The position numbers and the translations under genes were made by a program. DNA of 64,000 nt from Sneathiella sp. HT1-7 (GTDB lineage: Bacteria; Pseudomonadota; Alphaproteobacteria; Sneathiellales; Sneathiellaceae), in contig NZ_JAJFZN010000006.1 of assembly GCF_020731145.1 (NCBI RefSeq), forward strand, positions 62,001-126,000, in the 5' to 3' direction. Position 1 is the stretch's first letter; the number at the start of each line of letters is the position of its first letter. A model generated the notes under the pieces. That model searched no databases. It had not been told where the DNA came from and saw only the letters and a list, made by a program, of their open reading frames with translations. Positions 1-64,000 of this stretch are shown here, in pieces.

Positions 1-1
1 T

Positions 2-793
2 AGATGGTTGCAGTTTGGCAGCTTTACGCTGCAGCCGACCGAATTCCTAAAGCCGTCCTTCGCGGTGGTTGCCGCATGGATGTTTGCTGAACAGCGCCGT
101 AGTGATGAAATTCCGGGCAATTTGATCTCGATTGCATTGTTTGTTTTCGTAGTTTCCTTACTACTCTTACAGCCGGATGTCGGTATGACGCTGGTTGTCT
201 CTGCCGTCTGGTTCGCCCAGTTTTTCCTGGCAGGCTTGCCGATTATCTGGGTTGTCATGTTCGTCGTCGTCGGCATTGTGAGCGCCGCCGCGGCCTATAG
301 TCTGTTTCCCCATGTGGCGAGTCGTGTTGACCGCTTCATGGATCCGTCGGGCGGCGGAAACTATCAGATTGAACGTGCGATGGAGGCTTTTCAAACAGGT
401 GGCTTCTTTGGAGTCGGGCCAGGAGATGGTTCAGTGAAACGCCAGCTTCCCGATGCGCATACGGATTTTATTTTCGCCGTACTTGGTGAGGAGTTTGGCG
501 TCGTTATCTGCCTTTTCGTGGTTGCTCTTTTTGCATTCATTGTGCTGCGGGGTTTCAGCCGCCTATTGGAAGAAAAAAACTTCTTTGTCGTGCTGGCCGC
601 CGCCGGGTTGCTCATTCAATTCGGTTTGCAGGCCGTGATTAATATCGGCGTTAACCTCCGGCTGATGCCGACTAAGGGAATGACGCTGCCCTTCATCTCC
701 TATGGTGGTTCCTCTATGTTCGCGCTCGCGCTATTGATGGGCATGTTGCTCGCGCTTAGTCGCCGTCGCGCGGGAACAGGTGAATTGCGATGA
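2..793 (+). CDS. ftsW: FtsW, septal peptidoglycan polymerase (3' part only)
   Basis: C-terminal part of the SEDS-family glycosyltransferase that polymerises septal peptidoglycan with its partner FtsI. The frame is open from the window edge, so the N-terminus and first membrane segments lie outside. The visible part begins with RW..FGSF..QPTEFLKP, the SEDS signature, and has several hydrophobic segments. The large periplasmic loop contains GPGDGSVK..LPDAHTDFIFAVLGEEFG, and the end has the conserved GMTLPFISYGGSS. The stop overlaps the murG start by four bases (ATGA), so the two are translationally coupled in the dcw cluster. An internal TTG near base 8 is not the real start. Identification is secure. 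Confidence 0.95.
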   Translation, partial: RWLQFGSFTLQPTEFLKPSFAVVAAWMFAEQRRSDEIPGNLISIALFVFVVSLLLLQPDVGMTLVVSAVWFAQFFLAGLPIIWVVMFVVVGIVSAAAAYSLFPHVASRVDRFMDPSGGGNYQIERAMEAFQTGGFFGVGPGDGSVKRQLPDAHTDFIFAVLGEEFGVVICLFVVALFAFIVLRGFSRLLEEKNFFVVLAAAGLLIQFGLQAVINIGVNLRLMPTKGMTLPFISYGGSSMFALALLMGMLLALSRRRAGTGELR

Positions 794-1929
794 CAGCAGG
801 GAAAAACCAGATTGTCTTGGCGAGTGGCGGCACAGGTGGGCATATTTTCCCCGCTCGCGCACTTGCGGAGGAACTGACAGCGCGAGGGTTTGAGGTAACG
901 CTTATGACCGATATGCGCGGTGAGAAATATGATGAACTTTTCCCCGGTGTTACTATTCTGCAGGTCAAGTCCGGTTCTCCGTCTATCGGCGGGTTTATTG
1001 GAAAAGTAAAGGCTGTCGGCGCGCTTATCGCCGGCTTTTTGCAGTCACGCAAAATCCTGAGACGGATCAGTCCGCTAGCCGTTGTCGGGTTCGGGGGCTA
1101 CCCCTCCATGCCGCCTACGGCCGCGGCAGCGAGCCTTGGGATCCCTTTGGTGTTGCATGAGCAGAATGCCGTACTGGGTCGGGTGAACAAGTTGCTGGCG
1201 GGATATGCCAAAGTCATCGCGACCTCTTTCGACAACACGGAAAGCGCCGATAACGAGACGGCGAATAAGATGATCTACACAGGCAATCCGGTCCGCCGCG
1301 CAATTCTCCCCTTGTTTGGCAAGGGATACAAAAGCCCGGTGACAAATGGTCCTATCAACTTGCTTGTCCTCGGTGGAAGTCAAGGTGCGACAATCCTCTC
1401 TGAGGTCGTTCCAGTGGCGCTTTCTGCTCTTCCGGATGATCTGAAAACGCGCCTGCGTGTAACGCAGCAATGCCGCGCAGAGGATATCGAAAAGGTTCGG
1501 GCGATTTATCAGGAAAGCGAGGTAGAGGCAAATCTGGCCTGCTTTTTTGACAACGTGGCGGAACTGCTTGAGGCATGTCATCTGGCGATTACGCGCTCCG
1601 GTGCGTCTACCCTTTCAGAATTGACCGTGGCGGGACGGCCATCACTTCTCGTTCCTTACAAACATGCCATGGACGATCACCAGCGAAAAAACGGTGAAAA
1701 TGCGGTGGCTCGCGGCGCGGCGCGGCTCATTCTGCAGGATGATTTCACGGTAGAAGAAGTCAGCCGCCAATTGACGGACCTCTTGCGTCACCCGGACTGT
1801 CTGTCCGTTATGGCCAATGCCGCGACGAGCCTTGGTGAAATTCATGCGGCGGAAAAGCTCGCTGATTTGGTCGACCGGTTCAAGCGCAATAATAACGACA
1901 ACAAGAATAATGGAAAGGTAGCTGCATGA
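790..1929 (+). CDS. murG: MurG, UDP-GlcNAc:lipid I N-acetylglucosaminyltransferase
   Basis: Membrane-associated GT-B enzyme that adds GlcNAc to lipid I to make lipid II on the inner face of the cytoplasmic membrane. The N-terminal glycine-rich loop [19 protein letters not shown] (about residues 11-29), [15 protein letters not shown], the GNPVR segment and the C-terminal GGSQGA and [22 protein letters not shown] donor-site motifs are all present. The length of 379 aa is slightly over the usual 355-370 because of an Asn/Lys-rich tail. Its ATG overlaps the ftsW stop and its TGA overlaps the murC start, as expected inside the dcw operon. Confidence 0.97.
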
Positions 1930-3350
1930 GAAAGCTCCCTCTTGATATGGGTCTTGTTCATTTCGTCGGTATCGGCGGGATCGGGATGAGCGGTATCGCG
2001 GAAGTGATGCATACTTTGGGCTATCAGGTGCAGGGATCGGACCTTGCCGCCAATGCCAACGTGGAACGTCTGCGCGGCCTCGGCATTACGGTGCATGTGG
2101 GCCATGACGCGAAAAATCTTGGGGAAGCCCAGGTCGTTGTGATTTCCTCCGCGGTGAAGCCGGACAATCCCGAAGTGCGAGAAGCAAGAAGCCACCTGAT
2201 ACCGGTTGTCCGCCGGGCTGAAATGCTGGCGGAACTGATGCGATTGAAATCGGCGATTGCCGTTGGTGGCACTCATGGAAAGACCACAACGACATCTATG
2301 CTGGCGAGCCTGTTGGATGCGGCCGGGTTAGAGCCAACGGTCATAAATGGTGGCATTATTAATGCCTATGGCACCAATGCGCGCCTTGGCAATGGCGAAT
2401 GGATGGTGGTTGAGGCTGATGAGTCCGATGGCAGTTTCACGAAATTGCCCGCGACTATCGCCGTGGTAACGAACATCGATCCGGAACACCTTGATTTCTA
2501 CGGCGATTTTGACGGCGTGCGCGATGCTTTTCAGACATTTGTTCAGAATATACCTTTCTATGGATTCGCAGCGGTTTGTATCGATCACCCCGAGGTTCAG
2601 GCTCTGATTGGCCGTATTTCGGATCGGCGACTTGTCTCTTACGGTCGCTCCCCGCAGGCCGATTATCGGGCAACGGATATTCGATTTGCAGACGGACATG
2701 CACATTTCAATGTGGAGATGAGTGATCGTGTCGAAGGGGATGCGCGCGAAATAACCGGCTTCGAACTTCCCATGCCGGGAACACATAACGTCATGAATGC
2801 CCTCGCGGCGATTTCAGTCGGCAAGGAAATGGGTTTCTCGGAAGAAGATCTTAAAAAAGGCCTTCGCAATTTCGGAGGAGTGAAACGCCGCTTCACAAAA
2901 ACAGGCGAAGTGAACGGTGTCACCATTATTGACGACTATGGTCATCATCCTGTGGAAATAGCCTCAGTCCTTTCTGCCGCACGTCAGGCCTATGATGAAA
3001 AGGTGATTGCCGTCGTGCAGCCGCATCGTTACTCACGGCTTCATGATCTGTTCGAGGAATTTTGCACCTGTTTTAACGATGCGGATACCGTCATTGTCGC
3101 GGATATCTATGAAGCAGGTGAAGCGCCAATTCCGGGAATTGACAAGGAGCATTTTGCCGAAGCTCTTCGTGCACGAGGTCATCGTCATGTCTTGCCCCTT
3201 GAAGGGCCTGAGGCTCTGGCCGCGTTGATCAAGGAAAACAGCCATCCCGGTGATGTCGTCGTTTGCCTCGGCGCGGGTTCCATTTCAGCATGGGCCAATG
3301 CGTTGCCGGCGGAGCTTGACAAATTGTCGAGCGAGGAAAAGATAGGATGA
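1926..3350 (+). CDS. murC: MurC, UDP-N-acetylmuramate--L-alanine ligase
   Basis: Cytoplasmic Mur ligase that adds L-Ala to UDP-MurNAc, the first peptide-stem step. The N-terminal Rossmann loop [14 protein letters not shown], the ATP P-loop [12 protein letters not shown] (about residue 114), EADESDGSF and the DDYGHHP motif of the C-terminal domain are all intact. At 474 aa it has normal length. It sits between murG and murB with ATGA overlaps on both sides. In many alphaproteobacteria murC-murB-ddl follow murG exactly as here. Confidence 0.97.
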
Positions 3351-4309
3351 ATGAGATGACTCCTATGGAGCCGCAAAATTCGACCCATGAGAAGCTGATT
3401 GATCGCATGCCGTCAGTTCGCGGTCGGCTGCGTGAGAATGCTGATCTTGGCAAGGTGACCTGGTTTCAGGTGGGCGGTCCCGCAGATGTTCTTTTCAAGC
3501 CTGAGGATGATAAGGATCTTGCGGATTTCCTGAAAAATCTTTCAAAGGATATTCCGGTATATGTCATCGGGGTTGGGTCGAACCTTCTTGTGCGGGATGC
3601 AGGGGTACGCGGTGTTGTCATCCGACTCGGCCGGCATTTTACGAAAATGAACTGTGATAGTGATATGCTGACCGTTGGGGCCGGTGCGTTGGACGGGCAT
3701 GTGGCTCGTTTTGCTGCGGATGCGGGGCTGGAAGGCGCAGAATTCCTGAGTGGTATTCCAGGCGGGATCGGCGGTGCGCTAAGGATGAACGCCGGAGCTT
3801 ATGGCGCCGATATTTCCGATATTTTCCTGTCTGCGGTTGCCTATGACCGGAACGGCGAGCGCCACGAGCTCAGCCTCAAGGAGATGGGGTTTTCCTATCG
3901 TCATACGGATATCCCGAAGGATTGGATATTCACGCAAGCGACCTTCCGTCTCACGCCGGGTGATCGGCAGGAAATACTGGATCGAATGGCAGATATTTCG
4001 CGTAATCGGGAAGAGAGCCAGCCGGTGCGTAGTCGGACAGGCGGATCTACTTTTGCCAATCCGCCGGGGAAAAAGGCGTGGGAGCTGATCGACGATGTCA
4101 AAGGTCGAGGCTTTACCATTGGTGATGCCATGGTATCGGAAAAACACTGCAATTTCCTGATCAACAAGGGTGCCGCCCGGGCGGCTGATCTTGAAGCGCT
4201 CGGCGAAGAACTGCGCCGTCGCGTCTTTGCCAAACATGACACGTTGTTGCGCTGGGAAATAGTGCGCCTTGGGGAGACTGGCGAGCCAACGGAAGGGGCC
4301 GGATCATGA
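3347..4309 (+). CDS. murB: MurB, UDP-N-acetylenolpyruvoylglucosamine reductase
   Basis: FAD- and NADPH-dependent reductase that converts UDP-GlcNAc-enolpyruvate to UDP-MurNAc. FAD-binding segments [15 protein letters not shown] and [19 protein letters not shown], the [10 protein letters not shown] substrate loop with its catalytic Ser, and EKHCNFLIN are visible. The C-terminus (EELRRRV) matches the short type IIb MurB usual in alphaproteobacteria. The first ATG is taken at the overlap with murC; ATGs 9 and 18 bases further on are also in frame and the choice is not decisive. The stop overlaps the ddl start (ATGA). Confidence 0.96.
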
Positions 4310-5214
4310 AACATGTTGCCGTCTTAATGGGAGGCTGGTCCGCCGAGCGGGAAGTGTCCATGAATAGCGGACTTGCCTGTAGCGAGGCGTTGAAATCATG
4401 TGGATACAAGGTGACGCCGGTCGATGTCGGCCGCAATATCGCCGAAACCCTCAGCGAGGTGAAACCCGATGTGTGCTTTAATGCGCTGCATGGCCGCTAT
4501 GGGGAGGATGGCTACATTCAGGGATTGCTTGAAATCATTGGCATTCCCTATACCCATTCCGGCGTTCTCGCGTCGGCCCTCGCGATGGATAAGCCCGTTG
4601 CCAAAACGCTCTTTGCGGAGGTTGGTATCCCTATCGCCGATGGAAAAATTTTCACGCGTCAGGAAATTCAAGAGGGTGCCAGCTATCCAAAGCCATTTGT
4701 CGTTAAGCCCTTTAATGAGGGGTCCAGCGTTGGCGTGACGATCATCATGGATGATGAGAATATGAGCCTTCAGGATCTGCCTTGGACATTTGGAGAAAAA
4801 GTCCTGATCGAAAGCTTTATTCCGGGACGTGAGATTCAGGTTGCTGTTATGGGGAACGCGGCCCTTGGTGCGGTTGAGATAAGGCCACTCGGTCGTTTCT
4901 ATGATTATGAGGCTAAATACACCGCTGGAAAAGCGGAACATCTGATGCCAGCGCCGCTTGATCCTAAAGACTATGAAGAAGCGTTGCGGTTGGCTTTGCT
5001 TGCCCATCAGACACTGGGGTGCCGTGGCGTAAGCCGGAGCGATCTTCGTTTCGATGATACAGGCAACGGGTCAGGCAAATTCTATATGCTGGAAACAAAT
5101 ACACAGCCGGGCATGACGTCGCTCAGCCTTGTTCCGGAGATTGCGGCTCATTCCGGCATTTCATTTGAAGATCTCGTCAGCTGGATAGTGGAGGATGCAT
5201 CATGCGACCGATAA
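4306..5214 (+). CDS. ddl: D-alanine--D-alanine ligase
   Basis: ATP-grasp enzyme that makes the D-Ala-D-Ala dipeptide of the peptidoglycan stem. It opens with VAVLMGGWSAEREVSMNSG, the alphaproteobacterial form of the Ddl N-terminal motif. It continues with HGRYGEDG.IQGLLE..GIPYTHSGVLASALAMDK, the KPFNEGSSVGV phosphate-binding loop and the Mg site LETNTQPGMT. At 302 aa it is normal in size. It overlaps murB by four bases and ftsQ by 13 bases, so it belongs to the same transcription unit. Confidence 0.96.
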   Translation: MKHVAVLMGGWSAEREVSMNSGLACSEALKSCGYKVTPVDVGRNIAETLSEVKPDVCFNALHGRYGEDGYIQGLLEIIGIPYTHSGVLASALAMDKPVAKTLFAEVGIPIADGKIFTRQEIQEGASYPKPFVVKPFNEGSSVGVTIIMDDENMSLQDLPWTFGEKVLIESFIPGREIQVAVMGNAALGAVEIRPLGRFYDYEAKYTAGKAEHLMPAPLDPKDYEEALRLALLAHQTLGCRGVSRSDLRFDDTGNGSGKFYMLETNTQPGMTSLSLVPEIAAHSGISFEDLVSWIVEDASCDR

Positions 5215-6257
5215 CCATTGACAAGGATGACCGCGTTGTACCGTCGACGGCACGGTCGCGTAAGACCACGTCAAAGAATGGCGGGCTAACTAAAAGCCTG
5301 CGCGGTAGCGGTAAAAAGAAAAAGGCGGCAAAAAGGAAGTCGGAACCTGGATTCTCTACTGGCGCCGCATTTTCCAGACTTGGCAGTATGACGGTAGAAA
5401 TTACCGATCGGATCAGTTCGCCTTTCAGGTCGGAAAAACCCCGTCGGGGTGGACGCCGCAAGCCCACCCCCGCGTGGCGCAAGCCCGCCATTATTTGCGG
5501 CGGTGTATTACTTGCGGCGGTTACTATTGGCGGGTTCACAAATTTCATCGTTCGGGCTGAATTGCTGGAAAAAAGCGCGACCTGGATTGATGAACAGCAG
5601 CAGGCCCTCGCGGAAGTCTTCGGCCTCACCGTGCAGCAAATTAGCGTAGTTGGCCGGGACAAGACTTCTGGAAATGACATTCTGCGTGTTCTCGATGTTG
5701 ATCGCGGAGACAGTATTCTAGGTATTGATCCCAAGGCGGCACGCGAGCGACTTGAAACTCTTGGATGGATTGAGAGTGCCTCAGTGATGCGCCGCTATCC
5801 AGATGAGATATTTGTAGAAATCACAGAGCGGCGTCCCTATGCCCGCTGGCAGATCGATGGAAAAACCGGCGTGATTGATCGGACCGGTGCCCTGGTTTCC
5901 AGAAAGGATGAGGCGGCGTTCCGGTATCTTCCGAAGGTAGTTGGACCTGGCGCAAATGGCCATGCCGCGGAACTATTTGACATGTTGGCGCAAACGCCGG
6001 AGTTGTTCACCCGTCTTGAAAGTGCCGTGCGTGTCCGCGACCGTCGTTGGAACCTGCAGTTCAAGAACGACGTAACGGTTCTGCTTCCCGAAAAAGAGGC
6101 GTCAAAGGCCTGGAAGCAGCTTAACCAGATACAGAATGAGCAGAAGATTCTCGACAAGGACGTAATTGCGATCGACATGCGCGGGAAGGACCGCATGTAT
6201 GTGCGGTTGAAGGAAGAGGCCGCGAAACTGCGTCGTCTTGCGGGGAACGATACATGA
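5202..6257 (+). CDS. ftsQ: FtsQ, cell division protein
   Basis: Bitopic division protein that links FtsB/FtsL to the septal machinery. The first roughly 90 residues are a basic, low-complexity cytoplasmic tail rich in Lys, Arg and Ser. A single membrane segment follows (CGGVLLAAVTIGGFTNFIV, about residues 100-120). Then come the periplasmic POTRA domain (ISVVGRDKTSGNDILRVLDV..GDSIL.ID..AARERLETLGWIESASV) and the beta domain with RRPYARWQ. At 351 aa it is on the long side, as alphaproteobacterial FtsQ usually is. It lies between ddl and ftsA. Confidence 0.93.
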   Translation: MRPITIDKDDRVVPSTARSRKTTSKNGGLTKSLRGSGKKKKAAKRKSEPGFSTGAAFSRLGSMTVEITDRISSPFRSEKPRRGGRRKPTPAWRKPAIICGGVLLAAVTIGGFTNFIVRAELLEKSATWIDEQQQALAEVFGLTVQQISVVGRDKTSGNDILRVLDVDRGDSILGIDPKAARERLETLGWIESASVMRRYPDEIFVEITERRPYARWQIDGKTGVIDRTGALVSRKDEAAFRYLPKVVGPGANGHAAELFDMLAQTPELFTRLESAVRVRDRRWNLQFKNDVTVLLPEKEASKAWKQLNQIQNEQKILDKDVIAIDMRGKDRMYVRLKEEAAKLRRLAGNDT

Positions 6258-6309
6258 TCAAAAGTCGGGCAAGCCGGTTTGAAGGAAAGATGAAGCGAGT
6301 GAAAAGGTA

Positions 6310-7551
6310 ATGGCAGCTGGACGTAATGGACCTTTGGCGGCACTGGATGTCGGTTCAACGAAAGTATGTTGCTTCGTCGCTACAGAAGAGGCAGGACGTC
6401 TTCGCATCACCGGGATCGGTCATCAAGTCTCCCGCGGATTGCGGGCAGGCGGTATTACCAATATGGAAATGGCAGAAGAAGCCATTCGATCTGCTGTTGA
6501 TGCCGCTGAACGCATGGCAGGGGAAACTGTGCGAGAGGTTTACCTCGGCGTTTCCGCCGGTAAGCAGGCCTCCCAGACGGTGGATGTCGAAATGTCGATT
6601 GGTGGGCAGGAAATAACCGAAAAAGATTTGCAGCGTACCTTGAAGGAAGCACGCGCCAGCTATCAGCCGGAAGGCCGCACAGTCGTTCATGCGCTTCCCG
6701 TCGGATACACGGTGGACGGCAATCGCGGCATTCGCGATCCACGAGGGATGTACGGCGAAAGTCTCGGTGTCAGCATGCATATGGTTTCTTTGCAAAACAG
6801 TCATATGCGTAACCTCGCCAATTGTGTCGAGCGCTGCCATCTGGGTGTGGCAGGCATGGTGTCCGCACCATACGCCTCCGGGCTTGCCTGCCTCGTGGAA
6901 GATGAAATGGACCTCGGTGTGACTGTGATCGATATGGGGGGCGGCTCCACGTCCTTCGCGGTCTTTTATGATGGGGAAATGGTTTTTAACGAGGTGATCC
7001 CGGTTGGCGGTGGCCATGTCAGCAATGATATTGCGCGCGGATTATCGACAACGCTCGCCAATGCGGAGCGGATGAAAACGCTTTATGGAAACGCTCTTGC
7101 CAGCCCGGCTGATGAAAAGGAAATAATCGATGTCCCATTGATCGGCGAAATGGATCATGACGTCGCTAATCATGTGCCACGTTCCATGCTTGTCGGGATT
7201 ATCAAACCCCGTCTTGAGGAAATCCTGGAGCTGGTTAATGACCGTTTAACTGCGTCCGGGTTTAATAAGGTGGCGGGACGTCGGGCAGTTCTCTGTGGAG
7301 GTGCGGCCCAGCTTGCCGGGGTGCAGGAACTTACGGCCCGCGTTCTCGATAAACAGGTGCGCATGGGTAAACCTATCCGTGTTAAGGGGCTCGCCGATGC
7401 GACGGACGGGCCCGCATTTACCACTGTTGCCGGATTATTGTCTTATGCAGTGCGCGAAAGATTTGATGAGGGTATCAAGATGTCGTTGGCTGAAAAGCCG
7501 CCGAAAAACCGGTTTTTGCGCGTTGGAAACTGGTTCAAGGAGAATTTTTGA
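6310..7551 (+). CDS. ftsA: FtsA, actin-like cell division protein
   Basis: Actin-fold ATPase that tethers FtsZ to the membrane. Visible are the phosphate-1 loop AALDVGSTKVCCFVA near the N-terminus, the SHS2-type 1C domain (VYLGVSAGKQ...), the phosphate-2 motif VIDMGGGSTSFAVF and the adenosine motif LCGGAAQLAGVQEL. The C-terminus ends in an amphipathic helix (NRFLRVGNWFKENF) that matches the membrane-targeting sequence. At 413 aa it has normal length. A 52-base gap separates it from ftsQ, and 108 bases separate it from ftsZ. Confidence 0.96.
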   Translation: MAAGRNGPLAALDVGSTKVCCFVATEEAGRLRITGIGHQVSRGLRAGGITNMEMAEEAIRSAVDAAERMAGETVREVYLGVSAGKQASQTVDVEMSIGGQEITEKDLQRTLKEARASYQPEGRTVVHALPVGYTVDGNRGIRDPRGMYGESLGVSMHMVSLQNSHMRNLANCVERCHLGVAGMVSAPYASGLACLVEDEMDLGVTVIDMGGGSTSFAVFYDGEMVFNEVIPVGGGHVSNDIARGLSTTLANAERMKTLYGNALASPADEKEIIDVPLIGEMDHDVANHVPRSMLVGIIKPRLEEILELVNDRLTASGFNKVAGRRAVLCGGAAQLAGVQELTARVLDKQVRMGKPIRVKGLADATDGPAFTTVAGLLSYAVRERFDEGIKMSLAEKPPKNRFLRVGNWFKENF

Positions 7552-7595
7552 GCAAAAAAATGCATAAAAATTGTCAATATAGTGAGAAGTAGGGT

Positions 7596-7659
7596 TTCAT
7601 TAACCACAATATTTGGTATTAATTAGCTGTTAGTCAGCGTAGTAGAGGAGGAGAGTGCC
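7596..7659 (+). promoter_or_regulatory. ftsZ leader with a possible CtrA half-site
   Basis: The 108-base ftsA-ftsZ gap is AT-rich and contains TTAACCAC at 7600-7607, close to the TTAACCAT half-site bound by the alphaproteobacterial cell-cycle regulator CtrA. No second TTAA is found at the canonical 7-base spacing. A strong ribosome-binding site (GAGGAGGAGAG, about 7645-7655) precedes the GTG start. An ftsZ-specific promoter here is inference from the spacing and from known control of ftsZ in Caulobacter. Confidence 0.35.
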
Positions 7660-9360
7660 GTGAGTATCAATTTGTCAGTGCCGGAGCAAGCAGAGCTGAA
7701 ACCGAAAATTCTGGTATTAGGCGTTGGAGGGGCTGGCGGTAACGCGGTGAATAACATGATTAGCTCGGAGCTCCAAGGGGTGGAGTTCGTTGTCGCTAAC
7801 ACCGATGCGCAGGCCTTGAAGCAGAGTTTGGCCGAGCGTCGTATTCAACTTGGAGCTGAGTTGACTGAAGGCCTGGGTGCTGGATCAAAGCCGCATATCG
7901 GCGCTGGGGCAGCAGAAGAGGCGCTTGACGAAATTGTTGGTCATCTTGAAGGTGTCCATATGTGTTTTATCACGGCCGGTATGGGTGGCGGTACAGGAAC
8001 TGGCGCGGCGCCGGTTGTGGCGCGGGCGGCCCGCGAAAAAGGGATTCTCACCGTTGGCGTCGTCACGAAGCCCTTCCAGTTTGAAGGTAATCACCGGATG
8101 CGGATCGCCGAGGATGGTATCGAGGAATTGCAGCGTTATGTCGATACGCTGATCATTATCCCGAACCAGAATCTCTTCCGCATAGCCAACGAAAAAACCA
8201 CCTTCGCCGACGCGTTTAATATGGCTGATGAAGTGCTTCATTCCGGCGTGCGGGGTGTTACTGACCTCATGGTTATGCCCGGCCTGATCAATCTTGACTT
8301 TGCTGATGTGAACACGGTCATGAACGAAATGGGCAAGGCAATGATGGGCACCGGCGAGGCGAGCGGTGAAAACCGCGCCATTGAAGCCGCAGAGGCTGCG
8401 ATCTCCAATCCGTTGCTTGATGATGTCTCCATGAAGGGTGCGCGGGGCGTACTTATCAATATCACAGGCGGTATGGATCTCACCTTGTATGAACTGGATG
8501 AGGCCGCAAATCGGATCCGCAGCGAAGTTGATCCGGAGGCGAACATTATCGTCGGCTCAACCTTTGATACAGAGATGGAAGGCAGCATGCGGGTTTCCGT
8601 TGTTGCAACGGGCATCGACGCGCTGGAGGCTCAAAAGGCCAACTCTCCTAATGTCACATCTCTCAGGTCTCTAAGGGGTGAAGGCAAGGCGCCGTCTCTC
8701 TCAACGTCGGGAACATCAGACGGGGCACCTATGGTGCCAGCGGCGGCGGACATATCCGCATCTGGTTTTGGCGCGACTATGCCAGGCGGCAATTTCTCTG
8801 GTCAGCCAGTGGCTCAGGCTGGAGATGCTGCGTCCGGATCGGAAAATATTGAAATGGGCTCCACCTCTACGGAGGCGGGTTATATGAGCGGAAATCTGGC
8901 TGTTGATCAGGATCGCGATCTTCTGTCTGACATTGACGAAGAGATGGAAGAAAGCGATCAGGAATTCTCCACAGTAGAGGGGAAGGATAGTCCTTTCAAG
9001 GCTCCGCCGGCGATGAAGGTCGACAAGAGCCCTGAAAAGCTTGTTAATCCGGACGCGCAAGAGGCGGTGGCCGGAGCGGCAGATCCGAAGTCGAAAAAAC
9101 GCGGACCGAGCCTGTTTGAACGGATGACCGGAGTTAGTCGCAACTTCCGAAAGGAAGCCGCGCGCGAAGAAACACCGGCGCCGGTTCGTAAAGAGCCGAC
9201 AAGTAACCGGGTGGCTCCGGCACCAGCGGCACCCGCTCCGGCGGCACCGCAGGCGCCGACGGTTCGCAAGGAAGTAACGTCTTCTGTAAAAATTGACCAG
9301 AAGCAAGAAGATGAAGACCTTCTCGATATTCCGGCCTTCCTCCGTCGGCAGGCGAATTGA
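7660..9360 (+). CDS. ftsZ: FtsZ, tubulin-like division GTPase
   Basis: GTPase that forms the Z ring. The GTP-binding core is complete: [13 protein letters not shown] (about residues 21-33), NTDAQAL, the tubulin signature GGGTGTG at 109-115, and the T7-loop region [11 protein letters not shown]. The core ends near residue 340. It is followed by about 210 residues of low-complexity, Ala/Pro/Ser-rich linker, and then the conserved C-terminal peptide [14 protein letters not shown] that binds FtsA. The 566-aa length is typical of alphaproteobacteria. The start is GTG with a strong Shine-Dalgarno. Unlike many relatives, no lpxC follows. Confidence 0.97.
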
Positions 9361-9380
9361 TCCGCTAAGCTTACATACAC

Positions 9381-9419
9381 AAAAAAGGCGCGAAACTAGT
9401 TAGGTTTCGCGCCTTTTTT
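9381..9419 (+). terminator. Intrinsic terminator after ftsZ
   Basis: A perfect 16-base inverted repeat (AAAAAAGGCGCGAAAC, 9381-9396, with its complement at 9404-9419) encloses a 7-base loop and ends in a T run. It lies 20 bases after the ftsZ stop and closes the dcw transcription unit. It is symmetrical enough to act in both directions. Confidence 0.92.
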
Positions 9420-9489
9420 GTAAGCGGCGGTGCCCCGCGCAATTAGGTCTGTATTTTAATCTGTGTCGAGGGGAAAAGAGGTTTCCGAC

Positions 9490-9609
9490 TTAGAGACAGT
9501 CACAGCCGTGACAAGGTTTCACACCCATTGTTGAGCTTGCCATATGTGCACGTAAATTTCTCAGTGCGTCTGCTAACAAAACCAAGATGCTATATCTGTA
9601 TCTGACCAT
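9490..9609 (-). CDS. Possible 39-aa Cys-rich small protein
   Basis: A 39-codon ORF that I do not recognise. It starts with ATG at 9609, preceded by a very good ribosome-binding site (AAGAGGAGTGGGACG, GGAG seven bases upstream), and ends at TAA. The N-terminal half reads MVRYRYSILVLLADALRNLR, a hydrophobic/basic amphipathic stretch. The C-terminus is KPCHGCDCL, three cysteines and a histidine spaced like a small metal- or heme-binding knot. It lies on the same strand as hemF and 122 bases downstream of it, between two palindromes and the ftsZ terminator. No function is claimed. Coding status rests on the RBS and the end motif only. Confidence 0.45.
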   Translation of the reverse strand: MVRYRYSILVLLADALRNLRAHMASSTMGVKPCHGCDCL

Positions 9610-9650
9610 CGTCCCACTCCTCTTAAAGTCGCGATCACAAGGAGTATATT

Positions 9651-9722
9651 ACATAGTCTATGTGTATTCCCCAAGCGAAAGAGGTGTGCGCGACGTCACA
9701 GCCTAACACAATTGGTTGTGTT
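9651..9722. promoter_or_regulatory. Two palindromes between hemF and the small ORF
   Basis: AACACAATTGGTTGTGTT at 9705-9722 is a perfect 7+7 inverted repeat with a 4-base centre. ACATAGTCTATGT at 9651-9663 is a perfect 6+6 repeat around one T. Neither has a T run in either direction, so they look more like protein-binding sites than terminators. On the minus strand TTGGGG and TAATAT are spaced 17 bases apart near the second palindrome, a weak promoter candidate for the 39-codon ORF. The regulator is unknown. Confidence 0.3.
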
Positions 9723-9731
9723 CTGGTTTTG

Positions 9732-10583
9732 CTAGGGCCACTTCACTTCAGGGGGTAGGGACATCAGAATAGCTTCCGTATTGCCCCCTGTTTTTAGGCC
9801 AAACGTCGTTCCCCTATCATATAAGAGGTTGAATTCGACATAGCGTCCGCGGCGGATGAGCTGATGTTCACGTTGCTCTGCCGTCCATTCTTTGTTCATA
9901 TGGCGACGGATGATTTCCGGGTAGATATCGCGAAATGCTCTACCAATATCCTGTGTAAAGGCAAAATCGTTCTTCCAGTCGGTCTCCAGGCGATCATAGA
10001 AAATGCCGCCCACGCCGCGTGGTTCATCGCGATGGGGCAGAAAGAAATATTCGTCACACCATTTCTTGAATCTTGGATAATAGTCCGGATCATGACGATC
10101 ACAGGCCGTTTTCAACGCAGCATGAAAATCGCTTGTGTCTTGCGTATCCGGATACATGGGGGTTAGATCAGCCCCACCGCCAAACCAGCGATTAGCGGTC
10201 ACGATATGACGGGTGTTCATATGCACTGCCGGGACGAGGGGAGACTGCATATGGGCAACAAGGGAGATTCCGCTTGCCCAGAAAGTGCCATCGGTGTCGG
10301 TTCCCGGAATGGATTTCCGGAATTCTTCCGAGAATTGACCATGGACAGTTGAAATATTGACGCCTACCTTTTCAAACACGCGACCCTTCATCACGGACAT
10401 CTCGCCGCCACCGCCGCCGGGCCGATCCCATTTCGTAACCTCGAAACGTCCCGGCTCCCGATCACTGAGTTGCCCGGTTAGCTCCTGTTCCAGTGTCTCG
10501 AAACTCTCGCGTATCTGATCGCGTAATGTCCGGAACCAGTTTACTACTTGGTTTTCTTGTGACCCTGTTGAGTTATCTGTCAT
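9732..10583 (-). CDS. hemF: HemF, oxygen-dependent coproporphyrinogen III oxidase
   Basis: Aerobic oxidative decarboxylase that converts coproporphyrinogen III to protoporphyrinogen IX in heme synthesis. Family motifs are clear: the [17 protein letters not shown] segment, [26 protein letters not shown], and the C-terminal [33 protein letters not shown]. At 283 aa it is slightly shorter than the E. coli enzyme (299). Its ATG follows the trmL stop by four bases, so the two are co-transcribed. Heme supply next to the divergent cytochrome bc1 operon is functionally sensible. Confidence 0.96.
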
Positions 10584-10587
10584 GAAT

Positions 10588-11064
10588 CTACCGTATTGTC
10601 GAAAGAAGTTGAGGGTTTGGAAAGCTGGCCGTTTGCCGCAGTGCTTCCCCGAGTACCATGGCGGCGGAAAGCGCGATATTGATCGACCGCATCCCCTCGG
10701 CCATAGGGATCAGTACGCGATGATCCGCGGCGTCATGGATTTCTTCAGGTACGCCCGCGCTCTCTCGGCCTAAAAGAAGAATATCCGATTCTGTGAATGT
10801 AAAATCCGTATAAGCGATATCAGCCTTTGTTGTCAGTAAAACGAGCCGTTTATCACTTTTACGCTTCATGAATTCCTGCCAGGAAACATGACGTGTGACA
10901 TCTGCCGCGTCGGCATAGTCCATTACGGCTCTTTTGAGGTCCTTCGCGCCGAAAGGAAAGCCGCAAGGCTCAATTATGTCGACCGGAACGCTTAGACAGG
11001 CGCCCAATCTGAGCATAGTTCCGACATTAGGGGCTATATCTGGTTGGTAAAGTGCAAGTCGCAT
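10588..11064 (-). CDS. trmL: TrmL, tRNA (cytidine/uridine-34-2'-O)-methyltransferase
   Basis: SPOUT (SpoU-type) methyltransferase that modifies the wobble ribose of certain leucine tRNAs. It starts [24 protein letters not shown] and has the cofactor-knot motifs [16 protein letters not shown] and [25 protein letters not shown]. From the chosen ATG it is 158 aa, matching E. coli TrmL (157). The frame is open a further 28 codons upstream, but that extension has no family similarity. It overlaps nothing and is four bases ahead of hemF. Confidence 0.92.
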
Positions 11065-11212
11065 CTTGCTGTTGTAATGGGAGTGTTGTAACAAATACAG
11101 GAAAATTGCGCGCTTTATTGTCGCATTCGTCACGTTCGGACTGGACATGTGGGCATTATGATGACAAAAAGCGGGCGCGGTAAATTATTTTTTTAGGCTT
11201 TGGGGAAAGTAA

Positions 11213-11740
11213 ATGACGACAACCACCCCTGAGGAAGAAAACGGCGTAAAGCGCCGTGATTTTCTTTATATTGCTGCGGGCGGCCTTGGCGCCGTGGGGA
11301 CGGCAGCGGCCATCTGGCCCTTTATCTCGCAAATGAACCCATCTGCGGATGTTCTTGCGCTGTCAACGACCGAAGTTGACCTTGAAGGCATTGAAACCGG
11401 ATCTGAGGTCACTGTCGTATGGCAGGGCAAGCCGGTTTTCGTAAGGCATCGGACGGAAGAGGACATCGAGAGAGCGGAAGATGTTGATCTTGCGGATTTA
11501 CCTGATCCGCAACCTGATGCTGATCGGGTGATCAAACCTGAATGGCTGATTATGGTCGGTATCTGCACCCATCTGGGTTGCGTCCCGCTTAAAGGGCAGG
11601 GTGATTACGGGGGATGGTTCTGTCCCTGTCATGGATCGCATTATGATACGTCAGGACGTATCCGTAAGGGGCCGGCACCATTAAATCTGGTCATTCCGCC
11701 TTACGAGTTCCTAGACGATAATAATATCAAGATCGGGTAG
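11213..11740 (+). CDS. petA: Rieske iron-sulfur subunit of cytochrome bc1
   Basis: [2Fe-2S] subunit of the ubiquinol:cytochrome c reductase. A twin-arginine signal ([12 protein letters not shown], Arg14-15) doubles as the membrane anchor. The Rieske cluster motifs are C118-T-H-L-G-C123 and C137-P-C-H-G-S-H, with Cys118, His120, Cys137 and His140 as cluster ligands and Cys123/Cys139 as the disulfide pair. At 175 aa it is the usual size. It is the first gene of petABC, preceded by GGGGAAAG as ribosome-binding site and divergent from trmL-hemF. Confidence 0.97.
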
Positions 11741-11751
11741 GGGGCCCCAAG

Positions 11752-12990
11752 ATGTCTTTTGAACCAAAAAATCCTGTCGTCAAATGGGTAGAGGATCGCT
11801 TGCCGATCACGGGGATGCTTCATCATGCCCTCTATGAGTACCCGACGCCAAAGAATCTAAGCTACTGGTGGACATTCGGCTCTCTGGCTGGCGTTATGCT
11901 GGTCGTGCAGATTGTTACTGGTATTGTACTCGCGATGCATTACACGCCGCATGTCGACATGGCCTTTACCAGCGTTGAACATATCATGCGCGATGTGAAT
12001 TATGGCTGGTTGCTCCGGTATATGCATGCCAACGGCGCCTCAATGTTCTTCATCGTCGTTTACCTACATATCTTCCGGGGTATGTACTACGGCTCCTACA
12101 AGGCTCCGCGGGAGCTTCTGTGGTGGCTTGGGCTGGTAATCTTCCTGTTGATGATGGCAACCGCCTTTATGGGCTATGTGCTTCCATGGGGCCAGATGAG
12201 CTTCTGGGGCGCGACGGTTATCACTAACTTGTTCGGTGCTATTCCAGTTGTCGGTGACAGTATCGTCACATGGCTCTGGGGTGGTTTTGCGGTTGATAAT
12301 CCAACGCTGAACCGGTTCTTCAGCCTGCATTATCTGCTGCCGTTCGTGATTGTCGGAATCGTTATTCTGCACATCTGGGCGCTGCATACCAACGGGTCCA
12401 ACAATCCGACAGGTGTGGAACTAAAAGACAAGCAGGACAGCATTCCTTTCCATCCTTACTACACCGTCAAGGACCTGTATGGATTGGCGATCTTCCTGAT
12501 TTTCTTCTCGGCCTTCCTGTTTTATGCTCCGAACTATATGGGGCATCCGGACAACTATATCCCGGCCAACCCGCTGGTTACCCCGGCGCATATCGTGCCT
12601 GAATGGTACTTCCTGCCATTCTATGCGATCCTGCGTGCGGTACCGGACAAGCTCGGCGGCGTTCTGCTGATGTTTGGTGCGATTGCAGTTTTGTTTGCGC
12701 TTCCTTGGCTAGATAAGAGTCGGATCCGTTCGGCGCGTTTCCGCCCAATCTATAAGCAGCTTTTCTGGGTGTTTGTTCTGGATTGTATTCTGCTTACCTA
12801 TATCGGTGGCAAGCCGGCGGAAGGGGCCTACATTATCTGGGGTCGGATTGCTACGGTTTACTATTTCGTGCATATATTGATCCTGTTGCCGCTGGTCGGC
12901 TTGTTTGAAAAGCCAAAACCGCTTCCGGCGAGTATATCGGAGGATGTTTTGTCGAAGAAGCCCGCGAGCGAGGAGGCGGCCAATGCGTAA
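11752..12990 (+). CDS. petB: Cytochrome b subunit of cytochrome bc1
   Basis: Membrane subunit carrying hemes bL and bH and the two quinone sites. The paired heme ligands are His92/His193 and His106/His207, within [18 protein letters not shown] and [22 protein letters not shown]. The Qo-site PEWY motif is in [17 protein letters not shown]. Eight or more hydrophobic segments are visible. At 412 aa it matches alphaproteobacterial cytochrome b. It starts 11 bases after petA, and its last eight bases overlap the petC start. Confidence 0.97.
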
Positions 12991-13750
12991 ATTATTGACG
13001 TCTCTGGGGATTGCGGCTCTTGTTTCTTTCAGCAGCTTGGGCACAGCCCATGCTGCCGGAGATGCGGTGGAAATGAAATCCGTTGCATGGAAGCATGGCG
13101 GGATTTTCGGAACATATGATCGTGCCGCTGCTCAGCGGGGCCTTCAAGTGTATCGTGAAGTTTGCGCCGGTTGTCATGGCCTTGGTCTGGTGGCCTTCCG
13201 CACACTTTCCGACCTCGGTTTCAGTGAAGAGGAAATCAAGGCGATTGCGGCTGAATCTGAATATGTTGACGGTCCTGACGGCGAAGGTGAAATGTTTGAT
13301 CGGCCGGGCAAGCCATCAGATAAATTCCCGGCTCCTTTCCCGAACGAACAGGCGGCACGTGCGTCTAACGGCGGTGCCTATCCTCCGGATCTTTCTCTGA
13401 TGAGCAAGGCTCGTCCGAATGGTGATAACTATCTGTATTCACTTTTGACCGGCTATGGCGATGCGCCTGCTGATTTCAACCTCGCTGAGGGGATGAACTA
13501 CAACGCGTACTTTGCGGGCCACCAGATTGCCATGCCGCCTCCGCTTTCTGAGGATGCGGTCGAATATTCGGATGGCACACCAGCAACTGTTGATCAGATG
13601 GCAAAAGACGTGACTGTCTTTCTGGCATGGGCGGCGGAACCGAAACTGGAGCAACGTAAAAGTGTTGGTCTTCGGGTAATCCTGTTCCTGCTTATTCTCG
13701 CGGCTGTCTTCTACGCTGTGAAACGTAAAGTCTGGTCAGACCTTCACTAA
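12983..13750 (+). CDS. petC: Cytochrome c1 subunit of cytochrome bc1
   Basis: Periplasmic c-type cytochrome that passes electrons from the Rieske protein to cytochrome c. The chosen ATG gives a clean Sec signal peptide ([17 protein letters not shown]). The heme motif C61-A-G-C64-H65 follows, and the distal Met probably lies in [11 protein letters not shown]-terminal anchor ([19 protein letters not shown]) precedes a basic tail. The frame is open upstream inside petB, but that part lacks a signal sequence. It overlaps petB by eight bases and is the last gene before a terminator. Confidence 0.96.
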
Positions 13751-13767
13751 AAGATAATTGTTAAATC

Positions 13768-13798
13768 AAAAGGGCGCTTTTTATAGCGCCCTTTTTTT
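13768..13798 (+). terminator. Intrinsic terminator after petC
   Basis: AAAAGGGCGCT (13768-13778) pairs perfectly with AGCGCCCTTTT (13785-13795) across a TTTTAT loop and is followed by a T run. It sits 17 bases past the petC stop and separates petABC from mtnP. Confidence 0.92.
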
Positions 13799-13855
13799 AT
13801 GGCATGTCATCTATTTCAAGGCTAAATTTCGGCCGATACAATTTGGGAGGACGGA

Positions 13856-14737
13856 ATGAGTTCATCAAGCGATAGGCCGGTTATCGGTGTGATCGGTGGA
13901 AGTGGGGTGTATGAGCTTGACGGGCTGACGGACACTCACTGGAAAGCGGTGGAGAGCTCGTTTGGGGAACCGTCGGATGAATTGCTGTTTGGGACACTCG
14001 ATGGCACTCAGATGGTGTTTCTGCCCCGCCACGGGAGGGGACATCGCATCCCGCCAGCTGAAGTGAATTACAGGGCGAATATCGATGCATTGAAGCGCGC
14101 CGGGGTGACGGAGATTATCTCGGTGAGTGCCTGCGGTTCGTTCGAAGAAGAACTCGCGCCCGGCACATTTGTGATCGTAGATCAATTCATTGACCGGACG
14201 ATCGACCGTAAGGAAAGTTTTTTCGGCACAGGCTTAGTCGCTCATATAAGTATGGCACATCCTGTGTGTTCCCGCCTTGGAGATGCGTTGGAAGTTGCCG
14301 CGAAGGAAACCGGTATTCCTGTGCATAGAGGCGGTACTTATCTCGCGATGGAAGGGCCACAATTTTCCAGTCTCGCCGAATCAGAGTTGTACCGGAGTTG
14401 GGGATGTCAGGTAATCGGTATGACAAATATGCCTGAAGCCAAACTCGCTCGTGAAGCGGAAATGTGTTACGCGACCGTGGCAATGGTAACGGATTATGAT
14501 TGCTGGCATCCGGAGCATGACGCGGTTGAGGTAACGACGATTATAGAAGTGTTGATGAAAAACGCAGACAACGCACGGCATCTCGTGAAGTCAGTGGTGC
14601 CCACGTTAAGCGCCCGCCAGTCTTCTTGTGATATTGGATGCCATCATGCACTTGATAATGCCCTTATCACCGCGCCGGACGCACGCGACCCCAAAATCAT
14701 GGAAAAGCTGGACGCGGTAGCAGGCCGCGTACTTTAG
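13856..14737 (+). CDS. mtnP: S-methyl-5'-thioadenosine phosphorylase
   Basis: Phosphorolyses methylthioadenosine to adenine and methylthioribose-1-phosphate in the methionine/polyamine salvage route. The nucleoside-phosphorylase fold is seen in GVIGGSGVYEL, LPRHGRGHRIPPAEVNYRAN, the SVSACGS loop and MEGPQFSS.AES..YR..G..VIGMTNMPEAKLAREAE. At 293 aa it has the usual size. The Shine-Dalgarno TTGGGAGGA (13843-13851) is unusually strong and complementary to a loop of the small RNAs described below. apt follows at 12 bases, coupling adenine release to its recapture. Confidence 0.95.
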   Translation: MSSSSDRPVIGVIGGSGVYELDGLTDTHWKAVESSFGEPSDELLFGTLDGTQMVFLPRHGRGHRIPPAEVNYRANIDALKRAGVTEIISVSACGSFEEELAPGTFVIVDQFIDRTIDRKESFFGTGLVAHISMAHPVCSRLGDALEVAAKETGIPVHRGGTYLAMEGPQFSSLAESELYRSWGCQVIGMTNMPEAKLAREAEMCYATVAMVTDYDCWHPEHDAVEVTTIIEVLMKNADNARHLVKSVVPTLSARQSSCDIGCHHALDNALITAPDARDPKIMEKLDAVAGRVL

Positions 14738-14749
14738 CCAGGAGTTATT

Positions 14750-15277
14750 ATGGATATAAAATCTGTTATTCGGACCATTCCTGATTACCCGAAAAAGGGG
14801 ATCTTGTTCCGCGACATCACAACGCTCTGGCAAGACGCAGGTGGCTTTCGCCATGTCGTCGATCAGTTGGTCTGGCCTTACGCCGGTGTCAGGATCGACA
14901 AAGTAGCGGGAATTGAAGCACGGGGGTTTGTTCTTGGCGGAGCCATTGCCCATCAGCTTAGTGTTGGATTTATTCCCGTTCGCAAAAAAGGGAAGTTACC
15001 CGGACCAGTGCATAGCGAAGAATATGATCTTGAGTATGGGACCGACACGGTTGAAGTTCATCAGGATGCCATAAAAGAAGGAGAGAATATTCTTCTCGTT
15101 GATGATCTAATCGCGACGGGTGGTACAGCGGCTGCGGCCATCAACCTCATCCGTCATGCAGGCGGAACCGTTATCGGGGCCGCCTTTGTGATTGATCTCC
15201 CAGATATCGGCGGCGCAAAAAAAATAGCTGCGATGGGTGTCAGTGTTCGTACGCTGTGTGAGTTTGAAGGGGATTAA
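14750..15277 (+). CDS. apt: Adenine phosphoribosyltransferase
   Basis: Converts adenine plus PRPP to AMP. The PRPP-binding motif is [14 protein letters not shown], and the N-terminal [20 protein letters not shown] and [17 protein letters not shown] segments are typical Apt. At 175 aa it is full length. It directly follows mtnP, so the adenine made there feeds this enzyme. The same mtnP-apt pair follows petABC in many alphaproteobacteria. Confidence 0.96.
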
Positions 15278-15362
15278 ATCGGACGGCCACCAGATTGTAA
15301 TATGGGACTTGTCATTTTCTCCTGCCTATGTCTTTGCTAATTAAAGGACATGAGATGAGGAT

Positions 15363-15992
15363 ATGGGTATGTCACTAGAAATCTGGATATCGTTCTTTAT
15401 TGCGAGCGCGGCCCTTCTTGCTATTCCAGGGCCCACGGTCATGATTGTTATAAGCTATGCGCTTGGCCAGGGGAGGAGTACGGCTTGGGCGACAGTCCCG
15501 GGTGTCGCGCTCGGTGATTTTACGGCGATGACGGCTTCATTGTTAGGGGCGGGCGCCATCCTCGCTACTTCAGCAACGCTTTTCACCGTGTTGAAAATTC
15601 TGGGCGCTATCTATCTGGTTTGGCTCGGAATCAAGCTCTGGCGGGCCGAGGGTGGCATGGGCTCCGTTCATTCACCAAAAGAAAAATCAAAGACGGCAAT
15701 GTTTCGTGCCTCCTACATCGTCACCGCCCTTAACCCGAAAAGCATTGTCTTTTTTGTCGCGTTTGTTCCGCAATTTGTGAATGTAAATGCGCCTGTCTTT
15801 ATGCAGTTTGTGATTTTAGAGGCGACATTCCTTGTGCTGGCGGCCATAAATGTTGCAATCTGGGCGTTCCTGATTGGAAATCTGAGGGAAAGGTTCAAAA
15901 ATCCGCGGGTTTTGAAAATCATTAATCGCGTCGGCGCGAGTTTCCTGATTGGAGCAGGAATGCTGACGGCGTTTGTCCGCCGCACAGCGTGA
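15363..15992 (+). CDS. LysE/RhtB-family amino-acid exporter
   Basis: Inner-membrane exporter of amino acids or derivatives; the substrate cannot be told from sequence. The N-terminal signature AIPGPTVMIVISYALGQGRSTAWATVPGVALGDF is diagnostic. About six hydrophobic segments follow, with the mid-protein motif ALNPKSIVFFVAFVPQFV. At 209 aa it is standard. Two in-frame ATGs (15363 and 15369) are possible; the Shine-Dalgarno AGATGAGG favours either. It stands alone between apt and a VOC gene with no visible regulator. Confidence 0.9.
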   Translation: MGMSLEIWISFFIASAALLAIPGPTVMIVISYALGQGRSTAWATVPGVALGDFTAMTASLLGAGAILATSATLFTVLKILGAIYLVWLGIKLWRAEGGMGSVHSPKEKSKTAMFRASYIVTALNPKSIVFFVAFVPQFVNVNAPVFMQFVILEATFLVLAAINVAIWAFLIGNLRERFKNPRVLKIINRVGASFLIGAGMLTAFVRRTA

Positions 15993-16033
15993 GTTATCTA
16001 ATAACCGATCATCTATAAAAATCGGAGTAGGGA

Positions 16034-16894
16034 ATGCTACATAATATAACCGGAATTGATCATGCCCTGATCGGGGTTGAAGATCTTGAAGATGCGCGAT
16101 CTATTTACGAAAAACTGGGATTTACGCCGACGCCGCGCGGATCGCACATTGGTTGGGGAACGGCAAATTACTGCATTATGTTCGAGGAGAACTATATCGA
16201 ACTCCTCGGCATCGTGGACCCGTCATTAGAGACAAATGGCCTTGATAGTGCCCTTGCCGAGCGAGGAGAAGGTTTACTTGGTGTCGCGCTTGCGAGTGAT
16301 GATCCCGAAGCCACTCATCAATCTCTTGTTGACGATGGGTTGGAGCCGTCTGCGCTGTTAGCGCTGAAGCGCAAGCTGGAGCTTCCTGAAGGAGATGTCC
16401 TGCCAGAGTTCAAGCTGATCCGGCTTACGTCTTCGGCGGGGTTGACAGCCAAAAACCTCTTTATCTGTCATCATATGACGCCGGAACTTGTACGCCAGCC
16501 TGACTGGCTAGAGCATCCAAACGGTGCAAAATATATCAATTCAATTGTTGTAGTGGTGGAAGATCCCGCTGTGCTCGCGTCCTATTATCAGCGGCTGTGT
16601 GGCTCCATCAATGTCACCTTGACGGATAATACGCTCACGGTGCATTTTGGGCGCGGTAGCCTGATTTTCGTCAACGATCGGGATATTGACCTCTTGTTCC
16701 CAGGTTTGACTATTTCAGATGAAATGCTGGCTCTTCCACATTTGATTGCGATGACAATCGCGGTCGAAAATCTCGAACAGACAGAGAAACTTCTTAAGGA
16801 AAACGGGGGCGCGCCGCAAAAAATTGCGAATGGCACCCTCCGGGTTGATCCGGCGGATGCCTGTGGCTTGCTCTTGGAATTTACAACTGGCTAA
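16034..16894 (+). CDS. VOC-family (glyoxalase-like) protein
   Basis: Vicinal-oxygen-chelate fold protein of 286 aa. The N-terminal module starts ITGIDHALIGVEDLEDARSIYEKLGFTP, with a first metal-type His, and NYCIMFEENYIELLGIVDP carries the typical Glu. A second, weaker module is seen from IVVVVEDPAVLASYYQRLCG. The layout resembles the glyoxalase-like family PF13468. Substrate and metal dependence are unknown. It ends one base before the stop of the convergent dienelactone hydrolase. Confidence 0.8.
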   Translation: MLHNITGIDHALIGVEDLEDARSIYEKLGFTPTPRGSHIGWGTANYCIMFEENYIELLGIVDPSLETNGLDSALAERGEGLLGVALASDDPEATHQSLVDDGLEPSALLALKRKLELPEGDVLPEFKLIRLTSSAGLTAKNLFICHHMTPELVRQPDWLEHPNGAKYINSIVVVVEDPAVLASYYQRLCGSINVTLTDNTLTVHFGRGSLIFVNDRDIDLLFPGLTISDEMLALPHLIAMTIAVENLEQTEKLLKENGGAPQKIANGTLRVDPADACGLLLEFTTG

Positions 16895-17551
16895 TTACGC
16901 CATGAAGTCGAGGGTGCGGTCGAGCGCGAGTTTGGCGCTCTCTGCATCATAGCTCCCGCGGTGATCGCAATTAAAACCATGCCCGGCGGAATAGATATAA
17001 ACAGGAATATCCGGCCGCTTCGCTTTGACTTCTTCAACAGCAGACATCGGGATTGAGGCGTCTTGATCGCCGAAGTGCAATATAATCGGTACCTTCGGCT
17101 CTTCCCCTAGGTTCTGAGGGATCATTCCACCGTAATACCCAACCGCCTTGCTGATGGAAGAAAGCCGACAGGCTGCAAGATAGGCAAGGCTGCCGCCCCA
17201 GCAATAGCCGATTACGGTGATGTCTCCTGCGTCCGCTAACTCTTTCGCAGCTGCATCCGTATCTTTCAGCGCGTCATCCGCGGCTATCTGTTTCATATAT
17301 CCAAGACCCGTTTGGATATCCGTCTGTTCGTAGTTAAGCGTAATATTTGGGTCAACCCGGTCAAACAGGGCAGGGGCTATGGCGATATAACCTTGCTGGG
17401 CGTATCCGTCGCAGACTTCCTTGATATGGATGTTGACGCCGAAAATCTCCTGCAGGATGACAACACCACCTTTGGGTTTGCCTACGGGAAAGGCTTTGTA
17501 AGCGGAAAGCTTGTGACCATCCTCTGCCGTCAGCTCAATTAATTCTCCCAT
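16895..17551 (-). CDS. Dienelactone hydrolase family protein
   Basis: Alpha/beta hydrolase, 218 aa. The nucleophile elbow is GYCWGGSLAYLAA (catalytic Cys in place of Ser). The acid lies in FGDQDASIP and the His in YSAGHGFNCDHR, completing the Cys-Asp-His triad of dienelactone hydrolases. The N-terminal GGVVILQEIFGVNIHIKEVCD matches the family. No aromatic-degradation genes adjoin, so a housekeeping carboxylesterase role is as likely as chlorocatechol metabolism. It is convergent with the VOC gene and 11 bases downstream of the NfeD gene. Confidence 0.9.
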   Translation of the reverse strand: MGELIELTAEDGHKLSAYKAFPVGKPKGGVVILQEIFGVNIHIKEVCDGYAQQGYIAIAPALFDRVDPNITLNYEQTDIQTGLGYMKQIAADDALKDTDAAAKELADAGDITVIGYCWGGSLAYLAACRLSSISKAVGYYGGMIPQNLGEEPKVPIILHFGDQDASIPMSAVEEVKAKRPDIPVYIYSAGHGFNCDHRGSYDAESAKLALDRTLDFMA

Positions 17552-17562
17552 GACTACCTCTT

Positions 17563-18039
17563 CTAGTTTTTTGCAACAGGTTCAACGATGAGTAAGGTCC
17601 CATCCACTCCAGTAACATTCACGACCGCGCCGGCCTCCAAATCTGGGCCTTCAACAGCCCATTGGGTATCGTCCACATGAATCTTACCGCGGCCATTCAT
17701 GATGGGTTCCGTCAGTGTAAAATGACGACCAACATACTGGACACCACGCTGGTTCAAGGTTGTGTTGTCTTCGACGCCCGGGTGCTTTTTCAGGAACAGG
17801 CGCGAGAGAGCAATGCTGCCAATAGCGATGACCGCAAATAATATCCATTGATATTCCCATCGCATGTCGGGGGCTATCCAGGCGATAACGCCCACAATGC
17901 CAGCGGATATCCCGAGCCAGAGAAAGATGGTACTAGGTGCGAAAACTTCCAGGATCACCAAGATAAGCCCGAGAATCCACCATGACCAGAATTCGAGGCT
18001 GGCGAACCATGTAATAATTTGATCAAGCATCACCGTCAC
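17563..18039 (-). CDS. NfeD-family membrane protein
   Basis: Short NfeD protein of 158 aa. Hydrophobic segments at about residues 15-70 ([38 protein letters not shown]) precede a C-terminal OB-fold ([40 protein letters not shown]). Family members partner SPFH proteins, and its start overlaps the stop of the SPFH gene upstream by four bases. The two probably form one membrane complex. Confidence 0.93.
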
Positions 18040-19007
18040 TCAACCGTTGGGACAGAGCCGCTCGACCGGCGCTTGTCTTCATCTTTGCCAAAAACTTCCT
18101 TGGCGATAGATCCGATACCAGCAAGTGATCCGACGAGAGCACTCGCCTCCATCGGCATGAGGACAACCTTCGAATTACGGGCCATGCCGATTTCCTTCAT
18201 CGCTTCGGTATATTTCTGGGCGATAAAATAGTTGATAGACTGAATATCGCCCGCCGCAATGGCCTCAGATACATCGTGGGTCGCCTTGGCTTCGGCTTCG
18301 GCGGCACGTTCGCGCGCTTCCGCATCGCGGAAAGCGGCTTCGCGGCGACCTTCTGCCTCCAGAATCATAGATTTCTTTTCGCCTTCTGCTTTCAGGATTT
18401 CAGATTGCCGAACACCCTCCGCTTCCAGAATGACCGCCCGTTTTAACCGTTCCGCTTTCATCTGCCTGCCCATTGCCTCAACAAGATCGAGAGGGGGGGT
18501 GATATCCTTGATTTCGACACGGGTTACTTTCAAACCCCAGGGGGTGGACGCCTGATCAATCACGGTCAACAAGCGGACATTGATGGCATCGCGCTGGCTA
18601 AGCGCTTCGTCAAGGTCCATGGAGCCAAGAACAGTACGAAGGTTCGTCTGTGCGAGATTTTGAATGGCCCGTTCCAGGTCTCGCACCTCATATGCGGATT
18701 TGGCGGCATCGAGAACCTGAAAGAAAAGAACGCCATCGACCTGTACCATGGCATTATCACGGCTGATGACTTCCTGTGTTGGAATATCCAACACCTGTTC
18801 CATCATGTTGATCCTACCGCCGATACGATCAATGAATGGTACGATCAGACCAAGGCCAGGGTGCAGGCTACGCGTATATCTGCCGAAGCGCTCGATTGTA
18901 AATTGATATCCTTGTGGAACAATCGTCACGCCCATAAAGACAATGACAATTGCAAAAATGACTAGGACGACGACGAAAATCGCGAAGCCAGACAAGAAAA
19001 AATCCAT
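18036..19007 (-). CDS. SPFH/Band 7 (stomatin/QmcA-like) membrane protein
   Basis: Membrane-scaffold protein of 323 aa. It has one N-terminal anchor ([10 protein letters not shown]-like, about residues 5-28), then the Band 7 domain ([33 protein letters not shown]). A long charged coiled coil follows, rich in AEGE/EAEG repeats ([20 protein letters not shown]). It matches the QmcA/stomatin subfamily rather than HflC/K. It is translationally coupled to the NfeD gene. A promoter is expected in the 108-base gap before the minus-strand start. Confidence 0.93.
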
Positions 19008-19115
19008 TTCACTACCCCTAGAATTGCTGGATAAATAACAGGCTTGTCGGACTATATAATGTAAAGTCGTTAGACCTAAGTTAAAAATCCAACGGATTTT
19101 GAAATTTGGACAGCG

Positions 19116-19565
19116 TTATTCGGGGCGGGTTTTTACCATGCCGATGGATTTCATGCTGAGAACAATTTCGTTCTTCTGATTAAAGAGATTTATTTCAGCG
19201 CGCACAATTCCCATGTCGGGCCGGGATGAGGACTTTCTGGTCTCTATAACGGTTGATTCATACCGCAAACTATCGTCGGGCCGAACCGGCAGGATCCAGC
19301 GCAGATCATCAAACCCTGGAGAGCCCAGGCCCGCGCGACTATTTGTCATGCTATCGACGAGGAGCCGCATCAGGGTCGATGCCGTATGCCATCCAGATGC
19401 AATCAGGCCTCCGTAGATGCTCTTCTTCGCGGCTTCTTCGTCAATATGAAAGGACTGCGGATCATATTTGCGTGCGAAATCAAGAATTTCCTTTTTCGTG
19501 ACGATCCTGCTTTCAGAGGTCGTTTTATCTCCGACGGCGATATCCTCGAAATATATCTTGTTCAT
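19116..19565 (-). CDS. MaoC-family (R)-hydratase, copy 1
   Basis: Single hot-dog-fold enoyl-CoA hydratase-type protein of 149 aa. The catalytic Asp/His pair is Asp35 and His40 in YDPQSFHID, followed by GGLIASGWHTAS and LGSPGFDDLRW. Acyl-CoA substrate is unknown. It overlaps the second MaoC gene by four bases, and the two are clear paralogues with the same motif order. A heterodimer or paired function is plausible but inferred. Confidence 0.9.
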   Translation of the reverse strand: MNKIYFEDIAVGDKTTSESRIVTKKEILDFARKYDPQSFHIDEEAAKKSIYGGLIASGWHTASTLMRLLVDSMTNSRAGLGSPGFDDLRWILPVRPDDSLRYESTVIETRKSSSRPDMGIVRAEINLFNQKNEIVLSMKSIGMVKTRPE

Positions 19566-20038
19566 CGTGAGGCCTCCGTTTCAGAATTCTCTGGGCAACG
19601 GAGGAACATACCGCTTGAAATCATGGTCATTTTGACCTCGTCCTTCTGGTTAAGGACTGTATGAGAAAATTTAACGAAGCCGAGTTCAGGGCGGCTTTTT
19701 GGCAAACTGCGATCAAGGACTTCCGCCTTTACATGAAGGACTTCACCGGGGCGCACAGGCTGTTTCCAGCGAAGCTGTTCAATCCCGGGTGAGCCCATGG
19801 AGGCTGAATCAATCAGGTAATTATCGACCATCATTTTCATGCACATCGAGCCTGTGTGCCAGCCGCTTGCAATAATGCCGCCGAAGAAATGCTCTTTTGC
19901 GGCGTCTTTGTCGATATGGAAAGGCTGCGGATCGAACGCGGTCGCGAATTCAATCACTTCTTCTTCCGTTACTTCATATCCGCCGAATTCCATCACCATT
20001 CCGACGGTAAAATCTTCCCAATAGCGCATTTTCTTCAC
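19562..20038 (-). CDS. MaoC-family (R)-hydratase, copy 2
   Basis: 158-aa hot-dog hydratase. The catalytic pair is Asp36/His41 in FDPQPFHID, followed by GGIIASGWHTGS and MGSPGIEQLRWKQPVRPGE. It is upstream of its paralogue in the same transcript and 61 bases downstream of ychF. No thiolase, acyl-CoA dehydrogenase or ligase gene is next to the pair, so the pathway is open. Confidence 0.9.
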   Translation of the reverse strand: MKKMRYWEDFTVGMVMEFGGYEVTEEEVIEFATAFDPQPFHIDKDAAKEHFFGGIIASGWHTGSMCMKMMVDNYLIDSASMGSPGIEQLRWKQPVRPGEVLHVKAEVLDRSLPKSRPELGFVKFSHTVLNQKDEVKMTMISSGMFLRCPENSETEASR

Positions 20039-20099
20039 CTTTTGATCTTGTTGCGATCACTCACGCATTTATTGCTTCTTCAAGGTTTGGGGCAGGGCC

Positions 20100-21197
20100 T
20101 CAGTTGGCAAACCTGAAATGCAGAACGTCACCATCCTCGACGACATATTCCTTCCCCTCTAGTCGCATGAGACCGGCATCCTTCGCGCCGGCTTCGCCGC
20201 CATGCTCTACATAGGCAGAATAAGCGATTGTTTCGGCCCGAATAAAGCCTTTTTCAAAATCTGTGTGAATGACACCTGCCGCTTGCGGCGCTTTCGTGCC
20301 TTTGGTAACGGTCCATGCACGACATTCCTTCGGGCCAACCGTGAAATAGGTAATCAGGTCGAGTAAGTCATAACCTGCGCGAATAATACGGCCAAGCCCG
20401 GTTTCACTCAGCCCGAGATCGGAGAGAAATTCGGCGCGTTCTTCCGCATCAAGCTGCGCGACTTCCGCTTCAATGGCCGCTGAAATTACAACAGTTCCCG
20501 CATGTTCAGCAGATGCCTTTTCTACGACCTTATCCGAATAGGCATTGCCAGTCGCGGCGTTTCCTTCATTGACATTGCAAACATAGAGAACCGGCTTTTG
20601 GGTCAGGAGTTGCAAATTGCGGAAAGGTTTTATTTCATCATCGGCGAGATCGACCATGCGGGCGGGCTTACCGTCGCGCAATGCCACAAGGGCGCGGTCT
20701 ATCAGCTCCGACTGCTTCTTGGCGTCCTTGTCACCGCCACGGATTTTCTTGACCAGCGCTTCGGTTCGTTTTTCAAGGCTTTCGAGATCCGCCAGCATCA
20801 GTTCGGTCTCAATCGTCTCTATATCCGAAAGCGGATCGATTTTGCCATCCACATGGGTGATATCGTCGTCGTCGAAACAGCGGACAACCTGAATAATGGC
20901 GTCTACCTCGCGGATATGCGCGAGGAACTTGTTTCCGAGACCTTCACCGCTTGCTGCGCCGCGCACGAGGCCAGCAATGTCAACAAATGTCAGCTGTGTC
21001 GGGATGAGTTCCTTCGAATGGGCAAGCTCTGTTAGCTTTATCATTCGTTCGTCAGGGACGGGAACCTGACCCAAGTTCGGTTCGATCGTGCAGAAAGGGT
21101 AGTTTTCTGCCGCTGCCTGCGCTGTTTCCGTCAGGGCGTTGAACAGAGTTGACTTGCCGACATTGGGAAGACCAACAATTCCACATTTAAACCCCAT
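20100..21197 (-). CDS. ychF: YchF (OLA1-type) ATPase
   Basis: Obg-related P-loop protein that prefers ATP and binds ribosomes. The P-loop [15 protein letters not shown] is at about residues 8-22, the switch/G3 region is [20 protein letters not shown], and the C-terminal TGS domain ends in [18 protein letters not shown]. At 365 aa it has the usual size. It starts two bases after the pth stop; the pth-ychF pairing is widespread. Confidence 0.96.
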
Positions 21198-21199
21198 AC

Positions 21200-21805
21200 T
21201 CAGTTTCCTTCTTTCTTAACCGCACGATCTTTTTTCGGCGGTGCAATGTCGATGGCAATTTTATTCATAAAACTTGAGGCGTCTCCAGCAACGATAAGCT
21301 CAGCATGACGGGCCACGCTGTCGACGATATTTTCGACCATAGACATTTCTGCTTTTGCAAAATCTTTCAGAACATGCCCGGAAACAAGGTGTTTTTCTCC
21401 CGGATGGCCAACGCCTAGTCGGATCCGGCAAAAATCTGCGCCGATATGATCGATGATGGATCGGACTCCATTATTTCCGCCATGCCCACCGCCTGTCTTC
21501 ACACGCACCTTGCCGAGTGGTAAATCCAGCTCATCATGGAGGACAATGATATTGCCGATAGGTATTTTGTAAAACCGGGCCGCTTCGCCAACGGATTGCC
21601 CGGACAGGTTCATGTAAGTAGTAGGCTTTAGCGCAAGAACTTTCGTTCCGCCGACATTTCCCTCAGCGACGAGCCCCTGAAATCGAACGCGTTCCGGCAT
21701 AAAGGAATGGCGGCGGATAATTTCATCCACCGCCATATATCCAAAATTATGCCGGTTGCCTGCATACCCCTTGCCGGGATTTCCAAGGCCAACCAGCAAA
21801 ATCAT
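21200..21805 (-). CDS. pth: Peptidyl-tRNA hydrolase
   Basis: Releases tRNA from peptidyl-tRNA. From the chosen ATG the protein begins [20 protein letters not shown], with Asn9 and catalytic His19 in place. It continues with [13 protein letters not shown], the Asp in [15 protein letters not shown] and [13 protein letters not shown]. It has 201 aa plus a basic C-terminal tail. The frame is open upstream into rplY but that part is unrelated. It is 13 bases downstream of rplY. Confidence 0.95.
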
Positions 21806-21818
21806 CTTTCCATCCCGA

Positions 21819-22478
21819 TTAGTCTTCGGATTCTTCAGCTTCTGCGCCTGTATCCTCGGCGTCAGCGCCTTCTGCGCTTTGTGCTGCTTCCTCATCTTCA
21901 GGATCTGGCTCGACGGTCGGTGCCGCAATTGTTGCAATCGTAAAGTCGCGATCCGTAATCGTCGGCTGTGCACCTTCAGGCAGGGCTACCTCAGAAATAT
22001 GAACACTATCCCCAATGTCAAAGTTCAGGAGGTCGATTTCAAGCGATTCCGGGATATTGCCGGCGGGGACCATCATTTCAACTTCATGACGGACAACATT
22101 CAGCATACCGCCGCGTTTCAGGCCAACACATTCTTCTTCATTGAGGAAGTGAACGGCAACCATAACCGCAATCTGTGATTTAGCAGAAACGCGGAGGAAG
22201 TCCACATGTACCGGCAAATCATTAATCGGGTGCAACTGCATGTCACGGGGCAGTACGTTGTGCTTGGTCGATCCAACTTCAACTGTGAAGACCGTTGACA
22301 GGAAAGCGCCTTGATTGACGGTTTTCACAAGCTCTTTGGTTTCCAGTGAAATGGAAATGGGGTCTTTTTTGTCACCATAGATGACGGCGGGAGTCCGGCC
22401 GTCACGACGCAATGCACGGGAGGTCCCCTTTCCGACCCGGTCACGCGTTTCTGCAATTAATACTGCATTTTCGCTCAT
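21819..22478 (-). CDS. rplY: 50S ribosomal protein L25/Ctc
   Basis: 5S-rRNA-binding ribosomal protein of the long Ctc type. The N-terminal L25 domain begins [30 protein letters not shown]. The C-terminal beta domain is followed by an acidic tail ([11 protein letters not shown]...AEESED). It has 219 aa from the ATG preceded by AGGAGAT; an upstream extension in the same frame has no similarity. It lies between prs and pth, the usual alphaproteobacterial order. Confidence 0.95.
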
Positions 22479-22503
22479 TGTATATCTCCTAAGTAACGAG
22501 CAA

Positions 22504-22557
22504 CACCGGGACGAACCCGGTGCCAAAATGGCGCGTGCCTCCAGGGGTGCCCGCGCC
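22504..22557 (-). other. Two GC-rich hairpins in the prs-rplY gap
   Basis: In the 96 bases between prs and rplY, CACCGGG (22504-22510) pairs with CCCGGTG (22516-22522), and GGCGCG (22530-22535) pairs with CGCGCC (22552-22557). In the minus-strand transcript the second hairpin is followed by ATTTT, a weak terminator or attenuator. A role in setting L25 levels is possible but not shown. Confidence 0.4.
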
Positions 22558-22574
22558 GCCTATTGCCTGTGCGA

Positions 22575-23510
22575 TTAGTCGAACAGGCTGGAAACCGAGG
22601 TTTCCTTCGAAATTCTATACATCGCCTCGCCAATCAGCGGAGCGACTGAAATTTGTCGCATCTTGCTAGAGGCACGGAATGCGTCCGTTGCCATGATGCT
22701 ATCGGTTGTAACCATCTCGTCGAGCGCAGAGTCATTAATACGCGCAATCGCGCCCCCTGACAGCACTCCGTGAGTCACGTAGCCCGAAACACTTTTCGCA
22801 CCTTTGTCCATCAAAGCTTTGGCGGCATTACATAATGTACCGGCGCTATCCACGATATCATCGACCAAGATGCAACGCTGATCCTTGACGTCACCGATAA
22901 TATTCATCACTTCTGAAACACCGGCTTTTTCCCGGCGCTTATCCACGATTGCAAGGTCGGCGTCAAGTCTTTTGGCGTAGGCACGGGCGCGGACAACGCC
23001 GCCTACGTCGGGGGAGACAATAGTAATGTCGCCGCCCTTACCGTAATGCGCCTCAATATCGGGAACAATAACCGGGGCGGAGAACAGATTGTCGGTGGGG
23101 ATATCGAAAAATCCCTGGATCTGTCCAGCATGAAGATCCATGGTCAAAACCCGGTCCGCACCTGCGGTGGTAATAAGGTTCGCGACCAGTTTTGCGGAGA
23201 TGGGTGTTCTGGGCCCCGGTTTCCGATCCTGACGGGCATACCCGAAATACGGAAGAACCGCCGTGATTCTTGATGCCGATGATCGTTTCAGCGCATCAAT
23301 GCAAACCAGAAGTTCCATCAAATGGTCATTTGCGGGAAATGAGGTTGGCTGGACAACGAAAAGGTCCTCGCCGCGCACATTTTCGTGAATTTCAACGAAA
23401 ACCTCCATGTCCGAGAAGCGACGGACATCCGCATCTGTCAAAGGAAGTTTGAGATAGTTGGTGATGGCTTCCGCCAACGGTCGGTTGCCATTTCCCGAAA
23501 GCACTTTCAT
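22575..23510 (-). CDS. prs: Ribose-phosphate pyrophosphokinase
   Basis: Makes PRPP from ribose-5-phosphate and ATP for nucleotide, His and Trp synthesis. Visible are [25 protein letters not shown], the flexible-loop region [40 protein letters not shown] and the PRPP-binding loop [18 protein letters not shown]. At 311 aa it is standard. It heads the prs-rplY-pth-ychF-maoC-maoC series; its promoter should lie in the 158 bases upstream. Confidence 0.97.
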
Positions 23511-23668
23511 AGGAACGTTCCTTTAGTCAGTAGAGGGTTTTTCCAGTTAAAACACACTGCCCCTCGCGCGAAAATGAACGAGTTGGCGTTGGCGGGCGGA
23601 ACTTACCAAGGCACTCAAGCCCTGTAAACGCATTAACGCCCTTTTTTAATGGAAATTGTAAAATAACA

Positions 23669-24520
23669 TCAAGATTTTGACTTAAAATAGTCCGGCTCAC
23701 TTTTTTTCAGAAGATCATAGACGCCGCCGGCGCCTCCGCGAGCCGCCAGGCGGGCAACATTGCCCCATGCACCGTTTAGCGAGCCAGACCTGATTCTGTT
23801 GCGTTGCCTGATCTCACCGACTTGTTCGCCATTCCGGCGTTCCAAACTCCAGACGAGTTCAATCACCTGGGTTTCAAGTTTCGGCGGCGTAATTTCTGCA
23901 TGTCCGCGGACAATAAAATTCGCGCCCGCTTCGGTTGGCAAAACATCAAGACCTAGTCGAACCAGCTCATCCTGAATAGCCGCAGCGAGACTCTCCGAGC
24001 CATCACCTGGGGCACCTTCGACAATAGGAACGAAAATAATGGGTTTATTAATTACCGCGAAATTTATGCCATCGCCACCAAGCAGTTTATCGATATCGCT
24101 GGCGGATTTGACAGCCAGAGCCTCGATCGTTTCCGGGGATATTTCTGCAGGGCTTTCTGCGCCGTTGAGTTTTTCGAGTGCGTAGAGTCCTGTATCGCGG
24201 TTCTGTGGGTCGAAAATTGCCCAATTGAGATAGCGCCCGCCATCCTTGTCAATAATATTGCCTCGCACGTAATAGCGGTTTGGTGCAGCAGCGCCGGAGA
24301 AGGCTGCAATTCCAAGACCCTGAAGTTTTGTGGCGATGGCCTTTTCAAGGCCTGCGGGACCGTCCTTTAAGGGTTCCACATACAGTGCTGCGCGGGGCCC
24401 AGGCGCGGCGCGCCAGGAAGCTTTGGCTTCCGGCTGAAAGGGGCGTTCCAGTGGCTGACAGCTGACGAGAGCGATAGCCAGTACCGCCATTAATGCCTTT
24501 ATGACAAAACTACATCGCAC
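23669..24520 (-). CDS. Putative lipoprotein, function unknown
   Basis: I do not recognise the family. A signal peptide (SFVIKALMAVLAIALVSC) ends in a lipobox with Cys about 20 residues from the start. The roughly 260-aa mature part alternates short beta-like and charged segments with no catalytic motif that I can name. It ends near ARGGAGGVYDLLKK. GTG at 24520 is preferred; TTG at 24529 is also possible. Its start overlaps a 21-codon ORF, and it ends the lgt-methyltransferase-pgeF run. Lgt, needed to lipidate it, is encoded four genes upstream. Confidence 0.75.
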   Translation of the reverse strand: MRCSFVIKALMAVLAIALVSCQPLERPFQPEAKASWRAAPGPRAALYVEPLKDGPAGLEKAIATKLQGLGIAAFSGAAAPNRYYVRGNIIDKDGGRYLNWAIFDPQNRDTGLYALEKLNGAESPAEISPETIEALAVKSASDIDKLLGGDGINFAVINKPIIFVPIVEGAPGDGSESLAAAIQDELVRLGLDVLPTEAGANFIVRGHAEITPPKLETQVIELVWSLERRNGEQVGEIRQRNRIRSGSLNGAWGNVARLAARGGAGGVYDLLKKSEPDYFKSKS

Positions 24521-24575
24521 AGGTTGCAAGCACTCCCAGAAGACAAATCACGATAAAGATGACCATATACGGCAT
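24510..24575 (-). CDS. Possible 21-aa single-span membrane peptide
   Basis: ATG at 24575 follows AGAGGGGTAAA, a good ribosome-binding site, and TAG lies at 24510-24512. The product MPYMVIFIVICLLGVLATC plus two residues is almost entirely hydrophobic, a single membrane span. Its last codons overlap the start of the lipoprotein gene, so it could be a leader that couples translation, a genuine small membrane protein, or chance. It lies 23 bases downstream of pgeF on the same strand. Confidence 0.4.
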   Translation of the reverse strand: MPYMVIFIVICLLGVLATCAM

Positions 24576-24598
24576 TTTACCCCTCTTTCACAAGTGTG

Positions 24599-25363
24599 TT
24601 AGCCGTTAAGGGCGATAGCGGACAGCTGTCGACCGTAATCAGATTCCCCTCTTTTTACCATACGTCGGTAGCTGAAAAACTGATCCTCTTCAGCGCATGT
24701 GTCATTCTCTAGATGATCAATGCCGCCGATCCCCGCCTTTTCAAGTGCTTCCCTCACATAACCGGTTAAATCGAACATATAGCGATCTGGGTTATCCGAG
24801 GGGATAAAGAATTTCTCTGCGGCGGGATCGTGGTTGAGAAAAGGTGTCGGGAATTCCGGGCCGACTTCATATGATTTCTGGGCAATAGCCGGACCGATGG
24901 CCGCTTTGATATTTTGCTTTCTAGCGCCGAGTTTGGTCATTTCCTCAACGACACCGGCACTGATATTGCCGAGAGCACCTTTCCATCCGGAATGGGCTGC
25001 GCCAATCACACCGTTTTCTACATCCGCAAACAAGACCGGAACGCAATCAGCCGTCAGAATACCGAGCGCTATTCCTGGAACAGTTGTTACCATGGCATCC
25101 GCCTTTGGCCGCGGGTCCAAGCGCTTCGTATCATTAAGAACAAGAACCTCGGTGCTGTGGATCTGGTAAACAGTCCGAAGAGCATCGGCCGATTGTCCGA
25201 TCATGGCCATGGCACGAGATCGGTTTTCTGTTACGCATGCCGGATCATCTTTTGAGCCGGGTCCGCAATTGAGGCCCCTGTAAAGTCCATCTGACACACC
25301 GCCATCACGCGTAAAGAAGCCATGTGCAAGGGCATCACTTTCAAATATACGACTTTTCAGCAT
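24599..25363 (-). CDS. pgeF: Peptidoglycan editing factor PgeF (YfiH/LACC1 family)
   Basis: Copper-free laccase-domain protein; E. coli PgeF removes misincorporated L-Ser from cell-wall precursors and relatives act on purine nucleosides. The metal-site motifs are Q-I-HSTEVL, TADCVPVLFAD and GAAHSGWKGAL, with the Cys and two His residues intact. CAEEDQFFSYRR lies near the end. At 254 aa it has normal length. It starts one base after the upstream methyltransferase stop. Confidence 0.93.
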   Translation of the reverse strand: MLKSRIFESDALAHGFFTRDGGVSDGLYRGLNCGPGSKDDPACVTENRSRAMAMIGQSADALRTVYQIHSTEVLVLNDTKRLDPRPKADAMVTTVPGIALGILTADCVPVLFADVENGVIGAAHSGWKGALGNISAGVVEEMTKLGARKQNIKAAIGPAIAQKSYEVGPEFPTPFLNHDPAAEKFFIPSDNPDRYMFDLTGYVREALEKAGIGGIDHLENDTCAEEDQFFSYRRMVKRGESDYGRQLSAIALNG

Positions 25364-25364
25364 C

Positions 25365-26429
25365 CTAACTCCCGAACCCTTCCGTGGCGGTGGGCATATT
25401 ATGAGATAAAGCCATGACTTTGAAAAGGGTTCCCATTTCGGAAGTGCTTGTTAATCGGCGAAGCTGCGCGTCGAGCTTTTTCTTTTGCGTCTCATTTGCC
25501 TTCTGGCTAAGCATGTGATGGCGTGCCTCTATACCGAGACGTTCCAGAAAACGTCCCTGCGACGTCGGACCTTGAACGGAAATGTCACGGGCAGACGCGA
25601 TATTCTTGTGTGTCGCAAATTTAACATGGGCGGTTAGATCGGATTCTCCGGGATCGTTTAAGGGGTCAACATGTCCATGGCCCTTTACCGCCTGAAAGCT
25701 ATCGCCAAGCAGAGTATCAGATGCACCATAATCGATAATCAGCGCGGCGCCGTTGTTTACGAAAAGAAGTTCGCTGATCCGGCTAATGATTTCCTCTCCG
25801 TCCGGGCAGGTCTCGAAAATATCATCATCTGCGCCAGCCGGTATTTGATCAAAGGAGGTTGGTTCCGGCGCCAAGGTAAAGACGAATTCGCTCTCGGTCG
25901 TTGTCACTAGGCGCTCATACCATTCACTCTCTCTATAACAGTATTGATGGATAGGAAGGGCATCAAAAAATTCGTTGGCAATCAGAATAACCGGCGCGCC
26001 ATCAATGTCAGGGAGGGCATCATGCCAGGAAATGTCGTAACCGACCAGAGCAGTTGCTTGCTTGGCTTTTAAACGAGGACTGTTTTCAACAAGGTGAATT
26101 TGTGCCGCCGCCAAAAATTCTGGCGCGACACGGGCGCCCCTTAAGGCATCTGTCATTAAAGTGCCGTTGCCCGGACCAAGTTCAATCAAATGGAATTTTG
26201 ACGGACTGCCCAGTTTGAACCAGACATCAACCGCCCATAGCCCAATAAGTTCGCCAAACATCTGGCTGATTTCCGGCGCGGTGATAAAATCACCCTGTTC
26301 GCCGAAGGGCTCTTGCCGGGAATAATACCCATACTCCGGATGTCCAAGCGAGGCTTTCATAAATTTATATAGTGAAATCGGGCCGTTCTTCTCTATCTCT
26401 GCCGCCAGGATCTTGCCAAGTTCATTCAT
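25365..26429 (-). CDS. MidA/NDUFAF7-like SAM-dependent methyltransferase
   Basis: Class I methyltransferase of 354 aa. The N-terminal GPISLYKFMKASLGHPEYGYYS, then GDFITAPEISQMFGELIGLW, the SAM-binding HLIELGPGNGTLMTD and IANEFFDALPIHQ are hallmarks of the family. The mitochondrial homologue methylates an arginine of complex I NDUFS2; a like role here is inference. Its start overlaps the lgt stop by four bases. Confidence 0.92.
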   Translation of the reverse strand: MNELGKILAAEIEKNGPISLYKFMKASLGHPEYGYYSRQEPFGEQGDFITAPEISQMFGELIGLWAVDVWFKLGSPSKFHLIELGPGNGTLMTDALRGARVAPEFLAAAQIHLVENSPRLKAKQATALVGYDISWHDALPDIDGAPVILIANEFFDALPIHQYCYRESEWYERLVTTTESEFVFTLAPEPTSFDQIPAGADDDIFETCPDGEEIISRISELLFVNNGAALIIDYGASDTLLGDSFQAVKGHGHVDPLNDPGESDLTAHVKFATHKNIASARDISVQGPTSQGRFLERLGIEARHHMLSQKANETQKKKLDAQLRRLTSTSEMGTLFKVMALSHNMPTATEGFGS

Positions 26430-27235
26430 GCGGTCTTACGGGTGGGACGGAACATGAAATAAAGGCCGACTATCAGCATCGGCAGGGAGAGAAGCTGACC
26501 CATTGTCAAACCGCCGGCGAGAAATCCGAGATAAGCATCCGGTTCACGGAAAAACTCGACAATGACGCGGGCGACGGCATATCCCGCAAAAAAGAGGCCC
26601 ATTATGAACCCTGGCTTCTCTGCAAAGCGGGTTTTTCGGAAAATGAGCAGGATCACAAACAGCACAGCGCCTTCGAGAAGTGCTTCATAGAGTTGGCTTG
26701 GGTGTCGGGGTAAGTCGCCCCCACCCGGGAAAAGCACGCCCCAGGGAACGTCCGTTGCTCTCCCGTAAAGCTCGCCATTGATAAAATTGGCGATCCGCCC
26801 AAAGAAGAGCCCGACCGGTACAACCGTTGCCAATAAATCGCCGAACTCCAGAATGACAATCTTCTGAAAACGGCAATAGAGGATTGTTGCAATTACAACG
26901 CCGAGGAAGCCTCCATGGAAGGACATACCACCTTGCCAAACCATGAATATTTCCGAGGGATTGCTCAGATAATGGTCTGGCTTATAGAACAGGACATAGC
27001 CGAGACGTCCGCCAAGAATGACGCCAAGCGTTGCCCAGATCAGGAACTCATCAACCTGCTTTGCGGAGATGTTCGAGCTTTCCGATCCGGCAAGCCGCAT
27101 CATTAGGCGCCAGCCAATGATCAGTCCAGCAACATAGGCGAGGGCATACCAGCGTATGGCAAAGGGCCCAATCTGAAAAATGACGGGGTCGATTTCTGGA
27201 AACGCGATCGCCGTGAAAAGGGTCGATAATATCAT
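26426..27235 (-). CDS. lgt: Prolipoprotein diacylglyceryl transferase
   Basis: Inner-membrane enzyme that transfers diacylglycerol to the lipobox Cys. From the ATG chosen (MILSTLFTAIAFPEIDPVIF) it has 269 aa and about seven membrane segments. The catalytic motifs are seen in GGMSFHGGFLGV and the Lgt signature GRIANFINGELYGR, ending in RHPSQLYEALLEG. A longer frame upstream is unrelated in sequence. It begins the minus-strand run to the lipoprotein and diverges from ubiK. Confidence 0.95.
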   Translation of the reverse strand: MILSTLFTAIAFPEIDPVIFQIGPFAIRWYALAYVAGLIIGWRLMMRLAGSESSNISAKQVDEFLIWATLGVILGGRLGYVLFYKPDHYLSNPSEIFMVWQGGMSFHGGFLGVVIATILYCRFQKIVILEFGDLLATVVPVGLFFGRIANFINGELYGRATDVPWGVLFPGGGDLPRHPSQLYEALLEGAVLFVILLIFRKTRFAEKPGFIMGLFFAGYAVARVIVEFFREPDAYLGFLAGGLTMGQLLSLPMLIVGLYFMFRPTRKTA

Positions 27236-27347
27236 CGGGGTACTATATAAAGCTCTTGAAAATAATCGCAAGCAAATCAGGGCAAAGAGGTTGCTTTCGC
27301 TTGCCGCTGTCGCCATTATGAACGGGAAATTTTGAGGACCCAACGCG

Positions 27348-27662
27348 ATGCAGACAAACTCACGGCTTTTTGATGATCTGGCCCGCCTTGCCACAGGCGC
27401 CCTCGGGACGGCGCAGGGTGTGAAAACGGAGTGGGAAAATCTTTTTCATCAGCGGTTGGAGCGCTTTATCAGCGAGATGGATCTTGTCCCGCGGGAAGAG
27501 TTTGATGCCGTCAAGGCTATGGCAACTCTCGCGCGGGAGGAAAATGATGCGCTGAAAGAACGTCTTACTGTGTTGGAAGAAAAAATCGAGGCTCTCTCCA
27601 AAACGCCACGACCGCGCAAGGCGGCTCCGGCGAAGGCTAAATCTACCACCCCGAAAAAATAG
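27348..27662 (+). CDS. ubiK: UbiK-family ubiquinone accessory factor (BMFP domain)
   Basis: 104-aa protein of the BMFP/YqiC family, an accessory factor of aerobic ubiquinone synthesis. It starts with LFDDLARLATGALGTAQGVK, has DLVPREEFDAVKAMA.LARE in the middle, then a leucine-zipper-like coiled coil (ENDALKERLTVLEEKIEAL) and an Ala/Lys/Pro tail. These are the family hallmarks. It is divergent from lgt, a common arrangement in alphaproteobacteria. Confidence 0.92.
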   Translation: MQTNSRLFDDLARLATGALGTAQGVKTEWENLFHQRLERFISEMDLVPREEFDAVKAMATLAREENDALKERLTVLEEKIEALSKTPRPRKAAPAKAKSTTPKK

Positions 27663-27698
27663 ATACCCTGGCAACAAGAGTTTGCGACTGACGCATAT

Positions 27699-27707
27699 TT
27701 ATCCACA
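27699..27707 (+). other. Isolated DnaA box
   Basis: TTATCCACA, the exact high-affinity DnaA 9-mer, occurs in the 227-base gap between ubiK and the YbjN gene. No second box lies close by. A single site could titrate DnaA or regulate a neighbour, or be chance. A GC-rich interrupted hairpin at 27826-27860 lies just ahead of the YbjN gene. Confidence 0.35.
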
Positions 27708-27889
27708 AGAAATATAGCTATGGGCCATATTCTTTGTTGCGCCGCAACTCAAGGCGGATTACGCTAGATTTATGGTGTTGCGAAAATTGTAGCACCATAT
27801 ATGGCCTGTAGTAGATTTCCTTACCGGCTGAGCGTTGAGGTCAGTAGCAGAGCGCCAGCCGACGGGATGGTTCTGAAAGGAATGCCTCC

Positions 27890-28396
27890 ATGACGTCCTT
27901 GTACCTCACGCGCGAAGAACTCGAAGAATCCAACCCCCTCGATCTTATAGAGAGCATTATTGCCGATAACGACTGGTCGTTTGATCGTCAGGGTAACAAT
28001 GAGCTCACTGTCGGTGTTGAAGGGAGTTGGTGCCAATATCATCTCTGGTTTTCCTGGCGGTCTGATCTTCGGGCCCTACATTTTTCTTGTGCATATGACG
28101 TTAAGATTCCGGAACGGCAGTATGGCTCCGTTTATGAGTTGCTGGCGCGTGTCAACGAGCGCATGCCGGTTGGTCATTTTGACACTTGGCGGGAAGAAGG
28201 AATGATCCTGTTCCGTCATTCACTGTTGCTGAGCGGCGCCTGCGTTGTCACCAATGAACAGATCCAGACGTTAGTCGAGATCGGTATGAGTGAACTCGAA
28301 AAATTCTATCCGGCAATTCAATTTTGCCTCTGGGGTGGTAAAACCCCTGAAGACGCTATTGAGGCGGCTATGTTTGAAACGATGGGTGAGGCATAG
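27890..28396 (+). CDS. YbjN domain-containing protein
   Basis: 168-aa cytoplasmic protein of the YbjN/type III chaperone-like family. Characteristic parts are LDLIESIIADNDWSFDR..NNELTV, WCQYHLWFSWRSDLRALHFSC, NERMPVGHFDTW.EEGMILFRHSL and FYPAIQFCLWGGKTPEDAIEAAMFET. Biochemical role is not established. It is two bases ahead of proC, and the YbjN-proC pairing recurs in alphaproteobacteria. Confidence 0.88.
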   Translation: MTSLYLTREELEESNPLDLIESIIADNDWSFDRQGNNELTVGVEGSWCQYHLWFSWRSDLRALHFSCAYDVKIPERQYGSVYELLARVNERMPVGHFDTWREEGMILFRHSLLLSGACVVTNEQIQTLVEIGMSELEKFYPAIQFCLWGGKTPEDAIEAAMFETMGEA

Positions 28397-28398
28397 GA

Positions 28399-29211
28399 AT
28401 GAACCTTTCCCTGCTGCTTGTCGGTTGCGGCAAGATGGGGCAGGCAATGCTCGGTGGTTGGATCGATCATGATATCGATCCGGCCAATATTGTTGTCATC
28501 GATCCCAATTCTGATAACCTTGACGTTGCCCTGAAGCTGGGTTGTCTGGGCCTAAGTTCCGCATCTGAAATCCCAAGTGATTTTCAACCGGATGTGATTG
28601 TCCTCGCCGTCAAGCCGCAGGTTATTGGTGATGTCCTGCCGATGTTTCGGGCTTTTGCTGAGAAGGGAAGCCTTGTTATTTCGATTGCTGCGGGCACGAG
28701 AATTGAAACGTTCGAAACGGCGTTTGGTAAGGCCTCCGCCATTGTTCGGGCGATGCCTAATACCCCCGCCGCCATTCATCAGGGAATGATTGTCTGCTGT
28801 CCCAATGGACATGTTTCTTCCGGTCAGAAGGATTATTGTGACCGCCTTATGTTGGCTATTGGATCAGTTGCCTGGATTGAAGAAGAAGGTTTTATGGATG
28901 CGGTAACCGGGTTGTCCGGCTCAGGCCCCGCCTATGTTTTTTATATGATTGAAGCGATGACAGCTGCCGGTTTAAAAGCCGGATTGCCTGAAGACCTGGC
29001 CGTGCAGCTTGCGCAGGAAACCGTTGCCGGGGCAGGGGCCCTTGCCCGTCAATCTGAGGAGACAGCAGCACAGCTTCGAAAAAACGTCACAAGCCCGAAC
29101 GGTACGACCGCCGCAGGGCTTGATGTGCTGATGAACGAGAAGAATGGCCTTGGCCCTTTGATGGAAAAGACTGTCGCGGCCGCTACTGCTAGATCCAAAG
29201 AACTGGGTTAA
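28399..29211 (+). CDS. proC: Pyrroline-5-carboxylate reductase
   Basis: Final step of proline synthesis, NAD(P)H-dependent. Rossmann motif VGCGKMGQAMLGGW at the N-terminus, VILAVKPQ-like strand (IVLAVKPQVI), RAMPNTPA and the signature VTGLSGSGPAYVFYMIEAM..AG are all present, ending with the TSPNGTTAAGLDVL dimer region. 270 aa, full length. It is coupled to the YbjN gene. Confidence 0.96.
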   Translation: MNLSLLLVGCGKMGQAMLGGWIDHDIDPANIVVIDPNSDNLDVALKLGCLGLSSASEIPSDFQPDVIVLAVKPQVIGDVLPMFRAFAEKGSLVISIAAGTRIETFETAFGKASAIVRAMPNTPAAIHQGMIVCCPNGHVSSGQKDYCDRLMLAIGSVAWIEEEGFMDAVTGLSGSGPAYVFYMIEAMTAAGLKAGLPEDLAVQLAQETVAGAGALARQSEETAAQLRKNVTSPNGTTAAGLDVLMNEKNGLGPLMEKTVAAATARSKELG

Positions 29212-29292
29212 GTAAATAAACTCTACGATATTCTCTTTAAAGGTGTGCAAAAATATCTATATACTCTTTATGCTCATGGTGAGGATAGAGTA

Positions 29293-29778
29293 ATGAGTGA
29301 TAAAACTGACCCGAAGACACCTACGAACACAACATCGGCGTCTACAAGTGACGATGGGAGTGCCGCGTCCAGTAGTGGCGGCGCGCCGATCGTTGCAGGC
29401 GGGCTGATGATTCCCGATCTCAGCGCTATCACAACAATGCAGAATGATAATATGCAGAAGATGACGGCGGCGGTACAGGCCGCGTCGAAAGGCCTGCAAG
29501 ATATCGTTGCTGCGCAGCGCTCGACTTTGCAGCAGACGGTTGGCAATTTGCAGACGTCACTCAACAGCTCAGTCGGAACGGCAAAAGCAGGTGAGGGGGC
29601 AACCCCTGATATCCAGTCGGAGATCGATAACTTGAACCTTACCGTCGACAACCTGAGCAAGGCGGCGGACACGCTAACGGCGTCGACCAGCAAGTCTTTT
29701 GACGCCATTAACAAATCAATGGAGCAATCGCTGGCCACGATTGAGCAGGTTGCGGAGAAATTTTCTTCTGGCGGATGA
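29293..29778 (+). CDS. Phasin-like small helical protein
   Basis: 161 aa. After a Ser/Thr/Ala-rich N-terminal tail comes GGLMIPDLSAITTMQNDNMQ and then amphipathic helices of the phasin type (QAASKGLQDIVAAQRSTLQQTV, NLSKAADTLTASTSKSFDAI). No signal or membrane segment. Phasins coat PHA granules, but no PHA genes are nearby, so this is a structural resemblance only. The ATG with GAGG upstream is preferred to a longer frame from 29245. Confidence 0.55.
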   Translation: MSDKTDPKTPTNTTSASTSDDGSAASSSGGAPIVAGGLMIPDLSAITTMQNDNMQKMTAAVQAASKGLQDIVAAQRSTLQQTVGNLQTSLNSSVGTAKAGEGATPDIQSEIDNLNLTVDNLSKAADTLTASTSKSFDAINKSMEQSLATIEQVAEKFSSGG

Positions 29779-29830
29779 TTTTCGTATCATTTTGCAATAG
29801 CATCTTCGAAACTAAGGAGATGCGAAAGAT

Positions 29831-30172
29831 ATGACAGAACAAATTACATTTGATGATTTTTTGAAGGTGGATATTCGCGTTGGAATGGTGGTGGAAGCGG
29901 TTGAGTTTCCCGAAGCCCGCAAACCCGCCTACAAGCTGAAGATAGATTTTGGGGGTGATTTTGGCATTCGCAAAAGTTCTGCTCAAATTACAGTACTTTA
30001 TAAGCCGGAAGAGCTTGTGGGGCGGCGCGTGATGGCAATAGTGAATTTTCCACCACGGCAGATCGGACCGTTTATGTCAGAAGTCTTGGTGCTGGGCTTC
30101 AGCGATGCGGAGGGGAATATCTCCCTTGCGAGACCGGATCATGATGTGCCGATAGGTGGCCGCCTTCACTAA
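29831..30172 (+). CDS. csaA: CsaA-type tRNA-binding domain protein
   Basis: 113-aa stand-alone tRNA-binding OB fold. VDIRVGMVVEAVEFPEARKPAYKLKI, FGIRKSSAQIT..Y.PEELVGR, NFPPRQIGPFMSEVLVLGF and PIGGRLH are all CsaA hallmarks. In Bacillus CsaA acts as an export chaperone; function here is not known. It lies between two small helical proteins on the same strand. Confidence 0.93.
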   Translation: MTEQITFDDFLKVDIRVGMVVEAVEFPEARKPAYKLKIDFGGDFGIRKSSAQITVLYKPEELVGRRVMAIVNFPPRQIGPFMSEVLVLGFSDAEGNISLARPDHDVPIGGRLH

Positions 30173-30193
30173 TCTGAAAAGGAGGAGAGTAGA

Positions 30194-30547
30194 ATGATGG
30201 CCGATGCCAATGATGACAACAATGATAATGATATGCCTGTGCCGCCGGACCTTACGTCGCTGTTTCAGAAACAAACCCAGCAGATAAATGATGCCTGCGA
30301 AAAGGCAAGTCAGGCTTTTTCCGTGTTCAAAACCCGGGATTCAGATGTCGCCAGTCTGACGCAAAGCCTGAATAGCGAAGTCAATGAAGTTTTTATGATG
30401 GCCAAGGCGGCAAAAACACCGCAGTTGGCCATGGCGACCATTCCGCCGGTTCTCGCTCTTGCTAATACCGCGTTTGCAAAAGTGCCGGTCACTGACCAGA
30501 AGGCTGTCAGTGAAATTCAGCAGGCATTTGCCCCGTTTGGTAAATAA
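30194..30547 (+). CDS. Small helical protein of unknown function
   Basis: 117 aa, not recognised. An Asp/Asn-rich start (about 14 residues) is followed by PPDLTSLFQKQTQQINDACE and long Ala-rich helices. The opening resembles the IPDLSAITTMQNDNMQ part of the phasin-like protein two genes upstream, which suggests a loose relationship. A strong ribosome-binding site (AAGGAGGAG) precedes the ATG pair. No signal peptide is visible. Confidence 0.6.
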   Translation: MMADANDDNNDNDMPVPPDLTSLFQKQTQQINDACEKASQAFSVFKTRDSDVASLTQSLNSEVNEVFMMAKAAKTPQLAMATIPPVLALANTAFAKVPVTDQKAVSEIQQAFAPFGK

Positions 30548-30554
30548 TTCAGCT

Positions 30555-31922
30555 CTAGAGCGGCAGGCGGATTTCGATCCGCAAGCCGCCTGCTGGCGCC
30601 TCTCCAAGTGAAATCTGTCCGCCGTGCCCGTGAATGACGTCGCGTGCGATTGTCATCCCAAGGCCACTGCCGCCCGTTTCCGTGTTACGAGAAGGATCCA
30701 AACGGAAAAACGGACGAAATACATCCTTTCGCTTATTCTTCGGTATGCCGGGACCATCATCATCAATAAGAATAACTATCTCTGAATTGGTCGCCTTGAC
30801 AGTGATCCATATCTCTTTTGCATAGCGTGCTGCATTGTTGATCAGATTCGTAATACAGCGTTTGAAACTGCTGGGCCTTATTTCAGCATGAAGGCTCTTC
30901 GGTGTTTCCAATGAAACCGCTGTGCCTTGACGGCGTGCATTCATAACGATGTCCTGGAAAAGCTCTGTGACGTCCGTTTCCTCGACCGTCTCCGCCTCCT
31001 GTCCGCGGGCAAAGGCGAGATATCCCTCAACCATCTTTTCCATGTCGGCCACGTCACCCTCAAGACTGGCCTTGCTTTCATCGTCCCCCGGCATCATCGC
31101 AAGCTGCAGCTTCATGCGAGTCAGCGGTGTGCGAAGATCATGACTGACCCCGGCCAGCATTTCCGTCCTTTGGGTGATTTGGCGAAGAATGCGATGCTTC
31201 ATTACGTGAAAGGCACGAGAGGCAGATCGGATTTCCTGTGCGCCGCTCGGTTTGAAATCATCAACGAACTGGCCCTTGCCAAATTGTTCTGCTGCAGTCG
31301 CGAGTTGGCGGATAGGGCGCATCTGATTGCGCAGAAAAAGAAGTGCAACACCTAATAGGACAAGAGAGATGGCGACCATCCACATGACGAAAATATAGGT
31401 CGTCGTGGAAAAGAGCCGCTTGTCACGGACAATGACTTGCAACACACCGTCGGGAAGTTGGATCAGTAGGATAACGGATTCGAGTTTTTTGTTGGTTGAG
31501 ATATTGAAAGACCGAGCGGGTAGGCTCTCCTTCAATGCGTTCACCAGATGGCTCTCCAAAAAGCCGTAGTTTTGCTGCTTGTCACTACCCTCGGGGAGCC
31601 GTGCTTGTGGATCGATGCTGACAGCGAGGCGCATTTGTCCCCGTGCGATGTTGAGGATGTCCGCTTCTGCCGTTTCGCCGGGAAATCGATCGCGAAGAGA
31701 AATGACGGCGGCTACATCGCCAGCAACCCCTTGCGCAAGACGCCGGGCGACGTCATCCCAATGACGTTCATAAAAAATGTAGGTTACGAGAATTTGCAGC
31801 AGCAGGATGGGAAGTACCACAATTAGGATTGATCTCCCGAACAGCGTCCGGGGCATCATGTTCTTAATAAAACCCGCCGTGATCTGGTGGTATATTTTCC
31901 GAATTATGGCTAGTCCGCCCAT
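30555..31922 (-). CDS. EnvZ-type sensor histidine kinase
   Basis: Inner-membrane kinase of 455 aa. Two membrane segments (SILIVVLPILLLQILVTYIF, about residues 31-50, and about 174-197) flank a roughly 120-aa periplasmic sensor. HAMP follows. The H box is MLAGVSHDLRTPLTRMK with phospho-acceptor His261. The N box (LINNAARYA), G1 (DDDGPGIP) and G2 (GGSGLGMTIA) are intact. Its start overlaps the response-regulator stop by 13 bases, so the two are partners. Stimulus unknown. Confidence 0.94.
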   Translation of the reverse strand: MGGLAIIRKIYHQITAGFIKNMMPRTLFGRSILIVVLPILLLQILVTYIFYERHWDDVARRLAQGVAGDVAAVISLRDRFPGETAEADILNIARGQMRLAVSIDPQARLPEGSDKQQNYGFLESHLVNALKESLPARSFNISTNKKLESVILLIQLPDGVLQVIVRDKRLFSTTTYIFVMWMVAISLVLLGVALLFLRNQMRPIRQLATAAEQFGKGQFVDDFKPSGAQEIRSASRAFHVMKHRILRQITQRTEMLAGVSHDLRTPLTRMKLQLAMMPGDDESKASLEGDVADMEKMVEGYLAFARGQEAETVEETDVTELFQDIVMNARRQGTAVSLETPKSLHAEIRPSSFKRCITNLINNAARYAKEIWITVKATNSEIVILIDDDGPGIPKNKRKDVFRPFFRLDPSRNTETGGSGLGMTIARDVIHGHGGQISLGEAPAGGLRIEIRLPL

Positions 31923-32596
31923 AGAACATATCCTTCACCCCGAACAGTTTGAAGATGTCGGGGTGATTTTGGGTCCTCTTCAATCTTGCGTCTGAGGCGC
32001 GTGATTTGCACATCAACGGCGCGGCCCTGGCTACCGCTCGACAGAGAAAGATCCTCACGACTAATGGGAACACCGGGCATGGCGGCGAGAGATTTTAGTA
32101 GAATCGATTCACCCGAAGTCAGATTGATAATCGTTCCGTCCTTTAACAGCTCGCCGCGCTCCAGGTTGAAGGTGAAGGCACCGAATTGCAGCTCTTTCAG
32201 CTTTTCCGTCTTGGATCGTCGCAGAATTGCGTCAATACGCAGCAATAGTTCTCGTGGTTCAAAAGGTTTACTGAGGTAATCATCCACGCCGACCTCAAGC
32301 CCAAGAATGCGATCTTCGGCATCTCCCATCGCGGTTAGCATCAAGATAGGCATTTCCCGGCTCATCCCGGGCCCGCGCCGCATTCGACGCACCAGATCGA
32401 TCCCATCTCCCCCCGGCATCATCCGATCCAGTACAATCAGGTCAAAGAAGAAGCCAACCATCTTGTCTTCAGCAGTTTCCGCGCTGGGTGCTGTGGAAAC
32501 GCGGTACCCGTTATCCATAAGAAATTTCTTCAAGAGGGATAACAACCGCGTATCGTCATCCACAACCAAAATATGAGGGGCGTTATCCATCACCAT
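31910..32596 (-). CDS. OmpR-family response regulator
   Basis: 228 aa: receiver domain with acidic pocket (VVDDDTR), phospho-acceptor Asp57 in DLIVLDRMMPGGDG and the KPFEPRELLLRI switch Lys, then a winged-helix domain ending AVDVQITRLRRKIEEDPKSPRHLQTVRGEGYVL. Order MarR-regulator-kinase recalls the petP-petR genes beside petABC in Rhodobacter, though petABC is 17 kb away here. Whether it controls bc1 is untested. Confidence 0.94.
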   Translation of the reverse strand: MVMDNAPHILVVDDDTRLLSLLKKFLMDNGYRVSTAPSAETAEDKMVGFFFDLIVLDRMMPGGDGIDLVRRMRRGPGMSREMPILMLTAMGDAEDRILGLEVGVDDYLSKPFEPRELLLRIDAILRRSKTEKLKELQFGAFTFNLERGELLKDGTIINLTSGESILLKSLAAMPGVPISREDLSLSSGSQGRAVDVQITRLRRKIEEDPKSPRHLQTVRGEGYVLWAD

Positions 32597-32619
32597 TGGC
32601 TATCCGTTGCGCTTCGTTG

Positions 32620-33114
32620 TCATGTTTTCAGGATCCGGCTCAGAACGGTGTCGCGATTTGTCTCGTCGATCAGGCCCGTGAGAACCTTCCGATAGCCCGC
32701 AACCGCTTCTCCGCCAGCTTCTCGAAAGGCGTTGGCGACAAGCTCCCGCTGCACACGGCTCACTTTTTGCTCTAGATGGCGGCCTTCTTCTGTCAGATAG
32801 AGGCAGCGTTGCCGTCGGTCTTCTTCTCCTTGCCGCTGCTCGACAAATCCTCGCTGGATAAGGTTGCTGAGAACCCGGTTCAGGCTTTGTTTTGTGATTC
32901 GTAAAATATCGAGTAGTTCCGACACGGTCATGCCTTCATTGCGTCCGACAAAGTGAATCACCCGATGATGTGCCCGGCCAAATTTATAGTCTTTCAGGAT
33001 CTCATCTGGACCGGCGGTGAAGTCGCGATAGGCAAAAAACAGGAGTTCTATTGCCTGACGCAGTTCTTCTTCGCGCAGGAAGAGGGGATTATTTATGGAT
33101 TTTACGTCAGTCAT
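32620..33114 (-). CDS. MarR-family transcriptional regulator
   Basis: 164 aa winged-helix dimer. FVGRNEGMTVSELLDILRITKQSLNRVLSNLIQRGFVEQRQGEEDRRQRCLYLTEEGR spans the recognition helix and wing. It is 23 bases upstream of the response-regulator gene and divergent from ilvE. The shared 105-base gap holds a palindrome that may be its own operator. Resembles PetP of Rhodobacter by context. Confidence 0.92.
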   Translation of the reverse strand: MTDVKSINNPLFLREEELRQAIELLFFAYRDFTAGPDEILKDYKFGRAHHRVIHFVGRNEGMTVSELLDILRITKQSLNRVLSNLIQRGFVEQRQGEEDRRQRCLYLTEEGRHLEQKVSRVQRELVANAFREAGGEAVAGYRKVLTGLIDETNRDTVLSRILKT

Positions 33115-33155
33115 GTTGACATATATTTCTTATAATGTTACAAAATCATCGTTCG

Positions 33156-33172
33156 GTTCGACATAATCGAAC
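33156..33172. promoter_or_regulatory. Palindrome in the marR-ilvE divergent gap
   Basis: GTTCGACATAATCGAAC: a perfect 6+6 inverted repeat with a 5-base centre, a typical size for a MarR-dimer site. A TATAAT at 33196-33201 downstream on the plus strand could be the -10 element for ilvE, though no good -35 is seen. Control of both directions by the MarR protein is inference. Confidence 0.45.
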
Positions 33173-33219
33173 TTATTTTTGGGAATATACGATATTATAA
33201 TAACGCAAGGTGCTTCAAA

Positions 33220-34104
33220 ATGGATACCTCCTCTTTTGCCGAACGTGATGGCTTTATCTGGTTGAATGGTAAACTCGTACCATGGCGCGATGCAAACATC
33301 CATGTCCTTACACATGGATTGCATTATGCCAGCAGTGTGTTTGAAGGGGAACGGGTCTATGACGGTGAAATTTTCAAGCTTGAAGAACATACGGATCGGT
33401 TGATCGAATCTGCACGAATTCTTGGCTTCACGCTTGAGCAGACCGCAGAAGAAATAAATGAAGCATCACGCCAGACCGTCTTGGCGAACAAAATCGTTGA
33501 TGGCTATGTCCGCCCGATTGCGTGGCGCGGCTCGGAGATGATGGGCGTCTCGGCGCAAAACAATCGTATCAATTTAGGCATCGCCGCCTGGGTTTGGCCG
33601 AGCTATTTCTCACCCGAGGCCCGCATGAAGGGCATTCGGTTGAAACTTTCTAAGTGGAAGCGGCCCTCTCCTGAAACAATCCCGACCCAGTCCAAAGCCG
33701 CGGGTCTTTACATGATCTGTACACTGAGCAAGCATGACGCTGAGGCCGAAGGCTTTGATGATGCGTTGATGTTGGACTATCGCGGTCGTGTAGCTGAGTC
33801 GACAGGGGCGAATATCTTCTTTACCAAAGGCGGCGTCCTCCATACGCCAACACCGGATTGTTTCCTGGATGGTATTACGCGGCGGACGGTGATTGATCTT
33901 GCAAAAGCGCGTGGGATCGAAGTTGTAGAGCGCGCGATCATGCCCGAAGAAATGGCTGACTTTGATGAATGCTTCCTGACGGGGACTGCAGCAGAAGTAA
34001 CGCCAGTCAGCAGTATCGATACTTATCAGTTTACGCCCGGTGATATTTGCGCACAGCTTATCAAGGACTATGAAAACTGCGTCCGCAGAAAGATTGCCGC
34101 ATAA
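33220..34104 (+). CDS. ilvE: Branched-chain amino acid aminotransferase
   Basis: Fold-type IV PLP enzyme that interconverts Leu/Ile/Val and their keto acids. The PLP lysine is Lys159 in TQSKAAGLYMICTLSKHDAE. VPWRDANIHVLTHGLHYASSVFEGERVY, RPIAWRGSEMMG and GRVAESTGANIFF match the family, and TGTAAEVTPV lies near the end. At 294 aa it is normal. A terminator follows. Confidence 0.94.
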   Translation: MDTSSFAERDGFIWLNGKLVPWRDANIHVLTHGLHYASSVFEGERVYDGEIFKLEEHTDRLIESARILGFTLEQTAEEINEASRQTVLANKIVDGYVRPIAWRGSEMMGVSAQNNRINLGIAAWVWPSYFSPEARMKGIRLKLSKWKRPSPETIPTQSKAAGLYMICTLSKHDAEAEGFDDALMLDYRGRVAESTGANIFFTKGGVLHTPTPDCFLDGITRRTVIDLAKARGIEVVERAIMPEEMADFDECFLTGTAAEVTPVSSIDTYQFTPGDICAQLIKDYENCVRRKIAA

Positions 34105-34128
34105 AACTGCTAAAATAGGCTATATTTC

Positions 34129-34170
34129 ATACCCGTCTTAACCATGTTGAGACGGGTATTTTGATTTTTG
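34129..34170 (+). terminator. Intrinsic terminator after ilvE
   Basis: ATACCCGTCT (34129-34138) and AGACGGGTAT (34150-34159) form a perfect 10-base stem around an 11-base loop and are followed by TTTGATTTTT. Confidence 0.88.
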
Positions 34171-34247
34171 TGTAATTTCATTTAAAATAGCGCCTATATA
34201 TATAAGGAATTGATTAAGCCGTAGACTAATCGGGACACTGGATCATT

Positions 34248-35552
34248 ATGAAAGCAAGGCGTTTTTCTCTGGCTTTGGGGCTGGTTTTTCTGAGTACACA
34301 GTTTGTTCAGGCAAGTTTTGAAAAAGGGCAGGAGGCTCTGGATCGAAATGATGCCTCCACAGCTATTGAAGAATTGCGACCGGTAGCAAAGCGCGGTGAT
34401 GCCCGGGCTCAATATGCGCTCGGCCAAATTCTCGAGAACGGAGCAGATGGCGTTGATGCGGATTTGGTTGAGGCCTATGCTTGGTTCAAGTTAGCTGCTG
34501 CTCAGGATTTTGAGGAAGCAAGCACTGCAATTGATCGGCTTCGCGATTTAATGTCTACGGATGATCTCCGCGCGGCACAAGAGCGCTCCTTTGCGGCGTT
34601 GGGATTCTGGTATCGTGATTTCACAGGGCAGGATGAAGCCGCTTTTCAGGAGGCAAAAGCAACGCTGGCTGTGCCGCAAGGGCAATCCGCTCCTGTTACC
34701 GAGAGTTCACTCGCCGAGCAACGGGCCGCCGCACAGCGTGAGTTGATCGCACAGCGTAAAGCAGATGCAGAGGCAAAAGAAAAAGCACTTGAAGATAGCC
34801 GTCATGCTGCAATTCTGGCCGCACAGCAGGCTGCCGAAAAAGCCAAGCGCCAGGCCGAACTCAGAGAGCAGAAAATTGAGGAGCAGCGACGCGCGATTGC
34901 CCAGAAGGATGCCCAGCAAAGCCAGTCCAGCCTTGCCGCGGCAAAAGCACGTCTTGCAGACTTGATGGCCAAGCAACAAGGTGGCGCGGTATCGACCGCG
35001 TCGTCAGCCTCCAAGCCAGTGGCGGAGGCAAAGATTGAGCCGAAAGTTTCGGAAACGTCGCAGGAAGTGGCTACTATTAGTAAAAAGCCAACCGTGAAAG
35101 CGGCAGCCCTTGAAACCGAAATTGAAAGTGCCCCCACGCCGTCGACGACGAAAGACGCGGTTGCCGCGCCGCAAAAAGTAGCTCTTGCAACAACTTCCGA
35201 TCCGGTAAAGAGCCAAGGTTCGCAAGAGGTGACAAATCCTCCTCTGACGAAATCTAAAACAGAGGCCCTCGCGGCATTTAAATCGCTCGATGGGTTGGAT
35301 AAAGACGCGGTTGAGGAAATATTCGAACAAGCGAAGATTGCCGATCTGAATAATTCTGAGGCGCAATCTGAAATCGAGAAATCGCTGGTGCGGATTGAGG
35401 CGTTGAAATGGTCACTTATTTCCGGCGCGAAGGGTGATAACGCTGCTCCAAAAATGAACAAGGTACTGATGTCCAAAATGTCTTCAGTACAAATCGCGGA
35501 AGCAAACCGGCTTGCCGGTGAGTGGCTGATTGAACAGCAGAAAGAGCTTTAA
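34248..35552 (+). CDS. Sel1-repeat periplasmic protein with coiled coil
   Basis: 434 aa. A signal peptide (LALGLVFLSTQFVQA) is followed by two Sel1/TPR-like repeats (KGQEALDRNDASTAIEELRPVAKRGDARAQYALGQILENG and VEAYAWFKLAAAQDFEEAS). Next come a long Ala/Gln/Lys coiled coil (residues about 150-240), a low-complexity Pro/Ser/Thr/Lys stretch and a C-terminal helical region. Function unknown; Sel1 proteins scaffold envelope complexes. It is a single-gene unit between ilvE and the convergent moaE. Confidence 0.75.
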   Translation: MKARRFSLALGLVFLSTQFVQASFEKGQEALDRNDASTAIEELRPVAKRGDARAQYALGQILENGADGVDADLVEAYAWFKLAAAQDFEEASTAIDRLRDLMSTDDLRAAQERSFAALGFWYRDFTGQDEAAFQEAKATLAVPQGQSAPVTESSLAEQRAAAQRELIAQRKADAEAKEKALEDSRHAAILAAQQAAEKAKRQAELREQKIEEQRRAIAQKDAQQSQSSLAAAKARLADLMAKQQGGAVSTASSASKPVAEAKIEPKVSETSQEVATISKKPTVKAAALETEIESAPTPSTTKDAVAAPQKVALATTSDPVKSQGSQEVTNPPLTKSKTEALAAFKSLDGLDKDAVEEIFEQAKIADLNNSEAQSEIEKSLVRIEALKWSLISGAKGDNAAPKMNKVLMSKMSSVQIAEANRLAGEWLIEQQKEL

Positions 35553-35579
35553 TCAAGCAGGATAAGTGTTCCGCGTTGT

Positions 35580-36038
35580 CTAAGAATCTGAGTTCCAGCG
35601 TTTCGCGGCTTTGAGATCGCTTTCACGCTCCTTCACCCAGTTCGTTTCACCACTTGCATTCATTTCCTGTTTCCAGAAGGGGGCCTTGGTTTTAAGCCAG
35701 TCCATCAGGAAATGCGCAGCCTCAAACGCGTCTTGTCGATGCGGTGAGGCCGTAATAACCAGTACAATTGGCTCCCCAAGTGCCATATCCCCATAGCGGT
35801 GTATGATCAGGCAATCCTGCAGGTTCCAGCGTTCCCTTGCGTCATCTTCAATTTTTGAAAGCTCCCGTTCGGTCATGCCGGGATAATGCTCCAGACTGAG
35901 GCCGGTGACTTTAGTTCCATCGTTAAAATCGCGGACAAGGCCGGTGAAACTGACAACGGCACCAATGTCGGTGCGCCCGTTCGTCAATGTCTCAATTTCC
36001 TTGCCAATATCGAATATGTCGCGCTGGACGCGGATCAT
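35580..36038 (-). CDS. moaE: Molybdopterin synthase catalytic subunit MoaE
   Basis: Large subunit that inserts sulfur into precursor Z. Signature parts are GAVVSFTGLVRDF, LEHYPGMTERELSKI, HRYGDMALGEPIVLV, SPHRQDAFEAAHFLMDWLKTKAPFWKQE and the active-site Lys in ETNWVKERE. At 152 aa it is standard. It starts one base after the moaD stop, as its partner subunit should. Confidence 0.95.
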   Translation of the reverse strand: MIRVQRDIFDIGKEIETLTNGRTDIGAVVSFTGLVRDFNDGTKVTGLSLEHYPGMTERELSKIEDDARERWNLQDCLIIHRYGDMALGEPIVLVITASPHRQDAFEAAHFLMDWLKTKAPFWKQEMNASGETNWVKERESDLKAAKRWNSDS

Positions 36039-36039
36039 T

Positions 36040-36291
36040 CTACCCTCCTGTCACGGGCGGGAAAAAGGCAACTTCATCTTCATTTTTAAGGGCCGTATTG
36101 CCAGTGATATATTCCTGATTAACCGCAACCCTGACGACCTCAAGATCACTGAAAACCTCCGCGAATGTAGGTCCGCGCGTTTTCATCCAACGGACAAGGC
36201 TATCGGTATCGGGACATTCTTCCGACCAAGGGATGGTTTCCTCAGTCATCTGTAATTTGGTTTTCAGCCAGGCAAAATAGAGAATTTTCAA
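36040..36291 (-). CDS. moaD: Molybdopterin synthase sulfur-carrier subunit MoaD
   Basis: Ubiquitin-like 83-aa protein. TTG at 36291 is the likely start (KILYFAWLKTKL), overlapping the moeA stop by four bases, since no ATG gives the beta strand needed. The C-terminus NEDEVAFFPPVTGG ends in the essential Gly-Gly that is thiocarboxylated. A longer open frame upstream is out-of-register moeA sequence. The moaD-moaE pair is complete. Confidence 0.9.
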   Translation of the reverse strand: MKILYFAWLKTKLQMTEETIPWSEECPDTDSLVRWMKTRGPTFAEVFSDLEVVRVAVNQEYITGNTALKNEDEVAFFPPVTGG

Positions 36292-37544
36292 CTCATCAAC
36301 TCCGAAAAGGGGAGAAAAGTGACCATATCCCCTTTGTTTATATAGGTGACGTCGTCCCCGATTTCGATTAATCCGTTTGCCCAGATGGCGGACGACAGAA
36401 TACCGGAGCCTTCCGTCGGGTATTTTTCGGCTCTTCCGGAGCCGTCTTTTGAGACAGAATATCGACCGCGTAGCCATTCAGTCCGTCCGGATTTTTTCTT
36501 CATGCTGAACTCTGCTGCCGCGCGGAAAGACAGGGGCGGTTCTATGGCTGCACCGCTTAAGGTTTTGATCAGTGGCCGGACAAACAGCAACGTGCAGACA
36601 AGAGCCGCGATCGGGTTTCCTGGCAAGCCGACAAAGGCAGTATTGCCGATTTGACCGAGGGCAAGTGGGCGCCCCGGCTTGATCGCAATTCGCCAGAAAT
36701 GCAAATGGCCAATATCGCTGAGTGCAGTTCTGACATGATCCTCATCCCCCATGGAAACACCGCCGGAGGTAAGAACCAGATCATGATCTTTTGCGGCTTC
36801 ATTCAGGGCTGCCCGGACGATGGGAAGTCGGTCTTTCAAGATGTCAAGGTCAGTGACTGAGCATCCAAGATTGTTGAGTAGGCCAGCTAGGATCAACCGA
36901 TTGCTGTCGTAGATGCTTGTTGTGGAAGCAGCCTCCCCGGGGTTGATTAATTCATCTCCTGTGGAGAAAAGAGCGACCTTGAGGCGCTTGAAAACATGAA
37001 CCGTTCCCAGTCCGACAGAGGCAAGATATCCAAGTTCCTGTGGGCGAAGGCGTGTACCTTTTCTCAGCAGGACCTCGCCCTTGCGAATATCCTCACCCGT
37101 CTTGCGGCAGTTGGCGCCGGCCTTCAGTCCGGTTGGCAGGATGACTTGATTGTCCTGCAATGAGATATCTTCGACCATGGCAATTGTATCAAAGCCATCC
37201 GGCATGATCGCCCCGGTCAGTATCTTGACCATAGTATTGGGTGTTGATGTGCCTTTCCAGGGGTGGCCTGCCTTGCTTTGCCCTGCAATGCTGTATGGTC
37301 TATCGGGATCCTTTTCATAGTCTGAAAACCGAAAGGCGTATCCATCAACGGCGGAATTATCCGAAGGCGGCACATTTCTCGGGGCGATGATATCTTCTGC
37401 GACGATGCGGCCGCCCGCCTCGAACAGGGATATACTCTCGGTGGCGACAACGGGAGCTGCGGCGGCAGATATTTTTTCAAGTGCTTCTGTCGCGCTGATC
37501 ATTTCCGGCGGATTTGCAAAGCAATCGTTAGCCAGCCGTGCCAT
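36288..37544 (-). CDS. moeA: MoeA, molybdopterin molybdenumtransferase
   Basis: Inserts Mo into adenylylated molybdopterin. NVPPSDNSAVDGYAFR, ILTGAIMPDGFDTIAMVED, KAGANCRKTGEDIRKGEVLLRKG, STGDEL and LTSGGVSMGDEDHVR are MoeA hallmarks. 418 aa from the ATG after CTGGAGGAG. The frame continues upstream without similarity, and the start overlaps mobB by 17 bases. Confidence 0.95.
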   Translation of the reverse strand: MARLANDCFANPPEMISATEALEKISAAAAPVVATESISLFEAGGRIVAEDIIAPRNVPPSDNSAVDGYAFRFSDYEKDPDRPYSIAGQSKAGHPWKGTSTPNTMVKILTGAIMPDGFDTIAMVEDISLQDNQVILPTGLKAGANCRKTGEDIRKGEVLLRKGTRLRPQELGYLASVGLGTVHVFKRLKVALFSTGDELINPGEAASTTSIYDSNRLILAGLLNNLGCSVTDLDILKDRLPIVRAALNEAAKDHDLVLTSGGVSMGDEDHVRTALSDIGHLHFWRIAIKPGRPLALGQIGNTAFVGLPGNPIAALVCTLLFVRPLIKTLSGAAIEPPLSFRAAAEFSMKKKSGRTEWLRGRYSVSKDGSGRAEKYPTEGSGILSSAIWANGLIEIGDDVTYINKGDMVTFLPFSELMS

Positions 37545-38049
37545 GGGTGGTCTCCTCCAGCTTGAAAAACTGAACGATAAACTCCGCGATGGCGTTTTCA
37601 TCATTCAAATCAAGAACCGGGACAGGTGCAGAGTAGGACAGATCGGGGGTTGCCAGTGCGATAATATTGCTATCCGAGGTAACCCTTGGTTCTGTGCCGC
37701 TTTCCCGCCGCCATACCTCAATTTTTGGGAAATCTTCAGACTTGAATCCTTCGACCAGGAGAATATCAACGGGGGTCATCTTGGCGATCAGATATTCAAG
37801 ACGCGCCTCACCGCTGCCATGGTTTTCATGCATCAGGGCCCAGCGGCTTGATGATGAAATCAGTACTTCCTCGGCTCCGGCCTCCCGATGTCGATAGGAA
37901 TCCTTGCCCGGCGTATCAATATCGAATTTGTGATGCGCGTGCTTGATTGTAGAAACCTTGATGCCGCGTTTGATCAGCGCTGGGATCAATCGCGTCAACA
38001 GAGTCGTTTTGCCGTTTCCGCTCCAGCCTGAGATGCCGATTATTTCCAT
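37528..38049 (-). CDS. mobB: MobB, molybdopterin-guanine dinucleotide synthesis adaptor
   Basis: 173-aa P-loop GTPase that assists MobA. Walker A is SGWSGNGKTTLLTRLIPAL, with HAHHKFDIDTPGKDSYRHREAGA and ILLVEGFKSEDFPKIEV. First of the mobB-moeA-moaD-moaE run. mobA and moaA/C are not in the window. MGD-type Mo enzymes elsewhere in the genome are implied, as MsrP itself uses plain Moco. Confidence 0.93.
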   Translation of the reverse strand: MEIIGISGWSGNGKTTLLTRLIPALIKRGIKVSTIKHAHHKFDIDTPGKDSYRHREAGAEEVLISSSSRWALMHENHGSGEARLEYLIAKMTPVDILLVEGFKSEDFPKIEVWRRESGTEPRVTSDSNIIALATPDLSYSAPVPVLDLNDENAIAEFIVQFFKLEETTHGTAG

Positions 38050-38074
38050 GCGTCAATTGCCCATATCCGTGCGA

Positions 38075-38638
38075 CTATGACCCTTCTTCCATCATATGCT
38101 TGAGGCCGAGGCGTAAATAGTCATATCCAGTCCAGACTGTAAGCAAGCCGGCCATCCAGAGCAATATTTGACCGATCAGAATGGCGTCGAACTGGCCTTC
38201 AACAGCGGGCCCTCCCAACAGGAAGCAAAGGGCAAATATCTGCGCGGCGGTCTTCCATTTGGCAAGTTTACTGACCGGCATGCCAATCCGTAGTTCTGCG
38301 AGATATTCACGCAATCCGGATACCATTATTTCACGGCAGAGAATAATTGTGGCGGGGATAAGATCCCATTCCCCAATCCGACCGATGCCAACGAGAACGA
38401 ACAGAACCGAGGCAACAAGCAACTTATCAGCGACGGGATCCATAAACCGTCCGAGATTTGATGTTTGCCGATAGCGTCGTGCGAAATATCCGTCGAGAAA
38501 ATCTGTTATCCCGGCGGCAATAAAAAGGCCAAGCGGCACCCAGCTTCCCAAATTACCGGGTAGAAACAGGGCCGCCAGCAGAAGAGGAATGACAACGATA
38601 CGAGAAAGTGTCAGTAAATTAGGTAAGCTTGATAGCAT
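38075..38638 (-). CDS. pgsA: CDP-diacylglycerol--glycerol-3-phosphate 3-phosphatidyltransferase
   Basis: Makes phosphatidylglycerol phosphate. The CDP-alcohol phosphatidyltransferase motif is DFLDGYFARRYRQTSNLGRF and continues MDPVADKLL, carrying the Asp residues that bind metal. At 187 aa it has about five membrane segments. It follows uvrC by 72 bases; the uvrC-pgsA-moaD-moaE order is common in alphaproteobacteria. Confidence 0.95.
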   Translation of the reverse strand: MLSSLPNLLTLSRIVVIPLLLAALFLPGNLGSWVPLGLFIAAGITDFLDGYFARRYRQTSNLGRFMDPVADKLLVASVLFVLVGIGRIGEWDLIPATIILCREIMVSGLREYLAELRIGMPVSKLAKWKTAAQIFALCFLLGGPAVEGQFDAILIGQILLWMAGLLTVWTGYDYLRLGLKHMMEEGS

Positions 38639-38710
38639 GAGTTATGTGACGCCAACGGCTGATTAAAAAAACAGTATAGGCACGCGACTGGGTGAATTAA
38701 AGAGCAGAAA

Positions 38711-40624
38711 TCAGCTTTCTTCGTGGAAAAACTGATAGATGGTTTCGGCAGTTGCACGGGATATGCCTTCTACCGCCTGCAGATCGCTAAGCGCGGCTTG
38801 TTCGACCCCTTTAGCGGACCCAAACCGGTTGAGAAGTGCCTTCTTGCGTTTGGCGCCGATGCCTGGAATTTCATCAAGCGGCGAGCGTCCGATCGCGCGG
38901 GACCGTTTTGCCCGGTGTGTTGAAATGGCGAAGTGATGCACCTCGTCCCGAAGTCTTTGCAGGAAGTAGAGCGTGGGATCCTTTTCAGGGAGTGAAAAAG
39001 GAGCTTTTCCGGTCATAAAGAACCGCTCTCGTCCAGCGTTACGGTCTGGTCCCTTAGCAATACCAACAAGAGCGACGTCGTTGACCTCAAGTTCGTCCAA
39101 AACCTCTTGCACGACGCTCAGCTGTCCCTGGCCCCCATCAATCAGGATCAGGTCGGGCCATTGCTCCCGTGATCCGGAAACAGCCGGACCTGCTTTGTTT
39201 GGATCCTCCTTCTTCAGACGAGAAAAACGCCGTGTCAGAACTTCGCGCATCATGCCGTAATCGTCACCGGGCGCGAGCGCCGTATTTTTGATATTGAACT
39301 TGCGATAGGCCTTTTTCTCAAACCCCTCTGGTCCGGCGACTACCATCGCGCCGACAGAATGGGTGCCGGAAATATGGCTGTTATCATAAACTTCTATGCG
39401 GGTGGGCGATTCCGTAAGCCCGAACGCCGCAGCAACACCTTCAAGATGTCTACGTTGGCTGGCATTTTCCGCCATGCGCCGCGCCAAGGCGCCTTTCGCG
39501 TTCAAGAGGGCATGCTCGACCATTTCCCGCTTTGCGCCCCGTTTTGGCGTTTCAATTTTGACCACGCGTTCGGATGCGATGGACAGAGCTTCCCCGATTA
39601 AGTCAGCATCCATGAGTTCATGGCTTGTCCAGATACGCCGGGGCGCACTTCGTCCATCATAAAACTGTCCAATAAAGGCACTCAGAACATCGGCCGGATC
39701 GTCTTCCTTATTGTGGCTTGGGTAATGGGCACGGTTGCCGAAATTCTGCCCGGAACGAAGGAAAAAGACCTGAACACAGGTCTGGCCACCTTCTTGAAAC
39801 GCTGCGATGACATCAACCTCCTCGACACCAGGCAGGTTAATCGTCTGCTTCGACTGGATATGCGCCATCGCTTTAAGCCGGTCACGCTGAACGGCGGCCT
39901 GCTCGAAATCAAGCGCATCACTCGCTACCTGCATTCGAACTGCAAGCTTTTCCTGCAACATGTGGCTCTTGCCTGAGAGGAAGCTTCGTGCTTCATCGAC
40001 GACATCGAGATAATCTTCACGGCTGATGAGCCCGACGCATGGGCCGGAGCAGCGCTTGATCTGATATTGCAGGCAGGGGCGGGTGCGGTTTTGAAACTCT
40101 GAGTCCGAGCAAGAGCGTAAGGGAAACAGTCGCTGAAAAGTCGCAAGTGTTTCATTCACGGCACCGGCGGATGCGAAGGGACCATAATATTCGCCTTTAC
40201 GTGATCTCGCGCCGCGATGCTTTGTAATTTGCGGCCATTCGTGATCGCCGGTAATCAGAATATAGGGGAAGGATTTGTCGTCCCGCAGGATGATATTATA
40301 GCGCGGCTTCAGGTTCTTGATCAGGTTGGCTTCGAGGAGCAGCGCCTCCACCTCAGTGTGGGTCGAGACAAATTCCATGGAACGGGTGAGTGAAACCATG
40401 CGCATAATGCGCGTCGACTGGCCGGTCATCTTCACATAGGAGCTGACCCGGTTTTTCAGATTTTTGGCTTTCCCGACATAGAGAATCTGACCCGCCGCAT
40501 CTATCATGCGATAAACACCTGGAGAGGTGGGCAGGTTCTTTAGGAAGCGTTCAATCACCTTGGCGCCGCGGCGGAAAGGTGATTCGCTATTGTCCTCTGT
40601 CGATTCTGAGCTTTGCTGCATCAT
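38711..40624 (-). CDS. uvrC: UvrC, excinuclease ABC subunit C
   Basis: Makes both incisions in nucleotide excision repair. N-terminal GIY-YIG nuclease (TSPGVYRMIDAAGQILYVGK..NLKNRV), Cys-rich RPCLQYQIKRCSGPCVG, the UVR motif near SDALDFEQAAVQRDRL, the RNase H-like domain (IEVYDNSHISGTHSVGAMVV; LILIDGGQGQLS) and C-terminal helix-hairpin-helices (DEIPGIGAKRKKALLNRFGS). At 637 aa full length. Confidence 0.97.
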   Translation of the reverse strand: MMQQSSESTEDNSESPFRRGAKVIERFLKNLPTSPGVYRMIDAAGQILYVGKAKNLKNRVSSYVKMTGQSTRIMRMVSLTRSMEFVSTHTEVEALLLEANLIKNLKPRYNIILRDDKSFPYILITGDHEWPQITKHRGARSRKGEYYGPFASAGAVNETLATFQRLFPLRSCSDSEFQNRTRPCLQYQIKRCSGPCVGLISREDYLDVVDEARSFLSGKSHMLQEKLAVRMQVASDALDFEQAAVQRDRLKAMAHIQSKQTINLPGVEEVDVIAAFQEGGQTCVQVFFLRSGQNFGNRAHYPSHNKEDDPADVLSAFIGQFYDGRSAPRRIWTSHELMDADLIGEALSIASERVVKIETPKRGAKREMVEHALLNAKGALARRMAENASQRRHLEGVAAAFGLTESPTRIEVYDNSHISGTHSVGAMVVAGPEGFEKKAYRKFNIKNTALAPGDDYGMMREVLTRRFSRLKKEDPNKAGPAVSGSREQWPDLILIDGGQGQLSVVQEVLDELEVNDVALVGIAKGPDRNAGRERFFMTGKAPFSLPEKDPTLYFLQRLRDEVHHFAISTHRAKRSRAIGRSPLDEIPGIGAKRKKALLNRFGSAKGVEQAALSDLQAVEGISRATAETIYQFFHEES

Positions 40625-41047
40625 TACTGTTTATCAGGTCGCGAAAAGGAGCGATAGTTTAGTAGGTGGACTTAAAACGATTTTCAGTAAAACACTCTAA
40701 CTCCCTTATTCGTAAGAGACATTAGAGATCAAAAAAATTGCCTCCAATTTTAGTTGTTACAGTTTTTTTACACTATCCACGAAATCTGTGGAAAACTTTG
40801 TGAATAAGCCTCTGACATGCCGCTACAAGTCATGGTAAACCTAGCCTTTGACGACTCTGCTTAATTTTTAGGCAATTTTGTAACCATTTGAATTATATAT
40901 CATATTTAAAAGTCAAGCCAGAGGCTGCTGGAAAATTGTAATTTTTTTAGGGTGGCGCAAGTGAACTGAAGGCTTTCCGCCGGAATGTGCACAACTATTG
41001 CCGAGATTTCGTTAAATTTTACGATTTTTGTGTTTTCTTCGGCGGAC
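40625..41047. other. AT-rich intergenic region with DnaA-type boxes
   Basis: 423 bases with no convincing gene between folB and uvrC. On the minus strand TTATTCACA (40799-40807) and TTTTCCACA (40787-40795) both fit the TTWTNCACA DnaA consensus and are three bases apart. CTATCCACG (40773-40781, plus) and TTGTGCACA (40986-40994, minus) are near matches. AT-rich tracts (e.g. ATTATATATCATATTTAAAA around 40891-40910) lie beside them. This layout resembles a chromosomal origin or a DnaA-controlled region; the sequence alone does not decide. It must also hold the uvrC promoter. Confidence 0.4.
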
Positions 41048-41461
41048 TTAAGACTTTCCGCGAATAATTTCAACGCCAACACTTGTGGTGTTTTTGATGG
41101 CATTCAGTTTCTCAACTTTCACCGTCACGAGGCTAACTCTATCATTGTCGAGGCAGATAGCGGCGGCTTTCTCGGCGAGCGTTTCGACGAGGTTAACATG
41201 CTCGCTTTTGGCCATATTGGTGATGTGATTCGAGATCGTCTCGTAGCAAACGACATTCTTGTAGTTATCGGCGAGAGGGGAAAGAGAATCATCGACCGTC
41301 ATCTCAATGTTGAAGCGAACGGGCTGTGGCGTGGATTTTTCATGTGCGTAAACACCGATCAGCATGTCCACCATAAGATCGTTGATGAAAACCTTATGTG
41401 ATGAGGTCGGTCGGGTCATTTGCCCAGGATAAAGAACATTGGCGGTCGTCGACTTATTCAT
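41048..41461 (-). CDS. folB: Dihydroneopterin aldolase
   Basis: Folate-pathway enzyme that cleaves dihydroneopterin. VFINDLMVDMLIGVYAHEKSTPQPV opens the core, VNLVETLAEKAA holds the catalytic-site Glu, and KVEKLNAIKNTTSVGVEI has the Lys. 137 aa from ATG at 41461; the first roughly 20 residues precede the conserved fold. It overlaps the SDR stop by eight bases. Confidence 0.92.
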   Translation of the reverse strand: MNKSTTANVLYPGQMTRPTSSHKVFINDLMVDMLIGVYAHEKSTPQPVRFNIEMTVDDSLSPLADNYKNVVCYETISNHITNMAKSEHVNLVETLAEKAAAICLDNDRVSLVTVKVEKLNAIKNTTSVGVEIIRGKS

Positions 41462-42212
41462 GCACACCTTCTTTCGCCTCGCTTTGATATGTTGGTAGAT
41501 GCTGGCCACCATCAAGTGAAACAAACTCACCTGTCATGGATTTCGCGGTCAGGATAAACTGGACCGCGCCAGCAATTTCCTCAGGTGTAGGGCCGTACCC
41601 TAAGGGAACTGATTTTTGCTGCTGTTTGAATTGCGCCGCCGTCTGTCTTGTATTGGCCAACGTCGGTCCGGGGCCAATGGCATTGACCCGGATATGAGGG
41701 GCAAGGGCCATTGCGGTTGTTTGCGTTAATGTCCAGAGTCCTGTTTTGCTCAATGTGTAGGACATAAACTCTGGCCGCAGGTTAAAAACCCGCTGATCAG
41801 CAATATTGACAATATTACCCTGCAGTCCCTTAGGGACCTGCCTGGCAAACCCTTGAGTGAGTAGCATCGGCGCCAGAAGGTTGGTGTCGAGATGCTTATG
41901 GAAGCTCTCCGCGGTCACATCGGAAATTGTATCCATTTCGAATACGGCGGCATTGTTCACAAGGCAGTTGAGCGGACCAAGGGCATCAGTTGCCGCTTGA
42001 ATAATTTTTGCGACCTCCACGGCGTCCGACAGATCGGCTTGGATCAATGCGACTGGTACGCCCGATGCAGTAAGATCATCTTTTAAGGCTTCGGCCTGCG
42101 ATGTTGATTGATGATAGTGCAGCGCAATGCCCCATCCATTATTGGCAAAGGCTTTGGCAATGGCGCGGCCGATACGTTGGCCTGCTCCTGTAATGAGGAC
42201 ATTATTTGGCAT
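41454..42212 (-). CDS. SDR oxidoreductase, pteridine-reductase (FolM-like)
   Basis: 252-aa short-chain dehydrogenase. The cofactor motif ITGAGQRIGRAIAKAF has the Arg typical of PTR1/FolM pterin reductases. NNAAVFEMD is the NAG-type strand, and YTLSK carries the catalytic Tyr/Lys. Translational overlap with folB supports a pterin substrate (dihydromonapterin or dihydrofolate). Activity is inferred. Confidence 0.85.
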   Translation of the reverse strand: MPNNVLITGAGQRIGRAIAKAFANNGWGIALHYHQSTSQAEALKDDLTASGVPVALIQADLSDAVEVAKIIQAATDALGPLNCLVNNAAVFEMDTISDVTAESFHKHLDTNLLAPMLLTQGFARQVPKGLQGNIVNIADQRVFNLRPEFMSYTLSKTGLWTLTQTTAMALAPHIRVNAIGPGPTLANTRQTAAQFKQQQKSVPLGYGPTPEEIAGAVQFILTAKSMTGEFVSLDGGQHLPTYQSEAKEGVHE

Positions 42213-42238
42213 TCACGCGATGTTCCGATTTTATTTTA

Positions 42239-43222
42239 TTAATGCACCGGTGCAGCATAGACGCCAGACATACCATAAAACTGTGCAGCGACATAGGCGA
42301 CATAAGCAACACAAAAGGCTCCGCCCAGAATCCTGCCGATGGGCCTTTTAGAAATAAAAATCGGTATCATGAGGAGTGAGACAAAGAGCATGATCCAGAG
42401 ATCGAAATGTAAGACCTGCAGGGGGGCTTGCATTGGTTCGACAATTGCGGTTGCGCCAATAATACCCGTGATATTGAACAGGTTGGAGCCGAGCACATTC
42501 CCGATCGCAACATCCCCATGGCGGCGAAATGCGGCGATAATAGATGTGGCGAGTTCAGGGAGGGAGGTTCCGAGTGCGACGAGCGTCAAGCCGATGATTT
42601 CATCAGAAACACCAGCGATCCGCGCGATGGTTTCTGCGCCCTGCACAAGCAAATGGGCGCCAAGTACCAGGCCGAGCAGGCCCATCAGAACGAAGAATAT
42701 GCTGATGAAGAGATTTTTCGGCATATTCTGCTCATACTCCTCCAAGGCCTCTTCCGCACCTTCGTCCCCTTCTTTTCGGGCGCGATAGTAGGACCGGAGC
42801 ACGACAGCGGCAAGGAATGCAACTAGCAGAGCGCCTTGCCAGATTTGGATCGTCCCATTCCAAGCCAAAACCATGAAGAGGATGGAGCCGGAAACCATGA
42901 TGAGGCAGTCGCGCAGTGCGGAGCGTGTGTCGCAGACAAGCGGATAAATCAGAGCAGGGACACCTATGACCAGCAAAATATTGGCAATATTGCTACCAAT
43001 CACATTACCGAAAGCTATCCCCGGGGCACCATCTAGTGCGGCCTGTATACATACCACCAGTTCTGGCGCCGAGGTACCAAAGGCGATTATCGTAAATCCA
43101 ATAACCAGTTTGGACACGCCTAATTGCTCGGCAAGGGCAACCGAGCCCCGGACGAGGAGTTCACCGCAAACCAGAAGAATTACCAGACCAGCAGCTACTT
43201 GTAGGTACATCATAAAGGGCAT
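42239..43222 (-). CDS. Calcium/sodium antiporter (YrbG/CaCA family)
   Basis: 327-aa membrane exchanger with ten hydrophobic segments in two inverted halves. The alpha repeats are AFGTSAPELVVCIQAAL...GNVIGSNIANILLVIG and ALGTSLPELATSIIAAF...GNVLGSNLFNITGI, with the ion-binding Glu residues present. An acidic cytoplasmic loop (EGAEEALEEYEQ) links them. Cation specificity is not certain. Confidence 0.92.
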   Translation of the reverse strand: MPFMMYLQVAAGLVILLVCGELLVRGSVALAEQLGVSKLVIGFTIIAFGTSAPELVVCIQAALDGAPGIAFGNVIGSNIANILLVIGVPALIYPLVCDTRSALRDCLIMVSGSILFMVLAWNGTIQIWQGALLVAFLAAVVLRSYYRARKEGDEGAEEALEEYEQNMPKNLFISIFFVLMGLLGLVLGAHLLVQGAETIARIAGVSDEIIGLTLVALGTSLPELATSIIAAFRRHGDVAIGNVLGSNLFNITGIIGATAIVEPMQAPLQVLHFDLWIMLFVSLLMIPIFISKRPIGRILGGAFCVAYVAYVAAQFYGMSGVYAAPVH

Positions 43223-43413
43223 ACACCCCGGGACTGATTTCCCGTTACACTCATCCAGTCACCACTGTTCCAAGAAGACGATTGGTTGTTATATAGACAT
43301 GGCTAGGTACCAGTAAAAGAGCAAAAGGCACTAATTTCGCGTCATTTAAGGTAGACCGTTGCTTTTAGGAGAGGATACGGCAGTGGTATTGCGGGATATT
43401 CGGGAGCGTAACG

Positions 43414-44343
43414 TCAGTATTTTCGCTCGATTACATACCCCTTTTCTTCAAGAAGAGAGAGAATTCCCTCGTCCCCCGGAAGGTGAAGAGCGCCTACTCC
43501 AACAAATACATTTCCGCGGGCAAGTTCAGGAAGCATCCGTTCCACCATGCGATGGTTCCGTATATAGATAAGGTCCGCTGTCATGATTTTATTGAGTGCT
43601 GAACTCACGCCTGCAAGGGTTTCCTCAAGATCGCAGGCAATCCAGCCAGTATTGCCGGAAAGATAATAGCTTGTCATTTTCTCGAGTTCTTCATCAAGCT
43701 CGGAATGTTCGGCCATCGCCTGATCCAGATATTCAAGTTGCACGGTTGGCGGCATGGTGTCAAAAATGTCCAATTGTTCCTTATTACTTTCGAGGGCGAC
43801 CACGCGTTTTCCGGCTATTCTAGCTGATTTCTCCAGCTCCTTGTCGAGCAGGGTTAAGGAACGACCTGTTTTTCCGCTCGCGGGCAGCGGCTGACTTATA
43901 ATCGTTGCAGCTGCCCAGACCTTGATCCGGTCGAGCGTCGCAGGCGACATGCCGTAGGGCGTAACAAGTTTGGCAAGGCTGTCAAACCGCTCAGCGCCAA
44001 TTTTCTCTCGCAGGCTTTCCCCAGGGCGGAGGAGTAACCGCTGCTGATTACGGGCAAGCTCGTCATCCTTCAGGGAAGTTTCGAAAACCGCCGTGCTGGA
44101 CGCGATGAAAACCTGCATGACGACGCCGGGAAGGTATAGAATGCGCGGATCCCGTGAATGCATGGTGCCAAAAATATAGCTCGGCGGCACGCCTTCCCGC
44201 GAGAGCTTCCAGAGCCGCCCTTCGTCGAAAGGTCGATCAATGCAATTCTCCGGCGGAAGCGGCTCGGCGAGAGCAGGAGATGAAAGGCCCATAAACAGGG
44301 ACAGAAAAATAGAGGTAAAGAATGCCCTCGCTAGCATCGTCAT
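43414..44343 (-). CDS. TraB/GumN-family protein
   Basis: 309 aa with a signal peptide (FTSIFLSLFMGLSSPALA). TraB-family motifs: LWKLSREGVPPSYIFGTMHSRDPRI at the start and NVFVGVGALHLPGDEGILSLLEEKGY at the end, which carry conserved GxxH residues thought to form a metal-peptidase-like site. Periplasmic, role unknown. Divergent from modA over a 94-base gap. Confidence 0.88.
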   Translation of the reverse strand: MTMLARAFFTSIFLSLFMGLSSPALAEPLPPENCIDRPFDEGRLWKLSREGVPPSYIFGTMHSRDPRILYLPGVVMQVFIASSTAVFETSLKDDELARNQQRLLLRPGESLREKIGAERFDSLAKLVTPYGMSPATLDRIKVWAAATIISQPLPASGKTGRSLTLLDKELEKSARIAGKRVVALESNKEQLDIFDTMPPTVQLEYLDQAMAEHSELDEELEKMTSYYLSGNTGWIACDLEETLAGVSSALNKIMTADLIYIRNHRMVERMLPELARGNVFVGVGALHLPGDEGILSLLEEKGYVIERKY

Positions 44344-44437
44344 TGATAAGCCTCGTCGATTGCGAATACGCCAGATAAATCCTAGACTAGCACAAAGTTC
44401 TATAATTTCATGTAGTAGCCGGAAAAGGGGCGAAGTG

Positions 44438-45229
44438 ATGATGGCTTATAAATCTCGTCAGATGCTTTTGAGGCAGATATTGGCGTCACTATTGCTCCTA
44501 AACCTATTTATTTCGACGGCGCATGCATCGGAAGAGGATGTCGTTGTCTTCGCAGCAGCCAGTACATCTGAGGCTGTTTCAGCGCTTGGTTCTGTCTTCG
44601 AAAAGCGAACTGGATTCCCAGTGATTGCCTCCTTCGCCGGAAGTGGAACTCTTGCGCGTCAGATCAAGGAAGGCGCGCCGGCAGATATATTCATTTCCGC
44701 GAATTTGTCTTGGATGGACTATCTCGAACAGGCAGCACTGATCGAGAAGGGGAGTCTGATAACAATTGCGTCCAATAACCTAATCCTCGTGGCCCCAAAT
44801 GAGGCCATGCTTCCCGATCCTTTCAAATTTGAGAACTTTCCGGCCATTCTCGGATCCGGACGGTTGGCTATCGGCAATCCTGCACATGTGCCTGCGGGCA
44901 CTTATGCGAAGGCAGCGCTTGAATCACTTGGGCTGTGGAAGAAGATTGAGGGTAATCTGGTGATGCTGCCAAATGTCCGGGCGGTTCTGGCCCTTGTGGA
45001 AAGAGGGGAAGCACCGTTCGCCATCATCTATGAAACGGATATGCGGCTTGCCAGAAATATTCAACTCGCCGCCATATTTCCGCGTAGTTCCCATCCGGCA
45101 ATCTCTTATGCAATGGCAAAGATCAAGGGGAATGACGGCCATTCAACTGATCTATTTTATAAATTTGTGCGATCAGCAGAGGGGCAGGAAATTCTCCGGC
45201 GGCATGGCTTCCTCGTGCTAGAGAATTAG
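44438..45229 (+). CDS. modA: ModA, molybdate-binding periplasmic protein
   Basis: 263 aa. Signal peptide ([21 protein letters not shown]) then [50 protein letters not shown], the oxyanion-binding region of ModA/Wtp[23 protein letters not shown] is also typical. The first of two adjacent ATGs after AAAAGGGG is chosen. No modB or modC follows: the stop overlaps the convergent uvrB stop by four bases. Confidence 0.92.
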
Positions 45230-47400
45230 CCGTTACGGGACCGGCCGCCAAGCACATGGCCGCTACCTGACCTTCCTTTGCTTGAACGGCCTTGCGGTCG
45301 GCCAGTATTCGGACCGCCGATGCCAAGCTCACGATCTTGCAACTTTTTGATCTCATCGCGAAGGCGCGCTGCTTCCTCAAATTCCAAATCTCCGGCAGCT
45401 GTGCGCATTTTCTTCTCAAGGTCTTCGATATGGGCTTCAAGATTATGCCCGATCATATGACTCGCGTCTTCGAGACCCAGACTGACGTTATAATGATCTT
45501 GCTCATAGACGCTCTGCATGACGTCGCCAATATTCTTTCGAATAGATACGGGGGTAATGCCATGTTCTGCGTTGAACGCCTCCTGCTTATCCTTGCGCCG
45601 TTTGGTCTCGTCCAGCGCGAACTGCATGCTTTTGGTAATCTTATCCGCATAGAGGATGACGCGGCCATCCACATTTCGTGCCGCACGGCCAATTGTCTGG
45701 ATTAATGAGGTGGAGGATCGCAGGAAACCTTCCTTATCTGCATCGAGAATAGCGACAAGCGCACATTCGGGGATGTCCAGACCTTCGCGAAGAAGGTTGA
45801 TACCCACCAGAACATCAAAAGTGCCTAATCGGAGGTCGCGGATAATTTCTATGCGTTCCAACGTATCAATGTCTGAATGGAGATACCGAACCTTAATCCC
45901 GTTCTCATGAAAATACTCGGTCAGGTCTTCCGCCATTTTCTTGGTCAGTGTCGTGACGAGTACGCGCTCCCCCTTTGCTGCGCAGAGTTTACATTCGCGC
46001 ATCAGGTCGTCCACCTGTTGATCGACAGGGCGGATAATGCAGTCCGGATCGGTCAGGCCGGTGGGACGAATAACCTGCTCTACGAACGCGCCGCCTGTTC
46101 GTTCGAGTTCCCACGGGCCGGGCGTTGCAGAAACAAAAACCGTCTGCGGACGCATGGCCTCCCATTCCTCGAACTTGAGTGGTCGGTTATCCATGCAGGA
46201 TGGCAGGCGGAAGCCATAGTCGGAAAGCGTTGATTTACGGCGGAAGTCACCTTTATACATCGCACCGATCTGGCTGACGGTAACATGGCTCTCGTCAACC
46301 ATCAGCATGGCGTTGTCTGGTAGATATTCAAACAAGGTTGGCGGTGGTTGCCCCGCACCGCGGCCGGAAAGATAGCGAGAGTAATTCTCGATCCCGGCGC
46401 AAGCGCCCGTCGCCTCCATCATTTCAAGGTCAAACATGGTCCGCTGTTCAAGGCGTTGCGCTTCAAGCAGCTTGTTCTGTGCCTCAAACTCTACAAGGCG
46501 GGATTTAAGCTCCTGCTTAATTTTCTCCTGCGCCTGCTTTAATGTTGGTTTTGGCGTCACGTAATGGCTGTTTGCGTAAATGCGCACTTCGGAAAGGCTT
46601 CCCGCTTTCTCCCCCGTCAGGGGGTCAAACTCCGTAATACTTTCCAGCTCATTGCCGAAAAGCGAGAGGCGCCAGGCGCGATCCTCCAAATGGGCCGGAA
46701 AAATCTCAACGGTGTCGCCGCGTACGCGGAAAGTGCCACGCGTAAAACTCGCATCATTGCGACGGTACTGAATTTCCACCAGCTGACGGAGAAGGTTCTG
46801 GCGGTCAAACTCCTTGCCGACTTTCAGATCCAGGGTCATCTCGCTATAGGTTTCAACAGAACCAATACCGTAAATACAGGAGACCGAGGCGACGATGATC
46901 ACATCGTCCCGTTCAAGAAGGGCGCGTGTGGCGGAATGGCGAAGACGATCGATTTGCTCATTCACCGAGGCGTCTTTTTCAATATAAGTATCTGTCCGGG
47001 CAACATAGGCCTCGGGCTGATAATAGTCATAATAAGAGACAAAATACTCAACGGCGTTGTTGGGGAAGAACGCTTTCATCTCGCCATAGAGCTGCGCGGC
47101 GAGCGTTTTGTTATGAGCGAGAATGAGGGTGGGGCGTTGCATTTCCTCAATGACCTTGGCCATCGTGAAGGTTTTTCCGGAGCCAGTTACGCCCAGAAGA
47201 ACCTGATCTTTTTCATGCTGTTTTATGCCCGCGACAAGGTCTTTTATTGCCTCTGGCTGGTCGCCAGCGGGTTCATATTCCGAAACAACTTCAAATGCGA
47301 TGCCGCCTTCAGATTTTTCGGGCCGGAGAGGGCGATGGGGAATGAACAGCGCCGAGGCGTCTTCCAATCCGGATGTTTCATTTTTGTTCTCAATCTGCAT
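45226..47400 (-). CDS. uvrB: UvrB, excinuclease ABC subunit B
   Basis: DNA-damage-verification helicase of nucleotide excision repair. Walker A is [18 protein letters not shown], with the beta-hairpin region [29 protein letters not shown], the helicase motif QTIGRAARN and a C-terminal UVR motif ([15 protein letters not shown]). 724 aa from ATG at 47400; a TTG at 47436 would add 12 residues, and neither has a strong Shine-Dalgarno. uvrC is only 4.6 kb away. Confidence 0.96.
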
Positions 47401-47502
47401 AGATTGGTTATAGGGTGCCTGCCTTGAAATTTCCAACTATATCTGAGTAAGTTTAGGAAATTTGATGATTGATGGTTGCGAGCAATATTGTGATTTAAGG
47501 GT

Positions 47503-47550
47503 GCCACCCGGACGTCCTTGGACAGGGGGAAGGGGAAAGTTCCGGGCGGC
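47503..47550 (-). other. Hairpin with C-rich loop after the DUF1127 gene
   Basis: GCCACCCGGA (47503-47512) pairs with TCCGGGCGGC (47541-47550) with one mismatch. In the minus-strand transcript the 28-base loop contains TTTCCCCTTCCCCCTG. It lies just past the DUF1127 stop with no T run. In Rhodobacter a DUF1127 gene is co-transcribed with CCUCCUCCC-loop RNAs, so a related RNA is conceivable. Confidence 0.4.
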
Positions 47551-47562
47551 GGCTTGAAAGAC

Positions 47563-47793
47563 TTATGACTGCCAGAAAGTTTTGCCAGTTTCGGCTTTCA
47601 CTTCTGAGGCGGAAAGCCCCATGTCGGTCAAATATTGTTTGTCCAGATCGGCAAGCTGGTACCGCATGGACACCCGTTCCTGCCATTGCAGAATTGTTGA
47701 GGCGATGGAACCCATGATCCCGTTGCTGCTAACAAGTCCATTGGCAGGTGCAAGATGCATGTTTCCGCCATTTACGTATGATTTTGTTGCCAT
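47563..47793 (-). CDS. DUF1127 (YjiS-like) small protein
   Basis: 76 aa. The C-terminal 40 residues are the DUF1127 domain: W-ERV..RYQLADLDKQYLTDMGLS.SEV..E..K-FW. Some alphaproteobacterial members bind RNA and affect small-RNA processing or phosphate/carbon metabolism. A strong ribosome-binding site (AAGGAGTAGG) precedes the ATG. Divergent from a LysR gene whose operator-like repeats lie between. Confidence 0.9.
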   Translation of the reverse strand: MATKSYVNGGNMHLAPANGLVSSNGIMGSIASTILQWQERVSMRYQLADLDKQYLTDMGLSASEVKAETGKTFWQS

Positions 47794-47898
47794 TTTCCTA
47801 CTCCTTCTCTTACATGGAGCAGCCAGCTTGCGGGCCTCTCCGGTTGTTCTGATGGCGTATATTTGTCAATTTTCTGGCTTGATTGCAAACGACAAATT

Positions 47899-47925
47899 CT
47901 AATAGAATGAATTAGTTTTTCTAAT
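47899..47925. promoter_or_regulatory. CTAAT repeats, likely LysR (GcvA-type) operator
   Basis: CTAAT (47899-47903), ATTAG (47911-47915) and CTAAT (47921-47925) form an inverted repeat plus a third half-site just ahead of the LysR start. CTAAT is the core recognised by GcvA of E. coli, and the adjacent regulator is GcvA-like. Autoregulation and control of the DUF1127 gene are inferred. Confidence 0.55.
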
Positions 47926-47943
47926 CTGAAATGGAAACCGGTT

Positions 47944-48879
47944 ATGCGTCTTCCCCCTTTAAAGTCACTTCGCAGTTTTGAGGCTGCCGCGCGGCATTTA
48001 AGTTTTTCTAAAGCGGCGGAAGAATTATTTGTAACTCCTGCTGCCGTCAGCCATCAAGTTAAGGCATTGGAAGAATGGCTCGGTGTTTCTTTGTTCAAGC
48101 GATTGAACCGGGCGGTTATCCTGACAAATGAAGGGCAGAACTATGTGGTTAATATCCGCAATGGTCTGGAGATAATTGGATCGGCAACCGAAAAAATCAT
48201 GCAGGAGGACGTATCCGGCGCACTGCATGTCGACACTTTGCCATCCTTCGCGGCGCGTTGGCTGTTGCCACGTCTCAGTCGGTTTCGGGATGAACATCCA
48301 GATATTGACGTGCGACTTTCGGCGTCAGATCATCTTACCGATTTCAACCGGGAGGATGTCGATGTGGTTATCCGGTATGGGCATGGCAATTATCCGGGCT
48401 TGCGTGTCGACAAACTCCTGACAGAGGACGTGATGTTTCCTGTTTGCAGTCCGAGCCTTCTTGAAGGAAAACACCCTTTGCATACGCCGGCAGATCTTAA
48501 ATATCATACGTTGCTGCATGACGATATGCGGATTGACTGGCAGGCATGGCTGACCATGGCCGGGGTAATGGATGTGGATCCGAAAAAAGGACCAAGTTTT
48601 AACGATAGTTCCATGCTGCTCACTGCTGCGATGGAGGGGCAGGGAGTAGCACTGGGCCGAAGTACGCTCGCCGCGGATGACCTGATGGAAGGCAGGCTGA
48701 TACAACCTTTCGATACCCAGCCATTGCAGGCGCATCATGCTTATTATCTCGTGAGTCCCGAAGAAATGGCGGATCGCCCCAGAATTGTTGCTTTTCGAAA
48801 CTGGATTCTGGAGGAGGCTTCAGTCAGTTCCGGGCGGTTTAAATCCCGTACCGATCAGTCGATTGAACCTTCCAGATAA
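47944..48879 (+). CDS. GcvA-type LysR transcriptional regulator
   Basis: 311 aa. The N-terminal helix-turn-helix reads LPPLKSLRSFEAAARHLSFS then KAAEELFVTPAAVSHQVKALE, the GcvA-group sequence, followed by a type 2 periplasmic-binding sensor domain. GcvA controls glycine cleavage in E. coli, but this subgroup is large and gcv genes are absent here; the likely target is the divergent DUF1127 gene. Confidence 0.92.
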   Translation: MRLPPLKSLRSFEAAARHLSFSKAAEELFVTPAAVSHQVKALEEWLGVSLFKRLNRAVILTNEGQNYVVNIRNGLEIIGSATEKIMQEDVSGALHVDTLPSFAARWLLPRLSRFRDEHPDIDVRLSASDHLTDFNREDVDVVIRYGHGNYPGLRVDKLLTEDVMFPVCSPSLLEGKHPLHTPADLKYHTLLHDDMRIDWQAWLTMAGVMDVDPKKGPSFNDSSMLLTAAMEGQGVALGRSTLAADDLMEGRLIQPFDTQPLQAHHAYYLVSPEEMADRPRIVAFRNWILEEASVSSGRFKSRTDQSIEPSR

Positions 48880-49047
48880 GAAGCGATTAGGTTCGAGGTT
48901 TATAAACGATACGAAAGCTGACTGATTGCTGTCCCTGGTTTATTGATTAATTAGCCTTAGCTATTAAAAAGCGGGTGGTCTCGACGCGGAATAAGCGCTA
49001 TAGACCAATTGCTTGTGGGTGCGTACTGCGCCTTGAATTTACCCTAG

Positions 49048-50268
<1,221 letters not shown>

Positions 50269-50287
50269 TCAACAGAATTATTTCTGG

Positions 50288-50321
50288 AAAGGCGGTCGGT
50301 GATTCGGCCGCCTTTTTTTAT
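50288..50321 (+). terminator. Intrinsic terminator after the aminotransferase
   Basis: AAAGGCGG pairs with CCGCCTTT around a roughly 13-base interior and is followed by a T run. It lies 20 bases past the stop. Confidence 0.85.
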
Positions 50322-50459
50322 GGCTTCTGCAAAGGGAAGAAAAATAGATCGGTGGTCCCACAATTCTGCGCGCTCCCGGCGTCCCGACAAAATTTCTCTT
50401 GCACCATTGGAGATGGAGGAGGAACATTAGAATTATCTAACTAACTAGGGAGGCGCGTC

Positions 50460-52475
50460 ATGGTCGTAGACAAACCAACGGGGCCTCGCAGCATCGCGCT
50501 GGTAGGCCCCTATTCAAGCGGGAAAACTACTCTTCTGGAAGCCATCCTGCATATCTGCAACGAAACGGACAGGAAGGGCAGCGTTACGGCAGGGACATCA
50601 TGCGGTGACAGTTCCAAGGAAGCGCGGGAGCGGCAAATGAGCGTAGAAGTAAACGCCGCCCATGCCAAATATCTTGGCGACGAGTTCACTATTCTGGATT
50701 GCCCCGGTTCTATCGAATTTTTTCAGGAAACAGAGAATGCGCTTGCCGGGGTAGATGCCGCCGTGGTGGTGTGTGAGCCGGAAAGTGACCGCGTGCTGAC
50801 TCTGTCGCCATTGCTAAAAAGTTTGCAGGAAAAGGGACTGCCGACATTTGTCTTTGTGAATAAGATAGATAAGGCCTACGGCTCCGTCCATGATTTATTT
50901 AGCTCCCTTCAGGCGGTGTCCGATCGCGCTCTTGTCCTGCGTCAGGTTCCAATTTTCAAGGATAGCATAATCACCGGTTATGTCGACCTCGCCTCCGAAC
51001 GGGCTTATGTTTATAAGGAGGGCGACGCATCGCGCATTATAGATTTGCCGCCAGAAATGGCGGAAGAAGAGGGAACTTCGCGCTTTGAGATGCTCGAAAA
51101 ACTTGCGGATTTTGATGATCATTTAATGGAAGAATTGCTTGAGGATATCGAGCCTGAGCGGGAGGAAATATATTCGCTGTTGCAGAATGATCTTCGCGAC
51201 GGGTTGGTAACACCGGTATTTCTCGGCTCAGCGGAGAATGAAAATGGTGTGCGGCGTCTCCTGAAAGCCTTGCGCCATGAAGTGCCGGAAGCTTCTATTG
51301 CCGCGGCCCGCGCCGGATATGACGCCAGCTCAGAAGAGGCTGTTGCCCAAATACTCAAGACCTATATATCAGCACAAGGCGGCAAGCTCTCTCTTGCCCG
51401 TATCTGGACTGGACATGTCAAGGACGGCGACAGCTTTGATGTGGGCCGGATTGGTGGTCTCTTTCGGCTGCAAGGTGGAAAATCTGATAAACTGGATAGT
51501 GCTAAGGCGGGCGAGATTGTCGCTTTTGGGCGCCTTGAAGCAGCGCAAACCGGCGATGTATTGATGGCGGATAAAACAATTAACTCACCGACAGATGCTA
51601 TTCTGGAGCCCGTCTATAGTATCGCGCTGGTGCCGGAAAAACGCGACGATGAAGTTAAGCTTTCTGCGGCGCTCAGTAAAATCCTTGAGGAAGACCCATC
51701 TCTGAGGGTTGAGCATAAGCAGGAGACACAGGAATTGCTTCTTCTGGGACAAGGGGAAATCCATCTCAACGTCGCTATTGATCGGCTGCGTAATAAATAT
51801 AGCCTTAGCGTTAAGTCACGTCGCCCGAAGGTGGCCTATAAAGAGGCCATCCGGAAAACGGCAAAGCAGCATGCGCGCTACAAAAAGCAAAGCGGTGGCC
51901 ATGGACAGTTCGGCGATGTGCAAATCGAAATCAAGCCATTGCCGCGGGGATCAGGATTTAATTTCAATGAGAAAATTGTCGGGGGATCGGTCCCTCGGCA
52001 GTATATCCCGGCTGTCGAGCATGGTGTGAAAGAATATCTCACCGAAGGGCCGCTCGGGTTCCCGGTTGTTGATGTTGCCGTTACCCTGTTTGATGGGCAG
52101 TTCCATTCGGTCGACAGCTCAGAGAATTCGTTCCGCTCCGCTGCCAGGATTGCCATGAGTGAGGGGATGCCGAAGTGCGATCCGGTTCTGCTCGAACCTA
52201 TTTACAAGGTGGAACTCTCGATGCCGTCGGAATATACATCAAAGGTCAATAGCATCGTCAGTAGTCGGCGAGGGCAGATTCTTGGCTTTGATGCGCGCGA
52301 CGGATGGGAGGGCTGGGACGCTCTTATCGCCATGATCCCGGAATCTGAAGTGCATGACCTGATCGTCGACTTACGCTCTGCCACACTTGGGGTTGGAACC
52401 TATCGCAGTGAGTTTGATCACTTGCAGGAGCTGACCGGACAGAACGCGGATAAAGTACTCCAAAACCGGAACTAA
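50460..52475 (+). CDS. EF-G-like translational GTPase (paralogue)
   Basis: 671-aa member of the elongation factor G superfamily but not canonical FusA. The P-loop is VGPYSSGKTTLLEAIL in place of AHIDAGKTT, G3 is DCPGSIEF in place of DTPGHVDF, and NKID is kept. Domains II-V are present (EF-G domain IV-like HARYKKQSGGHGQFGDVQIE). Such paralogues are common in alphaproteobacteria; function is uncertain. The start codon has a strong Shine-Dalgarno, AGGGAGGCG at 50447-50455, complementary to one of the small RNAs. Confidence 0.88.
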   Translation: MVVDKPTGPRSIALVGPYSSGKTTLLEAILHICNETDRKGSVTAGTSCGDSSKEARERQMSVEVNAAHAKYLGDEFTILDCPGSIEFFQETENALAGVDAAVVVCEPESDRVLTLSPLLKSLQEKGLPTFVFVNKIDKAYGSVHDLFSSLQAVSDRALVLRQVPIFKDSIITGYVDLASERAYVYKEGDASRIIDLPPEMAEEEGTSRFEMLEKLADFDDHLMEELLEDIEPEREEIYSLLQNDLRDGLVTPVFLGSAENENGVRRLLKALRHEVPEASIAAARAGYDASSEEAVAQILKTYISAQGGKLSLARIWTGHVKDGDSFDVGRIGGLFRLQGGKSDKLDSAKAGEIVAFGRLEAAQTGDVLMADKTINSPTDAILEPVYSIALVPEKRDDEVKLSAALSKILEEDPSLRVEHKQETQELLLLGQGEIHLNVAIDRLRNKYSLSVKSRRPKVAYKEAIRKTAKQHARYKKQSGGHGQFGDVQIEIKPLPRGSGFNFNEKIVGGSVPRQYIPAVEHGVKEYLTEGPLGFPVVDVAVTLFDGQFHSVDSSENSFRSAARIAMSEGMPKCDPVLLEPIYKVELSMPSEYTSKVNSIVSSRRGQILGFDARDGWEGWDALIAMIPESEVHDLIVDLRSATLGVGTYRSEFDHLQELTGQNADKVLQNRN

Positions 52476-52574
52476 CACATAGTCTGGAAAGAGCTCACGG
52501 ACAGTTGACTTGTGGTTGAAGCCGCAACGCCCGATTATTACTGTAATCTGTAAATAACGGAAGGAATTGGGCGC

Positions 52575-53549
52575 GTGTTGATTAAAATCCCAAAAGGCTG
52601 GGAACTCCTAGAATCCAAAGCGACGCCAGAAGACGCTTACTTGAACCGGCGATCTATTCTTAAAGGCATGGCTGGTGCTGGATTGATCGCCTCCATAGGC
52701 TCAAACATTGCGATTGGGAAGGCTTTTGCCGCAGATGGCGCCGATCCGAGCGCGGATCTCTATCCGGTTCCACGGAATGACCAGTATAAAGTAACTCGGG
52801 AACTGACCCCGGAAAAAATTGTGACGACCTATAATAATTTCTATGAATTCGGCTCTCACAAGGAAATCTATGAGGCTGCCCAGGCGCTTAATATCCGCCC
52901 CTGGACTGTCAAGATAGATGGCATGGTCGAAAAAGAGATGGAAATTGATATTGATGAGCTGCTCGCGAAAATGCCCATTGAAGAACGGCTCTACCGGCAC
53001 CGCTGCGTGGAGGCTTGGTCTATGGTCGTTCCCTGGAGCGGCTTTCCGATGAAAGAGCTTGTCAAATTGGCGGCGCCGTCGTCCGGGGCAAAATATGTCG
53101 TTATGCAAACCTTTGAGGATAAATCAGTTGCCCCGGGGCAACGCCAGTTCTGGTATCCGTGGCCCTATACGGATGGTCTGACAATTGAAGAGGCAATGAA
53201 TGATCTCACCTTCATGGTGACAGGCCTCTACGGGAAACCTTTGCCGAAGCAAAATGGCTCTCCCTTACGGCTCGCAGCACCGTGGAAATATGGCTTTAAG
53301 CAGGTCAAATCTATCAACCGCATCTCCTTTACCGATGAACGACCTGTAACTTTTTGGGAAAAACTAATTAAGAATGAGTATGGTTTCTGGGCGAATATTA
53401 ATCCCGAGGTGTCTCATCCGCGCTGGTCTCAGGCGCAAGAGCGGGACATCGGCACGGGTGAGAAAATTCCGACCCTCCTGTATAACGGCTATGGCGAATA
53501 TGTTGCCGATATCTACAAGGACATGAAGGGCGAGCGCCTCTTTATGTGA
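52575..53549 (+). CDS. msrP: MsrP, periplasmic protein-methionine-sulfoxide reductase (catalytic)
   Basis: Molybdoenzyme of the sulfite-oxidase family that repairs oxidised methionines in periplasmic proteins. Twin-arginine signal NRRSILKGMAGAGLIAS (Arg25-26), with Moco-coordinating Cys144 in RHRCVEAWSMVVPWSGFPM. GTG start. At 324 aa it matches YedY. Its membrane partner MsrQ is not adjacent. It depends on the Mo-cofactor genes encoded 15 kb upstream. Confidence 0.94.
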   Translation: MLIKIPKGWELLESKATPEDAYLNRRSILKGMAGAGLIASIGSNIAIGKAFAADGADPSADLYPVPRNDQYKVTRELTPEKIVTTYNNFYEFGSHKEIYEAAQALNIRPWTVKIDGMVEKEMEIDIDELLAKMPIEERLYRHRCVEAWSMVVPWSGFPMKELVKLAAPSSGAKYVVMQTFEDKSVAPGQRQFWYPWPYTDGLTIEEAMNDLTFMVTGLYGKPLPKQNGSPLRLAAPWKYGFKQVKSINRISFTDERPVTFWEKLIKNEYGFWANINPEVSHPRWSQAQERDIGTGEKIPTLLYNGYGEYVADIYKDMKGERLFM

Positions 53550-53679
53550 TTCTTCATGCCTTTGTTGATTTCAGGGAAAATTCCACTCTCGGCGGTTTGC
53601 GAAAGCCGCTGATTCTGCTATCAATGTGGAATAGTTAAACTGGAATAATTCGAATAAACGCCGAGGAGGGCAATGCTAC

Positions 53680-53973
53680 ATGGCCAGCGAAGGATACCAC
53701 GAGTCAGTCGAGGAACTTTCTGATGAAACACGGGATATGCACAGGGCTATCGTCTCCTTGATGGAGGAACTTGAAGCTGTTGATTGGTATAATCAGCGTG
53801 TTGATGCGTGCAAGGATGAGGAGTTGAAGAAGATTCTCGCCCATAACCGTGATGAAGAAAAGGAACATGCTGCGATGGTGCTGGAATGGATTCGCCGAAG
53901 AGATCCAATTATGGACAAGGAGTTGAAAGACTCTCTCTTTAAAGAAGGCCCCATCGGACATCATCACGATTAA
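53680..53973 (+). CDS. Encapsulin-type ferritin (EncFtn) without shell gene
   Basis: 97-aa two-helix ferritin-like protein. HRAIVSLMEELEAVDWYNQR then AHNRDEEKEHAAMVLEWIRR closely match EncFtn of Rhodospirillum rubrum. The ferroxidase residues Glu30, Glu60 and His63 and the nearby Glu29, Glu32, Trp36 and Tyr37 are conserved. The protein stops at GPIGHHHD and lacks the roughly 40-residue tail that targets EncFtn to its encapsulin shell. No shell gene lies downstream. A GAGGAGGG ribosome-binding site sits ten bases ahead of the ATG. Confidence 0.9.
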   Translation: MASEGYHESVEELSDETRDMHRAIVSLMEELEAVDWYNQRVDACKDEELKKILAHNRDEEKEHAAMVLEWIRRRDPIMDKELKDSLFKEGPIGHHHD

Positions 53974-53982
53974 GCCTCGACG

Positions 53983-54012
53983 AAAAAAATGCCGGCCATA
54001 TGAATGGCCGGC
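53983..54012 (-). terminator. Terminator of small RNA copy 1
   Basis: Perfect 7-base GC stem with an 8-base loop, followed in the minus direction by A and seven T. It reads as an intrinsic terminator only on the minus strand, since the plus side has no T run. Confidence 0.8.
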
Positions 54013-54130
54013 AAGTCTGACAGGAGGCGCATCTTGATAAAAGATGCAAAGGAACAAGTCGGACAGGGAGGAAACCTCTCGCCCCTTCCTGGAAAATCCA
54101 GCGCCTAAATGATATATATTTCAATATCAC
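53983..54130 (-). ncRNA. Predicted small RNA, copy 1 (CCTCC-loop family)
   Basis: Minus-strand unit that ends in GCCGGCC-loop-GGCCGGC (53991-54012) plus seven T. Before the terminator lies GCCTCCTGTCAGACTT (the family core), then a GCATCTT/AAGATGC hairpin (54029-54047), and a degenerate second core CCTCCCTGTCCGACTT (54056-54071). TATAAT at 54137-54142 with TTCACA 18 bases upstream is a credible promoter, giving about 148 nt. Coding is unlikely. It is convergent with the EncFtn gene. Confidence 0.65.
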
Positions 54131-54208
54131 TTATTCATTATATTGGATTTTGCCCGCCAATGTGAATAAGGAAAACTAGATATAGGGTAAGTTTTTCAAA
54201 TCTGTTGC

Positions 54209-54240
54209 AAAAAAAGACCGGCCTCAATGAAGAGGCCGGC
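54209..54240 (-). terminator. Terminator of small RNA copy 2
   Basis: CCGGCCTC (54218-54225) pairs with GAGGCCGG (54232-54239) around a 6-base loop; a seven-T run follows on the minus strand. Confidence 0.85.
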
Positions 54241-54355
54241 TTAGTCTAACAGGGAGGTATTGCCTTTCGGCAATACAGATTACATGTGATTGGGAGGAAT
54301 ACATGCAATCGATATCAGCAGGGAGCTGATATTAGTAAATGCTGCAATGCAACAT
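54209..54355 (-). ncRNA. Predicted small RNA, copy 2 (CCTCC-loop family)
   Basis: Richest copy. In RNA order: a stem AATGTTGC/GCAGCATT, a stem ATATCAGC/GCTGATAT with loop TCCCT (54312-54332), an 8-bp stem with loop ATTCCTCCCAATC (54280-54308), a TATTGCC/GGCAATA stem closed by a GAAA tetraloop (54258-54275), the core CCTCCCTGTTAGACT (54243-54257) and the terminator. TATAAT is at 54362-54367; no clear -35. The C-rich loops are single-stranded, as expected of an anti-Shine-Dalgarno RNA. Confidence 0.7.
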
Positions 54356-54495
54356 TCATGCATTATAAGTAGCCATTATTGACCCCGGTTTCCACCGATA
54401 ATATTGCAGTGCACCTATGCAAAAAACGCATACCTTAAAAACCACCACCAAATCAGATCAATTTATATACAGCGCTTTTAGGCGCAGTTTCATTG

Positions 54496-54526
54496 AAAAA
54501 AAATGCCGGCCAAATAAATGGCCGGC
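54496..54526 (-). terminator. Terminator of small RNA copy 3
   Basis: GCCGGCC (54505-54511) pairs with GGCCGGC (54520-54526), loop of 8, followed on the minus strand by A and eight T. Confidence 0.85.
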
Positions 54527-54653
54527 AAGTCTAACAGGGAGGTATATGTCAAGAAGACATAGTATTGCAAAAAACTGGGAGGAGATTTTTGCAAAATCAC
54601 TCAGGTTCATCACCTTCATGAAGACAAATATTGCGTCGCAACATCGTCTGCGG
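54496..54653 (-). ncRNA. Predicted small RNA, copy 3 (CCTCC-loop family)
   Basis: RNA order: a 9-bp stem TTGCAAAAA/TTTTTGCAA with loop TCTCCTCCCAGT (54565-54594), a TATGTC/GACATA hairpin (54545-54561), the core CCTCCCTGTTAGACTT (54527-54542) and the GCCGGCC terminator. A TTGATC/TTTAAT pair spaced 18 bases (54685-54690 and 54661-54666) is a possible promoter just outside the LysR gene end. About 158 nt. Confidence 0.7.
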
Positions 54654-54739
54654 TCTTTCTATTAAATTTGGGAGAGTTAGAAAAGATCAATCTCGTCAAC
54701 GCTACTATGCGTGACCCGCATAGCTTTGCCGGAGGTTCG

Positions 54740-55630
54740 CTAAAATGCGTACTCTTTGATCTTCTGAATGAGAAAATCGCGAAAAATGGTCACTCTCTTG
54801 GATTTTCTCAATTCTTCCGGATAAACATAATAGGTATCGAAGGTCGGACCACCTAGTTCAGGCAGAATACGGATGATATTGGTATGTCCATCAACGATGT
54901 AGTCGGGCAGGCTGGCGATGCCCAGGCCGCTTTGTACGGCAAGAAGCAACCCATAGACATTATTGACCTTGAAAACCGGTTCTTTCGTGCGACCGGCCTT
55001 GATCAGGTCCTTCAGCAGCCAATTCAAGTTCGCGATATTGGTAGGCGCTTCATCGCCATAGGTAATAAGATTGCTTTCAAGGATGTCTTCCAAACGGGTC
55101 GGGGTGCCATGCTTCTTCAGATAACTCGGAGAAGCATATACATGATGATTAACCGTCATCAATTTACGCTGGATAAGGTCAGGCTGCACGGGCGCGCGCA
55201 ACCGGATGGCAATATCGGCTTCCCGCATGCCTAGGTCGAGCTCGCGATCGGCTAGGATAAGGTTGACGGTAATTTCCGGGTAAAGCTCGATGAACTCCCG
55301 TATGCGGGGCGTCAGCCAATTGGCGCCAAGCCCGACCGTTGCCGTTACTCTTAGCTCCCCTGACGGTTTTTCATGCGCGTCCATCAACTGCGCTTCCGTC
55401 ATGGCGAGTTTCGCGAACACTTCATGGGCCGTCTGGAATAGCAATTCCCCCTGTTCTGTGAGGAGGAGGCCGCGGGCGTGCCTGTGGAACAGGGCGACCT
55501 GCAGGCTTTCTTCAAGGGCGCTGACCTGACGGCTGACGGCGGATTGGCTAAGATGCAGGGTCTCGCCAGCGCGCGTAAAGCTGCCAGCTTCAGCTACTGC
55601 ATGGAATATGCGTAATTTGTCCCAATCCAT
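54740..55630 (-). CDS. LysR-family regulator next to trxB
   Basis: 296 aa. Helix-turn-helix in WDKLRIFHAVAEAGSFTRAG then ETLHLSQSAVSRQVSALEESL, then a periplasmic-binding-type sensor domain. It lies 54 bases downstream of trxB on the same strand, probably co-transcribed. This LysR-trxB-Lrp neighbourhood recurs in alphaproteobacteria. Effector unknown. Confidence 0.92.
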   Translation of the reverse strand: MDWDKLRIFHAVAEAGSFTRAGETLHLSQSAVSRQVSALEESLQVALFHRHARGLLLTEQGELLFQTAHEVFAKLAMTEAQLMDAHEKPSGELRVTATVGLGANWLTPRIREFIELYPEITVNLILADRELDLGMREADIAIRLRAPVQPDLIQRKLMTVNHHVYASPSYLKKHGTPTRLEDILESNLITYGDEAPTNIANLNWLLKDLIKAGRTKEPVFKVNNVYGLLLAVQSGLGIASLPDYIVDGHTNIIRILPELGGPTFDTYYVYPEELRKSKRVTIFRDFLIQKIKEYAF

Positions 55631-55684
55631 ATCGCTGCTCGCGGTGACATCCCGGATTATCCGTCAGATTGCCTTGCGATCTCC

Positions 55685-56653
55685 CTATTCGGCGGCTTCT
55701 GCCGAGGTGCTTTCATTTTCCGCAATAAATTTCTCGGCTTCCAGTGCCGCCATGCAACCGGTTCCTGCGGCGGTAACGGCCTGACGGTATATCTTGTCCT
55801 GGACATCGCCACAGGCGAAGATACCGGGAATATTTGTCGCGGTGGAATCGGGGGCTGTGATCAAATAGCCTTCGTCATCCATATCGAGCTTGCCTTTAAA
55901 CATTTCCGTATTGGGCGAATGGCCGATAGCAATAAAGACGCCATGGACGGAAACATCTTGCGTTTCGCCAGTCTTGGTATTGCGAAGCCGCGCGCCGGTG
56001 ACGCCAAACGGATCCTCCGCTCCCAGAATTTCATCCAAGGTGTGATCCCAGATAATCTCGATCTTTGGATTTTTCTTTAACCGTTCGACGAGAATTTTCT
56101 CCGCGCGCAGCTCATCCCGGCGATGAACCAGCGTTACCTTGTCGGCATGGTTGGTGAGGTAGATCGCCTCTTCCACCGCTGTATTGCCGCCGCCGATGAC
56201 CATGACGTCCTTGCCACGATAGAAAAAGCCGTCGCAGGTCGCGCAGGCGGAAACGCCAAAACCCATGTATTTTTGCTCTGTCGGCAATCCGAGCCATTTC
56301 GCAGCGGCACCTGTTGCGACGACAACTGATTGGGCGATAAATTTAGTGCCCGAATCCGCCGTTGCGACAAACGGTCGTTGGTTGACATCCAGATCGACAA
56401 TATAGTCGTTGAAAATGCGCGTACCGACGATGCGGGCCTGCGCTTCCATCTGCTCCATCAACCAAGGGCCTTGTATAGGGTCCGCGAAGCCTGGATAGTT
56501 CTCCACATCTGTTGTGATTGTGAGCTGGCCGCCGGGTTGGATACCATGAACTAGAATCGGGTCAAGGGAGGCGCGGGCTGCGTAAATCGCAGCTGTATCA
56601 CCGGCTGGGCCGGAGCCAATAATAAGAACATCCGTATGATGAATTTCCGCCAT
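55685..56653 (-). CDS. trxB: Thioredoxin-disulfide reductase
   Basis: NADPH-dependent flavoenzyme that reduces thioredoxin. FAD loop IIGSGPAGDTAAIYAARA, redox-active C137-A-T-C140 in ACATCDGFFYRG, NADPH loop VIGGGNTAVEEAIYL and the FAD-binding GIFACGDVQDKIYRQAVTAAGTGCMAAL end. At 322 aa full length. Confidence 0.97.
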   Translation of the reverse strand: MAEIHHTDVLIIGSGPAGDTAAIYAARASLDPILVHGIQPGGQLTITTDVENYPGFADPIQGPWLMEQMEAQARIVGTRIFNDYIVDLDVNQRPFVATADSGTKFIAQSVVVATGAAAKWLGLPTEQKYMGFGVSACATCDGFFYRGKDVMVIGGGNTAVEEAIYLTNHADKVTLVHRRDELRAEKILVERLKKNPKIEIIWDHTLDEILGAEDPFGVTGARLRNTKTGETQDVSVHGVFIAIGHSPNTEMFKGKLDMDDEGYLITAPDSTATNIPGIFACGDVQDKIYRQAVTAAGTGCMAALEAEKFIAENESTSAEAAE

Positions 56654-56775
56654 GTCGAACTCCGGGGCAAAATCGCTCTGATATCTAGGGTACAGGATTA
56701 TTTATATCTTGCGGGGAGGCCATGCAAGAGTAAGCCGCAACTTTGCTCGCCATGCCAAGGATATTAGCCGGGTGA

Positions 56776-57759
56776 TTATTTTGAAAAGTGTTTCTTCAGG
56801 ATTTTCTCGACTTCATGCGCGATCTTCTGGGTTTCAAGGAGGGGCGGGTACTCCCAACGCTCCAGCTTACCCAAAAAGGGGCGCGTATATCCTTTTTCAC
56901 GCATGCTTTGGTGAAAATGGTTGAACTTGGCGTTGCCACCCGGCAGCTCGAAAATATGCACCGGTTTTCCCATTGAGCATGCTTCGCAGACCATATTGAC
57001 AGAATCGCCTGTGACAATGAGAGCGTCTGCAAGCGCGAGATAGCCGAAATATGGATTCTCGCCCTCACCAGTCCATAACTGATGCGGCACTCCTTTGAGA
57101 GCCGACTTCAGGATCGCTTCATTTTCAGAGCCCGTTCGCCGGGACGTCGTCACGAGATAGTTGCAACCCGTATCTTCATGTAACGCTTCCAGCTTCTGCG
57201 CGAGATCACGCATCACCTCTTCGGTCATATCATAGCAACCATTGCTTCCGCCTACGAGGACGGCAACAAGCGGAGAATTGAGATGTGCCACCTGAGGTGC
57301 AAATTTCTCTCCGGCTTCCCGCAGTTTTTCTGGGGTTATTCGGCCAAGCGCCCCGAGACAGACCAGCACATTCTCGCCGCGTAGCTTGTCATGCTCCGGC
57401 ACAATGACCAGATCGAAACTCCCCGCATCGCAATTGGGTGTTTGAATATGGATTGTGAATGTTTTATCGCCGTTTGCCTTTTTTATTGCCAGATTGAGCG
57501 GGATTGACTGGCGACCGCAGCTAATCAGGACATCGGGCCATGGGGGCTCCAGCAGATCCCCTCGTTTATCGAGGGATTTGAGCGGGTTGATCCATAGATG
57601 CGGCGGCAGCCAGCGCCATGGTTTTGTTGTCCGGATTTTTTTTACTTTAAAATCAAGCCTTAAGGCCTCAGCAAGACCAATGCATTGGATTTCCATTCCT
57701 GCGCTGCCGTCGGTGACCACCCAGCAGGATGCCTGACTAATTTTGCTGTTTGCACTCAT
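56776..57759 (-). CDS. Mitochondrial-fission ELM1 family protein (DUF1022)
   Basis: 327 aa from ATG at 57759 (SANSKISQASCWVVTDGSAGMEIQCIGLAEAL). Shows VLISCGRQSIPLNLAIKK, VLVGGSNGCYDMTEEVM, TTSRRTGSENEAILKSAL, and DALIVTGDSVNMVCEACSMGKPVHIFELPGG, the features of the GT-B-like ELM1 family. In plants ELM1 recruits dynamin to mitochondria; the bacterial role is unknown. A 387-base longer open frame upstream is not similar. Confidence 0.9.
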   Translation of the reverse strand: MSANSKISQASCWVVTDGSAGMEIQCIGLAEALRLDFKVKKIRTTKPWRWLPPHLWINPLKSLDKRGDLLEPPWPDVLISCGRQSIPLNLAIKKANGDKTFTIHIQTPNCDAGSFDLVIVPEHDKLRGENVLVCLGALGRITPEKLREAGEKFAPQVAHLNSPLVAVLVGGSNGCYDMTEEVMRDLAQKLEALHEDTGCNYLVTTSRRTGSENEAILKSALKGVPHQLWTGEGENPYFGYLALADALIVTGDSVNMVCEACSMGKPVHIFELPGGNAKFNHFHQSMREKGYTRPFLGKLERWEYPPLLETQKIAHEVEKILKKHFSK

Positions 57760-57915
57760 TTTTCTGGCATAAGCCCTGTATCTTACGCGGGTCAAGTGTT
57801 TTGGCTCCGTTTTAAGTAATTTTCTTACCCTTTTGGCATAGTCCCTGCTTCTATAGCTTGGCGTCGCGCAATCTTTGTAATAATATTGCGCGTAACAGAT
57901 AGTCGGAGGACATAA

Positions 57916-58419
57916 ATGCAACGCGTAAAGCTGGACGAAATCGATCGCCGCATTCTGCATGATTTGCAGGAAAATGGGCGCATCACCAATGTAGAACTGG
58001 CAAAAAACGCCGGAATTTCCGCCCCTCCCTGTCTCCGGCGGGTTCGGGCCCTCGAAGAGGCCGGATATATTGAGGGATATCATGCGCAACTGAACTCGGA
58101 ACATCTTGGGTTTGGAGTTACCGTTTTCGCACTGGTCGGCTTGCAAAGTCAGGCGGAAACTGATCTTTCTGCGTTTGAAACTCTGGTCAAGAGCTGGCCG
58201 CTGGTTCGTGAATGCTACATGCTGGCCGGCGAAAACGACTTTATTCTAAAAGTTGTGGCGAAGGACTGGGATACATATCAGCATTTCCTGACCCATGAAT
58301 TAACTGGCGCACCGAATGTAGAGCATGTGAAGACGTCGCTTGGCATCCGGGTGTCGAAATTCCTGCCTGGCGTGCCGGTTGAACTCGGGGGTGGCCGGGA
58401 AGACATCGAAAAAGACTAG
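57916..58419 (+). CDS. Lrp/AsnC-family transcriptional regulator
   Basis: 167 aa. N-terminal helix-turn-helix (VKLDEIDRRILHDLQENGRI, then NVELAKNAGISAPPCLRRV) and C-terminal RAM effector domain (CYMLAGENDFILKVVAKDWDTYQHFLTHEL). Divergent from the ELM1 gene across 156 bases. Effector not predictable. Confidence 0.94.
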   Translation: MQRVKLDEIDRRILHDLQENGRITNVELAKNAGISAPPCLRRVRALEEAGYIEGYHAQLNSEHLGFGVTVFALVGLQSQAETDLSAFETLVKSWPLVRECYMLAGENDFILKVVAKDWDTYQHFLTHELTGAPNVEHVKTSLGIRVSKFLPGVPVELGGGREDIEKD

Positions 58420-58464
58420 AAATATCAAAACGCACTGTTTTTAGAAAAAGATTGGGAGACTCTT

Positions 58465-60090
58465 TTGACTAAAAATCCATATCAAGCTGATCTCGATAGC
58501 AATCGCGCAAATTATGAGCCTCTGTCACCGCTGACATTTTTGTCCCGGTCTGCGGACGTTTACCCTGATAAGACCGCGATTGTGCATGGTGACCTAACCT
58601 ATAGCTACAGGGAATTTTATGCGCGCGCGCGCAGGCTCGCAAGTGCAATTACTAAACATGGCATTGGAGAGGGGGACACGGTGTCGATGATGGCCCCGAA
58701 TATCCCGTCCGTGTTGGAGGCCCACTACGGTGTGCCCATGACTGGGGCCGTTCTCAATACGCTAAATACCCGCCTTGACGCTGAGGCGCTTGCCTTCATC
58801 CTTGATCATGCAGAGTGTAAGATGTTGCTGACGGATCGGGAATTTTCTCCCCTGATCAAGGAAGCCTTAACGCTGACTAAATCCCAGCCAATCGTTATTG
58901 ATATAGATGATTCTCTCGCTGAAAGCGGCGAATTGATCGGCGATATGGAGTATGAGGCCTTCCTTGCGACAGGCGATCCAGAGTTTGACTGGCAGGGGCC
59001 AGCGGACGAATGGCAGGCCATTTCTCTTAATTACACGTCTGGAACAACCGGTGATCCCAAGGGGGTAGTCTATCATCATCGCGGTGCTTACCTCTCGGCC
59101 ATGGGAAATGCGGTGTCCTGGAGCTTGCCGAAGCATCCGGTGTATCTTTGGACACTTCCCATGTTTCATTGCAATGGCTGGTGCTTTCCCTGGACATTGA
59201 CGGCTGTTGGCGGCACTCATGTTTGCTTGCGTAAAATTGAAGCAAGCGCAATTTATTCCGAGATGCAGCGCAACAAAGTTGATCATATGTGCGGCGCGCC
59301 GATTATTCTTTCAATGCTGATCAACGCATCGGATGAAGATAAGGCGAAGGCGCCGTCGGGCGTGAAGTTCATGGTCGCGGCGGCACCGCCCCCGGCAACA
59401 GTGCTCGCAGAAATGGATGACATGGGATTTGATGTTACACATGTGTATGGGCTGACAGAAACTTATGGCCCCTCTGTTCTGTGCGACTGGAATTCGGACT
59501 GGAACGAAAAATCAGTGGAGGATCGGGCGGCGCTTAAGGCGCGTCAGGGCGTACGCTATCACGCGCTGGCTGATCTTGATGTGATGGACCCGGAGACCAT
59601 GACGCCTGTGCCGCATGACGGCGCCACAATGGGCGAGGTGATGCTGCGTGGTAATTTGATCATGAAGGGCTATTTAAAGAACCCGAAAACTACACAGGCC
59701 TCCTTTAAGGATGGCTGGTTCCATTCCGGTGACCTCGGTGTGATTCATGAAGACGGCTATCTGGAACTCCGAGATCGATCGAAGGATATTATCATTTCAG
59801 GCGGCGAGAATATATCCACCATTGAAGTCGAAGGCGTACTCTATAAGCACCCGGCGGTGCTGGAAGCTGCTGTGGTTGCTCGTCCCGATGATAAATGGGG
59901 GGAAACGCCCTGCGCCTTTATTACCTTACGTGAGGGAAAAACGGCATCCGAGAAGGAAATCATCCAGTTTTGCCGTGAGAATATGGCCCATTTCAAATGT
60001 CCAAAAACAGTTATCTTTGAGGAACTCCCGAAAACGTCCACGGGAAAGGTGCAGAAATTTGTTCTCCGGGAACGGGCCAAGAATATCTGA
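58465..60090 (+). CDS. Acyl-CoA synthetase (AMP-forming)
   Basis: 541-aa ANL-superfamily ligase. P-loop-like A3 motif LNYTSGTTGDPKGVVYHHRG, VYGLTETYGP, GWFHSGDLGVIHEDGYLELRDRSKDIIISGGENIS and C-terminal PKTSTGKVQKFVLRE with the catalytic Lys. Closest to the medium-chain / 3-methylmercaptopropionate (DmdB-like) CoA ligases. Start is TTG with GATTGGGAG as ribosome-binding site (58450-58458), fully complementary to the 54288-54300 loop of small RNA 2. Confidence 0.9.
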   Translation: MTKNPYQADLDSNRANYEPLSPLTFLSRSADVYPDKTAIVHGDLTYSYREFYARARRLASAITKHGIGEGDTVSMMAPNIPSVLEAHYGVPMTGAVLNTLNTRLDAEALAFILDHAECKMLLTDREFSPLIKEALTLTKSQPIVIDIDDSLAESGELIGDMEYEAFLATGDPEFDWQGPADEWQAISLNYTSGTTGDPKGVVYHHRGAYLSAMGNAVSWSLPKHPVYLWTLPMFHCNGWCFPWTLTAVGGTHVCLRKIEASAIYSEMQRNKVDHMCGAPIILSMLINASDEDKAKAPSGVKFMVAAAPPPATVLAEMDDMGFDVTHVYGLTETYGPSVLCDWNSDWNEKSVEDRAALKARQGVRYHALADLDVMDPETMTPVPHDGATMGEVMLRGNLIMKGYLKNPKTTQASFKDGWFHSGDLGVIHEDGYLELRDRSKDIIISGGENISTIEVEGVLYKHPAVLEAAVVARPDDKWGETPCAFITLREGKTASEKEIIQFCRENMAHFKCPKTVIFEELPKTSTGKVQKFVLRERAKNI

Positions 60091-60178
60091 TCGTTTTATT
60101 TACCGTGGTACGATTATCAAAAAATTAACCAAGAATAGGCCATATTGATCGCCAGTTCTTGTTTAGGAGGGCACGAAA

Positions 60179-60451
60179 TTGAGCCATTATTTGGTAACAG
60201 AAGAAAATCCAGAGGGCAAAAAGCTTGAGGATGTACTTTCTATGATCCGAAAGGACATACTGGACCGCTGTGCGCTGATCACGGATGATCCGCGGGCAGA
60301 GGCAAAAGCCGTATTGGCCAATAATATGCGGATCCTTAATCTTTTGACGGATGCGGTATTGCTGGCAGAAGACAGTACCAGCATACTTGATAAAGCATTC
60401 GGGCCTAGCCAAGCGTCAAAAGGTGGCCCGCCCCGTATTGGTCATCTGTAA
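60179..60451 (+). CDS. Small protein of unknown function
   Basis: 90 aa, not recognised. TTG start after a strong AGGAGG. The N-terminus (LVTEENPEGKKLEDVLSMIR) and helical middle (DDPRAEAKAVLANNMRILNL) look like a soluble, mostly helical protein with no catalytic motif. TTAACCA at 60125-60131 upstream is a possible CtrA half-site. A terminator follows. Confidence 0.6.
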   Translation: MSHYLVTEENPEGKKLEDVLSMIRKDILDRCALITDDPRAEAKAVLANNMRILNLLTDAVLLAEDSTSILDKAFGPSQASKGGPPRIGHL

Positions 60452-60478
60452 GATTTTGGAATAGCATCAGAATTAATT

Positions 60479-60514
60479 GAGGGGGCTGCCATATCTGGCG
60501 CCCCCTCTTTTTTT
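60479..60514 (+). terminator. Intrinsic terminator after the 90-aa gene
   Basis: GAGGGGGCTGCC pairs (one interruption) with GGCGCCCCCTC around a 6-base loop and is followed by a T run of seven. Confidence 0.88.
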
Positions 60515-60625
60515 ATGCCTCAACCTGTCAGACTTGCTTCTGATGGGCGAGATTAAAACTCTGAAACCGCTTAAGAGTCAAGAGGCTATGTTACAATTTT
60601 ATGAAACTCTTATGTGTCGTTGGCC

Positions 60626-60656
60626 AAAAAAAGAGCCGCCCATAAATAGGCGGCTC
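60626..60656 (-). terminator. Terminator of small RNA copy 4
   Basis: GAGCCGCC (60633-60640) pairs with GGCGGCTC (60649-60656) around an 8-base loop, with seven T following on the minus strand. Confidence 0.88.
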
Positions 60657-60742
60657 AAGTCAACAGGGAGGCGTCATGAAGACTGGAATAGGGATTCCAA
60701 CCTTCTGCAGCCCAAATCGGGCTACAGCATTCAACTTAACCA
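60626..60742 (-). ncRNA. Predicted small RNA, copy 4 (CCTCC-loop family)
   Basis: Dispersed copy. RNA order: 9-bp stem CTGTAGCCC/GGGCTGCAG (60705-60727), TGGAAT/ATTCCA stem with loop CCCT (60684-60699), short GTC/GAC hairpin, core CCTCCCTGTTGACTT (60657-60671) and terminator GAGCCGCC/GGCGGCTC. TTTAAT at 60749-60754 could be a -10. The core matches the tandem copies although the flanks are unrelated. Confidence 0.7.
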
Positions 60743-60845
60743 TCAATTATTAAATTACAATTAACGAATATATATATTTAGGTTTTTTCTTCAGATTTTC
60801 GTTGTGATTCTCCTTATTGGAGAATCATGCGCGGTGCTATGACCG

Positions 60846-61034
60846 CTAGCTTTTGAAGAATCCGTCCGCCGCGTTCAGGGCAGCTTCCTTTTTGGCAATG
60901 ACCTTTTTTGTCTTCTCGATTTCCTCCGTCAGAGCGGCAATGTAGTCATGAAGGTCATCTATCGACATGCTATCGAAATTGACCGGTTTTTGCCCAAGGG
61001 CGGGTTTGCCGTCATCATCACTTGTCATCGTCAT
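60846..61034 (-). CDS. DUF1192 family protein
   Basis: 62 aa from ATG at 61034 (Shine-Dalgarno TTGAGG). The C-terminal part MSIDDLHDYIAALTEEIEK then KVIAKKEAALNAADGFFKS is the DUF1192 pattern of a short coiled coil. Function unknown. Divergent from the quinone oxidoreductase gene over 102 bases, an arrangement common in alphaproteobacteria. Confidence 0.85.
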   Translation of the reverse strand: MTMTSDDDGKPALGQKPVNFDSMSIDDLHDYIAALTEEIEKTKKVIAKKEAALNAADGFFKS

Positions 61035-61136
61035 ATTCCTCAATATGCTAGGCTGCAATTCTGATAAGAATAATGAATCGTTCCATGACAGTCTGCAATT
61101 TTGCGCGGAACTGCTCAAAATAACCCGGAGAATAAA

Positions 61137-62135
61137 ATGACAACTCTACCCGAGACAATGACAGCCATCGAAATCAAGGAGTTTGGCGGACCGGAAGGAT
61201 TGGTGCCTGCAAGTCGCCCAGTGCCATCGCCCGCTCATGATGAAGTGCTGATCAAGGTTGCTGCTGCTGGAGTAAACCGGCCGGATGTGTTGCAGCGTAA
61301 GGGAGGATATGCGCCGCCTCCGGGTGCGTCTGATATTCCCGGCCTCGAAGTTTCCGGAACTGTTGTGGCGGCAGGCGCGGGTGTTACAAAATATAAAGTG
61401 GGAGATCAACTCTGTGCGCTGGTCGCCGGTGGCGGCTATGCGGAGTATTGCGTTGCGCCGGAAGCGCAATGCCTGGATATCCCAAAAGGATTTGATCTGG
61501 TTGAGGCTGCGGCCATTCCGGAAACCTTCTTCACTGTTTGGACAAATGTATTCGATCGCGGACATTTGACGGGCGGTGAGACTTTTCTGGTGCATGGCGG
61601 CGCGAGCGGTATTGGCACGACAGCGATCCAGCTCGCTAAAGCATTCGGCGCGCGCGTGTTCACAACGGCATCGACAGATGAAAAATGCCGCGCGGTGGAA
61701 AAGCTCGGTGCGGAGCGCGGGATCAACTATAAAACTGAAGATTTCGTCTCCGTCGTCAAGGAACTCACAGACGGTAAGGGCGTTGATCTTGTTCTTGATA
61801 TGGTGGGTGGGGATTATATTCAACGCAACATTTCAGCGCTTGCGGTAGAGGGGCGTCTTGTCTATATCGCTTTTCTTGGCGGGGCAGAGGTCAAGGTAAA
61901 TTTCGCGGCTATGATGCTGAAGCGGCTGACGATCACCGGATCAACCCTGCGCCCGCAATCTGTTCAGGCAAAAGCCGAGATTGGAGAGCGGCTAAAGGCG
62001 AAAGTGTGGCCTTTGCTGTCCGCCGGTACAGTGAAGCCGGTAATGGATAGTACTTTTCCCTTGAACGAGGCGGCTGCGGCTCATCGCCGGATAGATGATT
62101 CCTCCCATATCGGGAAAATCGTTTTAAAGGTTTAG
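61137..62135 (+). CDS. NAD(P)H-quinone oxidoreductase, PIG3/zeta-crystallin type
   Basis: 332-aa medium-chain dehydrogenase without catalytic zinc. GVNRPDVLQRKGGYAPPPGASDIPGLEVSG is split around the substrate region; the cofactor motif is VHGGASGIGTTAIQLAKAFG, and YIAFLGG follows. ATG at 61137 with CCGGAG upstream is preferred to a longer frame from 61101. Substrate inferred from family. Confidence 0.92.
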   Translation: MTTLPETMTAIEIKEFGGPEGLVPASRPVPSPAHDEVLIKVAAAGVNRPDVLQRKGGYAPPPGASDIPGLEVSGTVVAAGAGVTKYKVGDQLCALVAGGGYAEYCVAPEAQCLDIPKGFDLVEAAAIPETFFTVWTNVFDRGHLTGGETFLVHGGASGIGTTAIQLAKAFGARVFTTASTDEKCRAVEKLGAERGINYKTEDFVSVVKELTDGKGVDLVLDMVGGDYIQRNISALAVEGRLVYIAFLGGAEVKVNFAAMMLKRLTITGSTLRPQSVQAKAEIGERLKAKVWPLLSAGTVKPVMDSTFPLNEAAAAHRRIDDSSHIGKIVLKV

Positions 62136-62225
62136 GTGTGGACTTTGGGGCTGTTTTTCGCCATATACATACAAGAATTATATACAGGCCCGAATATTCT
62201 GTAATCGGACCGAAAAGGAGACTAT

Positions 62226-62996
62226 ATGGTAACGCCATTATTGCCAAAGGCGACGGCTGTTTGGCTCATTGACAATACATCCTTGTCATTCAATCAGATT
62301 GCGGATTTTTGCGGCCTGCATTCGCTGGAAGTTCAGGGAATTGCGGATGGCGAAGTTGCTGTGGGTATTGTCGGGCTTGACCCGGTTGCCAACGGGCAAC
62401 TGACTCAGGAAGAGATAGACCGCTGTCAGGAAGATACAACGGCCCGACTTGAAATCAGCAAGCCTGCGGGCGATGTGCCTCAGCCTCGTCGGCGGGGAGG
62501 ACGCTACACACCTGTTTCGCGTCGCGGTGATCGTCCGGATGCCATCACATGGCTGATCAAGTTCCATCCCGAGCTGACGGATGCACAGATTTCGAAGCTG
62601 GTTGGTACAACGAAAACGACAATTAATGCTGTGCGTGACCGGTCCCATTGGAATTCCCAGAATATCCGCCCGCGGGATCCTGTCAGCCTCGGTATCTGCA
62701 CCCAGCTCGAACTGGATGAGGCCGTTAAGAAATCTGCTCATCGTCGTACGGACGAAGATCGGGGCAAATTGATGGAAGAGGTTGCTGCGGCCGTTGCCGC
62801 CGAGGCTGCCGCTGTTCCGCTTACGCCTTACGAATTGAAAAAGCAGCAGGTTCAGAAAGAAGAAGCCTATGATCCGCGCGCTGAGGCTGAGGCTGTCTTT
62901 GGGAAAGCGGCAGAGAAGAAAAAGGACGAAGATGGCGATAAGAAAAATGCCGCCAAAAATTTTGAAGATTTGTTTAAGTCATCTTCCAAAGATTGA
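62226..62996 (+). CDS. trcR: DUF1013 protein (TrcR-type cell-cycle regulator)
   Basis: 256 aa. TAVWLIDNTSLSFNQIADFC and GLHSLEVQGIADGE form an N-terminal helix-turn-helix; a second HTH is seen in WLIKFHPELTDAQISKLVGT then TKTTINAVRDR. The C-terminus is Ala/Lys/Glu-rich and ends NFEDLFKSSSKD. DUF1013 is alphaproteobacteria-specific; in Caulobacter TrcR associates with RNA polymerase and controls cell-cycle genes. Followed by a terminator. Confidence 0.9.
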   Translation: MVTPLLPKATAVWLIDNTSLSFNQIADFCGLHSLEVQGIADGEVAVGIVGLDPVANGQLTQEEIDRCQEDTTARLEISKPAGDVPQPRRRGGRYTPVSRRGDRPDAITWLIKFHPELTDAQISKLVGTTKTTINAVRDRSHWNSQNIRPRDPVSLGICTQLELDEAVKKSAHRRTDEDRGKLMEEVAAAVAAEAAAVPLTPYELKKQQVQKEEAYDPRAEAEAVFGKAAEKKKDEDGDKKNAAKNFEDLFKSSSKD

Positions 62997-63015
62997 TTAC
63001 CGGCTAGCAATAGAG

Positions 63016-63051
63016 AAAAACCGCGGAAATTCACTTTTTCGCGGTTTTTTT
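63016..63051 (+). terminator. Intrinsic terminator after the DUF1013 gene
   Basis: AAAAACCGCG (63016-63025) pairs with CGCGGTTTTT (63040-63049) across a 14-base loop, then T. It lies 19 bases after the stop. Confidence 0.88.
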
Positions 63052-63160
63052 GATATCTACAGGTTCGGATGCGGCGCTTTGTCTCGTTGCTATCTATTGA
63101 CAATCTGACCAGACAATTGTTTTTCTAAAATCAAATAATACAAATTTCGGGAGGCAACCT

Positions 63161-64000
63161 ATGGCCAGCTATGAAGAAGATTACAAGGTGTCTTTGCATG
63201 ATCCTGAAGCTTTCTGGGCGGCTGCCGCACAGGAGATCAGTTGGAGCAAGCCCTGGGACCGCGTACTGAACGCGGATAACCCGCCCTTTTATCGCTGGTT
63301 TGAAGGTGCGGAGATGAACACCTGCTACAACTGTCTGGATCGGCATGTTGAAGATGGGAGAGGGGATCAGGACGCTCTTATTTACGACAGCCCGATGACG
63401 GGACAGGTCAGGAAATATACATATCAGGAACTAACCGATACAGTTGCGCGTTTTGCCGGTGCTTTGGCGGGTCTAGGCATTACAAAGGGCGATCGGGTTC
63501 TGATTTATATGCCAATGGTACCGGAGGCGGCAATTGCGATGCTGGCATGTGCCAGGATAGGGGCGATACATTCTGTTGTATTTGGTGGATTTGCATCTAA
63601 GGAACTGGCGACACGTATTGATGATGCCAAGCCCGTTGCGATCATTGCGGCTTCATGTGGACTGGAGCCGAACCGCACGATCGCCTATAAACCCTTGATT
63701 GATGACGCGATTGATATGTCCACTCATAAACCGGCCAATTGCATTATTTTGCAACGCCCGGAATGTGAGACAGAATTGAAGGCAGGCCGCGATCATGACT
63801 GGCGCGTGCTGGAAGCCGATGCAGAACCAACGCCCTGTGTTCCCGTTGCCGCGACTGACCCGCTCTATATTCTTTATACTTCGGGTACGACGGGGGTGCC
63901 CAAGGGTGTTGTTCGAGACAATGGCGGTCATGCTGTCGCGCTTCGCTGGTCCATGAAGTATGTGTATGATATCGAACCGGGAGAAGTTTTCTGGGCAGCG
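63161..64000 (+). CDS. prpE: Propionyl-CoA synthetase (5' part)
   Basis: First 280 codons; the gene runs off the window. AMP-forming ligase of the acetyl/propionyl-CoA synthetase group. DPEAFWAAAAQEISWSKPWD is PrpE-type. LIYMPMVPEAAIAMLACARIGAIHSVVFGGF and the A3 core LYILYTSGTTGVPKGVVRDNGGH are clear, matching PrpE rather than Acs by the latter sequence. The Shine-Dalgarno TCGGGAGG precedes the ATG by a few bases. Confidence 0.9.
   Translation, partial: MASYEEDYKVSLHDPEAFWAAAAQEISWSKPWDRVLNADNPPFYRWFEGAEMNTCYNCLDRHVEDGRGDQDALIYDSPMTGQVRKYTYQELTDTVARFAGALAGLGITKGDRVLIYMPMVPEAAIAMLACARIGAIHSVVFGGFASKELATRIDDAKPVAIIAASCGLEPNRTIAYKPLIDDAIDMSTHKPANCIILQRPECETELKAGRDHDWRVLEADAEPTPCVPVAATDPLYILYTSGTTGVPKGVVRDNGGHAVALRWSMKYVYDIEPGEVFWAA

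Follow-up and report, generated by a model that had tools for sequence, protein, structure and literature searches.

Three tandem anti-Shine-Dalgarno small-RNA-like units beside a trxB-linked LysR-type gene of Sneathiella sp. HT1-7, and their likeness to the rhizobial AbcR locus

The gene order trxB-vtlR-abcR1-abcR2 has been described for A. tumefaciens (PMC7486931) and the order lsrB-abcR for S. meliloti (PMC8844928). AbcR represses transporter mRNAs via anti-Shine-Dalgarno (aSD) motifs, and the LsrB consensus is GCAT-N3-TG-N3-T (PMC8844928). For A. tumefaciens LsrB, a thiol switch with C144/C273 has been proposed, in an account describing it as unique to Rhizobiales (PMC11975290). In Rhodobacter, the small RNAs (sRNAs) SorY and SorX co-purify with Hfq (PMC5036791). 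SorY has its own promoter (PMC6238624), acts on takP mRNA, and limits malate import (PMC6238624, PMC5036791).

The locus analyzed here lies in a window of 64,000 nt (the whole stretch of DNA that was analyzed) from Sneathiella sp. HT1-7. An array of three sRNA-like units directly follows trxB and a LysR gene, and lies between the LysR gene and a converging ferritin-like gene:

54740-55630, minus strand: LysR-type regulator gene (Pfam HTH_1 and LysR_substrate), LsrB/VtlR-like by position
55685-56653, minus strand: trxB, thioredoxin reductase (TIGR01292, 407.8 bits, cut-off 343.45)
53680-53973, plus strand: EncFtn-like encapsulated ferritin gene (TIGR04535, 133.4 bits, cut-off 125; PF22277), converging on the array

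The ferritin-like gene is preceded by a gene for MsrP (methionine sulfoxide reductase; 52575-53549, plus strand), which gives the surroundings of trxB-LysR an oxidative-stress flavour.

This gene neighbourhood is widely distributed. The trxB gene was found just upstream of the LysR gene in all 22 loci of the genus; among the 80 named loci, 69 have a trxB match on the upstream side of LysR. At E<=1e-40, the LysR protein had matches in 41 of 60 genomes, counting its own; a few of these, with 32-36% identity, probably represent paralogues. At E<=1e-75, matches were found in 172 of 289 alphaproteobacterial genomes, orthology being judged from identity and synteny rather than from a tree. If these are the same gene, as synteny suggests, a regulator restricted to Rhizobiales does not fit. 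No cysteine is present in the LysR protein of the window, nor in 19 of the 22 genus orthologues. The thiol switch proposed for LsrB therefore cannot work here, and the signal must differ.

The three units and their elements are as follows:

54496-54645, minus strand: unit 1, about 150 nt, recognized by fold, covariation, and SorX score
54527-54542, minus strand: core 16-mer of unit 1, exact
54527-54504, minus strand: terminator stem of unit 1
54209-54356, minus strand: unit 2, about 148 nt, recognized by fold and by covariation in 20 sequences
54362-54367, minus strand: -10-like TATAAT preceding unit 2, recognized by eye
54242-54257, minus strand: core 16-mer of unit 2, one change
54240-54217, minus strand: terminator stem of unit 2
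53983-54130, minus strand: unit 3, about 148 nt, with two core-like 16-mers and a terminator
54137-54166, minus strand: promoter-like TTCACA-N18-TATAAT of unit 3, a consensus match only
54071-54056, minus strand: second core copy of unit 3, CCTCCCTGTCCGACTT, two changes, upstream and distant from the terminator
54027-54013, minus strand: terminator-proximal core copy of unit 3, CCTCCTGTCAGACTT, one C fewer and one further change
54013-53990, minus strand: terminator stem of unit 3

The 5' ends of all three units were inferred from structure and -10-like sequence. In each unit, a CCTCCCTGTTAGACTT-like core adjoins the terminator, whose GC-rich hairpin is followed by a T run. From 5' to 3', unit 1 contains a 5' hairpin starting with GATGTTGC, a hairpin with CUCCUCCC on top, a short hairpin, the core, and the terminator. 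Unit 2 contains four hairpins, then the core and the terminator. The predicted loops hold CCUCCC within CUCCUCCC in unit 1, UCCCU and CCUCCC in two hairpins of unit 2, and CCUCCC inside a 12-nt loop in unit 3. In units 1 and 2, the CCUCCCUGUUAGACUU stretch before the terminator is predicted to be single-stranded. Folding z-scores were -7.1, -10.0, and -4.8 for units 1, 2, and 3, and none of 200 shuffles was as stable for any unit. Scanning 53600-54800 on both strands gave six terminator-like sites, some of which overlap; shuffles gave 1.1 (sd 1.2). The -10-like sequence of unit 2 falls in an aligned TATAAT/CTATAT stretch of the genus and is absent from the promoter-consensus matches of the region scan; the promoter-like match of unit 3 is the only one in the region, against 2.7 expected in shuffles.

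An earlier note, made from the sequence alone, had described three minus-strand units with GC-rich terminators and CCTCCC- or TCCCT-type hairpin loops. The terminator scan and the folding bear out the former, and such loops were found in the predicted structures of all three units. Its nearly identical 16-mer before each terminator applies to unit 1 (exact) and unit 2 (one change) but not to unit 3, where the proximal copy is altered and the second copy lies upstream.

Conservation in the genus was counted in 21 of the 22 loci, the remaining one (L018) comprising only 100 nt downstream of LysR. Units are present in all 21, as the earlier note had expected of related genomes. By the strict pattern of core plus terminator, three units were found in 13 loci, two in 6, and one in 2; three terminators were seen in 18. 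Covariation was assessed in same-genus sequences including the window's own, 20 for unit 2 and 15 for unit 1. In unit 2, 99.5% of cells were paired and both partners had changed in 18 of 37 pairs, against a shuffle mean of 11.2; in unit 1, the corresponding values were 92.2% and 25 of 37, against 11.3. None of 500 shuffles reached either count, and 27-47% of cells were paired in slid-alignment controls. The number of further pair types was not above shuffles in either unit. The alignment of unit 3 contains 16 predicted pairs, 12 of them with compensated changes, and many broken cells. The hairpins of units 1 and 2 covary strongly in the genus, and those of unit 3 do so more loosely; the earlier suggestion that structure outlasts sequence stands for the first two units and is weaker for the third. 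In a sister genus (locus L031), a second unit was observed at 2911-2984 downstream of the first (33.4 bits with SorX), with a palindrome between them recognized by eye. From this second unit, the tandem state may predate the genus of the window.

Operator-like palindromes were found ahead of units 1 and 2:

54706-54722, minus strand: putative LysR operator 1, TATGCGGGTCACGCATA, inverted repeat preceding unit 1
54416-54432, minus strand: putative LysR operator 2, TATGCGTTTTTTGCATA, inverted repeat preceding unit 2
54408-54420, minus strand: LsrB-type box GCATAGGTGCACT in the unit 2 promoter, matching the LsrB consensus without a mismatch and overlapping the palindrome

The LsrB box is exact in unit 2, has one mismatch by eye in unit 1, and is absent from unit 3. 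The unit 2 box and its surroundings are retained in 20 of 21 genus loci; the exception, L019, has a fitting sequence only in different surroundings. The longer pattern, YATGC-N7-GCATR, is an LTTR-like T-N11-A palindrome located roughly 150-190 nt (mostly 175-187) ahead of the unit core. In the 21 genus intergenic regions it occurs 47 times, two of them inside or beyond the RNAs, against 0.54 expected from shuffles that preserve base composition only. Outside the genus, shuffles of the same kind gave a palindrome within 260 nt upstream in 0 of 980 cases, compared with 36 of 49 units; 13 have none, and locus L053, which looks the same as L011, was left out of this count. Of these 49 units, 16 have a recognizable 5' hairpin, GATGTTGC-N-GCA[AG]. 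The distance from palindrome start to hairpin start is 75-78 nt in the 12 non-genus units with both elements and 75-77 nt in the genus pairs. The spacing between operator and presumed 5' end is thus fixed, while the length of the remaining RNA varies. No YATGC-N7-GCATR repeat precedes unit 3 in the window, so this unit may not be LysR-controlled; a palindrome is present at the unit 3 position in 8 of 21 genus loci.

Three successive terminators downstream of a gene could also be cis elements, the stem-loops serving merely as terminators or RNA-stability elements downstream of lysR, or the core and loops could act as a sponge that titrates another RNA, much as the Caulobacter sponge RNA CrfA is able to antagonize sibling sRNAs (PMC12559287). 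Since termination needs neither conserved CCUCCC loops nor a 5' hairpin nor separate palindromes, we consider this reading improbable.

The spread of the 3' module across Alphaproteobacteria was analyzed with a covariance model, R1, trained on 50 modules including the three units of the window; L051 (same place as L032) and L053 were left out of the module list. Matches at E<1e-7, always on the LysR strand, were found in 39 of the 80 named loci, 19 of which supplied training sequences. At E<=1e-4, 160 of 289 alphaproteobacterial genomes have a match. Among the matches listed, 102 genomes have both LysR and R1, and in 91 of these R1 lies 0-4 kb downstream on the same strand (within 600 nt in 82); 48 of the 150 genomes with a listed LysR have no R1 match among the 150 listed. 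Of those 150 R1 matches, 98 follow a listed LysR at a distance of up to 4 kb; another 23 lie elsewhere in genomes with a listed LysR, and 29 come from genomes without one. In a control of 249 genomes of the phylum, from within and outside the class together, all matches at E<=1e-6 fell within the class, and five matches outside had E-values of 1.6e-5 to 8.2e-5. In Azospirillum, Kiloniella, Minwuia, and Thalassospira, the slot is occupied by [AG]CGTCTCCCAGACGT[AG]AAGCCTCCCTG... followed by a terminator; no sRNA family was reported at the Rfam cut-off in five such loci scanned.

In the own genome, the R1 search returned the three units and one more match, at 60626-60695 of the window, the next match having an E-value of 0.002. 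This fourth related sRNA-like unit (60626-60771, minus strand; R1 E 1.1e-8) reads GCCTCCCTGTTGACTTGAGCCGCC..., has a terminator, and is located downstream of a DUF1192 gene. Against Rfam it scores 44.6 bits with BjrC1505 (cut-off 50, E 4.8e-7) and 34.9 bits with suhB (cut-off 41). Two further matches to the core 16-mer in this genome, each with two mismatches, were rejected as sRNAs. The other strand of C5:584190 is the ribosome-binding site before a FAD_binding_3 gene, and C5:31476 lies inside an apparent reverse-strand coding frame, judged by eye.

At Rfam gathering cut-offs, no family was found anywhere in the 64,000-nt window, in line with the possibly distinct family that the earlier note had suggested. 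The nearest Rfam model, by score, is SorX (RF02784), just under its cut-off of 46.6 bits: unit 1 scored 44.1 (E 2.7e-9), unit 3 scored 39.9 (E 4.6e-8), and unit 2 scored 32.2 (E 8.9e-6). The first RNA of the sister-genus locus L031 came closer, at 46.0 bits. Because SorX itself is cleaved by RNase E from the ompR-1 3' UTR (PMC8625941), the units could be SorX family members whose conserved 3' module is processed by RNase E from a longer mRNA 3' UTR, here that of lysR, rather than separate genes. Yet every score is under the cut-off, SorX spans only the 3' ~70 nt of ~150 conserved nt, and the neighbouring gene encodes LysR, not OmpR; moreover, each unit has its own terminator, and units 1 and 2 are each preceded by a separate palindrome. 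Such an origin is unlikely, though less so than the cis-element or sponge reading.

SorY (RF02651; cut-off 111 bits) scored 27.8, 19.3, and 16.0 bits with units 1, 2, and 3, and 62.1 bits with the RNA of locus L046. In the family of genome G046, presumably Rhodobacteraceae, SorY-like RNAs were matched in 35 of 41 genomes, none of the 41 above the SorY cut-off. In 18 of the best 20 loci, these RNAs lie less than 800 nt downstream of the same LysR, and a palindrome is nearby in 10 of the 20. The suhB/MmgR model (alpha-r8, RF00519; cut-off 41) gave 30.2, 27.9, and 21.4 bits.

The CCUCCC-type loops in several hairpins recall ar14 and cuckoo/CcsR RNAs, a kinship that the earlier note had drawn. The ar14 model (RF02344) was rejected, with 21.2 bits on unit 1 (E 0.12) against a cut-off of 58.8. 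We take SmelA075 and SmelA099 to represent the cuckoo family. Both bear CCUCCUCCC in every hairpin loop (PMC3927594), whereas the loops of the units differ and only one hairpin of unit 1 approaches this sequence. With the neighbourhood being that of AbcR, we give membership in either group very little credence. What holds of the earlier reading is the tandem aSD sRNA-like units, their copies in relatives, and the covariation; the link to ar14 and cuckoo/CcsR is not supported. That reading did not take in the trxB-LysR surroundings, the LTTR-like palindromes, or the resemblance to AbcR, SorX, and SorY.

Searched with the AbcR family model (ar15; cut-off 40 bits), the own genome gave nothing at E<=1, and none of 8 genomes had a match above the cut-off. 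Downstream of the same LysR, Rfam ar15 was found at its cut-off in 3 of 15 loci scanned, all from Mesorhizobium (46.2, 43.9, and 46.4 bits in L106, L107, and L112). AbcR-like RNAs were recognized by eye in the same slot in Stappia L093, Roseibium L127, Pseudorhodoplanes L115, and Bradyrhizobium L119, each with a hairpin loop rich in CCTCC, TGTTCCCCTC or a variant close to it, and a terminator; ar15 was not reported at the Rfam cut-off for L093 or L119. Of the two AbcR aSD motifs, the first (CUCCUCCC/CUCCCA in a hairpin loop) is present in unit 1 and nearly so in unit 2, and the second (UUCCCCUC/GUUCCC between hairpins) is replaced by CCUCCCUGUUAGACUU.

Candidate targets were searched with CAGGGAGG-N3-9-ATG, which occurs 16 times in the own genome (0 for the reversed-pattern control); two of the 16 sites lie opposite sRNAs, one on the antisense strand of unit 1 and the other on that of the fourth sRNA. 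Six precede ORFs of more than 100 aa: five encode TauD, FAD_binding_3, DctM, DctQ, and hemerythrin by Pfam, and the sixth is presumably phosphopentomutase. Pairing these six sites with the cores gave RNA duplex energies between -15.8 and -20.1 kcal/mol; for 72 ORF starts of the window, the mean was -8.7 and the best value -18.7. As the sites were selected for complementarity, these energies are no independent test. At locus L197 (C5, 2213-6569), the FAD_binding_3 gene is followed by a TRAP transporter (dctP, dctQ-like, dctM), and CAGGGAGG, which is complementary to the sRNA core, occurs in two of the start regions. The candidate dctM site lacks conservation: of 16 genus loci, one has CAGGGAGG and 7 have GGGAGG. 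This single target test having failed, no target is named.

Given the observed neighbourhood, conservation, covariation, and operator-like palindromes with their spacing, we think it likely that the units are separate AbcR-like aSD sRNA genes under an LsrB/VtlR-type LysR regulator, repressing mRNAs and belonging to a wider LysR-linked set in many alphaproteobacterial families. Each unit would be transcribed from the minus strand as its own sRNA gene. The neighbouring LysR protein, the putative LsrB/VtlR counterpart, would bind the upstream palindromes and set transcription, both the binding and its sign being presumed. The RNAs would expose CCUCCC-type aSD loops and an unpaired CCUCCCUGUUAGACUU before the terminator, and these could pair with GGGAGG-type ribosome-binding sites of metabolic or transport mRNAs. 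Such pairing would repress those mRNAs, probably with Hfq, to which AbcR is bound.

We also lean, with less assurance, towards a common origin: AbcR, the SorY-like RNAs, and these units may be products of one ancestral alphaproteobacterial locus, a trxB-adjacent LysR gene with an aSD sRNA under a YATGC-N7-GCATR operator. The RNA bodies would have diverged too far for any single Rfam model, with regulator, operator, and slot retained, and this genus would have expanded the set to three RNAs. If so, LsrB would not be confined to Rhizobiales, contrary to PMC11975290, and its original job would be running this sRNA. One locus and one regulator would link sRNAs studied apart in rhizobia (AbcR) and Rhodobacter (SorX/SorY). 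The palindrome gives a candidate DNA-binding motif testable at once across many species, and loci with one, two, and three sibling RNAs form a natural series for asking why siblings persist. A full-text search, with most subscription papers outside its reach, found no description of the RNA type, the triplication, or the shared palindrome.

Among known systems, suhB/MmgR and SisA-D of Caulobacter share with the units a hairpin, CUCCCU..AGACUU, and a terminator, and Rfam clan CL00108 is common to suhB and ar15; no tie of these RNAs to LysR was found in the literature examined. SorY of Rhodobacter sphaeroides has the same core. SorX of the same species resembles the units in its 3' hairpin, CCUCCCUGUUgGAc stretch, and GC-rich terminator but is a 75-nt cleavage product of the ompR-1 3' UTR (PMC6238624), whereas the units are ~150 nt and lie beside LysR. 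With AbcR1/AbcR2 (alpha-r15, RF02345; Sinorhizobium, Agrobacterium, Brucella), the slot downstream of trxB and lsrB/vtlR is common to both, as are tandem copies, an LsrB-type box, CUCCUCCC topping a hairpin (unit 1), and a single-stranded CCC-rich stretch before the last hairpin. The units differ from AbcR in having three copies instead of two, additional hairpins, a cysteine-free LysR, and the core CCUCCCUGUUAGACUU in place of the rhizobial GUUCCC. They are AbcR-like by arrangement, not ar15 by sequence model, and the array looks like an unrecognized branch of the rhizobial gene-control locus with its RNAs triplicated in this genus.
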